Positions 1 through 43,598 of a stretch of DNA of 43,598 nt are shown in pieces. Where the stretch lies: positions 1 through 43,598 of the IMG/VR virus record IMGVR_UViG_3300031740_000004. One strand, given 5' to 3'. The DNA is from a virus. A program made the translations under genes and the position numbers. Position 1 is the first letter of the stretch. Each line of letters starts with the position of its first letter. The notes below the pieces were generated by a model. It searched no databases. It saw only the letters and a program-made list of their open reading frames with translations, and was not told where the DNA came from.

Positions 1-1668
1 CTGACGGAGGCAGAGCGGGAGCTGGCGAAGGACTGGGGCCCGATCCACCAAGTGGCTGGTTACCGCGTGGCGATGGCGCACCAGCTGCAGGCGATCGGCG
101 CCCTACAGGTTCACCACTACCAAGCCCTGCTCAACGACGACATGGGGCTCGGCAAGACCGCCACCGCGCTGTGGTCCTGGTGGGCCAGCGGGCTACGACG
201 GCTCGCCGTCGTCTGCCCGAAGAGCGTCAAGCTGAACTGGCGTGCCGAAGTCGCTGCGACCATAGAGCCGCCCGAGACGCTGCCGTGCTTCGTGGTCGAT
301 GGGACCCCAACTCAGCGCGCTGACACCTTCGCTGCGCTGGCGCATCACCTCGACCAGAAGAAGAACCAGCGTGCCGTCGTCGTCGTGAACTACGACACCT
401 TGAGGCTGTTGCCGATGCCTCAGCAGGCTCTGTTGCGCACCTGGTGCGCGGGACAGGCAGCTGTCCTGGACGAGTCGCACTACATCAAGAGCAAGGATGC
501 AGCGCGGACCAAGGCGGTGTTCGACCTCTTCTCTGGAGCAGCTTTCAGACTGGCGTTGTCAGGCACGCCAGTCAGAAACACGATCGAGGATCTGTTCACG
601 CAGTGCGAGTTTGTCAGGCCAGGAAGCTGGGTGAGTTCTCACGACTTCAACAACCGATACCTGGTGATCGTGCCGACGCAATTCGCTGGTCGCAGACGCC
701 CGGTCAACATCGTGCGCGGAACGAAGAACGTAGCCGAGCTCAACGCGGTGCTCAACACCATGCGCATCGCGAGAAAGAAGGAGGACGTGCTCAATCTCCC
801 GCCGAAGATCCACACCAAGCCGCTGATCGAGCTCGAGGACGCGCACCTAGCCGTCTACAAGGCGATGAAGGACTACGCGGTCATGGAGCTGGCCAAGCTG
901 ATGACCAGCGGAGACCCAGAATGCACGTTGTGCGAAGGCAAGGGCGTCGTTGCTGTGAAGTTCGACGACCCGCTGGCTCCGCCAGAGACGACAACGTGCA
1001 AGTGCACCAACCGCACCACCACCATCTTCCAGCCCGCAGCACGGTCGACAGTCGAGGCCGCCATGCGCTGCGAGCAGATTGCTCAGGGGTTCCTCGGTGG
1101 GATCCCTGAGACCTATCTCTCCAAGCACGCAGCCTACCTCGTCAAGCACGCCGAGAAGGTCGAGGGAGCTCCAGGCGCGCTGATCTTCCCTGAGTCACCG
1201 AAGCTAGTCTGGCTGTGCGAGGCGATCGAGGAGATCACCGGCGCCGGCCGACAGGTGGTCGTGTTCAGTCGCTTCAACGTGCCGCTCAAGTGGCTGTTCA
1301 AGCAATACGAAGCCGACGCCGTGCTGCTGACCGGCGACGTCGACACGCTCGAGAGACAAGAGTTCCTCGATCACTTCCAGGCCAAGGGCAAGAGCATCAT
1401 GCTCTGCCAGGTGAAGCTTGCGGAGGGATTCAACCTCACGTCCGCGAGCGACGTGTTGTTCCTTGGACGCGATTGGTCACCCGCGATCAACGCTCAGGCT
1501 GAAGCGCGGTGCCATCGCATCGGCTCGAAAGGCACGGTCAACGTGCAGATCCCGATCGTGCAGAACACGATCGAGAAGATGATCGACAAGGCGCTGTCGG
1601 CCAAGGATGCAGACGCGCAACAGGCTCTGAGGAACGTGACTGTGCAACAATTGGTGGAGGCGTTGTGA
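1..1668 (+). CDS. SNF2-family DEAD/H-box helicase, 5' end cut by window
   Basis: Superfamily 2 helicase of the SNF2/Rad54 type, an ATP-driven DNA translocase that in phages probably serves replication, recombination or repair. Counting from a GTG at 52, motif I DDMGLGKT is at about residues 29-36, motif II DESH at 140-143, motif III SGTP at 170-173, and a motif VI-like QAEARCHRIG near 482-491, so both RecA-like lobes are present. An insertion around residues 291-320 carries a C-x2-C and a later C-x-C, possibly a zinc knuckle. The frame is open back to base 1 with coding-like sequence, and the GTG at 52 has no clear ribosome site, so the true start probably lies outside the window. The stop overlaps the next gene's GTG. 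Family is certain; exact role is not. Confidence 0.9.
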   Translation: MTEAERELAKDWGPIHQVAGYRVAMAHQLQAIGALQVHHYQALLNDDMGLGKTATALWSWWASGLRRLAVVCPKSVKLNWRAEVAATIEPPETLPCFVVDGTPTQRADTFAALAHHLDQKKNQRAVVVVNYDTLRLLPMPQQALLRTWCAGQAAVLDESHYIKSKDAARTKAVFDLFSGAAFRLALSGTPVRNTIEDLFTQCEFVRPGSWVSSHDFNNRYLVIVPTQFAGRRRPVNIVRGTKNVAELNAVLNTMRIARKKEDVLNLPPKIHTKPLIELEDAHLAVYKAMKDYAVMELAKLMTSGDPECTLCEGKGVVAVKFDDPLAPPETTTCKCTNRTTTIFQPAARSTVEAAMRCEQIAQGFLGGIPETYLSKHAAYLVKHAEKVEGAPGALIFPESPKLVWLCEAIEEITGAGRQVVVFSRFNVPLKWLFKQYEADAVLLTGDVDTLERQEFLDHFQAKGKSIMLCQVKLAEGFNLTSASDVLFLGRDWSPAINAQAEARCHRIGSKGTVNVQIPIVQNTIEKMIDKALSAKDADAQQALRNVTVQQLVEAL

Positions 1669-1889
1669 TCCAACCCGACGTCATCCAGGCGGCAGCGCGT
1701 CGACTCGCCGGCAAGATGGTCGCCGATCAAGCTGCCAAGCTGATGATGACGATCACCAACCTGGACGCCGGCAAGACAACCGATGCGACCGCCCTGGTGA
1801 TCGTGGCCCGCGACACTGCGATCGGCAAGCTACTCAAGTTCATCGACGACAGCAGCAAAGGCTTCATTTCGGAGATCATTCCACCATGA
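1665..1889 (+). CDS. hypothetical protein (74 aa)
   Basis: Small protein of unknown function. The GTG start at 1665 overlaps the helicase stop (GTGA), and its own stop overlaps the next ATG, which argues for a translationally coupled gene rather than a chance frame. The sequence is mixed alpha-type, with an N-terminal helix rich in Ala, Lys and Met, an LVIVARD segment and a C-terminal helix. There is no recognisable motif, membrane segment or signal peptide. A longer in-frame extension upstream to 1509 lies wholly inside the helicase gene and was not used. Confidence 0.6.
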   Translation: MIQPDVIQAAARRLAGKMVADQAAKLMMTITNLDAGKTTDATALVIVARDTAIGKLLKFIDDSSKGFISEIIPP

Positions 1890-2191
1890 GAGTCAACGTC
1901 TACGCGGAAGAGATGACCCAGCGCGTCGAGATCATCGACAAGGAGATCGACGGCACCAAGTTCACCGGCTTGCGGTTCTACCTCGAGCTGCCGGTCACAC
2001 AGATGACCAGGCAAGGACCAGTGCAGGTGAGTGGTCCGTTCATGCACCACGCTGGCGACGACGACAGCAGCGCGGTGACCTTCTGGGGCAAGCAAGACCT
2101 GCGTCGCGTGCTGAAGAAGGCACTCAAGCTGCTGGACGAGCACTACGGCGAACCGATGGAAGTCGATCCAGGCCAGCTGGAGAGACCATGA
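1886..2191 (+). CDS. hypothetical protein (101 aa)
   Basis: Unrecognised protein. The N-terminal half alternates hydrophobic and polar residues like a beta sheet (VEIIDKEIDGTKFTGLRFYL). The C-terminal part is a lysine/leucine-rich helix (LRRVLKKALKLLDEHYG). The ATG overlaps the upstream stop, and its TGA overlaps the next start, so it sits in a coupled chain. It has no Cys clusters and no membrane segment. The composition suggests a small soluble alpha/beta protein, but I cannot assign a role. Confidence 0.7.
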   Translation: MRVNVYAEEMTQRVEIIDKEIDGTKFTGLRFYLELPVTQMTRQGPVQVSGPFMHHAGDDDSSAVTFWGKQDLRRVLKKALKLLDEHYGEPMEVDPGQLERP

Positions 2192-2370
2192 CCACCGCGC
2201 TCCTCGTCAGCCTCTCGCTGTTCGTCCTGATCTTCGCGATTCGGATCTGGCACATGAGCGGTGTCATGGACGAGCTCGAGCTGAGGATCCTGAAGCTCGA
2301 GCAGGCTCGGAAGCTTGACGAGCAGTTCCTGACTGACCACACACACTCAATCAGCGACCTTGACCCATGA
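2188..2370 (+). CDS. small single-pass membrane protein with helical tail (60 aa)
   Basis: Residues 3-20 (TALLVSLSLFVLIFAIRI) form one hydrophobic segment at the extreme N-terminus. A heptad-like charged helix follows (ELELRILKLEQARKLDEQF) and could be a coiled coil. This is the shape of an inner-membrane anchor with a cytoplasmic or periplasmic helix, but the partner is unknown. It overlaps both neighbours by four bases. It might be a holin-like or membrane-targeting early protein; nothing in the sequence decides between these. Confidence 0.6.
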   Translation: MTTALLVSLSLFVLIFAIRIWHMSGVMDELELRILKLEQARKLDEQFLTDHTHSISDLDP

Positions 2371-2582
2371 CCTACACACTCGTTGAAGTCGGACTCTCTC
2401 GGTTCAACTGCGAAGCCTGTGGCGTCACCTTCGCGATCCCGACCAGCTACTACGATCGCTGGAGAGAAGGCGATGTCGAGCGGTGCCGGCTGGTCTACTG
2501 CCCGTGCTGCGGCCACAAGTGGCACTGTGGAGAGTCGACGATCGGAAGCGCAAGCAGCTTGAGGTGCGCAAGGGTCTGCTGA
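2367..2582 (+). CDS. zinc-finger protein, N-terminal part (frameshifted, 71 aa)
   Basis: Begins with a treble-clef-like CEAC pair at residues 15-18 and a second pair in CPCCGHKW near residues 46-53, followed by HCGES. In a phage zinc-finger family I recognise, this CxxC/CxxCGH region is followed by a charged helix and a C-terminal CPCCNR finger. Here that helix and finger lie in the -1 frame (through 2698), while this frame ends in a low-complexity tail and a TGA. A one-base shift just after the GES codons (about 2537) would join the two parts. I therefore see this ORF as the first piece of one gene, broken by a mutation, a sequencing error or recoding. Confidence 0.6.
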   Translation: MTYTLVEVGLSRFNCEACGVTFAIPTSYYDRWREGDVERCRLVYCPCCGHKWHCGESTIGSASSLRCARVC

Positions 2583-2587
2583 CGAGG

Positions 2588-2698
2588 ATGAAGAACCGCG
2601 TCGGCAACGGTGTCTGTCCATGCTGCAACCGACACTTCAAGAACCTGCAGGGGCACATGAAGACCAAGCACCCGGAGTTCAAGGACAGCGAGTCGTGA
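2588..2698 (+). CDS. zinc-finger protein, C-terminal part (frameshifted)
   Basis: From the ATG at 2588 this frame encodes a 36-residue classical-looking finger. CPCCNRHF supplies the two cysteines, and the histidines come from the GHMKTKHP segment. Upstream in the same frame, but before this ATG, lies a charged helix (DDRKRKQLEVRKGLLTRMK) that normally connects the two fingers of this family. It could be translated alone as a small C2H2 protein, or as the C-terminus of the gene starting at 2367 if the frame shifts by -1 near 2537. Its stop overlaps the GTG of the next gene. Confidence 0.55.
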   Translation: MKNRVGNGVCPCCNRHFKNLQGHMKTKHPEFKDSES

Positions 2699-2970
2699 AC
2701 CGGCCATGCCCCTACTGCGGAGCTCCAAACGACTGCGACACCTACCTTGGAGCAGAGACCTACAAGCCAACAGAAGGCGATGTGTCGCTCTGCTTCTCGT
2801 GCGGCGAGCTGTGCGTCTTCGGGCCAAACGCGGAGAGCGTGTTGAAGCCAACGGAGGAGCAGCGGCAGAGGCTGATGGACAATCCGCGCATGCGTCAGCG
2901 GATCTTCCAAGCGCAAATGGCCATCCCGAAGTTCAACCAGAAGGTGCGTCGTGAGCCGAAGCGTTGTTGA
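2695..2970 (+). CDS. small zinc-ribbon protein (91 aa)
   Basis: The GTG at 2695 overlaps the preceding stop. N-terminal residues include CPYCGAPNDC and, about 30 residues later, CFSCGEL, so two CxxC knuckles are spaced as in a zinc ribbon. The C-terminal half is a helix rich in Arg and Gln (RMRQRIFQAQMAIPKFNQK) and basic at the end. Small ribbons like this often bind nucleic acid or a polymerase subunit, but the target here is unknown. The last 20 bases overlap the following gene. Confidence 0.7.
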   Translation: MNRPCPYCGAPNDCDTYLGAETYKPTEGDVSLCFSCGELCVFGPNAESVLKPTEEQRQRLMDNPRMRQRIFQAQMAIPKFNQKVRREPKRC

Positions 2971-3373
2971 GAACCTCGAGAACTTCTTCCGACCGAAGGA
3001 GACCAAGGAGCCGAGGATCGAGAAGCCGGTCTTTGACAAGCCGGTCTTCGGCGCCGTGCCAGAGCAACTGTGGAGAGACCTGATCCATGCCTTCGAGCCA
3101 ACTATGAAGCCCAACCCACACGATCCCTACCACGTCATCCTCGAGCTGATCAAAGACCTGCACAGCACCAACCTCACCAGGCAGAAGGAGATCCTCGAGC
3201 TGCGTGACCAGAACCGGAAGCTGATGAGCGACAGCGCCGGCTACGAAGAGTCGAAGAAGCTCCGGCTAGAGATCCTCAAGTGGATCCGCAACTGGCGCGA
3301 CTCGAAGCCAGTGAAGAAGAGCGAGTGGGTCGCATTGATCAATCAGATCTACGACGCGCTCGACAACCAATGA
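2951..3373 (+). CDS. hypothetical helical protein (140 aa)
   Basis: Starts at a GTG 20 bases inside the previous gene. It has a lysine/proline-rich N-terminus with a repeated KPVFDKPVF element, then mostly amphipathic helices. One is a coiled-coil candidate around LTRQKEILELRDQNRKLM, and a Trp-rich stretch follows (LKWIRNWRD). There are no cysteines or membrane segments. I do not recognise the family. Its ATGA junction with the next gene supports expression. Confidence 0.65.
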   Translation: MSRSVVENLENFFRPKETKEPRIEKPVFDKPVFGAVPEQLWRDLIHAFEPTMKPNPHDPYHVILELIKDLHSTNLTRQKEILELRDQNRKLMSDSAGYEESKKLRLEILKWIRNWRDSKPVKKSEWVALINQIYDALDNQ

Positions 3374-3648
3374 GCGCCGTCAACAAGGCTGTTGCTGCAG
3401 AGCGTGGTCGCTGCCTGTGGATCCTGGACACGATCGCCGACGACCTGAAGAAGCAAGTGGGCCGGAAGATCTTGGTCGAGTCCGAGATCCACTTGGTCAA
3501 GGTGAAGCTGGCGATCGCGACCGCATTGGTCAGCAAAGCCAAGCGACTGATCGTCAGCGGTGTGCAGCCAAAGAAGGACCAATCGGTCGAAGAGATCGTG
3601 AAGGAGGCTGCCGACGAGCCTCGAACCGAAGGGAGCGATGGCTACTAG
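3370..3648 (+). CDS. hypothetical helical protein (92 aa)
   Basis: The ATG at 3370 overlaps the upstream TGA; an in-frame extension back to 3280 lies inside the neighbouring gene and was rejected. The N-terminal part (AVAAERGRCLWILDTIADDLKKQ) resembles the Ala/Glu-Arg helices seen in many small phage proteins, and the C-terminus is acidic and probably disordered. Function unknown. The last 11 bases overlap the next ORF. Confidence 0.65.
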   Translation: MSAVNKAVAAERGRCLWILDTIADDLKKQVGRKILVESEIHLVKVKLAIATALVSKAKRLIVSGVQPKKDQSVEEIVKEAADEPRTEGSDGY

Positions 3649-3850
3649 CGGAGCAGACGAATGGCGCCAAAGAAGTCAGCCAGTGAGACGCATGCCTCGT
3701 CCCGCTCCAGAGCGAAGGGGCGGTTTACCACAGCCAAAGAAGTTCCAGTCACAAGACTTCCGCAAGCAAAAGCTCGGAGGCCGGATGTCGCTGCCGCTCG
3801 ATCCAAAGAGTCCGCAGTTCATTCTCGCTTACATGCTGACAAGCAACTGA
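3638..3850 (+). CDS. hypothetical basic small protein (70 aa)
   Basis: A short basic, Pro/Arg/Gln-rich protein ending in a more ordered segment (SPQFILAYMLTSN). It starts at an ATG inside the end of the previous gene. It competes with another frame (3661-4077) that shares this stretch. I prefer this frame because its stop falls just before a plausible separate start at 3859 and its C-terminus looks structured. Function unknown and confidence moderate at best. Confidence 0.5.
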   Translation: MATSGADEWRQRSQPVRRMPRPAPERRGGLPQPKKFQSQDFRKQKLGGRMSLPLDPKSPQFILAYMLTSN

Positions 3851-3858
3851 GCGGGTCG

Positions 3859-4077
3859 ATGGTCTTCAAGGTGCAAGTGTCGGTCGGCCCAGACAAGAGC
3901 CAGACGCTCGCCTACAACGAGACCGAAGAGCACGTGCTGCAGATCCCGACCCCGACCGCCCTCCTCCGACTGCTCAACGGCCGACCGAAGGCGTTCTTCA
4001 TCGGCCGAGTGGTCAACAAGGTGCTGCACCTCGAGTCCATGCTGCCGGACGAAGAGGCGGAGCTGATCACGTGGTAG
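3859..4077 (+). CDS. hypothetical protein (72 aa)
   Basis: The start is taken at the ATG at 3859, giving a compact protein (MVFKVQVSVGPDKSQTLAYN...) with alternating beta-strand residues, then a short leucine-rich helix and FFIGRVVNK. The same frame extends upstream to 3661 with a low-complexity Arg/Ser/Ala N-terminus, which I consider out-of-frame shadow of the 70-residue ORF. The GTG of the next gene overlaps its end by seven bases. No known motif. Confidence 0.6.
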   Translation: MVFKVQVSVGPDKSQTLAYNETEEHVLQIPTPTALLRLLNGRPKAFFIGRVVNKVLHLESMLPDEEAELITW

Positions 4078-4427
4078 AACAGATCACGCTTCGCCAAGCG
4101 GCTGAGGAATGGATCAGGGACCATCCCGTCGCCATGGGCCTGTTCAGGCGGTTTGCTCTCGAGGCTTTCGCGAGCAAGCGACGGTTTGGCATTGGGGCAT
4201 TGGCTGAGCGAGTTCGATGGGAATACACGATCGACGTGAAGCTCGACCCTGACGACTTCAAGATCAACAACAACTGGCGAGCCTACATTGCTCGCACACT
4301 CATTCGAGAGAACGAGGGGCTAAACGATCTGATCGAGTGTCGAGTCACCAAGGCGGCCAACAGGCCATACAGAGCTCCACGAGTTGATCCGGTTGTGAAC
4401 CCGCTCGACGAAGGATGGGTGTTGTGA
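4071..4427 (+). CDS. conserved phage hypothetical protein (118 aa)
   Basis: GTG start inside the end of the previous gene. The central part FKINNNWRAYIARTLI followed by a basic C-terminus (RPYRAPRV) matches a type of small protein I have seen repeatedly in phage early regions, with an N-terminal helix, a beta region (ALAERVRWEYTI) and an N-N-x-R/W-AY-x-AR segment. It has no assigned biochemical activity that I know of. The composition suggests a soluble DNA- or RNA-associated protein. GTGA overlap with the next gene. Confidence 0.7.
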   Translation: MVEQITLRQAAEEWIRDHPVAMGLFRRFALEAFASKRRFGIGALAERVRWEYTIDVKLDPDDFKINNNWRAYIARTLIRENEGLNDLIECRVTKAANRPYRAPRVDPVVNPLDEGWVL

Positions 4428-4684
4428 TCAAGCGTGACCCTGTTCCACCTGACTGGCCGCTCCCATGGGGCACGCACAAGGACGTCGCGATCAAGGACGT
4501 GCCGGTCAGCTACCTGGTCTGGCTGCGCGCACAGTTCTGGATCAGCGACTACCCAGCGATCTATGCCTACCTGCAGACGAGGAAGGCCGAGCTTGATGCC
4601 GCAGCTGCAGCCGAGAGTCCTGTCGCCAACGCGACGGCGACGTTCTCCAGCTACGAAGACTACTTGAGGGTCCGTGGCCGATGA
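4424..4684 (+). CDS. DUF3820-like small protein (86 aa)
   Basis: The N-terminal segment LPWGTHKDVAIKDVPVSYLV corresponds to the DUF3820 pattern (M-P-x-G-K-xK-G-x-x-L-x-D-x-P-x-x-Y-L-x-W), a roughly 60-residue domain common in phages and bacteria. Its activity is not established to my knowledge. The start is set at the GTG overlapping the previous stop (GTGA); an ATG nine bases upstream is possible. An Ala-rich linker and a short C-terminal helix follow the domain. A second protein of the same kind is encoded on the opposite strand at 41463-41660. Confidence 0.7.
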   Translation: MIKRDPVPPDWPLPWGTHKDVAIKDVPVSYLVWLRAQFWISDYPAIYAYLQTRKAELDAAAAAESPVANATATFSSYEDYLRVRGR

Positions 4685-5103
4685 GCGACTGCATTCAATG
4701 GTGGGGTTCGTTTCACAGCAACGGCCAAGGGCAAGCTTGGGAACGGCTGACTCGACGCAAGATCACCGCGCACAGGCTGGCGTGGCTCGAGTGCTTCGGC
4801 GAGATCCCGGCCGGCATGTGCGTCATCCACCGCTGCTCCAACACAGGCTGCGTGAACCCGGAGCACCTCATGCTCGGCACGCACGCCGAGAACACGCACC
4901 AGATGGTCGCTCGCGGCCGCTGCAAGCGAAGCGGGCAAGCAGCGAAGGCACTGACCGCTGAGACGGCCTTCCAGGTCCGTCGGCTCTACCACGACGGCTG
5001 GTCGATCAGGGACCTGTCCGAAGGATTCGGTCTCCACCCTGGCCGCGTCTGGCGCATCGTCAACAACAAGACTTGGAAGCATGCCTCATCCAAAGCCACC
5101 TGA
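4681..5103 (+). CDS. HNH endonuclease with C-terminal helix-turn-helix (140 aa)
   Basis: Residues about 30-80 hold the HNH_3 homing-endonuclease type core: HRLAWLECFGEIPAG, then a His in VIHRCSNTGCVNPEHLMLGT, where the NPEHL element supplies the Asn and the second His. A C-terminal helix-turn-helix (RRLYHDGWSIRDLSEGFGL) probably binds DNA. Such free-standing HNH enzymes are mobile in phage genomes and cut near their insertion site. The ATGA overlap with the DUF3820-like gene shows it is embedded cleanly in the operon. The last 23 bases overlap a doubtful ORF. Confidence 0.85.
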   Translation: MSDCIQWWGSFHSNGQGQAWERLTRRKITAHRLAWLECFGEIPAGMCVIHRCSNTGCVNPEHLMLGTHAENTHQMVARGRCKRSGQAAKALTAETAFQVRRLYHDGWSIRDLSEGFGLHPGRVWRIVNNKTWKHASSKAT

Positions 5104-5398
5104 TCCGCTCGAGCACTTCAACGAGTGGGTCCACACCAACAACTGGCAGAACGAGACACAGCGATGGCTGTGCGCGTTCTACGCCAAGACTTTCCCCGGT
5201 CGAGTAGTTCCCCTTCTTGCATTCCTACTGGAGCAACATGGCAAGCAACAAATTGAAGGTGACGATCAGTCACGACGGTTACACGACGATTGCGGAGTCA
5301 AGCAACCTTCGCACGGTCCAGAAGTGCCTTTCCCTGATCGCCGAAGACGCTCTGGTGAACCCACCCAGCGCCGAGGCCGTAGCACTGGAGGCCGCTGA
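5081..5398 (+). CDS. doubtful ORF, plausible N-terminus only
   Basis: Residues 1-45 (MPHPKPPDPLEHFNEWVHTN onward, with WLCAFYAKTFPGR) look like real protein and fill the space between the HNH gene and the start at 5238. From about base 5240 the frame turns Arg/Gln-rich and runs beneath the better-supported 92-residue gene for 160 bases. Either a short gene has lost its stop through a frameshift, or only one of the two frames is used. I cannot assign a function. Confidence 0.35.
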   Translation: MPHPKPPDPLEHFNEWVHTNNWQNETQRWLCAFYAKTFPGRVVPLLAFLLEQHGKQQIEGDDQSRRLHDDCGVKQPSHGPEVPFPDRRRRSGEPTQRRGRSTGGR

Positions 5399-5516
5399 GG
5401 CCACGATCTCAGAGCTGCGGCAGGCGAAATACGACCTCCAGAGCAAGCTCGCGACCCTCGAGAAGCGCGTCTTCGCCAAGCTCGACGAGAAGCCTGCGGA
5501 GACCCAAGCCGCATGA
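5238..5516 (+). CDS. hypothetical coiled-coil protein (92 aa)
   Basis: The start at ATG 5238 is chosen because a GGAG lies four bases upstream; an in-frame ATG at 5217 lacks this. Residues 1-35 look like a small beta-containing unit (KLKVTISHDGYTTIAES). The C-terminal half is a strong coiled coil (EAAEATISELRQAKYDLQSK). No enzymatic motif. The stop overlaps the next ATG (ATGA). Confidence 0.65.
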   Translation: MASNKLKVTISHDGYTTIAESSNLRTVQKCLSLIAEDALVNPPSAEAVALEAAEATISELRQAKYDLQSKLATLEKRVFAKLDEKPAETQAA

Positions 5517-5938
5517 GCCACCTCGACAAGGCGCAAGCCTACTTCACCGCGCGCCGCCTGATGGACGACGCGAAGGAAGCTCACACCAAAGCCTACGACA
5601 CATGCAAGCGGGCCGAGCGCGAGCTCGTGGACTCCATGCTCGAGGAAGGCGTGAAGAGCTTCAAGCTGGACGAGCAGCTCGCCGTCTCGCTACGCAAGAA
5701 CTTCTCCGTCAGCTGCACCCAAGAGAACGAGAGCCAGGTCCGCGACTGGCTGGCGGAGGTGCACGGTGACGTGACCAAGTTCGAGAAGCTCGTGCTCTAC
5801 AAGCCGTTCGTCGTTGCCTGGCTCAAGGAGTTCGTTGAGAAGGGAGCGATGGATCTATACACCATCCCCGAGTTCCTGAACTTCAGCATGTCGCCTGGCG
5901 TGCAGGTGAGGGGATGGAAGGGAAGCAGCGAAGAGTGA
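5513..5938 (+). CDS. hypothetical protein of phage early region (141 aa)
   Basis: An N-terminal long helix (AQAYFTARRLMDDAKEAHTK) is followed by a beta-rich section (SFKLDEQLAVSLRKNFSVSC) and a helical C-terminus with an FEKLVLYKPFVVAWLKEF segment. This helix-strand-helix order, with a 'K-L-D-x-x-x-x-V-S-L-R-K' core, resembles proteins found next to SSB or recombination genes in phages, where some are described as nuclease inhibitors. I only see the resemblance in layout. It lies directly before the SSB-like gene, which fits a role in DNA transactions. Confidence 0.65.
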   Translation: MSHLDKAQAYFTARRLMDDAKEAHTKAYDTCKRAERELVDSMLEEGVKSFKLDEQLAVSLRKNFSVSCTQENESQVRDWLAEVHGDVTKFEKLVLYKPFVVAWLKEFVEKGAMDLYTIPEFLNFSMSPGVQVRGWKGSSEE

Positions 5939-5961
5939 GAGAGAACAGAGAGAAGAGAACC

Positions 5962-6741
5962 ATGACCCAAGAAAACCAGATCACACCGTGGAAGCCGGCA
6001 GCCTTCGCAGGCTCCGACCTCCTTCCCGTCTCCGCCTCTGCACCACGAGACCGCAGCCAGCTGGTCGGTCGAGAGAACGTCGAAGAGAGCGACCTGATCC
6101 TGCCGACACTCCGACTACTGCAGGGCCAGAGCCCGGCGGTCACCGAGGGCGTGGCAGGAGCTCGCCCAGGCGTGTTCATGCACAGCACCAGCCAGATGCT
6201 CTTCGAGCCGCCGATCCGCGTGCTGGTGATCGCGCACACCAAGAGCAACGCACTGTTCCCGAACGCGAACGACCCGCGCAGTGCCGGCATGGAGCGGTGC
6301 GTCAGCCGCGACGCCATCGAAGGCACCGTCTACGGTCTTTGCGAGGAGTGCAAGAAGTGCACGGAGTGGGACGGCAGGAAGCCGCCGATCGGCGCGCAGT
6401 CACACAACCTGGTGGTGATGACCGAGCACGGCCCTGCCATTCTGCGCTTCTCTCGGACCAGCTTCCAAGACGCCAAGGCGTTCATCACCACCTGGATGAT
6501 GAGCGACAAGAACCTGTGGGCACATCCGGTGGTGGTGCGCGTGAAGAAGGAACCCAAGCTGCTGCCGAGCGGTCAGCAGACGACGTTCTGCACCGCGGCA
6601 CCGAGCTGGATCCAGACCGAGGTGACTCCGCCGGATGTGCAGGCAATGGCGCTGGCGTGGCACCAGAAGATCATGGCCGCGCACGGCAGCGGCAAGCTCA
6701 GCGGCGACGACGACACCGACAAGAGCAACGTTCCTTTCTAG
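5962..6741 (+). CDS. SSB-like single-stranded DNA-binding protein (259 aa)
   Basis: The start is the ATG at 5962, behind a purine-rich GAGAGAAGAGAA; an extension to 5914 is unlikely. The C-terminus is acidic and ends DDDTDKSNVPF, closely like the DDD-x-PF tip by which single-stranded DNA-binding proteins recruit partners. The body has beta-type segments and a Cys group (CEECKKC). I infer an SSB role from the tail and from its position just before the primase-helicase. A clear OB-fold cannot be proved by eye. A strong hairpin follows the stop and could terminate transcription or protect the mRNA. Confidence 0.65.
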   Translation: MTQENQITPWKPAAFAGSDLLPVSASAPRDRSQLVGRENVEESDLILPTLRLLQGQSPAVTEGVAGARPGVFMHSTSQMLFEPPIRVLVIAHTKSNALFPNANDPRSAGMERCVSRDAIEGTVYGLCEECKKCTEWDGRKPPIGAQSHNLVVMTEHGPAILRFSRTSFQDAKAFITTWMMSDKNLWAHPVVVRVKKEPKLLPSGQQTTFCTAAPSWIQTEVTPPDVQAMALAWHQKIMAAHGSGKLSGDDDTDKSNVPF

Positions 6742-6769
6742 TTGCATCGAGCAACGCTCCAGGAAAGAT

Positions 6770-6811
6770 GAGAGGCCCGTCGCGCGATGAACGCGGCGGG
6801 CCTCTCTGTTT
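6770..6811 (+). terminator. GC-rich hairpin after SSB-like gene
   Basis: Two arms, GAGAGGCCCG (6770-6779) and CGGGCCTCTC (6797-6806), are perfectly complementary over 10 bp. The stem continues past one mismatch with CGCG/CGCG, around a 7-base loop. It is followed by TGTTT, a weak U-run, so it could be a rho-independent terminator that leaks into the primase gene, or a processing or stability element. Confidence 0.65.
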
Positions 6812-6812
6812 C

Positions 6813-6817
6813 GGAGG
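6813..6817 (+). promoter_or_regulatory. ribosome binding site deciding the primase start
   Basis: GGAGG lies five bases before the ATG at 6823. This marks 6823 as the start, rather than the in-frame ATG at 6787, which sits inside the loop of the preceding hairpin. Confidence 0.75.
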
Positions 6818-6822
6818 ACTCC

Positions 6823-9800
6823 ATGCAGCAGGGCAGTTTCGGACTCGTTCGTCAAGCCTACGCAGCCAGTGCACTCGGAAGTCTCAAGAAGATGGGCATC
6901 GAGGTCAAGTCAGAATCGCCGAAGGGCGACTGGCTGCAGGTCGCGTGTCCCATCTGCCCTGACAAGTCCGGCTCAGCTTCGATCAGCATCAAGAGTGGTT
7001 GGCTAACTTGCCACCAATGCGGGACCAAGGGCGATCTCTTCGTGTGGTGGGGAACGAAGGCACAGACCTCACCGACGAAGCCGTTCGAAGCGTGCAAGTC
7101 TCTTGCAGACGTGCTTGGCGTGACGCTCCCCATCCGCAAGGGCAGGAAGGGCACGAAGACGTGGCCCAAGGAGATGAGCCTCGAGTTGATGGACGAGTGC
7201 ACGCGCTCGCTCCTCGAGGACGAAGACAACGAGGGGCTGCGCACGTTCCTGAAGAACCGCTGTGGCCACTTCAACCCGTCGCTGATCGAGCGCCTTCACA
7301 TCGGCGCGGTGAACGGCGAGCTGATCTTCACGCAGTTCTGGCCTGACGGAAGGCTGAGGCCGCGATACCGGCGCTACAACCCGTCCGGCGGCGATCGCAA
7401 GTGGTCGTGGAGCTCGGCCGTGGCGGGCTCAGGCGGCGCCCCGCTCGGCTTCTGGCCGGTCCTGGAGCCGATCAAGGAAGGGCAGCTGATCTGGCTCTGC
7501 GAAGGGGAGTGGGACGTCCTGGCCGCCCTGGAGGCGCTGGACTTCGAAGCCAAAGGGATCATGGTCGTCACCTGGACGGGCGGCGCCGGCTCGCCGATCC
7601 CGCCCCACTCGATCCCGGAGGCGTGGCGCGGGCACACCGTCGAGATCTGCTACGACAACGACACCTTCCAGGGCCCCGGCGAGGAGAGCATCGCGCCGGA
7701 CGAGAAGAAGCGCATCGAGATGCTGCGCCGCAGGAAAAACCTGATCGATGGCGTCGGCGACTCGTTCGCTGCGAACCGCTGTCCGGTGTTCCTGCGCGCC
7801 ATCCCGATCAACCCGCTGGAGAAGTGGGGAGCCGACCTCCGCGACTGGGTGAACGCCGGCAACCGCGACCTCGCGATGATCCCGCAGTTCACGCTCGAGG
7901 CGTCGCGGCGCAGCACACCGAAGGCCGTGCAGATCCACTACGGCGACGTCTTCGATCGCCTGCACACCGACATCAAGATGCGCTGCCAGGTCGGCGCCGT
8001 GAACACCGACGTCCTGCTGATCCCCAAGGTCTCCATCCTCGAGTGCGACATGGGGACCAAGACGATCTGCGGTCAGTGCAAGGGACCGATCGTTGCACCA
8101 GGCGGCGTGCTCGACTGGTCAGGGCGACAAGAACAACTCGCCCAGGCGATGATTCAAAGAGACCCGCAGGCGTGGATCATCGAGAACGTGGTGGGGAAAC
8201 CACGGGCCTGCACACCTTGCAGAGTGAAGACGCAGGAAGGGACGACAGGGGCAGCGTGGGTTGCGCAGGCGAAGGAAGGAGAGGACGAGCAGCGGATGAT
8301 CGAGGTGCTGTCGATCGAGCAGCCGCCTCTCTCTGGCGAGATGGAGATCACTGGCCGCGTCTACCCGACCGCCAAGTCCGCCATGGTGTGGTGCACCAAC
8401 CTCGCTCCACTCGACAAGCAGGTGATCGACCTCGGGCCGCTGAAGTTCGATCTGCTGGATCTGGTGCCGCACAACACCAACGACACCGAGGCGATCGACG
8501 ACTACCTGGCCAACCGCTACCTGGACGTCAGCAACCACGTCACCCACGTCTTCGGCCGGCAATCGATCCACACCACGCTCGAGCTCGTGGCCCACTCTGC
8601 ACTGTGGCTGCACGTCGATGGGACCAAACGGAGGGGCTGGCTCGACACGGCGATCATCGGTGCAACCAGGTCAGGCAAGAGCGTCGCAGCCAGGAACTAC
8701 CTCGGCCACCTCGGGCTGGGCCAGCACTTCACGATGATGGGAAACTTCAGCCGCGCCGGCTTCACCATCGGTTCCGCCAGCGTCGCCGGTCAGCAGAAGA
8801 TGAAGCCAGGTCTGCTGCCGAGGAACCACGGCAAGATGCTGATCCTGGACGAAGCGCACTTGATGCTCAGCGACGACGGCAAGGACGTGCCGATCTTCCC
8901 GATGCTGCAGGCAGCGAGAGATGTCGGCCGCGTGGAAGGCACCAAGATCTACGGCTCACAGAGTCTGCCGGCCGCGGTCAGGCTTGTTGCCATCTGCAAC
9001 TGGCTGCAGGGCGGGAAGCGGTCCTTCGCCTACCCGTGCGAGCATCTGCTGCATCTCTATGGATCGCCAGAGTCGCTGAGTCGCCTCGACTTCGCCGTAG
9101 GTGTCGACGAGCTCGAGGAAGCTGTAGGCCCGCAGAACGTAGAGAACCGTTGGACCCTCGACTTCATGCGTGCCATGGTCATTCGGGCATGGAACATGGA
9201 GCCGGACCAGATCCTCTTTGTCGATGAGGCTGTCGCTCTCGCCAAGCACGTCGTCGGTGAAGAGTGGTCCTCGAAATACAGCGAAGAGCTCCCCCTCTAC
9301 ACGCAGAAAGAAAAGCTGCTGTCGGTGCTCAGGATCTCGGTAGCGATCGCAAACCTCACATTGAGCCATTCGAACAATGATCTCTCGACCTGCCGCGTTC
9401 GCAAGGTGCACGTCGAGTGGGCGATCAAGTGGCTCGAGCACACCTGGGAGGAGCTCGGCTACACACGATTCTCGGCCAGCAACCTGAGTTCGCAGAGTGT
9501 GCTGGATCCGTTCGGCGTCGAGTTCGCGATCGGCGCCAACCTGCAGCTGGACGATCCGATCCAGGCCCGCAACGTGCTGAGCAAGCTGTTCGGTGCAGTG
9601 AGCAAGGAGGAGCTCCGATCGATCGTCGGCATGGACTACAGCGCCTTCGAGAAGTGGTTGATGACGCTGATGAGGAAAGGCGTCTTCGAGATCAACCGCA
9701 CCGGAGGTCGCGGCTTCTTCGTTCAGCTGCGCCTGACCACCGGCGGCTTCAAGGTGGTGAAGGGCGCGATGCTGCTGGCCGAGGACTTCCCCGAGCTGTG

Positions 9801-9999
9801 GCCACCTCGGGTCCAGAAGGTCCGCACCTGGTTCTCCGCCAGGACAGGCGGCGGAGTCAGCACGATCAACTCAGTGGGACCGACAGACCTGGTGCCACTC
9901 GACACACCGCTTCACTTGCTACAACACCAATGGAGCAGAGAAATTGATCAACAAGCTGCAAGCTCTGAGGGTGCGTTCGAAGGCGGGCGAGCTGATTAG
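6823..9999 (+). CDS. primase-helicase: zinc-ribbon/TOPRIM plus MCM-like AAA+ (1058 aa)
   Basis: Probable replication enzyme that makes primers and unwinds DNA. A zinc ribbon uses C42/C45 and C63/C66 (CPICPD...CHQCG) like bacterial-type primases. A TOPRIM-like region follows, with LCEGEWD near 225-231 and CYDNDT near 275-280. A second Cys group lies at about 408-466. The helicase part has Walker A GATRSGKS at 613-620, Walker B MLILDEAH at 672-679, and an SRLD at about 753-756 that fits the SRFD arginine finger of MCM helicases. The C-terminal ~130 residues look like a winged helix. The start is set by GGAGG at 6813. The 3' end overlaps the next ORF by 56 bases. Primase-MCM fusion is my reading; T7-gp4-like RecA helicase motifs are absent. 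Confidence 0.85.
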   Translation: MQQGSFGLVRQAYAASALGSLKKMGIEVKSESPKGDWLQVACPICPDKSGSASISIKSGWLTCHQCGTKGDLFVWWGTKAQTSPTKPFEACKSLADVLGVTLPIRKGRKGTKTWPKEMSLELMDECTRSLLEDEDNEGLRTFLKNRCGHFNPSLIERLHIGAVNGELIFTQFWPDGRLRPRYRRYNPSGGDRKWSWSSAVAGSGGAPLGFWPVLEPIKEGQLIWLCEGEWDVLAALEALDFEAKGIMVVTWTGGAGSPIPPHSIPEAWRGHTVEICYDNDTFQGPGEESIAPDEKKRIEMLRRRKNLIDGVGDSFAANRCPVFLRAIPINPLEKWGADLRDWVNAGNRDLAMIPQFTLEASRRSTPKAVQIHYGDVFDRLHTDIKMRCQVGAVNTDVLLIPKVSILECDMGTKTICGQCKGPIVAPGGVLDWSGRQEQLAQAMIQRDPQAWIIENVVGKPRACTPCRVKTQEGTTGAAWVAQAKEGEDEQRMIEVLSIEQPPLSGEMEITGRVYPTAKSAMVWCTNLAPLDKQVIDLGPLKFDLLDLVPHNTNDTEAIDDYLANRYLDVSNHVTHVFGRQSIHTTLELVAHSALWLHVDGTKRRGWLDTAIIGATRSGKSVAARNYLGHLGLGQHFTMMGNFSRAGFTIGSASVAGQQKMKPGLLPRNHGKMLILDEAHLMLSDDGKDVPIFPMLQAARDVGRVEGTKIYGSQSLPAAVRLVAICNWLQGGKRSFAYPCEHLLHLYGSPESLSRLDFAVGVDELEEAVGPQNVENRWTLDFMRAMVIRAWNMEPDQILFVDEAVALAKHVVGEEWSSKYSEELPLYTQKEKLLSVLRISVAIANLTLSHSNNDLSTCRVRKVHVEWAIKWLEHTWEELGYTRFSASNLSSQSVLDPFGVEFAIGANLQLDDPIQARNVLSKLFGAVSKEELRSIVGMDYSAFEKWLMTLMRKGVFEINRTGGRGFFVQLRLTTGGFKVVKGAMLLAEDFPELWPPRVQKVRTWFSARTGGGVSTINSVGPTDLVPLDTPLHLLQHQWSREIDQQAASSEGAFEGGRAD

Positions 10000-10186
10000 G
10001 CGCATCGAGCTGCTCTACAAGACGCACGTGAAGGACCGCACGATGCCGGACTCGTTCTGGGCCGCCTGCGAGAAGCTCGACGAGCGGTTCTCCGAGAAGA
10101 TGTATGCCACGGAGAGCGACATGGAGATGTCCGCGATCTGCAGGGCCACCGAGGCCGAGTTCATTCGGCTGTTGAAGGAGACCTAG
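9944..10186 (+). CDS. hypothetical helical protein (80 aa)
   Basis: Starts at a TTG with GGAG eight bases upstream, inside the end of the primase-helicase gene. It is all-helical by composition (LRVRSKAGELIRRIELLYKT, then an acidic helix around MYATESDMEMS). No Cys cluster, membrane segment or recognised motif. The overlap with the primase and the closeness to the nuclease gene (one base apart) suggest a helper in DNA replication or recombination, but this is inference only. Confidence 0.6.
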   Translation: MINKLQALRVRSKAGELIRRIELLYKTHVKDRTMPDSFWAACEKLDERFSEKMYATESDMEMSAICRATEAEFIRLLKET

Positions 10187-10187
10187 C

Positions 10188-10595
10188 GTGAAGCTCGAGC
10201 TGCGACTGCGCGCGGTGTTCCGCGAACTCTACGACTTGCAGGTGGCCTTCCTGTTCAAGGTCCCAGAGGCCATCCAGCAGACGCCTTGCGACTTCTTTGG
10301 CTGGACGGCCAAGGGTCGAGCGATCGTCGTCGAGGCCAAGCAGGTCAACAGAGCGTCTCTTCCTATCGGAACCTCGAACGGTCTCGCTCCTCACCAGTGG
10401 CTGGCTCTCCGTCAGGCCGCGGCCTGTGGTGCACACAGCTACTTGGTCTGGCAGCGAGGCGACGTGATCATGGTGCTGGACTTCGGAACATGCCTGCGAC
10501 TCACCGAGAACAGAAAGTCGATTCCCTTCTGGGATGCAGCCGGCTACCAGACACACTCGCTGATCGATTGCTTCAGCCGACTGTTGCAGTCGTGA
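10188..10595 (+). CDS. RecU-like / PD-(D/E)xK nuclease (135 aa)
   Basis: GTG start. The protein has the order D...E-x-K of a PD-(D/E)xK nuclease: TPCDFFGW at about 31-38 gives the Asp, and IVVEAKQV near 46-53 gives the E-x-K. APHQWLALRQA and SYLVWQRG then follow, matching the layout of RecU-type Holliday-junction resolvases. It probably cuts branched DNA during replication or packaging. The length (135) is short for a full RecU, so it could also be a related single-domain nuclease. It is coupled to the next gene by GTGA. Confidence 0.75.
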   Translation: MKLELRLRAVFRELYDLQVAFLFKVPEAIQQTPCDFFGWTAKGRAIVVEAKQVNRASLPIGTSNGLAPHQWLALRQAAACGAHSYLVWQRGDVIMVLDFGTCLRLTENRKSIPFWDAAGYQTHSLIDCFSRLLQS

Positions 10596-10888
10596 TCCAT
10601 TGCCGGTGGTGCTCGAGGGACCTGGACGAGTCCAACTTCCACCGCAACCGAGCGGAGCCGACTGGTCGGCGCAACAAGTGCAAGGAGTGCAGCAAGCGCC
10701 CGAGGCCGAAGCCATGCGAGAGGCGCAGCAAGCTCGCCACCAGCGAGATGCATGACTTCCTTGCCGAGCTCGAAGAAGCTCGCGAGACCGTGTTCAGGAT
10801 CGAAGGGCCTGACTGCGTTGCGATCGGTCTCGGTGTCGCGATCTACCGGCTCAAGAACCGACTACGACTTCTACGCAGTGAGAGCTGA
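10592..10888 (+). CDS. small zinc-binding protein (98 aa)
   Basis: The start is set at the GTG overlapping the nuclease stop; a much longer in-frame extension (to 10286) runs antiparallel in coding sense to the nuclease gene and is a shadow. The N-terminus has CRWCSRDL, about 15 residues, then CKECSKR, a CxxC...CxxC treble-clef knuckle common in small phage DNA-binding proteins beside nucleases. A helical, Arg-rich C-terminus follows. This is the last plus-strand gene. Its end overlaps the convergent minus-strand gene by 38 bases. Confidence 0.7.
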   Translation: MIHCRWCSRDLDESNFHRNRAEPTGRRNKCKECSKRPRPKPCERRSKLATSEMHDFLAELEEARETVFRIEGPDCVAIGLGVAIYRLKNRLRLLRSES

Positions 10889-11531
10889 TGTAGCCGGCCG
10901 GCGTCTCGCCAGGGCTCAGCGTGAGCATCTGCACGTAAAGGCGCATCCCTGCCGACCAAGGTGGAGCAGTCCATCGAAGCAGAGCCTCACCCGTCCATGC
11001 CAAGTGGGTCACCATCCCACTCATGTCTTGGTCAGCAGGAATGCGCACAATCAGCTGTGGGTCGATCAGCATCTGGCAGCCAGGCATGCCGAACGGCGTG
11101 AAGTCGATCGACTGGTCAAGCAGCTTGTTGCTCCACACCAGATACATGTCCTCGACCGGGAACGGTCGAAGAGCTCGCGTGGTGAACAACAGCTGCACTT
11201 CGTCGCCGACGTGCGGATGCGTCGGGTCTCTCGGGATCCAGATGTAGGGGTTCACGCCGCCGGCTGGGTGACACGCCGTCAGGCCGTAGGTCGCCCAGAT
11301 GCGACCCTCGTTGGGCGCGACCACCGTGGCCAATGAGGCGACGGCATCGAAGACCGTCGGCGTCAGGACGGACTCCATCGTCACCTCCTTCGCCTTCAGC
11401 ATCGGCGGCAGTTCCTGATGCGGCGATCGCCGATGAGAGACGCAGCCCTTGAGCAGCGCGGCGAAGATGATCGCGACCAGGATCAGGTAGGCGAGCCAGA
11501 AGACGCGGAACGCGATCGAGCCGGCCTTCAC
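10851..11531 (-). CDS. membrane-anchored protein with extracellular beta-rich domain (226 aa)
   Basis: The start is the GTG at 11531, overlapping the stop of the upstream gene. Residues 8-25 (VFWLAYLILVAIIFAALL) are one transmembrane helix. The rest is beta-rich, with GMPGCQMLIDPQLIVRIPAD and a C-terminal LYVQMLTLSPG...EVVVG. That order (PFG-x-PGC-LL-DP...PAD...LY-Q-x-x-x-DPG...SN-x-x-V-x-x-G) resembles a domain I associate with secreted Planctomycetota or Myxococcota proteins, so it may be a host-derived surface domain. It is the last gene of the late operon, where lysis genes often lie. Role unknown; it shows no peptidoglycan hydrolase motif. Confidence 0.65.
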   Translation of the reverse strand: MKAGSIAFRVFWLAYLILVAIIFAALLKGCVSHRRSPHQELPPMLKAKEVTMESVLTPTVFDAVASLATVVAPNEGRIWATYGLTACHPAGGVNPYIWIPRDPTHPHVGDEVQLLFTTRALRPFPVEDMYLVWSNKLLDQSIDFTPFGMPGCQMLIDPQLIVRIPADQDMSGMVTHLAWTGEALLRWTAPPWSAGMRLYVQMLTLSPGETPAGYISSHCVEVVVGS

Positions 11532-11818
11532 TTGGGGATCTCTGGGACGGCGAGGGTTGGGTTCTTCGCTCGGAACAGCTCCACCCACTGGGTCATGTCT
11601 CTTGCTGTCCATCGGTCTTGGAGTCCATCGATGCGGTGCTCGAGCTGGTTGATCGACTGCGTGAGTTGCCTGTTGCTGAACGACAGGTCTTGGAAGTTGG
11701 TGTTGATCCAGACGGCTCCGCTCGCGAACGCGATCATCACTCCGATCGCCGGGCCGAGACGAAGCCACGCGCTTGACGGATCGATCTTCACGGCAAGATC
11801 ATCGCTAGGAGAGACCAT
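11528..11818 (-). CDS. single-pass membrane protein, holin- or spanin-like candidate (96 aa)
   Basis: The central segment RLGPAIGVMIAFASGAVWI (residues 20-38) is hydrophobic, and a helical, coiled-coil-prone tail follows (FSNRQLTQSINQLEHRIDGL). The small size, one membrane segment and position at the end of the late operon fit a holin or an inner-membrane spanin, which is inference from context. The start ATG lies 31 bases inside the upstream ORF. The stop overlaps the next gene. Confidence 0.6.
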   Translation of the reverse strand: MVSPSDDLAVKIDPSSAWLRLGPAIGVMIAFASGAVWINTNFQDLSFSNRQLTQSINQLEHRIDGLQDRWTARDMTQWVELFRAKNPTLAVPEIPK

Positions 11819-12000
11819 AGGTCCGAGAGCACTCCGTCAAAAAGATTGTAGGTTGCAGACCAGTAGCCGTCCGGCAAAGCCGCAACGGCGTCGAAAGTGT
11901 GGACGCAGCTAGCTGTTGCCGCTGATGCCGCGAACAGTGACACCAGAAGAGGCCATCGCGACTTTCGCGTCCGAATGCGAGTCCCAGAGTTGGTCATCAC
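11788..12000 (-). CDS. small exported or lipoprotein-like protein (70 aa)
   Basis: A basic N-terminus (RTRKSRW) is followed by a hydrophobic stretch (PLLVSLFAASAATASC) ending in a Cys, which looks like a signal peptide with a weak lipobox. The C-terminus is again hydrophobic (LWSLLAMILP). The first 92 bases overlap the preceding lipoprotein gene in another frame, an arrangement typical of two-component spanins where the outer-membrane lipoprotein gene overlaps its partner. I infer a lysis role only from this layout. A GTG directly upstream could also start it. Confidence 0.5.
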   Translation of the reverse strand: MMTNSGTRIRTRKSRWPLLVSLFAASAATASCVHTFDAVAALPDGYWSATYNLFDGVLSDLWSLLAMILP

Positions 12001-12301
12001 GCTTCTTGCTCCCGTTGGCGACCAGCAGGGTGCCGATGATGTTCATCACGGTCAGCCAAAGCTGAGGGTCCTTCACGTTGAGACCCTTGATCTCGTCGAT
12101 CTCGACCTTGCCGTTCTTGTTGGTGTCGAGCACCGAGACGAGCTGCGGCGCCTTCTCGTTGAGCTTCGCGGTGATCTTCTCCTCGACCGCCGGCTTCAGC
12201 TCTTCTTGCCAGAGCTTTCGGGCTTCTTCCTTCGCAAGGTCCCGGACGGCCTGACAGGAGGGAAGAAACAACAGGAGGAGAATCAAAGACAGGAGCTTCA
12301 T
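11909..12301 (-). CDS. EF-hand lipoprotein (130 aa)
   Basis: The N-terminus MKLLSLILLLLFLPSCQ is a lipoprotein signal with lipobox LPSC (Cys16). A charged helix follows, then a canonical EF-hand calcium loop DTNKNGKVEIDE at residues 59-70 with acidic or Asn ligands at positions 1, 3, 5, 9 and 12. A shorter hydrophobic patch (LWLTVMNIIGTLLVA) follows near residue 83. It probably sits in the periplasm, anchored to a membrane. Its position after the virion genes and its overlap with the 70-residue ORF suggest host lysis or envelope interaction. It starts at an ATG overlapping the stop of the large virion gene (ATGA). Confidence 0.7.
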   Translation of the reverse strand: MKLLSLILLLLFLPSCQAVRDLAKEEARKLWQEELKPAVEEKITAKLNEKAPQLVSVLDTNKNGKVEIDEIKGLNVKDPQLWLTVMNIIGTLLVANGSKKRDDQLWDSHSDAKVAMASSGVTVRGISGNS

Positions 12302-15300
12302 CGGCGCGGCATTTCCTTGAGCGCGTCTTGTGCAACACGGAAGCTGCGCTCGTCGGCTTCGGCTCGCGTGATCTGACCGTCTTTGGCCATGCGCTTCAAC
12401 TCCGAGATCTCCTTCTTGGCTCGGCCGAGCACCGGACGCATGCCAGCCTCTTCATCTGTTAGCACGTGGCTACCGTGCTTCTGCGTCAGCTCCTTGTCGA
12501 GATCGAACACGCGCTGCACCGAGCGACTCTGACCGAACGGTTGCTGACGGAAGAGAGTGCCGACCACCGGCAGGTTGCCCGAAGAGAAGCCTTCACTGCT
12601 TAGCAGACCGCCGAGAGTCGCGACCGTCGTCGCCAAGTCCTCGCCGCGGCCGACGATCCCGCCGGTGTAGGCATCCACGAAGTGCTCGACCTTGATTGGC
12701 GAGACGTCCCACCCGGTGAGGTTCAGCCCCTCCGCGATCGCCTTGCCATACCACCTGGTGTAGGCGGTCACCTGGTCGTGCGGCAGCCGGCTCTGCTCCA
12801 TCCAGTCTGGCACGATCGAGCGGCCGGTGAAGAAGTCGTAGTTGCTCATGGTCTCGACGACCGGCGACAGCACCGCAGGCATGAAGCCGTTCGGCAGCAA
12901 CGAGAACAGCGTGTCGCCCATCGTCTTGGCCACGCCAACCGGGTCCCTCGAGAACGCCTCGTCGAGCACCATCTCCGGCAGGTTGGCGAACGTCTTGCCG
13001 ACCTCGAACGGCTTCGGCAGCGAGAAGACCGAGGTCATGCCAGGCAGCTTGATGTTCCAGTAGTTCAGGCGCCGCCACTCAGGCAGCTCCTGATACCAGT
13101 CCTCGTCCTTGTTCAACCACCAGAGAGCTGCGGTCGGAAGAGCGATGCCGGCGAGGCCGCGGACGAAGGCGTTGCGTTGCGCGATCGGACCGTCGCTGCC
13201 GCCGAGCGTCGCGAAGAACTTGCGGTTGCCCTGGATGCCGGCGTTGAAGTATGGGATCAGTCGGTTCAGTGCGCGCGCCACCGTGCCACCGCGCGTGAAG
13301 TTGACGGTGATCTCCTTGCCGGCTTCGAGACCTGCCAGGTTCGCCTCGAGCTCGTTCTTGCCGTCCTTGAGTGCCAGCTCACGCGCCGTCTTGAAGGCGC
13401 GGACGCGGAGGAACTCTTCGCTCGTGCCGAGCTTGTCGGCGAACCAGCCGCGAAGGTGGTTGGCGCTGGCGAAGATGCCTCGCTTCTGGCCGAGCAGCTC
13501 CGGCGCAGTGCGGCCTGCAGCGACCTCGCCTGCAAAGAATGTGGAAGACCTTCCACCGAGCGCCTCGAAGAGCTCGGCTGCCTGGCCGCCCTTGGCGAGC
13601 TCGATCGCACCGCTGGCTGCGCGGCCGATGGCCGAGAACACCCACGCAGGGTTCTTCTCCTTCGTGTAGACCAGATCAGTGATGAGGTCGCGCACCAGGT
13701 TGCGCGCAATGAAGGCCGGCGACAGCACGGTGGCGCCAAGGCGCAGCAGCTTCGCAGGTCCCTCCACCACGCCGCGCAGGAACGCTGGCATCTTGTCGAG
13801 GATGGTCTGCGGTGCGTCGATGCCCATCAGAGCGTCGAACGCTTCCGGATCGACCTCGAGCCAGATCAGCTTGTTGTTCTTGTCCGCGGCCATGCGCCTC
13901 CCCATCTCGTTGGGGATCGCCGCGATCTCGGCCTCGGTCATGTGCGGCGTGAAGGCGATCAACGGCTTGCTGCCCTTGGGGATCACCTGCTGCCCGAAGA
14001 GTGTGATCGAGCCGCCGATGTCGCCGGTCGCCTCGAGACTCTTCAGCGCGTCGCCGACGGCCTCGAGCGACAGCTGGCCCTTCAGCGTCTTCGCCTCCAT
14101 GCCGAGAGCCTTGACGATCTCGGCGAGAGGGTGCTCGTCGGGGATCGTGGTCCGCTTGAACTCGGTGACGAAGCCGCCAGTGCCCTCATGCACCAGCGAG
14201 AACTTCATCATCGACTTCATCACCATGTTCTGGTGGGTCTTCGCGATGACGCTGCGAGCCATGTCGCCGAGCGCGTTGAGCGGGTCCTTGATCTCATACT
14301 GCGAACCCTTCAGCTGCTTCACGCCGCTGCCGCGCTCTGCAACGCCACGGCCAGGCGCGAACGACTGTGGGCCTTCAACCACGCGCTGGAACGGGATGTA
14401 GGTCTCGTAGCTGTCCTTGATCGCCTGCGCCTGCTCTGGAGAGAACAGACCACCTTCGCGTGCGTAGTCGATCAGCCGATTGGACCACTCGCGAATCCGC
14501 TTCGCGCCGTCCAGGAACTCAGGCGTCTCCAGCTTGGCGACGATGGTCTGGTAGTCTTCCTTCGTCAACGTCGTAGGCTTGCCCTTCGCGATCACCTCGA
14601 GCGAACGCTTCGCCGTGAGGTAGTTGATGAACGGCTTGTAGTTCTCCTTGCCGACGTCGCGGAAGATCTCGGCCATCGACTCGCCGGTCTTGTGGCCAGC
14701 CAGATCGTGCGTGCCTTCAACCAGGAACCGCTCGGCCTGCTTGCTGGCGGTCATGCGCAGCGCGTCGTAGAGCCGCGTCGGGTTGTCGAGAATCGAGGTC
14801 TCGCGCAACTTCTCTGCCGCCGCTTCCTTGCCGTAGGCGATCTCGGTCCACTTCTTCTGCGACGCCTTCAGGCCAGCGATGTCGTCGAGGAAGACCTTGT
14901 TGAGCACCTTGCCGGTGCGACGCAGGAAGCCCTTCACCTGCTGAACAGGCGTGTTCTCCATGATCCCTTCGGACCGGAGCTCCTGGATGCTCTTCTTGTC
15001 GTCGTAGTAGTGGATCGCCGCTTCACCGCGCTGCACCGCACCTTGATCGCGGTAGTTGCGCAGTGACTGCTGGATGCGTTGCATCTGCGCACGGATGCCA
15101 GCCTGCTTCGGGGCAGCAAGCCACTTCATCATGGTGTCGTGGAAGTCGCCGGTGTGCTCCTTCAGCAGCGGATCGTCGAGCATGTGGCGAGCCCAGAACT
15201 CGGCCCAGCCTTCCATCGCCTGCGATCGCTTCGGCAGGTTCTCGATGCCGGGGTAGAACTTGGCGGCCTTCGCCATGTCCTCGAGCGGGAAGTTGCCGGA

Positions 15301-18000
15301 CGGGAAGCCAGCCTTCTTGTCCATCGCGTGCGCCCACTCGTGCGCGGCAACCACGATGTCTCGCTCGCCCTTGAGCCGGATGATGTCCTCGTAGGTGTGG
15401 AACCAACCGAGGATCCCCTTGGTGCTCTGACGGCCGCGGATGCCGACGCCAGACTTGATCGGCACGCGCACCGCGTCGCCTTCGTAGCCGCCCATGTCGC
15501 GCAGCACATCGCTCGCGCGGATCTTCGGCGTGCCAGGCACTCCCTCCTGCTCGAGCGAAGGCTGCATCCGCAAGGAAGCCGGCGTGCCTGTTGCTGGCGG
15601 AGATGGAGCGCGGGCCTCGGCCACCATCTCCGGTTGCACGTGCTCGATGAACGCTTCAGCAGCAGGCGCTGCGCCCGTTGTCGGTTTCGCCTTGGGCGTG
15701 TAGCGGACACCCAGCATCTTGGAGACCACCTGCCCGGCCTCTGCGATCTCCGCGGCGTTCTTCAGCTCGCCGCCCTCGATCACCTTCGGCACCACCTTCT
15801 CAGCGAACCCGGCGAACGACTTGCCGAGCGCACCGCGGGCTTCGTTGAGCAGCCTGATGATCTTCTGCCGCTTCTCGGGCGTGTTGGGCTCGGCCTGGAT
15901 CTTTCGCAGCTCCTCGACGGTGGAGAACCGGACCTGCTGCTTCTCAGGCTCCGGCATGGTTGTGCCGGCCTCCTCCTGGTTGAGGCGCTCCTCGAGGTCG
16001 CCGACCTGCTTGTGCGCCTCAGCCGCCTGCTCCGGCATCTTGCCTGCGGTCACCTCGCGCGATCGCAGCGCCTCACCGTAAGCACTGAGCGTTTCCGGGG
16101 AGACACCGGCCTGGCTGGCCACCTCTGCCACTTTCTCTGGCGTGTCCGCTGTCCGGGCGGCCGTCGCCCGCGCCTCGTTGCGGCCCATTTCCGCTCGTTG
16201 AGCGGCCTCCAGGATCGGATCCACGGCCATGCGTCCAGGAGTGGCGCCAGAGACCGCCTTGACCCCCGCCATCGCCACCATGTTCATCGCCATGATCTTG
16301 GCGAAGCTGCCCAGGGTGTCCTTGCTGGGGTCACGCAGGAGCTGCCAGGCGGCGTTCCAGGTGGTCGGGTCGAGAGCGGCGAAACCGGCACCCTCAGCTG
16401 CACCGGCCATGAGGCTTGCCAGCTTGTCAGGGATCTTTTGGGTGCGCTGCAGCAGGCGCTCCGTGGACTTGCCCATCTGGCCGATCAGCATGAGCGGGAT
16501 CGCCATCGTGGCACCGTGCGCGAACGCCGCCCCATACCCCTCGATCCGGCCGTTCTCCGCCGCCTCGTAGGCACCAAGGGCGGCTCCTTGGCCCGCCGTC
16601 GCTGCCAGCAGCCGGGTGAGCTTGGCCGCCCTGCCAAGCGACTCTGCAGCGCGGCCACCGGTGGCGAGCCAACCAAGGCCCTCGCCGATCAGGCTGCCGC
16701 CGCGCAGTGCCATGCCGCCGGTCGCAAGGAAGGGCAGCGTCGACCCGACGATCTGGCCAACGCCGGTGGCGAACGACTCGATCCCGTGCTCGCGCATCAC
16801 CGCGGCCGCCTTGGCGTCCCCGTATTCGGCCATCTGCTGGTCGATCAGGTTGCCGGTCAGCATGTGCCAGACGCCGGCGTAGAGCTCGCTGGCGCCAACC
16901 CTGCCTCCGTTGTTGAACCAGCGGCCGTCGCTGTCCTGCACCCACGCGGTCGGCGAGTTGTAGTGCGCGGCCGCCTTGCCGTCGGTGAGGCCATCCAGTG
17001 ACAGCACACCGAGCCGCTGCAGGGTCGCCGCCATCTCCATCCCCAGGTTGACCGAGGTCTGCAGCGCAGCCTCCGCTCCGACAGCGATCGGCAGCGTTGC
17101 ACGCGCATACCACGGCATCTGCTCGGTGATGCTCTGCTCTCGGCTCTGCAGGTAACCAGGTGTTCCAGGTCCAGCTTCGGCGTTGAGCACGGCAGCGATG
17201 CGTGCAGTCCGTGCGTCTCTCCACACGGAGGTCCCGAGCGACTTCATGTCGTTGTCGAGCTTGACGAGCTTCTGCCGGTAGGTCGCGATCTCGTTGGGAT
17301 CGACCTTCACCGGCTCGAACTGGTAGGTCATCTCCTGCAGTTGCTGCGGAGACATCCCAGCCGTCTCCTTGATCAGCGGCGCCTTGTTGCGTGCCTTGTA
17401 TTGCTCGACGATCGATTGGCCGAACTTGGCGATGTCGTTCCATCCGTGTTGCTGCAGCACGCCGCTGATCAGGTGCTCACGTCGAGCCAGCTGCATCGAC
17501 ACCGCGGCGAGCGCGACCTGTGGATCGGACTCGGCCATCGCAGGGTTGGCGAGAAGCGGATGGCCGCTGCCTCGAGCCACTTCGTCGGTGAACAGCCCCT
17601 GCATCACCGCAGCGAACTGCTGGTCCATCAGCTCCTTCGCCTTCGTGGCGTCACCAGAGCGGACCGCCTTGTCGATGCCCTGCGTCAGCTGATGGATCTG
17701 CTGCGCGGCGACGTGATCGTGCAGGAAGGGGCCATCCTCACCTTGGCCCTGCGGCTCTTCCTGCTGCTCAGTATCCGCCCCCGATTCTTCGTCGGGTGTA
17801 TTCAGCTCCGCCACCGCCGTTTCGACGCTGCTCGTCGGCTGCTTGCTGGGCTCTGACTCCTGCGTCCTCTCGGGCGCGGAGCTGCTCCTCATCGGTGCGG
17901 GCGTTGGGGTTGCTACCTGGGGCTCCAAGCTGGGGCTTGCGGTTGACGTCGGGTGCGGGGCCGGCTGGGGATCCAGGTTGGGGTTGCTGAGGTCGGGCAC
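12298..18000 (-). CDS. giant internal virion / polyvalent protein with metallopeptidase motif and LPD38-like region (1900 aa)
   Basis: Probable ejected virion protein, analogous in position and size to T7 gp16. The start is the GTG at 18000, set by AAGGAGG five bases upstream; the frame extends to 18198 without support. The N-terminal ~90 residues are Pro/Ser/Glu-rich and disordered. Hydrophobic segments lie near residues 297 and 420-445. HEWAH at about 887-891 (HExxH), with a candidate third ligand in EGWAEFW some 40 residues later, indicates a zinc metallopeptidase-like domain. The C-terminal third, with LRLGATVLSPAFIARNLVRD and NFTRGGTVARALNRLIPYFN, matches the large polyvalent protein-associated domain LPD38. 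The peptidase may help entry through the envelope (inference). No transglycosylase motif seen. Confidence 0.85.
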   Translation of the reverse strand: MPDLSNPNLDPQPAPHPTSTASPSLEPQVATPTPAPMRSSSAPERTQESEPSKQPTSSVETAVAELNTPDEESGADTEQQEEPQGQGEDGPFLHDHVAAQQIHQLTQGIDKAVRSGDATKAKELMDQQFAAVMQGLFTDEVARGSGHPLLANPAMAESDPQVALAAVSMQLARREHLISGVLQQHGWNDIAKFGQSIVEQYKARNKAPLIKETAGMSPQQLQEMTYQFEPVKVDPNEIATYRQKLVKLDNDMKSLGTSVWRDARTARIAAVLNAEAGPGTPGYLQSREQSITEQMPWYARATLPIAVGAEAALQTSVNLGMEMAATLQRLGVLSLDGLTDGKAAAHYNSPTAWVQDSDGRWFNNGGRVGASELYAGVWHMLTGNLIDQQMAEYGDAKAAAVMREHGIESFATGVGQIVGSTLPFLATGGMALRGGSLIGEGLGWLATGGRAAESLGRAAKLTRLLAATAGQGAALGAYEAAENGRIEGYGAAFAHGATMAIPLMLIGQMGKSTERLLQRTQKIPDKLASLMAGAAEGAGFAALDPTTWNAAWQLLRDPSKDTLGSFAKIMAMNMVAMAGVKAVSGATPGRMAVDPILEAAQRAEMGRNEARATAARTADTPEKVAEVASQAGVSPETLSAYGEALRSREVTAGKMPEQAAEAHKQVGDLEERLNQEEAGTTMPEPEKQQVRFSTVEELRKIQAEPNTPEKRQKIIRLLNEARGALGKSFAGFAEKVVPKVIEGGELKNAAEIAEAGQVVSKMLGVRYTPKAKPTTGAAPAAEAFIEHVQPEMVAEARAPSPPATGTPASLRMQPSLEQEGVPGTPKIRASDVLRDMGGYEGDAVRVPIKSGVGIRGRQSTKGILGWFHTYEDIIRLKGERDIVVAAHEWAHAMDKKAGFPSGNFPLEDMAKAAKFYPGIENLPKRSQAMEGWAEFWARHMLDDPLLKEHTGDFHDTMMKWLAAPKQAGIRAQMQRIQQSLRNYRDQGAVQRGEAAIHYYDDKKSIQELRSEGIMENTPVQQVKGFLRRTGKVLNKVFLDDIAGLKASQKKWTEIAYGKEAAAEKLRETSILDNPTRLYDALRMTASKQAERFLVEGTHDLAGHKTGESMAEIFRDVGKENYKPFINYLTAKRSLEVIAKGKPTTLTKEDYQTIVAKLETPEFLDGAKRIREWSNRLIDYAREGGLFSPEQAQAIKDSYETYIPFQRVVEGPQSFAPGRGVAERGSGVKQLKGSQYEIKDPLNALGDMARSVIAKTHQNMVMKSMMKFSLVHEGTGGFVTEFKRTTIPDEHPLAEIVKALGMEAKTLKGQLSLEAVGDALKSLEATGDIGGSITLFGQQVIPKGSKPLIAFTPHMTEAEIAAIPNEMGRRMAADKNNKLIWLEVDPEAFDALMGIDAPQTILDKMPAFLRGVVEGPAKLLRLGATVLSPAFIARNLVRDLITDLVYTKEKNPAWVFSAIGRAASGAIELAKGGQAAELFEALGGRSSTFFAGEVAAGRTAPELLGQKRGIFASANHLRGWFADKLGTSEEFLRVRAFKTARELALKDGKNELEANLAGLEAGKEITVNFTRGGTVARALNRLIPYFNAGIQGNRKFFATLGGSDGPIAQRNAFVRGLAGIALPTAALWWLNKDEDWYQELPEWRRLNYWNIKLPGMTSVFSLPKPFEVGKTFANLPEMVLDEAFSRDPVGVAKTMGDTLFSLLPNGFMPAVLSPVVETMSNYDFFTGRSIVPDWMEQSRLPHDQVTAYTRWYGKAIAEGLNLTGWDVSPIKVEHFVDAYTGGIVGRGEDLATTVATLGGLLSSEGFSSGNLPVVGTLFRQQPFGQSRSVQRVFDLDKELTQKHGSHVLTDEEAGMRPVLGRAKKEISELKRMAKDGQITRAEADERSFRVAQDALKEMPRR
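17768..18000 (-). other. 233-bp two-frame coding overlap
   Basis: The Pro/Gly-rich tail of the 417-residue protein and the Pro/Ser-rich head of the 1900-residue protein use the same DNA in different frames. Both peptides are of the disordered type, which could explain tolerance. The strong ribosome site at 18006-18012 supports real translation of the second frame from 18000. Confidence 0.55.
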
Positions 18001-19021
18001 TCGGGCCTCCTTGCGATGGCACAGGTTCGCTGCCGTTGCCTTGTGGCAGCGGTTGCATCTGCTTGAGCATCGCGTTTGCCGCCATCTGGCGCACGACCTG
18101 ATTGCGCTTCGCCAGCGTGTCGATCCCCAAGGACTCCGACATCGCCCCTCCCGTGAGCTCGTCCCATTGGCGCAGGTGGTCCTGCACGCCGCCGGCAACG
18201 TTGGTGAATTGCTGCATTTCCGGGCTCGCCATGTCGACGAGCTTGCCGTCTGGCATCTCGCCGGTGTGCGCCATGAAGGTGAGCGCGGTGAAGTTGATGC
18301 GGCTCTGCAGGAACCTGCCGGTGGCAGGGCCCAGCTTGCTGAACTGCGTCTTCGGCTGCGACAGCTCGGCCTGCAGCTGCGGGTCAGGATTGCCGGCCGC
18401 CAGATCCTTGATCTCGCCCCACTGGCTCTCGGTGAGCTTGCCGTTCTTGCCCTCGTCGAACAGCCGCGACGCGGACTCGATCGGCTGCTGCAGGCTCTTG
18501 AGCTCGCTCTTCTCGAGCTCCTTGTCGCCGGTGATCTTGCTGCCGTTGTAGCTCTTCAGGGCGTTCAGGTAGCGAGCCTGCGCGCTCATCTGGTTGCTGA
18601 CCGCCTTGCTGGTGTCGAGCGACTTGCGCTGCTCGCTCTGCACGACGCCGGTCTTGCTGTCCGGCCCCTGCACCTCGAGGGGCTCGTTCATCTGCTTATC
18701 CTGGCGGCCCTGCTCCATCTCCCGACGGAGACGATCGGCGCGGGTCTCGCCCTGTTGCTCGAGGCCACGGTCAGCGCGTTCGATGTCCTGCTGGTCCTCG
18801 ACCTCGGCTTCGTGCACCTGGTTGCTGCGCTTCTGCTCCTTCAGTTGCTCGCCTTGCTGCGCCAGCCCACCGAACACGGAAGCCTGCTGCGTCGCCTCGC
18901 GCGCACCGGACTGATACTGGCCAGCGAGCGTGTCGCCAGCCTGACCAACGAGCTTGCCGCCTTCTTTGCCGGCTTCGATCTCGTTCTTGGTGACCTCTGG
19001 GTCGCGTCCGATTGTTGGCAT
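17768..19021 (-). CDS. internal virion protein, gp15-like by position (417 aa)
   Basis: Starts at an ATG overlapping the previous TAA (TAATG); an extension to 19030 is not needed. It is Gln/Glu/Lys-rich and mainly helical, with coiled-coil stretches around residues 50-150 and a moderately conserved-looking middle (FLQSRINFTALTFMAHTGEM). The last ~80 residues are Pro/Gly/Arg-rich, end in RRRIGGGY, and overlap the start of the giant virion gene by 233 bases in another frame. As the second of three ordered virion genes it probably forms part of the DNA-ejection channel (inference from T7-like order). Confidence 0.75.
   Translation of the reverse strand: MPTIGRDPEVTKNEIEAGKEGGKLVGQAGDTLAGQYQSGAREATQQASVFGGLAQQGEQLKEQKRSNQVHEAEVEDQQDIERADRGLEQQGETRADRLRREMEQGRQDKQMNEPLEVQGPDSKTGVVQSEQRKSLDTSKAVSNQMSAQARYLNALKSYNGSKITGDKELEKSELKSLQQPIESASRLFDEGKNGKLTESQWGEIKDLAAGNPDPQLQAELSQPKTQFSKLGPATGRFLQSRINFTALTFMAHTGEMPDGKLVDMASPEMQQFTNVAGGVQDHLRQWDELTGGAMSESLGIDTLAKRNQVVRQMAANAMLKQMQPLPQGNGSEPVPSQGGPSARPQQPQPGSPAGPAPDVNRKPQLGAPGSNPNARTDEEQLRAREDAGVRAQQAADEQRRNGGGGAEYTRRRIGGGY
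18006..18012 (-). promoter_or_regulatory. ribosome binding site deciding the giant virion gene start
   Basis: AAGGAGG on the minus strand, five bases before the GTG at 18000. It is one of the best Shine-Dalgarno sites in the window and places the start inside the upstream gene. Confidence 0.7.
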
Positions 19022-19800
19022 TAGAACCACCCCGTGCTTCCGGCGGAGCCGCCGGCTTGTGCGCCACCACCGACAGCCAGAGCGGCGTTGCCGGTGAGAA
19101 TGCCGGTAGCCACCATGCCGAGTCCAGTGATGAACTGTCCGCGTGCCTGCTTCTTCGCCAGCTTCTCCTGCCTGGCCAGGATCTGCTGCTGCAGGTCGAG
19201 CTTCTCCTTCTCGATGAAGTAGCTGAAGTCAGCAGCCTTGTGCTGCTGGCTCTGGTAGAGCGCGGCGATGCCTTGGTAGGTGCCCTCCTGCAGCATCGCG
19301 AGCGAGCCGCGGCCGCGCTTGCCAACGAGACCGGCGCCGGTCGCCAACGCAGCCTCGGACTTCTGCAGCTCAGCCTGCTGCTGCTGCCGCTGGATCGCGT
19401 CGGCGATGTAGTTCATCTTCGCCGCGGCAGTGCCCATCGACTCCTTGCCGCCGCTGGCTGCAGCGATCTGGTCCGGCGTCACCAGGAAGTTGCCGTTGCT
19501 GTCCACGATGTCGCCGCGCGGCAGCGACAGGCCGTAGGACTGAGCGAGCGTCTGAGCGAGCTGGCCGAGCGACGTGGAGCCGCGCTGGGTCGGCTGAGGA
19601 CCGCCGGTCACGCTGGCCGGCAGAGCTTGGTTGGCCGCCTGCGGATTGCTGTGGATGCCCTGCGCGGCCGCCTGAGCGTGGTTCGCGTTGATCGTCGCCA
19701 GCTGCTGCTGCAGTCCTGTCGGAGGAAGACCCTGCACGGTCGGGGGCGCCTGAGCGCCTGCCGGCTGCTGGATCTGCTGTGGAGGAGCGGTGGCGGTCAT
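19021..19800 (-). CDS. internal virion protein, gp14-like by position (259 aa)
   Basis: ATG start with AGGAAA upstream. The N-terminal ~80 residues are Gln/Ala/Pro-rich. The middle is helical with Gln runs (QRQQQQAELQ) and a coiled coil (LDLQQQILARQEKLAKKQAR). The C-terminus has a hydrophobic, Gly-rich stretch (FITGLGMVATGILTGNAALA) followed by GGSAGSTGWF. A small helical protein with a glycine-rich hydrophobic end, first of three virion genes, fits the outer-membrane pore component of a T7-type ejectosome (inference). Closely spaced before the 417-residue gene. Confidence 0.75.
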   Translation of the reverse strand: MTATAPPQQIQQPAGAQAPPTVQGLPPTGLQQQLATINANHAQAAAQGIHSNPQAANQALPASVTGGPQPTQRGSTSLGQLAQTLAQSYGLSLPRGDIVDSNGNFLVTPDQIAAASGGKESMGTAAAKMNYIADAIQRQQQQAELQKSEAALATGAGLVGKRGRGSLAMLQEGTYQGIAALYQSQQHKAADFSYFIEKEKLDLQQQILARQEKLAKKQARGQFITGLGMVATGILTGNAALAVGGGAQAGGSAGSTGWF

Positions 19801-19812
19801 TCGACTGTTTTC

Positions 19813-21435
19813 CTAGAAGAGTGAGACGATAGCCGACACGCAAGTTGACTTGGCCGCTGAAGCCGTGGTTCCGTTGTTGATCCAAAGCTGGAAGGTCAAG
19901 AACGTCGTGTTGCTCGGCAGGTCGGAGCTGAACGTGCCACTGGTGCTGGCGCCAGACGACAGGTTCGCAATCGTCCAATCGATGGAAGATGCATTTGGCG
20001 CCGCCACCAACGTCATCTCGTAGAGCGTGGTGGCGTCAACCGGGTAGCCGGCACCAAGACTGGCCGTCGTTGCCGTGCCAGAACCATCGTTCGTGATCGT
20101 CGACCAGTTGGTGGCGGCCGAGTCGTAGCTGAAGCCGCAGACGTTGACGAAGGCGCTCGGCTGACCGTTTGGGATGACGACACCGATCGAAGCACAGAGA
20201 CCAACAAACCCTCTCTGCTGAGCCAGAGCAGTCTCGCTAGCGAATCGACAACGGACCCTGAAGCCGCCAAGACCGGAGGCGTTGCCACGCCAGACGATCG
20301 CTTCGTTGCATCGAATGTTCGCTGTGTTGCCAGCTAAAGCTGAGCCAGTAGAAACAACGCGATACGTCGAGGTCAGGAGGTTGGTCGTTGCAAGGGCTGG
20401 ATTGGCGAGCGAATTGGCTGCGAACGATGCTCCAAAACCGCTAGCTGCTGCGCCGGATCCCCAACCACCACCAGCAAAAAACGCGAACTTGATCGATGGC
20501 GTCAGAACAAACGTCAAGTCGGTGGCAGTAGTCGACAAGAACTGCAGACCAGTTCCGGCCGCATTGACGGCCACAATCTTGCTTGCCTGACCGCTGTAGG
20601 TGCTCGGAACATCAGAGAGATCGGTGAACGCCTCCGAGTGAAACTCAACCGCTGTTTCGCCGGCATTGACCCTAAGAATCTTCAGAGCCTGTCCGCTGTA
20701 GCTCGCTGGGAAGTCGGTGTTGAGAGTCAGAACGTCAGTGATGAACTCAACTGCTGTGGCTCCAGCATTCACCCGAAGGTGCTTCAGGGCTGCACCTGAG
20801 TAGCTCGCGGGGAAGTCACTGAGTAGTGTCAGAGCCTGAGTGAAGAACTCGACTGCGGTAGCTCCAGCATTGACTCGGAGAGCCTTCAAGGCCGATCCCG
20901 AGTAGCTCGCCGGGAAGTCGCTGAGCAACGTCAATGCGGCGACCACGAACTCGACCGCGGTCGCTCCAGCGTTCACCCGGAGGAACTTCAACGCCTGGCT
21001 AGTGTAGCTCGCCGGGAAGTCAGAGAGGCCAATCAACGATCGAAGATAGAACTCGAGAGCGGTCTCGGCGGCGTTCACCCGCACACCCTTCAGGGACGCG
21101 CCGACGTAGGTGTTGGGAACATCGATCAGCTGCGTGAACCTGGTGATGCCTGCAGCAGCGGTGAAGAACTCAAGTCCGTTCGCAGCCGCGTTTACCCTGA
21201 CCAACTTCGAAGCTTGACCAAGGTAGCTGTGGGGAACGTCGGTCAGATCGGTGAAAGGAATCCCGACCGGGATCACATTCGCCAAGTCGACACAGATCGC
21301 CGCTTTCAACTGCTTCAGGTAGCCCTCGAGCTGCCTGATGAAGATCTGCAGAGCCGACGCCGCGTCCTCAAGGTTGCCCTTCTGGGCCACCACCTTGGCG
21401 ACGAACGGTGAGAGATCGCAGGTCTGGAAGGTCAC
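19813..21435 (-). CDS. tail fibre with 34-residue tandem repeats (540 aa)
   Basis: GTG start overlapping the nozzle gene stop. An N-terminal ~60 residues (possible virion attachment) is followed by seven repeats of a unit like L-SDFPASYSG-AL-x-LRVNAGATAVEF, residues 61-300. Such 'D-x-P-x-x-Y-x-G-x-x-x-K-x-x-x-V-N-A' repeats are known from phage tail fibres. The C-terminal ~230 residues are Gly/Ser/Thr/Ala-rich beta structure with FAGGGWGSGAAASGFG and LWINNG, and are the likely receptor-binding head. It lies between the nozzle-type and internal virion genes. Confidence 0.8.
   Translation of the reverse strand: MTFQTCDLSPFVAKVVAQKGNLEDAASALQIFIRQLEGYLKQLKAAICVDLANVIPVGIPFTDLTDVPHSYLGQASKLVRVNAAANGLEFFTAAAGITRFTQLIDVPNTYVGASLKGVRVNAAETALEFYLRSLIGLSDFPASYTSQALKFLRVNAGATAVEFVVAALTLLSDFPASYSGSALKALRVNAGATAVEFFTQALTLLSDFPASYSGAALKHLRVNAGATAVEFITDVLTLNTDFPASYSGQALKILRVNAGETAVEFHSEAFTDLSDVPSTYSGQASKIVAVNAAGTGLQFLSTTATDLTFVLTPSIKFAFFAGGGWGSGAAASGFGASFAANSLANPALATTNLLTSTYRVVSTGSALAGNTANIRCNEAIVWRGNASGLGGFRVRCRFASETALAQQRGFVGLCASIGVVIPNGQPSAFVNVCGFSYDSAATNWSTITNDGSGTATTASLGAGYPVDATTLYEMTLVAAPNASSIDWTIANLSSGASTSGTFSSDLPSNTTFLTFQLWINNGTTASAAKSTCVSAIVSLF
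20536..21255 (-). repeat. seven degenerate ~102-bp tandem repeats in the fibre gene
   Basis: The repeats encode residues 61-300 of the fibre. The central four copies are the most alike, with DFPASY spaced every 34 residues and RVNAGATAVEF nearly unchanged in three of them. The outer copies have diverged to DVPxxY and spacing of 33-39. This gradient suggests recent expansion or recombination in the middle of the array. Confidence 0.8.
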
Positions 21436-24400
21436 TTGGAGATATGAGGTTCGACCATCAGCACGTGGTTAAGGATGCGGATCGGTTGCTCAGGAGCGAA
21501 GTTGGTGATGATCACCTGTTCGAAGTCGAAAATGCGTCGGCCGACCGGCCTGGTCTGCCGACCCTTGTTGTAGGAGAGGTCGAAGGTGCGACCAGCGCCG
21601 ACGTCGCCGACCTCATTCTCGATCGTGCCTTCCTCGTCGTCGCTGTTCTGGAAGTCCGGGATCAACTGCACGCGGACAACCGAGCTGACGTCTTCCGGCT
21701 CATAGACCAGAGCGTGTCGCCAGTCGCGCTTCAGAACGTCGTCGTCGCCGTAGTTGGTCGGCTTGAACTCCGCCCTGAAGTCGATCGGCCCGATCATGTA
21801 GTCGTAGCCGACGGGCGGAGCGTCCGTGGTGAAGCTTGGCGTGACGAACAAGCGGTGCTCGGAAGCAGCGAACACAGTTCGCACACTCCAAGGATCGTCC
21901 GGAGCGGCATCAGCAGCTCGGTAGAAGACGCAGACCCCGGCAAGACCCAGATCGGTTCCATCGAAGGCGCCCGATAGGCCCGTGATGCCGGAGAGACCCG
22001 CCAGCGCCGGGAGGCCGCCCTCGAGGAAGCTTGCGTTCTCATCCTCGATGAAGCTGGCTCCAAGTCCGGCTCCAGTTCCAGTAGCGGTGACGGTGCCAGT
22101 GACGGTGCCGGTCTGACCAGGGAAGCCGACTCCATCGCTGTCGCCGATGTCGAGGATCCAGACGAAGCCATTGGAGTCCCCCGCGTAGACACGCTGGTTG
22201 CCATCGCTGTCCTTGCCGATCGCGATCGCCAGGAACTCCTGGCAGTAGCGATGCAGCGTGATGTTCCTGAGCTGTGTGTCCCACACCATCACCAGGTTGG
22301 CGCCACGATCCGTCTGCACGGTCGGCAGGAGGATCAGATACTGCTGTCGCTTCGGGTAGTAGACCGCGCACGCCCCGATGACTCGACCGTTGCTGTCACG
22401 GCGCACGTAGTCAGGATCGTCCGGGTCGGTGAACATCTCTGAGAAGGCGACCGACTCCGGGATCATGTCAACCGATCGACCATCGAAGAGCGCAAGGCCG
22501 CGGTCCGAGAGCCACACGCTGCCTGACTCCACCTGCGCGAAGCTGCGCGGAGCGATGCAGCCGATGTCGCTGCTGATGCGCGCCGGCACGAACACCTCTG
22601 ACGGCGTGGTGCTGTAGCGCAGCACGTAGGTCTTCCGGCGCTTGCAGATCACCAAGCTGTCGAAGTTGGAGACCGCACCCATCAGGCGATCGCCGTCGCC
22701 TGGCTCGATGTCCAGGAAGTTGGCCTCCGGCCAGTATTCGGCCTCGAACGGCTCACTCCACATCATCCGGTTGGGGCGACCGCAGATCGTGTAGAGCTTG
22801 CCGGTGGTGTCCGTGCCCTCGTAGTTCTCGGTGAGCTTCAGCTGCCCGAACGCAGGAGACGTGCCGACGGCAGGCGGCATCACGCAAGCGATCTCGTAGG
22901 AGCGACAATCGCCCTCGAGCTGGATGTATTTGCCCTCGAGGCAGCGCGTCCACTCGACATCGAAGTCGCCGGTGATGATGTCGCTGCCTTGCACCGCGCT
23001 CACTGTGCCGGCCGGCGACAAGTCCGGAATGTCACCCATGCCGAAGAGCCGGTTCGCGAAGTCGACCACGATCGGCACGCACGGCATCGGTGCATTCAGT
23101 AGGCTCAGGCCGTTGTTGGTGAAGTCGAGGTCGGCGTCAGAGAGGACGTCTGTGAAGGTGCTGGTCGTGTCCGGATCGAAGCACCCGACCTTGGCGAGGA
23201 CTGGGTAGGCGCCGTCGAGCACTGTGCGGTAGAGACAGATCTCACAGATCTGGGGATCGCCTGGGATTCGAACGTTGGTGAAGTTGAGTGTGACCTCAGC
23301 AGCCGGCGAAGCGCCGCTCGTGTCGACGACGATATCTGCGTCATTCGGGTTGCTCTCCTTGCCAGTGCAGCAGTTCCTGAAGGTGTAGCGATAGACATAG
23401 GTGCCGATGCCAAGTCCGCCGTCAGGCGACGAAGCAGTGTCGTGCACCACCGAAGTCGGCAAGGTCTCGTCGCAGAACGGAGGCTCAATGCCGGCGTCCT
23501 CGATCACGTCGTGCACAGGGTCGAACTTCTGCGGCAGAGTCTGGCCGTTGGTCATCACCAGCACGCCAGGATCACCGAGGCCAGCCGCGGTGCTCGCACA
23601 CCCTTCCGGGTTGAACGCTCCGGTCTCGAAGATCGTCCCAATCTCCGGCTCCTCGCTCGCCGGCACGTTGAGCACATAGACGAGCTCGCCGGTGCCAATC
23701 AGATCATCAACGCCTACTCCAGTGCCGACAACGATGCCCCAAACGATCTTCCTGACACCAGCCAGGTTAATCGGGTCCGGCGAGAACGATGCCTGGACCG
23801 TCTTGGTGCCGGCGGTGGCTGACGGAGTAGAGGTCAGCTGCGGGCTGATGCCGACGATCGTGGTCGAGGTGCCAGACAGACCAATGACGTTGCTCTCGAG
23901 ATTGGCATCGAGGTGCAGTCGCGTCGTGGTCTGGATGACCGTGCTGATGTGGTTGTGCGCCAGGAAAAGATGGCGCGACACGATCCGATCGTCGGGGAAG
24001 GACTGATACCAAAGAGGGTCGAACGGCGGGCACGCAGGAGAGCCGTAGAGCGTCGGCGTCGAGTCGACTCGATACTGGTTGCCGCCATCGTGGTGGCACT
24101 CGGTCAGCGAGTAGCCTTCCTGGATGATCTCGAACCAGGTCATCGGCTCGCTGATGCTGCCGACGTTCTGGTTGTCGTAGAGAATGCAGTGGTCGGCGCC
24201 GTCGACCAGGAAGCTCTTCACGTCCGCGGACCGACAGAACATGACGTCGCCAGCCGCGCGGCCAGCTGCGTTGTCGGTGAACTGCTCCTCGTAGAGCAGA
24301 TTGAAAGCGTTCGGTGCGTAGTTGGTGAGGTTGTGTAGACCGACCCTGAAGGTGCGCGTCGCGTTGTTCGCCCAGAAGCAGTAGGAGAGCAGGTTGACCG

Positions 24401-25166
24401 ACGTGATGTGATCCCAGTTGGCCGCGACGTAGCGGAAGAGCCTGCCGCGGTAGAGCTGCGGGTAGGCCGTGGCCATCACGCTGTCGTTGATGTAGCCAAC
24501 GGTCCCAGGCACCAGCGTCACCGACTTGTTGTTGACGCCAGGCGCTTGCACGATCGACACGCCAACGTCGGCGAACGTCGCCACCTCGTTGGTTGACGCG
24601 CCCCAATTCGTGTCCGTCCTTTCCACTACAAGCCGGAAGCCGAGGTAGGAATTGGCAGCAACCTGGCTATCCCAGTAGGCAAAGAAGTCGGCAGAGTCAG
24701 CGAGGAAGCGATCGAACTCGATCGTGAGCGTCACCGTCGCTCCATCGATCATGTTCGTGTTGTTCGGGACGTTCGCGACAGTCGTGCTACCAGCCTTGGT
24801 GAACAGATGGTCGACGTCAGGCGGAGTGTTGGTGAAGACCGCCCCGCTACCAACAGTCCTCACCAACTGACTCGGCGCCAACGTGAACGGCTGCGGGACG
24901 ATCGACGAGCTGCTGCTCGACATCGCTGCGACCTTCAACCTGCACTTCGCCGTGATCGATGCGTTGCGCACCGAGCAGTAGAAAACGACCTTGCGCACCT
25001 CGCTGTAGCGGGCGGTCGCGATTGGGATGACACACGACACGATGCCAAAGGCGTATGGAGTTCCGCTGAGCGACGTGAGCGTGGCCGCGTTCGTTGCCGG
25101 CGTGTTGCTCGCCGACATGAACGCATGTTCGAACAGCTTCGGAAAGCGAAGGCCCAGGACCGTCAC
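21432..25166 (-). CDS. large tail (nozzle-type) protein (1244 aa)
   Basis: GTG start overlapping the upstream stop. The C-terminal half carries features of T7 gp12-like tail tube or nozzle proteins: NRMMWSEPFEAEYWPEANFL near 790-810, a repeated 'VICKRRKTYVLR' strand, and SGSVWLSDRGLALFDGRSVD. The N-terminal ~500 residues are beta-rich and not recognised, possibly an added structural or receptor-facing domain. A Cys-rich stretch (YRYTFRNCCTGKESN, CEICLYR) lies in the middle. The preceding 305-residue gene resembles the nozzle's usual N-terminus, so the two may make one split structure. Confidence 0.75.
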   Translation of the reverse strand: MTVLGLRFPKLFEHAFMSASNTPATNAATLTSLSGTPYAFGIVSCVIPIATARYSEVRKVVFYCSVRNASITAKCRLKVAAMSSSSSSIVPQPFTLAPSQLVRTVGSGAVFTNTPPDVDHLFTKAGSTTVANVPNNTNMIDGATVTLTIEFDRFLADSADFFAYWDSQVAANSYLGFRLVVERTDTNWGASTNEVATFADVGVSIVQAPGVNNKSVTLVPGTVGYINDSVMATAYPQLYRGRLFRYVAANWDHITSVNLLSYCFWANNATRTFRVGLHNLTNYAPNAFNLLYEEQFTDNAAGRAAGDVMFCRSADVKSFLVDGADHCILYDNQNVGSISEPMTWFEIIQEGYSLTECHHDGGNQYRVDSTPTLYGSPACPPFDPLWYQSFPDDRIVSRHLFLAHNHISTVIQTTTRLHLDANLESNVIGLSGTSTTIVGISPQLTSTPSATAGTKTVQASFSPDPINLAGVRKIVWGIVVGTGVGVDDLIGTGELVYVLNVPASEEPEIGTIFETGAFNPEGCASTAAGLGDPGVLVMTNGQTLPQKFDPVHDVIEDAGIEPPFCDETLPTSVVHDTASSPDGGLGIGTYVYRYTFRNCCTGKESNPNDADIVVDTSGASPAAEVTLNFTNVRIPGDPQICEICLYRTVLDGAYPVLAKVGCFDPDTTSTFTDVLSDADLDFTNNGLSLLNAPMPCVPIVVDFANRLFGMGDIPDLSPAGTVSAVQGSDIITGDFDVEWTRCLEGKYIQLEGDCRSYEIACVMPPAVGTSPAFGQLKLTENYEGTDTTGKLYTICGRPNRMMWSEPFEAEYWPEANFLDIEPGDGDRLMGAVSNFDSLVICKRRKTYVLRYSTTPSEVFVPARISSDIGCIAPRSFAQVESGSVWLSDRGLALFDGRSVDMIPESVAFSEMFTDPDDPDYVRRDSNGRVIGACAVYYPKRQQYLILLPTVQTDRGANLVMVWDTQLRNITLHRYCQEFLAIAIGKDSDGNQRVYAGDSNGFVWILDIGDSDGVGFPGQTGTVTGTVTATGTGAGLGASFIEDENASFLEGGLPALAGLSGITGLSGAFDGTDLGLAGVCVFYRAADAAPDDPWSVRTVFAASEHRLFVTPSFTTDAPPVGYDYMIGPIDFRAEFKPTNYGDDDVLKRDWRHALVYEPEDVSSVVRVQLIPDFQNSDDEEGTIENEVGDVGAGRTFDLSYNKGRQTRPVGRRIFDFEQVIITNFAPEQPIRILNHVLMVEPHISK

Positions 25167-26080
25167 ACTGCACCTCCGCTGACGACAAGGATCGAGGCGT
25201 TGGTGTTGCAGCCGATGGCCGAGATCTGGCCAAGGTCGTTGTCCTGCAACTCAGTCAGGGTCGTCGCCTCGAACTCCTGCAGCGCGCCACCAGTCGGAAC
25301 CACAGAGATCTTCGGCCGGAAGGAGATCGGCTGGAACGACCTCGAGTAGGTGAGCGTGAAGAAGCCGCCAGGAGCTGTCGTCGATCCCGAGACCGCGATC
25401 TGGCCGAGCAGCGATCGCGTCCTCGAGGCGCTGATCAGGTAGAGCTTGGCCACATACTGACCGCCAGCGGCGAACTGCAGGTCGGCCTGCAGGTAGGCGC
25501 CGGTGAGGAGATCGCCGCTACCCTTGATCGCGATGCTGACAACCTGCGTCGTCGTCACCGCTGCAGTGAACGCATACTCGATCTGCACTTGGTAGGCCGC
25601 CGCGGAGGCCGGCTTGAACCAACGCAGGTAGCTCTCAGCATCGAACGGCGCCGTGGATGACCCGACAGAACGAAGCAGCGAGCCGGCGACCGCTTCGTAG
25701 AGCTCGGTGTTCCTCCAGTCGGTGGTGCTGATGCCGGCTACGTCATCGAAGCTGTCCGACGGGTAGCTGTCGTCGACCGTGAACGTCGGGATCACGAACG
25801 GCTGCCTGATCGCGATCCCATCGTCGCTCGCGACCAGCAGCCACTCGCGGCCGCATCCGTCCGTGTAGGGGAAGAGGCCGCAGACCACGGTGCCGAACCG
25901 CTCGTTGAGACCGCGGACGAATCCCTTCCGCTTGCTTAGCTCGTCTGCCCGGTTGATCGTGCAGTTGTTCGAGTTCTTGTTCAGCAGGCCGCGGCCGTCG
26001 TCGAGCTTGCCACCCTTCTCGTTGGTGCCTGGCCACGGCTGGTCCGGCTTTCGAAGGGGGAACGCCTGCCACTTGGTCAC
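25163..26080 (-). CDS. tail protein resembling the N-terminus of a nozzle protein (305 aa)
   Basis: Starts at a GTG overlapping the adaptor gene stop. The first ~100 residues (INRADELSKRKGFVRG, then CGLFPY and WLLVASDDGIAI) match the opening of tail-tube B type proteins: a 'G-G...N...L-KR-x-GF' segment followed by a beta-propeller-like strand. The rest is beta-rich with Ser/Thr/Ala, possibly a small carbohydrate-binding or structural sandwich (residues ~100-250). It probably assembles with the 1244-residue protein below the portal-adaptor ring. Exact role is inferred from order. Confidence 0.65.
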   Translation of the reverse strand: MTKWQAFPLRKPDQPWPGTNEKGGKLDDGRGLLNKNSNNCTINRADELSKRKGFVRGLNERFGTVVCGLFPYTDGCGREWLLVASDDGIAIRQPFVIPTFTVDDSYPSDSFDDVAGISTTDWRNTELYEAVAGSLLRSVGSSTAPFDAESYLRWFKPASAAAYQVQIEYAFTAAVTTTQVVSIAIKGSGDLLTGAYLQADLQFAAGGQYVAKLYLISASRTRSLLGQIAVSGSTTAPGGFFTLTYSRSFQPISFRPKISVVPTGGALQEFEATTLTELQDNDLGQISAIGCNTNASILVVSGGAV

Positions 26081-27762
26081 AGGAGGCCCTCGAACTGCTG
26101 GTAGCGGAGCAGCGGCACAGAGACACCAACGGGGCCGAGGTCAGCAGCGGATCGCATGATCTCCGGCGCGTTGAAGTTGCCTCGGAACTGCTCGCGAACA
26201 AGATCGCGAAGCTTGCCTTCGAACACCTGCTGCGTCGCGGCGGTGTTGTCGGCGTCGGTGTCAAGCACCATCGCGTGCGCGGCCGCACCCCAGATCAGAA
26301 CGTCGATGTGCTCCTGCGGGATGTAGGGGATCTGCTGAGCGATCTTCGTCGGCCGCAGGCGCTTGCTGTAATACTCGACCTGCATGTAGGGGTCGGCGAC
26401 CAACGAGGTCTCAACCTGCACGGTCGGCACCACACCAGTAGCAGTGAGAACGGTCGGTGTCGGGTAGACAAGGATCTCGAGGCGGTTGTTCACCGACTCG
26501 CCCTTCAGCATGTAGATGCGCGGCGGACCTCCGGCGCCACTCACCGATCCATACCGCTTCCTGAACTCCCACTGTGGGACCTGCTTCAGAGGCGGACCGC
26601 TGTAGTTGCCCGGCCTGATCAAGTCGATCATCCCGCAGCCGTCGGGCATCTCGTAGTTGGCGATCCCGTTCCTGAAGTAGATCGACTCCTCGCGCCACAG
26701 CCATCGCCAGAAGCCGGTCTTCCTGATGATGTGTGCTTCGGCGTCGAGAACAAACTGCAGGTAGGTGTCGATCTTGGTGCGGCCTGAAGCGGTCGCGGTG
26801 TATTTCGCGTCGCCATTCTTCTCGACCAGCACGATCACTCGGTTGACGACCTCCTGGTAGGTGTAGAAGTTGTCCGGCGACAGCACGACCGGCTTGGTGA
26901 ACTCCTTCACCGTCTGCGTTGCGAACAACGTGCACCGCATCAGCGGCTCGCCGATCAGCGCGTAGGGGCTCGCACCGACCGGCTGCGTGTCATCCGTCGC
27001 CGACAAGAACTCGAACCCTGGACGACCGACGACCGACCACAACGGGTCCCGCTTGTCGGTGTAGGTCAGCGCCGGCTGGTTCAGGTGGCGATCGTTGATG
27101 AACGCCTCGAGGATCACCTCCGCCTCGCCGCGGCGGATCCGAAGCCTCATGTCCTGCCAGAAGCCCTGGTAGGGGATGTCGCCGGTCACTGGCTCAGTGA
27201 GCGACTGAGCGGCGAGCCACACAGGATCGACGTTCAGATCCGGCGCCTGCAGCGTGTAGCTGGCAAGCACCGTCGCGCCATCAGGCTCACTCGAGGCTGG
27301 ACGGTTGAGACCCGGAGCTCGGCGCAACGGCTGGAATTTGATGATCTTGAGGATCGGCGCGCTGTTGTCGAGCGGGCACGTCACACGCAGGCCGTAGCCC
27401 TGGTCGTAGCAGTAGGGATCTTCGTCAGCGCCTAGGTCGACAATGAGCGGGTCCTTGCTCATGCGCGCCAGGATGCTGAAGGCAGGATCGGTGTCGACGT
27501 CCAGCGGAGCTCCCCCTGTCGGAGGATTCAGGTCGCGGGCCCAGACGGCACGCAGCACCTGGTCCGGCGAGTCCATGTCGCTCGCGACCATCAGCACCTG
27601 CGTCTTCACCGACGTTGGGTCGAACGTCTCCGGCGAGCCACCAGAGAGACCGACCGGGATCACGGCCTCGCTCGAGATCGACACCGAGCCGCACGGGATC
27701 AGGTAGTCGCTGCCGATCGGTCCATCGACCCGATCGAAGTCATCCTGGAAGGTTGAGGTCAC
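26077..27762 (-). CDS. head-tail adaptor (gp11-like) fused to a lectin-like domain (561 aa)
   Basis: The start is the GTG at 27762, with AGGAGG seven bases upstream; an extension to 27807 overlaps the small basic ORF. The N-terminal part (FQDDFDRVDGPIGSDYLIP onward) has the F-x-R-xDG-x-x-G pattern and strand order of concanavalin/laminin-G-like lectin domains, about residues 1-270. The C-terminal ~280 residues (PDNFYTYQEVVNRVIVLVEK, RKTGFWRWLWREESIYF, QVEYYSKRLRPT, IPQEHIDVLIWGAAAHAM) follow the layout of T7 gp11-like adaptors that join portal to nozzle. The fusion would place a sugar-binding module at the neck (inference). Confidence 0.7.
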   Translation of the reverse strand: MTSTFQDDFDRVDGPIGSDYLIPCGSVSISSEAVIPVGLSGGSPETFDPTSVKTQVLMVASDMDSPDQVLRAVWARDLNPPTGGAPLDVDTDPAFSILARMSKDPLIVDLGADEDPYCYDQGYGLRVTCPLDNSAPILKIIKFQPLRRAPGLNRPASSEPDGATVLASYTLQAPDLNVDPVWLAAQSLTEPVTGDIPYQGFWQDMRLRIRRGEAEVILEAFINDRHLNQPALTYTDKRDPLWSVVGRPGFEFLSATDDTQPVGASPYALIGEPLMRCTLFATQTVKEFTKPVVLSPDNFYTYQEVVNRVIVLVEKNGDAKYTATASGRTKIDTYLQFVLDAEAHIIRKTGFWRWLWREESIYFRNGIANYEMPDGCGMIDLIRPGNYSGPPLKQVPQWEFRKRYGSVSGAGGPPRIYMLKGESVNNRLEILVYPTPTVLTATGVVPTVQVETSLVADPYMQVEYYSKRLRPTKIAQQIPYIPQEHIDVLIWGAAAHAMVLDTDADNTAATQQVFEGKLRDLVREQFRGNFNAPEIMRSAADLGPVGVSVPLLRYQQFEGLL

Positions 27763-27854
27763 TTGCGCACCCTCCTGGTGAACAACCTGCGCAGAAGGCG
27801 CCTCCACCTGGAGGACGCTTCCTTTGCCTTCTTGAAAGCTAGTTTGAGTCCCAT
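27759..27854 (-). CDS. very basic 31-residue ORF
   Basis: From the ATG at 27854 the frame reads MGLKLAFKKAKEASSRWRRL and then LRRLFTRRVRK before TGA. Thirteen of 31 residues are Lys or Arg, with hydrophobics placed to form an amphipathic helix. It starts four bases after the collagen-fibre stop, and its TGA overlaps the GTG of the adaptor gene. The adaptor's ribosome site lies inside it. It might be a translational coupler, a DNA- or membrane-binding peptide, or a chance frame. Confidence 0.5.
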   Translation of the reverse strand: MGLKLAFKKAKEASSRWRRLLRRLFTRRVRK

Positions 27855-27857
27855 GGC

Positions 27858-29288
27858 CTAGAAGGAGATCCCAAGGAGAACCGGTAGGACGGTGGCGCCT
27901 TCCAAGGTGAAAGACGTCGGCGTGTTGATGATCGTCGAAGGTCGGACGGCTGAGCTTGCTTGGTAGCCGATCTGCAAGTCGTCAGCAATCGTGGCGGCCC
28001 TGACGATTGCGGCGCTTCCGCTGGTGGCGTGGCCAATGAGGATCCAGATGTCGGCGCCTTCCGCGAGGTTGACGGTCACCGTTGTCGAAAAGGCTGCAGG
28101 GCTGCCGAGAACAGTGGCAGAGATATCAGTTGTTGCTCGCACGGTCAGCGTCGGATTGCCGGCCAAGACGACAGCGCCTGTGGCAATGGCGATCTCACCC
28201 CATGAGACGGTCGGGGTAGCCTTCGTTGTCAGCCTCCATCGAACAGTGACCGAGGTGACGTTCTTCGGGGCCCTACCCATGTAGAGGGCGAAGGCTGTTC
28301 CAGAGGTCAGCGTCTTCACGCCGGTCAACGCAGCATTCTGCAGACCAGGAGAGAAGAAGACCCGTGGAGCCGTGTTGTCGACTCCAATAACAGTTGACCC
28401 ATTGCGCTCCAGCAACTGGCCGTCAGCGACGACGTTCATCGCCAGAGTCGTCGGTCCACCAGACTCTCGAAGACCGCGAGCCTGAACGCATGTGGTCGCA
28501 TTGCTGCCAGCAGAGGCGGTGACATCACCAGTCAACGCGGCGCGCTGCAGGTTCCCTGATGCAACAGCAAGTGAGCTGTCGTAGGGAACGTTGGCCGAAA
28601 CATTCGTCGGCGTCAGCGCGTCCTTCTGCCACTTGACGTTGATCGCTGAGGCTGGTGGCGCAGGCGTGGAGTCATCGAGATCGGCAGTGGTCGAAGCAAG
28701 CGCCGATCCATTGACGCTGGTCAGCGCATTCGTGCCATTGGTTCCGTTGGTTCCATTGGTTCCTGCAGCTCCAGTTGCGCCAGTTGCCCCTGTCGCTCCA
28801 GTTGCACCAGCCGGCCCGGTCGGCCCGGTCGGCCCGGTCGGCCCGGTCGGGCCAGCTGGTCCAGTGGCACCATCAGCACCGTCCGCGCCAGGATCACCTT
28901 GCGGTCCCTGCGGCCCAGTTGCGCCAGCAGCGCCAGTCGCACCAGTTGCGCCCGTCGGTCCAGCTGGACCAGTAGGGCCAGTCGCTCCAGTTGCACCAGT
29001 AGGACCAGCAGGCCCAGTAGCTCCAGTTGCGCCAGGATCGCCTTGCGGACCCTGCGGTCCAGTTGGCCCCGTCGCGCCAGTCGCGCCGGTTGCACCCTGG
29101 ATTCCCTGTGGTCCTTGAGCGCCCTGAGCCCCTTGCGGTCCTGTCGGTCCCTGTGGACCAGTCGGTCCCTGCGGCCCAGGAGGGCCTGGCGGACCAATGC
29201 CGCCATTCTCAGCGACGAAGCTGTAGGTGCGCTTGCTGCGCTTCGTCAACCTGAAGAATCGCGGGAAGAAGCTCAACTGACTTCCCAC
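27858..29288 (-). CDS. collagen-like tail fibre (476 aa)
   Basis: A basic N-terminus ([13 protein letters not shown]) may dock to the virion. Residues 32-187 are 52 uninterrupted Gly-X-Y triplets rich in GPT, GAT and GPQ, forming a collagen-like triple helix. The C-terminal ~290 residues are beta-rich, with [14 protein letters not shown] and [20 protein letters not shown], like trimeric fibre heads. It probably makes a fibre or appendage touching the host. The start is uncertain: GTG at 29288, or a TTG at 29276 overlapping the previous TGA. A similar C-terminal composition to the other fibre suggests the two may both bind receptors. Confidence 0.8.
28728..29195 (-). repeat. Gly-X-Y coding repeat (52 triplets)
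   Basis: Imperfect 9-bp-phased repeats, mostly forms of GGN-CCN-NNN and GGN-GCN-ACN, encode residues 32-187 of the collagen-like fibre. The run contains a short perfect tandem of four GPT codon triplets and ends with four copies of GTN. Such runs change length easily by slippage. Confidence 0.85.
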
Positions 29289-29701
29289 TCCTTGTGTCGA
29301 GCCACGTTCTTCGGGTCGTCCCAGTAGGACTTGTCGCCGGTCTCCTTGATCTTCCCGTGCACGATCTCAGCGGGAACCGACATCTTGTGTCTGAAGGACG
29401 ATCGCTTGTTGCCGTCCGAGGCGAGCTGTTGGCGACGGTTGTGGAGGTGCTCACCGTAGGCACGCTCCTTGGCAGCGGCCGCGCTCCGCGTTTTCGCCCC
29501 CTGAACCCTCTTGTCTTCCGGGATCTTGTTGTGGTCGCGAGTGCCGACAGTGCTGATCTGAACCGTCTGCAGGTCAGCGTTGTAGTCGCGGCGAGCAGTG
29601 CCTCCACAATCGCACTTGCGGGGCTTCTCGTAGTCGCGCATCTGCAGGAGCAGGAGCTCCGACTTCGAGCAGTCGTCGCACTTGAAGGTGTAGAAGGGCA
29701 T
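29273..29701 (-). CDS. FmdB-type zinc-ribbon protein (142 aa)
   Basis: Begins [15 protein letters not shown], a FmdB-like zinc ribbon with C8/C11, and a second pair in [13 protein letters not shown] near residue 33. The remaining ~100 residues are charged and probably flexible ([15 protein letters not shown]), ending in KEWEVS. Zinc ribbons of this type sit beside capsid genes in many phages, with unknown role. It is followed within two codons by the collagen fibre. It could be a structural or assembly factor. Confidence 0.75.
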
Positions 29702-29748
29702 CAGGTCTTTCCAACTCCACGCACACGGCGAGGATCAAGGCACTTTCG

Positions 29749-29874
29749 TCAACCACCCTTGGACACGAAGTATTTGATCTCTTTGTGCCCACACTTCTGA
29801 CAGGTCAAAGTCTGGGCCTTGCCGTCGCGAACAGCGACGACAAGGCCAGAACAGATCCTGCAGATCCGCTGCAA
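29749..29874 (-). CDS. 41-residue zinc-ribbon ORF directly after the capsid stop
   Basis: The capsid ends in TAG at 29878-29880. In the same frame, TCC and then TTG (29874) follow, and the frame stays open for 41 residues: LQRICRICSGLVV...TLTCQKCGHKEI...SKGG. CRIC and CQKC, 17 residues apart, form a zinc ribbon, so the reading is not random. It may start at the TTG as a separate protein, or be made as a capsid extension by reading through the amber codon. I see no good ribosome site. Confidence 0.5.
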   Translation of the reverse strand: MQRICRICSGLVVAVRDGKAQTLTCQKCGHKEIKYFVSKGG

Positions 29875-29877
29875 GGA

Positions 29878-30909
29878 CTACGGGCAGCCAGCGACGCCCG
29901 TGCAGAGACCGAAGATGAAGCCGATCGCGTTGGGCGCGAGCACCTCCATGGTGCCCTCCCATTCGATCATGCCCTTCGTCGAGGAGCCGACCTTCGCCAG
30001 CTCGACAGCGAGCACCGGACGCAGCACCGCGATGCGGAGCTTGTTGGCCTCGGCCATCGAGATGACGTCGTTCGACTGGTAGCGGTGCAGGTAGATCTTC
30101 TGCGTGCCGAAGTCGGACTGGTAGAAGTCGACCGTGTTGATCACCGTCCGTTCGGCGACGTTGATGTTGTAGCGGACCTGGCTGTTCGGGTTCAGGACCA
30201 GGTTCGAAAGGCTGCGCTTCTGCGCCGCGTTGCACCACACGGTGTCCGTCATCGCGCCCTTGTTCCACATCGCCTCGAGCTGCGCGTTGAGCGTGCACTC
30301 GTCGATGCAGTTGGTGGGCGAGTTGCCGGTGACGTGAGTGACGGTGCCCATTTCCTCTTCGGAGAGGCCGAGGGTCGTCACGCAGGTCGGGTCGCTGGCC
30401 GCGGCGAAGGCGTAGAAGCCATCCATCTTGCGCGGCAGCACGCCGACGCTGTTGCCCTGAGCCGTCTGGAACTGACGGATCGAGTGCACGAGCGCGAACT
30501 CGATGAAGCGAGCGAGCTCCATCGACGCCTTGCGCAGCTGGTAGACGTATTCGTCGCGGATGCCCGCGGTGTTCACGTCACGCTGGGTGTCCGACACATC
30601 GAACGTGCGCCGGATGATGTGCGTCAGGTTGCACAGACGCTTGCGAGGAACGAGAGGTTCGAAGGTCGCGTCCGAGCCTTCCGCGACGGCCTGCACGTCG
30701 GCATTGCCAACGTCCGGGTCGCCGAAGTCGGCGAGGATGTCCACCAGCCACTCGTGGGTGGTGTTGCTCGCGGGAACCTTCTCGAGCCCGGACAGCATGA
30801 GCGTGTCCATGGGCGAGATGTTGGTGATGATCTCGAGGAGATCCTCACGGTTGCCACGCTCGACGTCGAACGTGGACAGAATCGAAGTGTCACCGATGAA
30901 GGAGGTCAT
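29878..30909 (-). CDS. major capsid protein, DUF5309/HK97-like (343 aa)
   Basis: Shell-forming protein. The N-terminus GNREDLLEIITNISPMDTL followed by THEWLVDILAD matches the DUF5309 capsid family I know from podo- and siphoviruses. A conserved-type middle (RKASMELARFIEFALV) and beta C-terminus (GTQKIYLHRYQSNDVISMAE) follow. Length about 340 residues fits. It lies between the scaffold gene and the zinc-ribbon ORF. Several cysteines near the C-terminus (GLCTGVAGC) might stabilise the shell. Confidence 0.85.
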   Translation of the reverse strand: MTSFIGDTSILSTFDVERGNREDLLEIITNISPMDTLMLSGLEKVPASNTTHEWLVDILADFGDPDVGNADVQAVAEGSDATFEPLVPRKRLCNLTHIIRRTFDVSDTQRDVNTAGIRDEYVYQLRKASMELARFIEFALVHSIRQFQTAQGNSVGVLPRKMDGFYAFAAASDPTCVTTLGLSEEEMGTVTHVTGNSPTNCIDECTLNAQLEAMWNKGAMTDTVWCNAAQKRSLSNLVLNPNSQVRYNINVAERTVINTVDFYQSDFGTQKIYLHRYQSNDVISMAEANKLRIAVLRPVLAVELAKVGSSTKGMIEWEGTMEVLAPNAIGFIFGLCTGVAGCP

Positions 30910-30956
30910 TTGGGTCTGGTCTGCGGTCGTGGTTGACCGCGACCCGACCCATCGCG

Positions 30957-31985
30957 CTACCGCTGATAGTTCTGCGGTCCCTTCGGCAGTCTTGCGGCGA
31001 GCTTGCTCTTGATCAGCGCGTCCATGGCTCGACCGACGTTGCGTCGGTCCTCCGTCTTCGTGCTGCGAGCGAGCTCGAACGCCCGCTGCCTGTCGATCTC
31101 GACCTCCTCTTCAGGAGTGAGCCTTCTCGGCTCAGGCTGCGGAACATACCGAGGGGATGCATTGCCAGGAGCCGGCATCGCGATGGGCGGAATCGCGGGT
31201 GCACGATCCTGACTCAGGCCGAGTTCCTCCGGCTCCGCGACGGCGCGGAACGCCTGCTCGATGCTGCAGTTTGGGTTCTTCTCGCGGAAGATCTCGATCA
31301 GCTCAAGGTGCGTGTCCAAGCGGAAGCCCGGATACTTCGAAGCCAGCCTTGAGAGGTCGTCTTGCGTTGCCCTCTCTCGCACGGACTTCAACATCGGGTC
31401 GATCCGCTGCATGAGGCGTGTTTCGATCCCCGCCATCAACTCGGTCATGCGCGCGTCCTGCATCACTGCAGCGCGCGTCTCCGGGTCGAGTGATTCGAGG
31501 TTCTGGCCGATCACCTTCTGGTAGTTCTGCTCGACCGACTGCAGGCGTGCCTGCATCTGGGCGTGAGACTCCTCGAGTTGCCGGCTTCTCGCCTCTGCTT
31601 GTTGCAGAGCCTGTTCTCGCTGTCTGAGAGTCGCGGTCAGTTCACTGAAGCGTCGTTGTGCGTTCGGAGAGACGTCCTGAGCTGGCGGTTCCGCCGGTTG
31701 ACCCTGTGGCTGCGGTTGTGGCTCGTGACCGTTCTTCGCTGCCGGTTGAGTCGGCACGGGCTCTTGAGGATTCATGCGCTGCGCTGCGGCGGCGCGCTGT
31801 GCCTCAATCTGCTGTCGTGCGTAGGACCCTTCCGGGGGAAGTGGACGAGCCGGCTGGCCATCAGCGTCGACCGGCACACTCCTGGGCTGCAGCGGATTGC
31901 CATCGCGATCCTTCATGCGAGCCTTCAGAGCCAGAGCCGCCTGGTCGGAGCGTGCTGAGAATTGACTTGGTTGGTTGGTGGTCAT
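30957..31985 (-). CDS. scaffolding protein (342 aa)
   Basis: The start is the ATG at 31985, with GAGAG upstream; the frame opens to 32084 but the extra residues are not supported. The N-terminal 120 residues are Pro/Gln/Ala-rich and disordered. A long coiled coil follows (RFSELTATLRQREQALQQAE and EARSRQLEESHAQMQARLQS), then a helical C-terminus ending in DALIKSKLAARLPKG. This composition and place, between portal and capsid, are typical of a scaffold that shapes the procapsid and then leaves. No protease motif seen. Confidence 0.8.
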   Translation of the reverse strand: MTTNQPSQFSARSDQAALALKARMKDRDGNPLQPRSVPVDADGQPARPLPPEGSYARQQIEAQRAAAAQRMNPQEPVPTQPAAKNGHEPQPQPQGQPAEPPAQDVSPNAQRRFSELTATLRQREQALQQAEARSRQLEESHAQMQARLQSVEQNYQKVIGQNLESLDPETRAAVMQDARMTELMAGIETRLMQRIDPMLKSVRERATQDDLSRLASKYPGFRLDTHLELIEIFREKNPNCSIEQAFRAVAEPEELGLSQDRAPAIPPIAMPAPGNASPRYVPQPEPRRLTPEEEVEIDRQRAFELARSTKTEDRRNVGRAMDALIKSKLAARLPKGPQNYQR

Positions 31986-32058
31986 CGAACTCTCGCGGTG
32001 CACGACTTCCGCAGCTTCAGTGCCAAAGCCTCGGTCACGACTCCGAGCGTTCAGTGGA

Positions 32059-32082
32059 GCCCCCGAATAACCCATCGGGAGC
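32059..32082 (-). other. 8-bp stem-loop before the scaffold gene
   Basis: On the minus strand GCTCCCGA and TCGGGGGC pair around the loop TGGGTTAT. No U-run follows, so it is not an ordinary terminator. It lies about 75 bases before the scaffold start in the 152-base gap behind the Gly-rich gene, where an mRNA processing or stabilising role is possible. Confidence 0.35.
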
Positions 32083-32137
32083 AACCGGGACCGCGTTAGG
32101 TTTCAAGTCCGTGAGCGCGGCGGCTGGACATTGCTCA

Positions 32138-32398
32138 TCAGCCGTGGGTGCCGGCGGGCGTGTCGGACGAGCCGCCGTTGCCGGTTTCGTAACCGACAAG
32201 GTGTTCGTCCGCGCTCGCGCCACCGACATCCTGGTAGTCGTAGGCGGGACCGCCCGCTGCGTTGTGCGGGCTCCGCGTCTTGCTGCCCATCGCGCCCATC
32301 GTGGCGCTGAGGCCCATGCCTCTGTTCAGCGGGGTTGCCATGTCGCCGGTCTTGGACTGTGCCGCGCCGACGCCCTCGTTTGTTGCGTGTCCGGTCAT
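32138..32398 (-). CDS. small glycine-rich protein (86 aa)
   Basis: Low-complexity protein rich in Gly, Ala, Ser and Thr, with MGLSATMGAMGSK and a C-terminal YETGNGGSSDTPAGTHG. The ATG overlaps the upstream TGA (ATGA), which supports expression. It has no hydrophobic helix or Cys. Position between the portal-linked gene and the scaffold suggests a minor structural or assembly protein. Identity unknown. Confidence 0.5.
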   Translation of the reverse strand: MTGHATNEGVGAAQSKTGDMATPLNRGMGLSATMGAMGSKTRSPHNAAGGPAYDYQDVGGASADEHLVGYETGNGGSSDTPAGTHG

Positions 32399-32814
32399 TT
32401 GGGTTGTTCCTTTGGCTGTGGGGCCGGAGGGATCCGGCGCTCGATCAGTCGCTTGGCATCCTCTGCTCCAACCAGCTCGCGCGCAAGGCTCTCCCTCGTG
32501 CTATTGGTCCGATCCACCACGTTGATCACCGCCTCGATCTCAAGAACGCGGCCGGTGAGGATGTTGGCTTCACGGTCGTTCCTGGCCGAAAACAGCTCGC
32601 GCATGCGGGTTTGACGCATGTCGTGAAGCGCCTGGACGAACTGCTTGAAGCCGACGCTGCTGGCCATCTGCAGCACGCCTTCGGCCATCGCGATCGCCGT
32701 CTTCAGCGTGGCGATCCTGCGGTCAGCAGCCTCGAGGACTTCGCGCTCCTCTTCCCGAACGTCTCTGAACGCGGCCTCTCCTTGCGGAGGAACTGAGTAG
32801 TCGAGGGTGGTCAT
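32395..32814 (-). CDS. hypothetical protein between portal and scaffold (139 aa)
   Basis: Mostly helical, with strong heptads (FRDVREEEREVLEAADRRIA and LVGAEDAKRLIERRI) and a central helix (ASSVGFKQFVQALHDMRQTR). The C-terminus is Pro/Lys-rich. ATGA overlap with the portal stop. Helical proteins in this slot in podoviruses are often minor head components, but I do not recognise the family. Confidence 0.65.
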   Translation of the reverse strand: MTTLDYSVPPQGEAAFRDVREEEREVLEAADRRIATLKTAIAMAEGVLQMASSVGFKQFVQALHDMRQTRMRELFSARNDREANILTGRVLEIEAVINVVDRTNSTRESLARELVGAEDAKRLIERRIPPAPQPKEQPK

Positions 32815-35252
32815 TGCGCGCCGAGGTTCGGAGCTCCGGCCATGGCCGGGCTCTTCACGTCAGCGTAGGAGCCCTGCCTCGTGGTCTCGTTCGATCGGAT
32901 CTTTGGACTCGTCGGCTCCTGATCTGGAGTCGCCGCACCTTCCGGTGCCACACCGTTGTCGGTGCCGAGCTCGTCGGTCATGCCACCGCCGGCATCGACC
33001 GCGGCACCGACGAGGTTCTGCAGCGTCGCCTGCTGCTGCATCATCATCATCATCTGTTCCTGCATCTCGGCGAGCCGCGCCAACTTCCTCATGTGGTCGG
33101 CAATGTGCGCCCTAGCCATCGCCGCGGTCGCAGCGTCGGACTCTTCCAAGCTGGCGAATCGATCGGTCTTGATCTCTTCCATGTGCGCCAGCCAGTGGCG
33201 CAGGTCGTTGTCGTCCGCGCGACGCGGCGGAACGTTGCCGTGATACCAGAGCTCGTGCTCCTCGAGCGCGGTGAGAAGCCTCGACTCCTCCGGCGATCGT
33301 TGAATAAACTCGTCCACGTTCCTGATGTCGAAGCCGCTCTCCAAGATGTAGGCGAACAGCCGCGGCATGTTCACGGCCTTCGGTCCATACTGCTGGTTGA
33401 TGACCGGCGCGCGGTCGAGAAGGTTGACCAGCTGCTGCACCTGAGTCTGCTTCGTCAGCAGGCGGAAGCCAGAGAGCGGTTGCACGATGAACCGGCCGAT
33501 GATGTCCTCGGGGCGCACCATGAAGCGGTCGCGGTAGCTCATCCCCATCGGCCCGATCTGCCGAATCACGCGAGCCATCGACATGAACTGCATGTTGTTC
33601 CAACACAGCATGTCCAGCATCGGCACGGTGACTTCGGTGTCGAAGTTGTTGATCGGACCACTGAGGCGCATGTTCGCCTCGTTGAGGTCGTTGTTGCTCT
33701 GCGTCGCGGTCTTGCCTGAGCCGCCGAGCGGATCGGTCGCGCCGAGCACTGGCGCCGTCACGCCGCTGACCTCGCGCATCTCGACCTCGAGCACGTTCTC
33801 TGCGCGCAGCACCGTGTCGCTGACCTGATTGAACTGGACCGGCATCACGGCCTCGTTCGGGTTGCCAGGCACACGGATGATCAGGCCGGGTTGCGCCAGC
33901 AGCTGTCCTGGGGCGATGTTCGCTTGGTCCGAGACAACCATCATCGGGTTGCCTTCGAGTTGCGTCGCCGCCATGAGCAGCTGCCGCTTCGTGTCCTTCT
34001 CCACCGAGAGCCGAGCGATCGGCTCGATCACCCCCATGCCGAACAACTCACCCTCGAGCTCGATCGGACGCCAGACCTGGTAGGGCTTCTTGCCGTGCCA
34101 GTGCGGGTTCTGAGTGACACGCGGAATCAGCGACAAGCCGTTCGGATCGAGCATCACCACGTTGCAGATCCGCGTGGTGTAGGAACCCTTCTCGTCCTTG
34201 ATCACGAGCGGTCCCCACCAGTCGACGCACTCGTAGTGCGGGATGTGCGGAGCCTGCGCTCCGTTTCGATTGTCGTAGACGCCGTAGGCGTATGCCTTGC
34301 GCTGCTTGAACGGGTCCTCGTAGCTGAAGTCGTTGCTGCCGCCGTAGCTCGCGAGACCTTCGAGGTTGATCCAGTGGCCCATCTCGACCATCTGCTTCAC
34401 GCGGAAGTCGGGCCACATCGATCGATCGAGACACCACTCAGCTTCATCGATCGACGACGCGCACGGCGAAGCCTGGAAGTCGAAGATGCTGATCGGAAGA
34501 ACATCGTTGCCGTCGAACAGCAGCTCCTTCCTCGTCACCGGCTGCATGTCGACCTTGGAAGCGCCGGGGATGCTCGGATGCGGCACTCGCCGCGCCACGC
34601 GGTAGGAACGCTCGCCGATCTCCTGCTTCCAGTAGGTCTTCTGGATCGCTGTGCCGTAGATCAACCCATCGCGGATGAAGCGCGAAGCCTTCTGCCTGTA
34701 GTTGGCGACGCGCAGCTGGTCGTAGCAGAGCATCTCCTGCGCTGCTGCCGGCACGTCGTGCTCATCGTCGATGCCGTAGAGCTTGAACCAGTTGTCGCTC
34801 CCGAACACCGTTCGCATGATCCGTGGGTGGATCGACTCGACGAGCTTGAACGGCGTCGGCGAGTGCAGCTGCATGCGGCCGTAGTTGAACTGGTTGATCG
34901 TCTCGCCGCGGTAGAGTCGGTAGAGGATCAGCCACTTGTTCCGCAGATACTGCATCGTCGCGAAGACGTCCTTCAGCGAAGCGAGCACCGCGGCCTTGGC
35001 CTGCTCGAGCACGAACGGATCGTCGGCCAGGTTCGGGAACCCGACCATCTCGTTGTAGAGCTTGCTGACCTTCTCGACGTTGCGGTTGTCCTGGTAGGTC
35101 TCCACCAGCGAGTGCGCGCCGAACACCGGATCTGTCCCCTTGCGCGCCGTCGCTACACCCATGCCGCGGTTGGGAGTGGCGTAGCTATTCACCCGCGTCA
35201 TCGGCGGGTTGGTGGAGTTGCCGATCTGCAGCCTGTCGGAAGCGACGGTCAT
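32811..35252 (-). CDS. portal protein (813 aa)
   Basis: Large ring-forming protein of the DNA-entry vertex. Residues 80-150 (ASLKDVFATMQYLRNKW and LYRGETINQFNYGR) and 160-240 (PHSPTPFKLVESIHPRIMRT-like block, then DQLRVANYRQKASRFIRDGL and YGTAIQKTYWKQEIGER) follow the pattern of P22-like portals. A later SGVTAPVLGATDPLGGSGKT segment and the helical C-terminus with a Met/Gln run (MQEQMMMMMQQQAT) fit the stem and barrel. The length is typical for podovirus portals. It is separated from the terminase by the glycosyltransferase cluster, an unusual gap. Confidence 0.85.
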   Translation of the reverse strand: MTVASDRLQIGNSTNPPMTRVNSYATPNRGMGVATARKGTDPVFGAHSLVETYQDNRNVEKVSKLYNEMVGFPNLADDPFVLEQAKAAVLASLKDVFATMQYLRNKWLILYRLYRGETINQFNYGRMQLHSPTPFKLVESIHPRIMRTVFGSDNWFKLYGIDDEHDVPAAAQEMLCYDQLRVANYRQKASRFIRDGLIYGTAIQKTYWKQEIGERSYRVARRVPHPSIPGASKVDMQPVTRKELLFDGNDVLPISIFDFQASPCASSIDEAEWCLDRSMWPDFRVKQMVEMGHWINLEGLASYGGSNDFSYEDPFKQRKAYAYGVYDNRNGAQAPHIPHYECVDWWGPLVIKDEKGSYTTRICNVVMLDPNGLSLIPRVTQNPHWHGKKPYQVWRPIELEGELFGMGVIEPIARLSVEKDTKRQLLMAATQLEGNPMMVVSDQANIAPGQLLAQPGLIIRVPGNPNEAVMPVQFNQVSDTVLRAENVLEVEMREVSGVTAPVLGATDPLGGSGKTATQSNNDLNEANMRLSGPINNFDTEVTVPMLDMLCWNNMQFMSMARVIRQIGPMGMSYRDRFMVRPEDIIGRFIVQPLSGFRLLTKQTQVQQLVNLLDRAPVINQQYGPKAVNMPRLFAYILESGFDIRNVDEFIQRSPEESRLLTALEEHELWYHGNVPPRRADDNDLRHWLAHMEEIKTDRFASLEESDAATAAMARAHIADHMRKLARLAEMQEQMMMMMQQQATLQNLVGAAVDAGGGMTDELGTDNGVAPEGAATPDQEPTSPKIRSNETTRQGSYADVKSPAMAGAPNLGAQ

Positions 35253-35255
35253 GGA

Positions 35256-35594
35256 TCAGTCCGTGTGGTTGAACTCTTTCGCCACCGACTTGCTGGGGCA
35301 CGGCTTGGTCATGCCACCTGGGTCGTGTTCGCAGCCACGCATGAAGCGAGCCTGCTTCTCACTAGTCGCTGGGTTCGACGCCATCCGCGTGAACGGGTCC
35401 ACGCCGTTCATCGGCGCCAAACGACCGCTGCCTTCTCCGTGCACGTCGCCCTCAGCGGCTTCCTCTTCCTCCGTCTCGCTCTCCGGGTCGATGTAGTCGA
35501 ACTGGCTAGACTTGAGCGGCATGCCCGTCAGCCGACTCTGATTCGTGTCGGCCATCGTCGGCAGCATGTGATCCGGCGGGTTCTTGGACTTCAT
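35256..35594 (-). CDS. DUF3008-like small protein (112 aa)
   Basis: The start is the ATG at 35594; the upstream part of the frame lies beneath the neighbouring gene. The C-terminus ATSEKQARFMRGCEHDPG followed by CPSKSVAKEFNHTD resembles the DUF3008 pattern (KQ-x-x-F-M ... P-x-x-V-A-x-E-F-x-x-A/T-D) of small phage proteins. A Glu-rich acidic stretch (ESETEEEEAAEGD) precedes it. Role unknown. It sits just upstream of the portal gene. Confidence 0.65.
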   Translation of the reverse strand: MKSKNPPDHMLPTMADTNQSRLTGMPLKSSQFDYIDPESETEEEEAAEGDVHGEGSGRLAPMNGVDPFTRMASNPATSEKQARFMRGCEHDPGGMTKPCPSKSVAKEFNHTD

Positions 35595-36345
35595 CGAAGT
35601 TCGCCTTGGGGAAGATGTCGTAGATCGGACCGCTGAAACCGGGGTCGAGCTGAACCCTACCAGGGAAGGTCTTGCTGTGCCACTCGCACCATGCCAAGGC
35701 GCGTTTCTGCTCGTAGAACGTGGACCGCTTGGTGACTGGATTCGTGTGCCCGTAGTGGTATCCGAGGCCGTTCTGCAGGGTGAAGCCAACCGCAAAAATC
35801 GGGTCGCAACCCATCAAGTGCGCCAGCTGGATCGCGAAGCACAAGCTGTTCGCTCCAGGGTGGAAAGGATCAGCCACCGACTTGGGCATGTAGGGTGGTT
35901 CCACCGGGAACTCGATCGAGCCACTCTTCGTGCGCCGCGCTCCGCCGAGCGACTTGATCTTGATCTCCGTGATCGCGCGCTGCCCCTGCCCAACCATCTT
36001 CATTCGTCTCGCGTGCGCCGTGCTGAACACTCCACCACCGAAGATGTTCGTGCCGGCTACGACAACCATGGAACTGGGGCATCGAGCGAGCTGAGGTCCT
36101 TCGCACTTCCAGACCCCCGCGTCCACGACAAGCCAGATGCTGGGGACCACCGCTCGGAGGGTCCAGTTGGTGCCAATGGAGAGCTCACCACGAGCTGCTG
36201 CAAATCCTGCGGACTCAACCAGCCCGCCGGCTCCCCCAAGGAGGAACGCTTTTCGTCCTGCAGCGACTCCATCAAGCCAACTCGCATGAGGACTTCGGCC
36301 GCTCGGTGTCGGTAGGTGTGCCGCCTCGAAACCTGTCGTGAGCAT
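35506..36345 (-). CDS. DUF115-like / phage morphogenetic-type glycosyltransferase-fold protein (279 aa)
   Basis: The N-terminal half includes KAFLLGGAGG and IGTNWTLRAVVPSIWLVVDA. The C-terminal half has NSLCFAIQLAHLMGCDPIFA followed by VGFTL, and then H in GYHYGHTNP. This is the pattern of a protein common beside portals in phages (a DUF115-like fold related to sialyltransferase or GT-A folds). It probably modifies a sugar or structural component, but activity is not proven. Its 5' end overlaps the CgeB-like gene by 288 bases in another frame, and the start (ATG 36345) is uncertain. The last ~30 residues are shadow-like. Confidence 0.65.
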   Translation of the reverse strand: MLTTGFEAAHLPTPSGRSPHASWLDGVAAGRKAFLLGGAGGLVESAGFAAARGELSIGTNWTLRAVVPSIWLVVDAGVWKCEGPQLARCPSSMVVVAGTNIFGGGVFSTAHARRMKMVGQGQRAITEIKIKSLGGARRTKSGSIEFPVEPPYMPKSVADPFHPGANSLCFAIQLAHLMGCDPIFAVGFTLQNGLGYHYGHTNPVTKRSTFYEQKRALAWCEWHSKTFPGRVQLDPGFSGPIYDIFPKANFDEVQEPAGSHAADDGRHESESADGHAAQV

Positions 36346-37409
36346 GCGTTGCCAATCTCCTCTGCTTCGTTCTGGTGCGCAATGTAGTAGAGCACGAGTT
36401 CCACAAAGTGATCGACGTCGGCCGCGCGCGGCGCCATCGGGAACATCCTCCGAAGCTCCGACCTAGAGTCATCACTGACGACGAGAGTTCCGCAGGCAGC
36501 CATCTCGAAGAACCTCGGGTTGACGTGCGCGGCTGGAAGGTTGGCATCGTTCCAGAAGCCAGTTCCTTCGACGGTCGGCATCGACGCGCACAGCGAGATG
36601 CCTGTCGGAACGGTCATCGAGTGCGGTCGACGCTCCACCCTGGCCTTGAAGCACTCGGCGGTGATCTCTGGAGCCCTGTGGATGTTCAGGCCAACCACGC
36701 AGCTCGCGTAGAACTCGGGATGCCTGTTCCAAGGAATCCAATCCGGATTGCCCTTCGCCACGACAGATCGCCGACCAGCCTTCGGCCGTGGCCAGTAGCG
36801 GATGTCGGCACCGTCCACCAGCTTCTCGATCGCTCGCAGGTATGGCTCACGCGGCTTGAGGACCGGGTTGCCAAGGAAGAAGGCTGGCACCGTTCTGTTC
36901 GAGTAACCGACTAGCTTGAACAGGTCGTCATCAACACACGCCGGGAGGTAGAACACGCCGCGGCGCTGCGGCTGCGACCTCGACTCGAGATGCGCGCTCA
37001 CCGTGCACGGATCCATGGTGAACACGAAGTCGAAACGCGGACTGTAGCGAGCGGTCTCTCCGACCTCGTATGGTTCGTCGCAGAGGTAGACCGCGGTCGG
37101 GATGCCGCGACGCTTGAACTGCGACAAGAACGACTCGTTGCCGGCCGCGCGGCCGTGATGGCACCAGACCAGATCGGGCTTCCACTTGAGGATGTTCTCA
37201 GCGAGGCCGCGGCTCATCGTCCCGCCGCGCGCGCTGTAGTGACCAAAGCCGCCGCGGCGAAGCGAGGAGACGTCAGTCACCATCACCTCGCACCCGAGTC
37301 GCTTGAACCCGGCAAGCCACCCCATCCGCCAGTCGTCGCTGTAGATCAGGCCAGCGTCGTCAGCGATCGCAATCCTTGGCGGTCCAGATCGACCGACCAC
37401 GATCGTCAC
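36057..37409 (-). CDS. CgeB-like glycosyltransferase (450 aa)
   Basis: GT-B type glycosyltransferase of the CgeB/DUF3880 family. The N-terminal Rossmann-like half (KWKPDLVWCHHGRAAGNESF, FDFVFTMDPCTVSAHLES, VFYLPACVDDDLF) leads to a second half with VNPRFFEMAACGTLVVSDD and RRHTYRHRAAEVLM, the family's usual donor-binding and C-terminal elements. The start is the GTG at 37409 overlapping the previous stop. The residues after about 380 overlap the next gene in another frame and look less conserved. It probably decorates the capsid, a fibre or a host glycan (inference from the cluster). Confidence 0.8.
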   Translation of the reverse strand: MTIVVGRSGPPRIAIADDAGLIYSDDWRMGWLAGFKRLGCEVMVTDVSSLRRGGFGHYSARGGTMSRGLAENILKWKPDLVWCHHGRAAGNESFLSQFKRRGIPTAVYLCDEPYEVGETARYSPRFDFVFTMDPCTVSAHLESRSQPQRRGVFYLPACVDDDLFKLVGYSNRTVPAFFLGNPVLKPREPYLRAIEKLVDGADIRYWPRPKAGRRSVVAKGNPDWIPWNRHPEFYASCVVGLNIHRAPEITAECFKARVERRPHSMTVPTGISLCASMPTVEGTGFWNDANLPAAHVNPRFFEMAACGTLVVSDDSRSELRRMFPMAPRAADVDHFVELVLYYIAHQNEAEEIGNACSRQVSRRHTYRHRAAEVLMRVGLMESLQDEKRSSLGEPAGWLSPQDLQQLVVSSPLAPTGPSERWSPASGLSWTRGSGSAKDLSSLDAPVPWLS

Positions 37410-38008
37410 ATCAGCCTGACGGAGGGGACGGCCCACGTCGAGAGGCCGAGACCGTGGAGAGCGTGCTGCAAATGGTTCGCGTAGTCGTCGTCGGCGACTG
37501 CAAACTTGATCGACCTGCGCGCAGGCTCGATCGCGAAGCGAGGAACCATGAAGACATGGCCCGGAACGTCATACTTCCGGTCCCAGCGGTGCGGCGGCCT
37601 GGTGTTGCCAGCCATCGAGTCGAACGCGAAGGTCATGCCGCAGGTCGAGTCGCGAAGAAACGGCGCCTGCATCTTCCCGAACCACTCGACGTCGTTGAGG
37701 AGTCGGTCCACCGGGATCACGGCGACGTAGGCTTCAGTGGAGTTGCCGAGATCACGATCGATCGCTTGGTTCAGGCCATGCGACGACTGCATGAGCCTCC
37801 AATCCTCCCTGCGAAGAGAGGAGAGCATCGACGTCACGTCACCGATCAGAGCCTCTGGAACCTCTCCATCGACCGAGATGCAGAGCTTGTGATCGAACGC
37901 GGTCAACGCTTCGATCACGCCAACGCGCTCTGGCAAGAGCCCGATGTCATCAGCCGGCGTCGGGACGATGATCTCGAGGCCGGTCCGCAGCGGCCTCCTG
38001 TGCTTCAC
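37406..38008 (-). CDS. GT2-like glycosyltransferase (200 aa)
   Basis: GT-A fold type. GLEIIVPTPADD at the N-terminus gives the first strand and Rossmann turn, followed by the helix RVGVIEALTAF. An acidic motif in LCISVDGE and a possible metal-binding region around PVDRLLNDVEWFGK follow. The C-terminus contains DRKYDVPGHVFMVPRF. The start is set at the GTG at 38008, so that the overlap with the upstream zinc-finger gene is 59 rather than 125 bases; an ATG at 38074 is also possible. It works, presumably, with the CgeB-like and DUF115-like neighbours. Confidence 0.65.
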   Translation of the reverse strand: MKHRRPLRTGLEIIVPTPADDIGLLPERVGVIEALTAFDHKLCISVDGEVPEALIGDVTSMLSSLRREDWRLMQSSHGLNQAIDRDLGNSTEAYVAVIPVDRLLNDVEWFGKMQAPFLRDSTCGMTFAFDSMAGNTRPPHRWDRKYDVPGHVFMVPRFAIEPARRSIKFAVADDDYANHLQHALHGLGLSTWAVPSVRLM

Positions 38009-38165
38009 GCCCGCGATCGGCGACGTAGATTCGATTGCACTCTTGGGAGCAGAAAATCGGTCGTTGTTTTCCATCTCGGATCGCCATCTTGTGTTTGCCC
38101 GATGGGATGGTCACCGGCTTCTTGCAGCCGACGCACTCCACCGTGACGGTTTCGTAGAGACTCAC
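37950..38165 (-). CDS. small zinc-finger protein with FCSxxC motif (71 aa)
   Basis: GTG start overlapping the upstream stop (GTGA). CVGCKKPV at residues ~11-18 and IFCSQECNRIYV near residue 38 form a CxxC...CxxxC treble clef similar to MYM/TRASH-type fingers. The C-terminal ~25 residues are Arg/Asp-rich and overlap the next gene. Two other proteins with the same FCS-x-x-C signature flank the other side of the terminase (40274-40519 and 40516-40737). Role unknown. Confidence 0.65.
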   Translation of the reverse strand: MSLYETVTVECVGCKKPVTIPSGKHKMAIRDGKQRPIFCSQECNRIYVADRGREAQEAAADRPRDHRPDAG

Positions 38166-38548
38166 AGAGCCCAGTCGCTCTTCTTGGGAACGATGATCTT
38201 GCGTGGAGCCGCCTGGGTCATCGGCTTCACCTCAGTCAGTGGGCTGGCGAGCTCGCCACGCCGTTCGATCTCATCGACTTCGACGTCCTCGTTGACGGCG
38301 AGCTCGCTACCCTTGTTCGGAGCCTTCCGCACCGCGCGCTCGTCGGCGGCCTTTTCCTGACGGAACTGTTCGGCGGTGCGCGCCGGCATGCGGTAGTCGG
38401 TGCCGTGCTGGATCGGTGAGGCGTTGCCAACCGGACCAGGAGCGCCGAGCTGCTCGATGCATCGGTGCACGAAGCCCTCGACGCCATCCTGCACCTGCTG
38501 CAGGAACGGAGCATCGGCGCCGTAGTGGTTGGTCAGCAGCTCACGCAC
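38162..38548 (-). CDS. hypothetical protein after terminase (128 aa)
   Basis: The start is taken at the GTG at 38548 (VRELLTNHYGADAPFLQQVQ), just after the terminase stop; an extension to 38653 would overlap terminase by 91 bases. It is helical at the N-terminus, then charged and probably flexible (EQFRQEKAADERAVRKAPNK, VNEDVEVDEIERRGE), and basic at the end. No motif recognised. It may be a small terminase- or head-associated protein by position. Confidence 0.55.
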   Translation of the reverse strand: MRELLTNHYGADAPFLQQVQDGVEGFVHRCIEQLGAPGPVGNASPIQHGTDYRMPARTAEQFRQEKAADERAVRKAPNKGSELAVNEDVEVDEIERRGELASPLTEVKPMTQAAPRKIIVPKKSDWAL

Positions 38549-38562
38549 CAGCTCGCCAGCTT

Positions 38563-40284
38563 CTATTGCGGGCCGAAGATGTCGCGGTTTGACTGGTTTG
38601 GTGTTCCTCGAAAGAGGGACCCCGGTTCGCCCTGGGATTGCTTGCCGCCCCACAGATCGTGCTCCTTGTTCTTGGTGAACTCGCGCGCTGGATAGTTGAG
38701 TTGAGGGTTATAGCGTCCGTCCACCGTCGGCGGCTGGAATCGCTTCACTTCGAGCGGCGTCCAGCCAGGTGGCGGCGCCGGGAAGTAGAACTTGCCACTC
38801 GGATCGATCTTGTCGAGGTCGCTGATCGCGTCCGGGATGTCGTCGTGCTTGCTGAACGGCCACTCGGTCATCTCGTCGAGCATCGGCTTCCACTTCGTCT
38901 GGAACTGCTGCCGCAGTGACTCGGCGAAATAGATGTTGCCGCCGCGGAAGCGCGGCTCGATCGCCTCGATCCTGATGTCCTTGATCTCCTGGTTGCGCCC
39001 CTCGATCTCGATGAACCGCGGCCGGATGAAGGTCTGCCGACGGATCTCCTCGAACAGCGACATGAGGAGTTCCTTGTGCGTCACCTTCTCGACGCCGACA
39101 CCCTTCACGTTGAGTGCCTGGAAGCGACTCCACAGGTCGCACACGATCCGGCATGAGTCCGACGGCCGCCAGCGGCCGACGTAGAAGTCACGCACGTAGG
39201 CCGTGCGGTTGCAGTCCATGCTCACGATCCAGAAGCAGCTGCGGTCGGCGCGCGCGTTCTTCTTCTCGTCCGCGATGAAGGCAAAGTCGGTGAAGATGTA
39301 GGTCCACACCGCGCTCGGGATGTCCTGGTCCCTGATCACGTGGAAGTATTCGGCGTGGAAGATCTGGTCCTCGCCGGTCTGCGGCCTGTTCTCGTAGAAG
39401 CAGGCGAACAGGCGCGGCACCTGCTTGATCTTGCGGTCAGCGATGAAGGCTCGAGTCAGCCGCTTCGGGAAGAACAGCGTCGCCGGCTCGTTGCCTCGCG
39501 GGTCCACCACAGGCTCCGACCACGCATGCTTGCTGATCTCGAAGGTCGCAGCGATCGCCTCGTCCTTGATGATCTTGCAGTAGATGTCGTTGTAGTGGTG
39601 AAGCGTGCCGATCACGAAGAGCTTGGTGCCGGGATCGAGCTGCGACTGCACTTCCGAGAACCAGGTCCACAGCGACTCGATCGACTCCGGCGTCTTGGTG
39701 TTCTCCTGCGAGCAAACGTCGTCCATGAGCACGACGTCCCAGTGCGCGCCGGTCTGCACCTCGCCGACGCCGGCTGCGGCGAGCGTCGGATCCTTGATGC
39801 CTTGCCGCGTGCGCAGCGCGCTGTAGAACACGCCGGACGCATCCTTCCACTTGTCGCCGCGGTGGACTCCGAACCGATCTCGGAACCACTGGCTGTCGAT
39901 GATCTTCATCACCTCGGAGGCGAACTTCTGCGCCTGACGCGAGGTCTCCGAGCAGATCAGGACGCGGATGTTCGGGTCACGCGCGATCAACCACGCGGCC
40001 TGTCCGATCGTGAACACCTGGCTCTTGAACGAGCCGCGCGGCCACAGCACCAACTTGCTCTTGAAGTTGGTGATCTCCGGGTTGTCCGGGTCGACCGCGC
40101 CGCGCCAGGTGATCAGCTCCTGGCAATAGCGACCGTGCGGCTGCCACTCTGCGTCCGGCGCCGCGCCGCTGTCACGCACGAAGTCGAGGAAGCCCTCTTC
40201 GGAGGTGTAGTAGGCGCGCTCCCGCGCCAGCCGCTCGGTCCGCAGCTGCTCGAGCGTGACCTTCGTGGTCGTTTCAGCTACCAC
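38563..40284 (-). CDS. terL: terminase large subunit (573 aa)
   Basis: DNA-packaging motor and nuclease. The start is the GTG at 40284, overlapping the previous stop; earlier residues of the frame (to 40494) are Arg/Ser-rich shadow. Walker A-like WPRGSFKS is at residues 81-88 (a variant of the P-loop, usual in terminases), and Walker B VVLMDD is near 185. The nuclease part includes FTDFAF near 331 and HDDIPDAISDLDK near 480, which give the metal-binding acids. C-terminal ~60 residues are flexible and Pro/Asn-rich. The preceding gene is the likely small subunit. Confidence 0.9.
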   Translation of the reverse strand: MVAETTTKVTLEQLRTERLARERAYYTSEEGFLDFVRDSGAAPDAEWQPHGRYCQELITWRGAVDPDNPEITNFKSKLVLWPRGSFKSQVFTIGQAAWLIARDPNIRVLICSETSRQAQKFASEVMKIIDSQWFRDRFGVHRGDKWKDASGVFYSALRTRQGIKDPTLAAAGVGEVQTGAHWDVVLMDDVCSQENTKTPESIESLWTWFSEVQSQLDPGTKLFVIGTLHHYNDIYCKIIKDEAIAATFEISKHAWSEPVVDPRGNEPATLFFPKRLTRAFIADRKIKQVPRLFACFYENRPQTGEDQIFHAEYFHVIRDQDIPSAVWTYIFTDFAFIADEKKNARADRSCFWIVSMDCNRTAYVRDFYVGRWRPSDSCRIVCDLWSRFQALNVKGVGVEKVTHKELLMSLFEEIRRQTFIRPRFIEIEGRNQEIKDIRIEAIEPRFRGGNIYFAESLRQQFQTKWKPMLDEMTEWPFSKHDDIPDAISDLDKIDPSGKFYFPAPPPGWTPLEVKRFQPPTVDGRYNPQLNYPAREFTKNKEHDLWGGKQSQGEPGSLFRGTPNQSNRDIFGPQ

Positions 40285-40519
40285 CGCTCCCGACCCACTC
40301 AAGGACTTGGCCAGCTCCGCGGTAGTGCGTGTCGTCCTCGATCTTGCCATCGCACAGCTGAAGGCACTCGATCGAGCAGAAGAACGTCGCGTAGCCGAGC
40401 CAGCGATGGCCGTCGTAGTAGACAAAGGAGTCTGGCGCGATCTTGATCTTGCACTGCGGGCAGGCGGTCGCGCGCGGCGGCACGCCGATGCCAAGGAACC
40501 TGGTGAGCTGGGCTTTCAT
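40274..40519 (-). CDS. small zinc-finger protein with FCSxxC motif (81 aa)
   Basis: The start is the ATG at 40519, with GAGGAA upstream; a longer N-terminus (to 40567) is not needed. CPQCKIKIAPDSF and then ATFFCSIECLQLC make a CxxC...FCSxxC zinc knuckle like MYM/TRASH fingers, around a GHRWLGY strand. It ends 10 bases into the large terminase gene. Very similar in design to the next two small proteins. Could help packaging or bind nucleic acid; not known. Confidence 0.7.
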   Translation of the reverse strand: MKAQLTRFLGIGVPPRATACPQCKIKIAPDSFVYYDGHRWLGYATFFCSIECLQLCDGKIEDDTHYRGAGQVLEWVGSGGS

Positions 40520-40737
40520 GCTTTTCCTCTCAGCGTCCGCATCTTGCTGATCCACTTCCAGAAGCAATCTGAACTACAGAAGTATGGACCCTCGATCGCC
40601 AACTGTTTGCATCCGTCCCACATGCATGTGATGTGCTGACTACCAGGGTTGGCCGCGCGACGATCATCGGCCTCCTTGCGCATGTTCAAGAACTGCGCGA
40701 TCGGACCCTTTGGGTCATCAAGATCAGCCAGAGACAC
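40516..40737 (-). CDS. small zinc-finger protein with FCSxxC motif (73 aa)
   Basis: The protein has ITCMWDGCKQLA and GPYFCSSDCFWKWISKM, a C-x4-C...FCS-x-x-C treble-clef-like knuckle near residues 38-57, and a basic end. The N-terminal helix (GPIAQFLNMRKEADDRRAAN) could dock to a partner. ATGA overlap with the following zinc gene and overlap with the small-terminase-like gene show a coupled chain. Function unknown. Confidence 0.65.
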   Translation of the reverse strand: MSLADLDDPKGPIAQFLNMRKEADDRRAANPGSQHITCMWDGCKQLAIEGPYFCSSDCFWKWISKMRTLRGKA

Positions 40738-41476
40738 CGGACACCTCGCCTTCGCCTTCGAGTTTCAGAGCCGGCACCTCGTCGATCATGGTGAAGTCAG
40801 CTCGCTTGAGCTCTTCGATTCGCTTCTGCTGCTTGCGCTCGAGATCGAGCATAGCATCGATCTCGGCCTTCTGCTGCTCGCCGAAGTTGACGTTGTGGGT
40901 CACCTCGACGCGGCGCACCGCGCTGTCGACAATGCCGAGCGACTGCAGGATCGCCACCAGATCCTTGGTCACTCGGAAGTAGCTCGCCCACTCACCCTGC
41001 TCCATCAGCCCTTGCTGGGCCCGCTCAGCGGCGAGCTGCACGTGGCCGGCCAGCGTGTTGAGCCGGATGTTGGCGACCTGCGCGCCGATGTTGTCGGCGT
41101 GCTCGTTGTAGATCGTCGACACCTCGAGCGGAGGGATACCAAGCTCCTGAGCGATCACCTCGCCGCGGTAGCCTTGCTCGCGCAGCGTCACCACGAGCGC
41201 GACCTGTTGCTGACGGAGGAGGGTGGCGAACCAGGCCGACCGCTGCGGTCGCATCGTGACCTGCAGCTCGGTCCACATGCGCTTGCCAAGGTCGCGCATG
41301 GTGAGCGCCGACGTGAAGCCGTCCTTGTCCTTGGACGGCGGCACGGTCATCGCGCCAGAGTCGACGACCAGATCGACGAGCTGTTGGAGGCTCAGACCGA
41401 TCGAGTCCGCGGCGCGCTGGAGCTTCTCCTTCGCCTCCGGGTCGAACAGCGGCGTGGCGCGTTCAGCTTTCGCCAT
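40724..41476 (-). CDS. probable terminase small subunit (250 aa)
   Basis: The start is the ATG at 41476, next to a GAGG; a TTG at 41482 is close. A central helix-turn-helix-like region (VVTLREQGYRGEVIAQELGI, then PPLEVSTIYNEH) could bind the packaging site. The C-terminal half is helical with coiled-coil heptads (MLDLERKQQKRIEELKRADF). Order TerS, two small zinc proteins, TerL is plausible for a packaging module. The identification rests on position and the DNA-binding motif, not on sequence similarity I can prove. Confidence 0.55.
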   Translation of the reverse strand: MAKAERATPLFDPEAKEKLQRAADSIGLSLQQLVDLVVDSGAMTVPPSKDKDGFTSALTMRDLGKRMWTELQVTMRPQRSAWFATLLRQQQVALVVTLREQGYRGEVIAQELGIPPLEVSTIYNEHADNIGAQVANIRLNTLAGHVQLAAERAQQGLMEQGEWASYFRVTKDLVAILQSLGIVDSAVRRVEVTHNVNFGEQQKAEIDAMLDLERKQQKRIEELKRADFTMIDEVPALKLEGEGEVSGVSG

Positions 41477-41660
41477 CCTCAAGCTCCGATTCGATCACGT
41501 CGGCGTTCTCCGCGATGTAGGTCAGCAACGCGCGACGCACATCATCGGTCGGCTCAACGTTCTCGCTGCACCAGATGAGGTAGCTGGCTGGAACCTTCTC
41601 GAGTGGGACGCCTTTGTGTTTGCCGAACGGCATCGGCGTCTCGTCGTTGAACGCCAGCAC
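41463..41660 (-). CDS. DUF3820-like small protein (65 aa)
   Basis: The start is the GTG at 41660, eight bases after the upstream stop. MPFGKHKGVPLEKVPASYLI, followed by W-C-S-E-N, is a close match to the DUF3820 core; the rest is one helix (RRALLTYIAENADVIESELE). It is a better match to the family than its plus-strand relative at 4424-4684. The domain is widespread, but its molecular role is unsettled. Its last bases overlap the small-terminase-like gene. Confidence 0.75.
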   Translation of the reverse strand: MLAFNDETPMPFGKHKGVPLEKVPASYLIWCSENVEPTDDVRRALLTYIAENADVIESELEDGES

Positions 41661-41668
41661 GGGACTGC

Positions 41669-41842
41669 TCAGTAGCAGTATCGGGCCCGGAAGACCTTGG
41701 CCATCTTCGGCGAGAGTTCCACCAAGTCCTTCGCGATGCGTCGCATCCACGCCGCGATGTCCTTGGCGCCTTGCTTGGTGAGTTGGTCTGGCCGCTTCAC
41801 GGTGATCGTGGCAGCGAAACGTTCTTTGCGTTTGGTCTTCAT
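41669..41842 (-). CDS. hypothetical small basic protein (57 aa)
   Basis: The ATG at 41842 overlaps the Acb2-like stop (ATGA). The sequence is Lys/Arg-rich, with KERFAATITVKRPDQLTKQG at the start (beta then helix) and a helical C-terminus (AWMRRIAKDLVELSPKMAKV). Basic small protein, probably nucleic-acid associated, without a recognised family. The frame extends upstream to 41989 within the neighbouring gene and was not used. Confidence 0.6.
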   Translation of the reverse strand: MKTKRKERFAATITVKRPDQLTKQGAKDIAAWMRRIAKDLVELSPKMAKVFRARYCY

Positions 41843-42084
41843 GGCTTCTGTGGCACCACAGCTTCCGAGGTCTCGGTGGCGATCCCGAAATTGGCGCGCA
41901 TGCGCGCGTCCTCGAGATGGGTCAACGCGAGCGACAGGCCGCGGCCTTCCGGCACCACCTCGCACAGGATCTTCGCGCACAGGAAGCACGCATCGTTGAC
42001 CATCTGGAACCGCGGCAGCGTGTCCGAGGTCGGCGGGTGGTAGTAGAACCGATTGCGCAGTTCGACTTCGGTGGGCTTGGTCAT
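41839..42084 (-). CDS. acb2: Acb2-like anti-CBASS cyclic-nucleotide sponge (81 aa)
   Basis: The start is the ATG at 42084, overlapping the upstream stop (ATGA). The N-terminus carries ELRNRFYYHPPTSD, and the C-terminus GLSLALTHLEDARMRANFGI, closely following the family pattern I know for Acb2 (F-x-YH-x-P near the N-terminus and SLALT-x-LE-x-A-x-x-x-AN-x-x-IA at the C-terminus). Acb2 proteins from phages bind cyclic di- and tri-nucleotides and so block CBASS (cGAS-like) immunity. Size (81) and all-helix layout fit. Residues that contact the nucleotide must be checked, since a Lys common after 'PP' in the family is Thr here. Confidence 0.7.
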   Translation of the reverse strand: MTKPTEVELRNRFYYHPPTSDTLPRFQMVNDACFLCAKILCEVVPEGRGLSLALTHLEDARMRANFGIATETSEAVVPQKP

Positions 42085-42335
42085 CGTCGTCCTGGCATCA
42101 TGCCTTGCCTTGGTCCAGCAACCTCGCAACTGATGTCCGTCAGGATGCCTTGCAGTTCGGAGAGCCAGGCAAGCACTTCACCGTCCACGATCTCGTCCGG
42201 GCCTTCGTTCTGGATCTTCACCTGGATCGCGTCAGCGAGCACACGCGCGCGCTCGGCCAGCCACCACTTGCGCAGCATGATCGGGGGCGGCTTCACGCGG
42301 TCGGTGAAGCCAGGAGTTGGGAACGGCGAGTCCAT
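42081..42335 (-). CDS. hypothetical protein before Acb2-like gene (84 aa)
   Basis: A small helical protein: RKWWLAERARVLADAIQVK, then EVLAWLSELQGILTDISCE, with a basic, Gly/Arg end. The two tryptophan-rich helices and lack of other motifs give no clear function. ATGA overlap with the Acb2-like gene means the two are probably translated together, so it might share a counter-defence role (inference only). Confidence 0.6.
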   Translation of the reverse strand: MDSPFPTPGFTDRVKPPPIMLRKWWLAERARVLADAIQVKIQNEGPDEIVDGEVLAWLSELQGILTDISCEVAGPRQGMMPGRR

Positions 42336-42341
42336 GCCCGC

Positions 42342-42704
42342 CTACTCCTTCGGCGGTCCGCTGACCTGCGTGCGCGGCTTGAACTCGACCTTGACCTGCG
42401 GCTTCTCCTCGAGGTTGATCCTGACGATGTGGATCGCCTTGGCGATCATCAGCTGCTTGCCGACGAACTGGGCGCCTTCGCTGCGGATGAACTTCTGGGC
42501 GGCCTGCGTGCTGTCGAATCCGGCGATGCCAGGGGCCGGAACCAGCGTGCCCTTCGGCAGCTGCTCGTCCTCGGCGATGATGTAGATCCTGAAGTCGCCA
42601 CCGCTCTCGCCTCCGAACAGCTTGAACCTGCGCTGCTTCTTCGCGCGCTTGGCTTTCGGAGTGGCAAGAGTCTCGTCGGTGGGAGTGGTGAGAGTTTCGC
42701 TCAT
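42342..42704 (-). CDS. hypothetical protein (120 aa)
   Basis: The N-terminus is a Thr/Lys-rich, probably flexible, basic linker (TPKAKRAKKQRRFKLF). The core has strand-type segments (DFRIYIIAEDE, IHIVRINLEE) and a helix (STQAAQKFIRSEG). ATGA overlap with the first gene of the operon. Small alpha/beta protein of unknown role. Confidence 0.65.
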   Translation of the reverse strand: MSETLTTPTDETLATPKAKRAKKQRRFKLFGGESGGDFRIYIIAEDEQLPKGTLVPAPGIAGFDSTQAAQKFIRSEGAQFVGKQLMIAKAIHIVRINLEEKPQVKVEFKPRTQVSGPPKE

Positions 42705-43189
42705 GGCGACTTCTCTACACTAGGCGGCTGTTCTTTTGAAGTGGCATTTGGAATCTCGCCGCGCTCTCGAATCCCTCGCTTGGTCGCCTCGTTTTCCAGC
42801 TTCACCCTCTCGCCGCTGTAGCCGATCGACTCGTTGTTTTTCAGGAACTCAACGACTTCCGTGTGGCTTGGCAGGTAGGTGTGCCCTTTCTCGGCCTTGA
42901 TGAGCTTACAGGCCAACGAATACTTGTAGGGCCACAACCTGTAGTCATTCAGCACGCGCTTCCTGCCAGCGTTCGGCACCTCCGGCTGAAAGTTCAACAC
43001 CAACGCGCTGCACTTGTCGCACTGCAGCTTGCAGGACTCTTCGAAATACCACACCAGGAACTCGAGCACGCGGCCTGCAGTGATCCTCCACTGAAAGCTG
43101 CCGAACTCCTTGTCGCGCTCCTGCAGGTTTTCCACCAGCCGCTGGAACGCCAGATAGGCCAACTCATGCACTCCGATGGTCTTGGTCAT
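42701..43189 (-). CDS. hypothetical protein, first gene of minus-strand operon (162 aa)
   Basis: Starts at ATG 43189 (behind GGAGG, though spacing is only two bases) or at a GTG 18 bases upstream. The N-terminal half is helical (LAYLAFQRLVENLQERDKEF, VLEFLVWYFEES). The middle has CKLQCDKCSALV, a possible zinc knuckle, and then DYRLWPYKYSLACKLIKAEK. The C-terminus is charged and likely flexible. As the first gene after the control region it is probably made early. Function unknown. Confidence 0.65.
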   Translation of the reverse strand: MTKTIGVHELAYLAFQRLVENLQERDKEFGSFQWRITAGRVLEFLVWYFEESCKLQCDKCSALVLNFQPEVPNAGRKRVLNDYRLWPYKYSLACKLIKAEKGHTYLPSHTEVVEFLKNNESIGYSGERVKLENEATKRGIRERGEIPNATSKEQPPSVEKSP

Positions 43190-43268
43190 GGCCTCCAACT
43201 GCACCACAAACCTGCCTCAAGTTCAACTCAATTCTTGCTCAGTTATGCGTGTAGCTGGGGGGGTATTA

Positions 43269-43285
43269 CATATACATCGTATGTG
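43269..43285. promoter_or_regulatory. imperfect palindrome, possible operator
   Basis: CATATAC and GTATGTG flank a central ATC; six of seven positions pair. It overlaps the most AT-rich part of the control region, where the minus-strand promoter is expected, so a repressor or activator could bind here. This is a sequence observation with no known match. Confidence 0.35.
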
Positions 43286-43299
43286 TGAGTCCTGCTTAC

Positions 43300-43349
43300 A
43301 GAGAGAGAGAGAGAGAGAGACAGATCAGTAGTAGTCTCTCTCTCTCTCT
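43300..43349. repeat. GA/TC inverted repeat (simple-sequence hairpin)
   Basis: Ten GA units at 43301-43320 are followed by a short spacer and then a TC run (43335-43349). The two runs can pair over about 15 bp around a loop of ~14-20 bases. Alternating purine and pyrimidine tracts may also form triple-helix (H-DNA). It lies ~110 bases before the first minus-strand gene. It might be a slippage product, a pause or termination site, or a recognition site. Confidence 0.6.
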
Positions 43350-43496
43350 TCTATCTCTTGAGTAGAGATTTTCTTCGGCATATTTTCCATGGTTTCTGCA
43401 GGTTGGCCTCGGTTTTTCCGTCAGGTTGGCAGCTGTGAGGGTGGGCATTGCACTTCTGGGGCGCAGGTGACCCGCGCGATCGATCGCACCTCGCAA

Positions 43497-43575
43497 ACTT
43501 GCAACCATTGATTGCATGGACACTTAGGATGCAATGCTCACAACTTCTTTGTCTACCTATTCATAGGTTGCAAGT
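43497..43575. repeat. nested inverted repeats at window end
   Basis: Outer 10-bp arms (acttgcaacc and ggttgcaagt) enclose the ATTGCAT/ATGCAAT repeat and a second perfect palindrome, ACCTAT-TC-ATAGGT (43555-43568). Such iterated symmetry in an AT-rich stretch is typical of operators or replication origins; no further evidence separates these. Confidence 0.45.
43511..43535. promoter_or_regulatory. ATTGCAT / ATGCAAT inverted repeat
   Basis: A perfect 7-bp inverted repeat with an 11-bp spacer. It is nested inside a wider pair of complementary arms, acttgcaacc (43497-43506) and ggttgcaagt (43566-43575). Spacing of about two helical turns centre to centre fits binding of a dimer. Related TTGCA sequence recurs several times in this segment. 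Confidence 0.45.
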
Positions 43576-43598
43576 GACTGGCGCTTACAACCTCAACC

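Follow-up and report, generated by a model that had tools for sequence, protein, structure and literature searches.

A putative Acb2-like sponge gene ahead of the terminase genes of a soil phage

Introduction

Studied members of the Acb2 family soak up alarm molecules made by infected bacteria. An Acb2 protomer has three helices, of which one is short and the other two are long and antiparallel (review PMC12043709). In T4 Vs.4, Y8 and F82 stack, Y8, H11, K23 and R79 make polar contacts (K23 in the cGAMP site), the hexamer interface includes L29, A66, A73 and A77, and loss of function follows from T12I, A77I and the interfering change S74N (Jenson et al., PMC10097602); T68M reduces binding (PMC12657230). 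In the literature surveyed, the Acb2 proteins with published binding data, those of T4 and PaMx33, represent a single branch, phrog_717, and no determined ligand was found for another cluster, phrog_1454. Actinophage proteins have already been annotated as cyclic oligonucleotide sequestering proteins or putative Acb2 (PMC13348362; PMC11953737), including Statler gp57 (PMC13348362), so the gene described here is not new as a kind. It comes from a soil phage, IMG/VR record IMGVR_UViG_3300031740_000004, whose 43,598 nucleotides were analysed as one stretch (hereafter, the window).

Results

A first-pass annotation of the window, made from its letters, had proposed an 81-residue Acb2-like protein on the strength of two motifs, F-x-YH-x-P and SLALT...AN. 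The open reading frame is real and lies on the minus strand, which that annotation had not given, with its ATG at 42084 and its TGA at 41839 (Table 1); both motifs are present, as F13-Y-Y15-H16-P-P and S51-LALT-H-LE-D-A-R-M-R-AN65. The resemblance extends beyond chance: residues 15-69 align to positions 2-57 of the 58-position Pfam profile PF24729 (Acb2/Tad1 hairpin) with E = 1.3e-10 and a score of 41.8 bits, above the cut-off of 27, the best PHROGs match is phrog_1454 (E = 2e-15), and homologues in other viral contigs are 39-83% identical. The PF24729 domain was found once in the record, in this gene. When the window gene and its four closest relatives were compared pairwise over a 63-codon core, dN/dS ranged from 0.03 to 0.43, and the protein is therefore maintained by purifying selection. 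T4 Vs.4 (PDB 7UQ2) and PaMx33 p26 (PDB 8H2J) also match PF24729 (71.4 and 66.5 bits), but their best PHROG, phrog_717, is not that of the window protein, which instead groups in phrog_1454 with actinophage relatives.

Table 1. Position of the acb2-like gene and its neighbours in the window
Feature	Position	Strand	Match or remark
168-aa gene, first of the unit with acb2 and the terminases	42701..43207	-	
120-aa conserved gene, which neighbours acb2 on its upstream side in distant L028, L031, L034 and L035 as well	42342..42704	-	
84-aa gene, directly upstream of acb2, ATGA overlap	42081..42335	-	35% identical relative in L003
acb2-like gene, 81 aa, N30 and R61 type	41839..42084	-	PF24729 / phrog_1454
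57-aa variable gene downstream of acb2, ATGA overlap	41669..41842	-	in L003, second acb2-like copy there
95-aa protein	41463..41750	-	PF12843 (QSregVF_b) domain
Small terminase candidate (terS), synteny partner of acb2	40724..41482	-	HTH-like, adjoins terL; named by position
Large terminase subunit (terL)	38563..40494	-	phrog_38, E 1.8e-72

The first-pass annotation had named a profile search and a structure prediction as checks, and both agree with an Acb2-type protein. An AlphaFold2 monomer model built from 18 aligned sequences (pLDDT 86, pTM 0.74) places helices at 6-13, 23-43 and 48-71 followed by a disordered tail, with no strands and no Tad1 beta domain; one short and two long helices correspond to the protomer reported for Acb2. 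When the model was compared with viral models (BFVD) using Foldseek, the top matches were mainly Acb2/Tad1 hairpin proteins, with probabilities up to 1.00. Foldseek against the PDB gave no significant match (T4 Vs.4, E 6.8), and T4 Vs.4 had a VIA Z of 5.9 amid unrelated helical bundles at Z 5-6.5, so that comparison of the model with solved structures adds or subtracts little, and the predicted fold rests on the family profile, the AlphaFold2 topology and the BFVD matches.

At the level of sequence, a direct phmmer search of the PDB returned no match, and a match of the profile A3 to 7UQ2 was discounted as circular because A3 contains T4 Vs.4. A profile lacking T4 found 9PTQ, 'Acb2 homolog 43' (E 0.003; hhalign E 5e-6), for which we found no publication. 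This protein matches without gaps and shares the PEGR loop and the T-x-LE motif, but it has Thr in place of Tyr15 and the usual arrangement of Lys at 30 and Met at 61. Together with the kept interface residues described below, these results uphold the family assignment of the first-pass annotation. Its remark on ligand choice fares differently: Lys had been taken as the norm after the double proline and Thr as a departure, yet among 106 distinct relatives Thr is the commonest residue there (25%), followed by Lys (22%) and Asp (17%). Thr19 is thus not unusual, and we rejected it as a signal of altered specificity.

Pocket and interface residues were mapped to T4 Vs.4 using alignment A3, supplemented by hhalign for the second helix. 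On this mapping, which for helix 1 is an ungapped spacing at 22% identity without a strong score, the Tyr of the CDN pocket (T4 Y8, here Y15), the helix cap T12 (T19) and T68 (T55) are kept, as are the interface alanines A66, A73 and A77 (A53, A60 and A64), while interface L29 becomes C36. Four of the five cGAMP contacts are changed (H11 to P18, K23 to N30, R79 to F66 and F82 to A69), and the position of T4 S74 is occupied by R61, which faces N30. The proven sponge PaMx33 p26 also lacks equivalents of H11 and F82, and it keeps a Lys (K26) and an Arg (R85). Relative to both T4 and PaMx33, the window protein has a short interhelical loop, Asn for Lys at position 30 and Arg at 61. R48 of the PEGR loop, conserved in 85% of relatives, was aligned by hhalign, weakly, to R67 of PaMx33, an arginine that reportedly binds cyclic trinucleotides.

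The change of most T4 cGAMP contacts would also suit a Tad1-like sponge, one that captures the cyclic ADP-ribose isomers of Thoeris, either alone or besides cyclic nucleotides. Tad1 (PDB 7UAV, 8KBF) shares the Pfam domain with the window protein, and the C-terminal hairpin helix of both carries R-x4-ALTH-[LV]-E-x-A-x-M; the alignment to 7UAV shows 24% identity over 50 residues. However, the N-terminal beta-sheet that forms part of Tad1 (review PMC12043709) has no counterpart in this 81-residue protein with its all-helical model, and we regard a Tad1-like activity as unlikely.

The residues at positions 30 and 61 vary in a coordinated manner across the family. Of about 110 distinct relatives, 81% carry Arg at position 30, and most have Val or Met at position 61. 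After fragments were dropped, exactly one of the two positions was basic in 106/106 distinct relatives (85 at position 30 and 21 at position 61), and neither a both-basic nor a neither-basic protein occurred among these 106. The two residues oppose each other in the hairpin (loop 44-47), at positions that correspond to the T4 cGAMP site. Actinophage phrog_1454 proteins such as Malthus gp5 (~40% identical) share the F-x-YH-x-P and ALT-x-LEE motifs and have Arg30, a non-basic residue at 61 and Trp63, whereas the window branch combines Asn, Ser, Thr or Gly at 30 with Arg61 and often Arg63.

In a tree built without columns 30 and 61, the 30/61 label changes four times, the two positions switching jointly each time, and well-supported branches force at least two of these joint switches. 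One switch separates the lineage of the window phage; others fall at L032/L033 and L113. A sign test on the tree gave p 0.5, there being too few independent pairs for significance. Since some scans had used patterns containing R61, with a risk of sampling bias, we added a sample of bacterial genomes drawn by HMM. No protein basic at both positions was found in that sample, in which partial matches are uninformative; a divergent protein, L181, is basic at neither position, and L172 is split between two frames. The simplest reading of these sequences would be that one phosphate-binding arginine has moved across the hairpin and, with the charged pocket residue on the opposite helix, this branch may take up a different molecule.

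The absence of K23, R79, H11 and F82 equivalents could alternatively mean that the protein no longer binds any signal and persists for some other reason, but this is improbable given the purifying selection, the exact 30/61 compensation, the like absence of H11 and F82 equivalents from the proven sponge of PaMx33, and the loss of Y15, R48 and T55 in a second copy of contig L003 and not in the window gene.

The genomic setting of the gene is that of a packed and conserved block. ATGA start/stop overlaps join acb2 to its neighbours at both ends, as expected of a compact transcription unit, and the arm continues through the terS candidate, terL, portal, and tail and internal virion proteins. Contig L001 is identical to the window at either end and spans the gap between the ends with 2396 bases (L001 1091-3486); the unit accordingly starts at the 168-aa gene (43207), three genes before acb2, and part of the genome map, which is circularly permuted or cyclic, is missing from the window. 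The first-pass annotation had placed the gene in an early operon. Instead, acb2 shares the strand of terS and terL and precedes them, the SNF2-type helicase and primase genes being oriented the opposite way, so its location resembles the start of the structural arm. A promoter and terminator scan found neither. Nor did the suggestion of further counter-defence genes in the chain find backing, as none of the neighbours hit an established counter-defence family in Pfam, PHROGs or NCBIfam, libraries that hold few such families; most neighbours of acb2 have no recognised function.

Several other features of this region were observed. Immediately ahead of the gene that opens the acb2-terminase unit is a long inverted repeat of the (GA)n / (TC)n type (~43296-43350), and positions 43301-43529 are conserved at the DNA level in L002, L003, L004 and L021. 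The PF12843 protein also shows resemblance to the C-terminal part of DNA polymerase III epsilon and exodeoxyribonuclease X-like proteins, two small Cys-rich zinc-finger-like genes (40274-40737) lie between terS and terL, and in the opposite arm the SNF2-type helicase gene (PF00176 and Helicase_C) occupies 52-1668. As to the host, TerL is only ~25% identical to known phages and a genome scan matched two metagenomic records, Bacterium BMS3Bbin02 and a Planctomycetota MAG, which is insufficient to name one.

L028, L031, L034 and L035 retain the order 120-aa gene, acb2, terS although their Acb2 is only ~45% identical, and acb2 is therefore an old resident at this locus. At least nine contigs have a terS homologue near acb2, with acb2 identity as low as ~45%. 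The interval between the two is variable: the window has the 57-aa gene there, L003 a second acb2-like gene and L004 nothing. The second gene of L003 (4571-4816) follows the first in tandem and is 60% identical to the window gene. Its product carries Asp in place of Tyr15, Ile in place of Arg48, Met in place of Thr55 and Arg in place of Met62, and its protein evolves faster (dN/dS 0.45-0.70); these changes point to a second sponge that is either decaying or newly specialised.

A virion or packaging role for the hairpin, for example as a partner of the small terminase, would explain the fixed place of acb2 before terS in these contigs, and the copy in mycobacteriophage Malthus likewise sits within a gene block before the terminase. 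Family members nevertheless occur in unrelated places, near WhiB in Gordonia phage Daredevil, between lysin and holin in Gordonia phage Jace and near regB in T4, and the sponge pocket and interface residues are conserved, which makes such recruitment a poor candidate. Taken together, the PF24729 match, the Acb2 topology, purifying selection and the conserved place render the identification of the 81-residue product as a putative Acb2-like sponge well supported.

Discussion

We propose that this gene probably encodes an Acb2-type nucleotide sponge that would act as a hexamer against CBASS-like signals. The 81-residue protomer, with its short N-terminal helix and two long antiparallel helices, would most likely form a hexamer. 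This would bind, stoichiometrically and without cleavage, the cyclic nucleotides with which a CBASS-like host system signals alarm, and with the signal captured the CBASS-like effectors would stay off. In this branch, Arg61 may take over the phosphate contact made by Lys or Arg at position 30 in other Acb2s, in which case the fit of the ligand is probably changed. As R48 aligns with the PaMx33 arginine reported to bind trinucleotides, a cA3-type ligand would be a reasonable first guess.

A bolder possibility, which we hold tentatively and consider rather doubtful, is that the Arg61 branch constitutes a separate Acb2 specificity class, in which the move of the arginine would have turned the pocket from 3',3'-cGAMP to another signal, such as a trinucleotide, a mixed-linkage dinucleotide or a cADPR isomer. 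Panoptes-type systems respond to sponging of their cyclic dinucleotides, and the Arg61 arrangement is perhaps also a way to avoid tripping them.

The phrog_1454 branch is widespread, occurring in soil viral contigs and actinobacterial phages. With the 30/61 arginine pattern, the family can be divided in two by a simple sequence feature, and the two parts are predicted to differ in ligand choice; such a marker would help to infer from sequence alone which host signals a phage silences.
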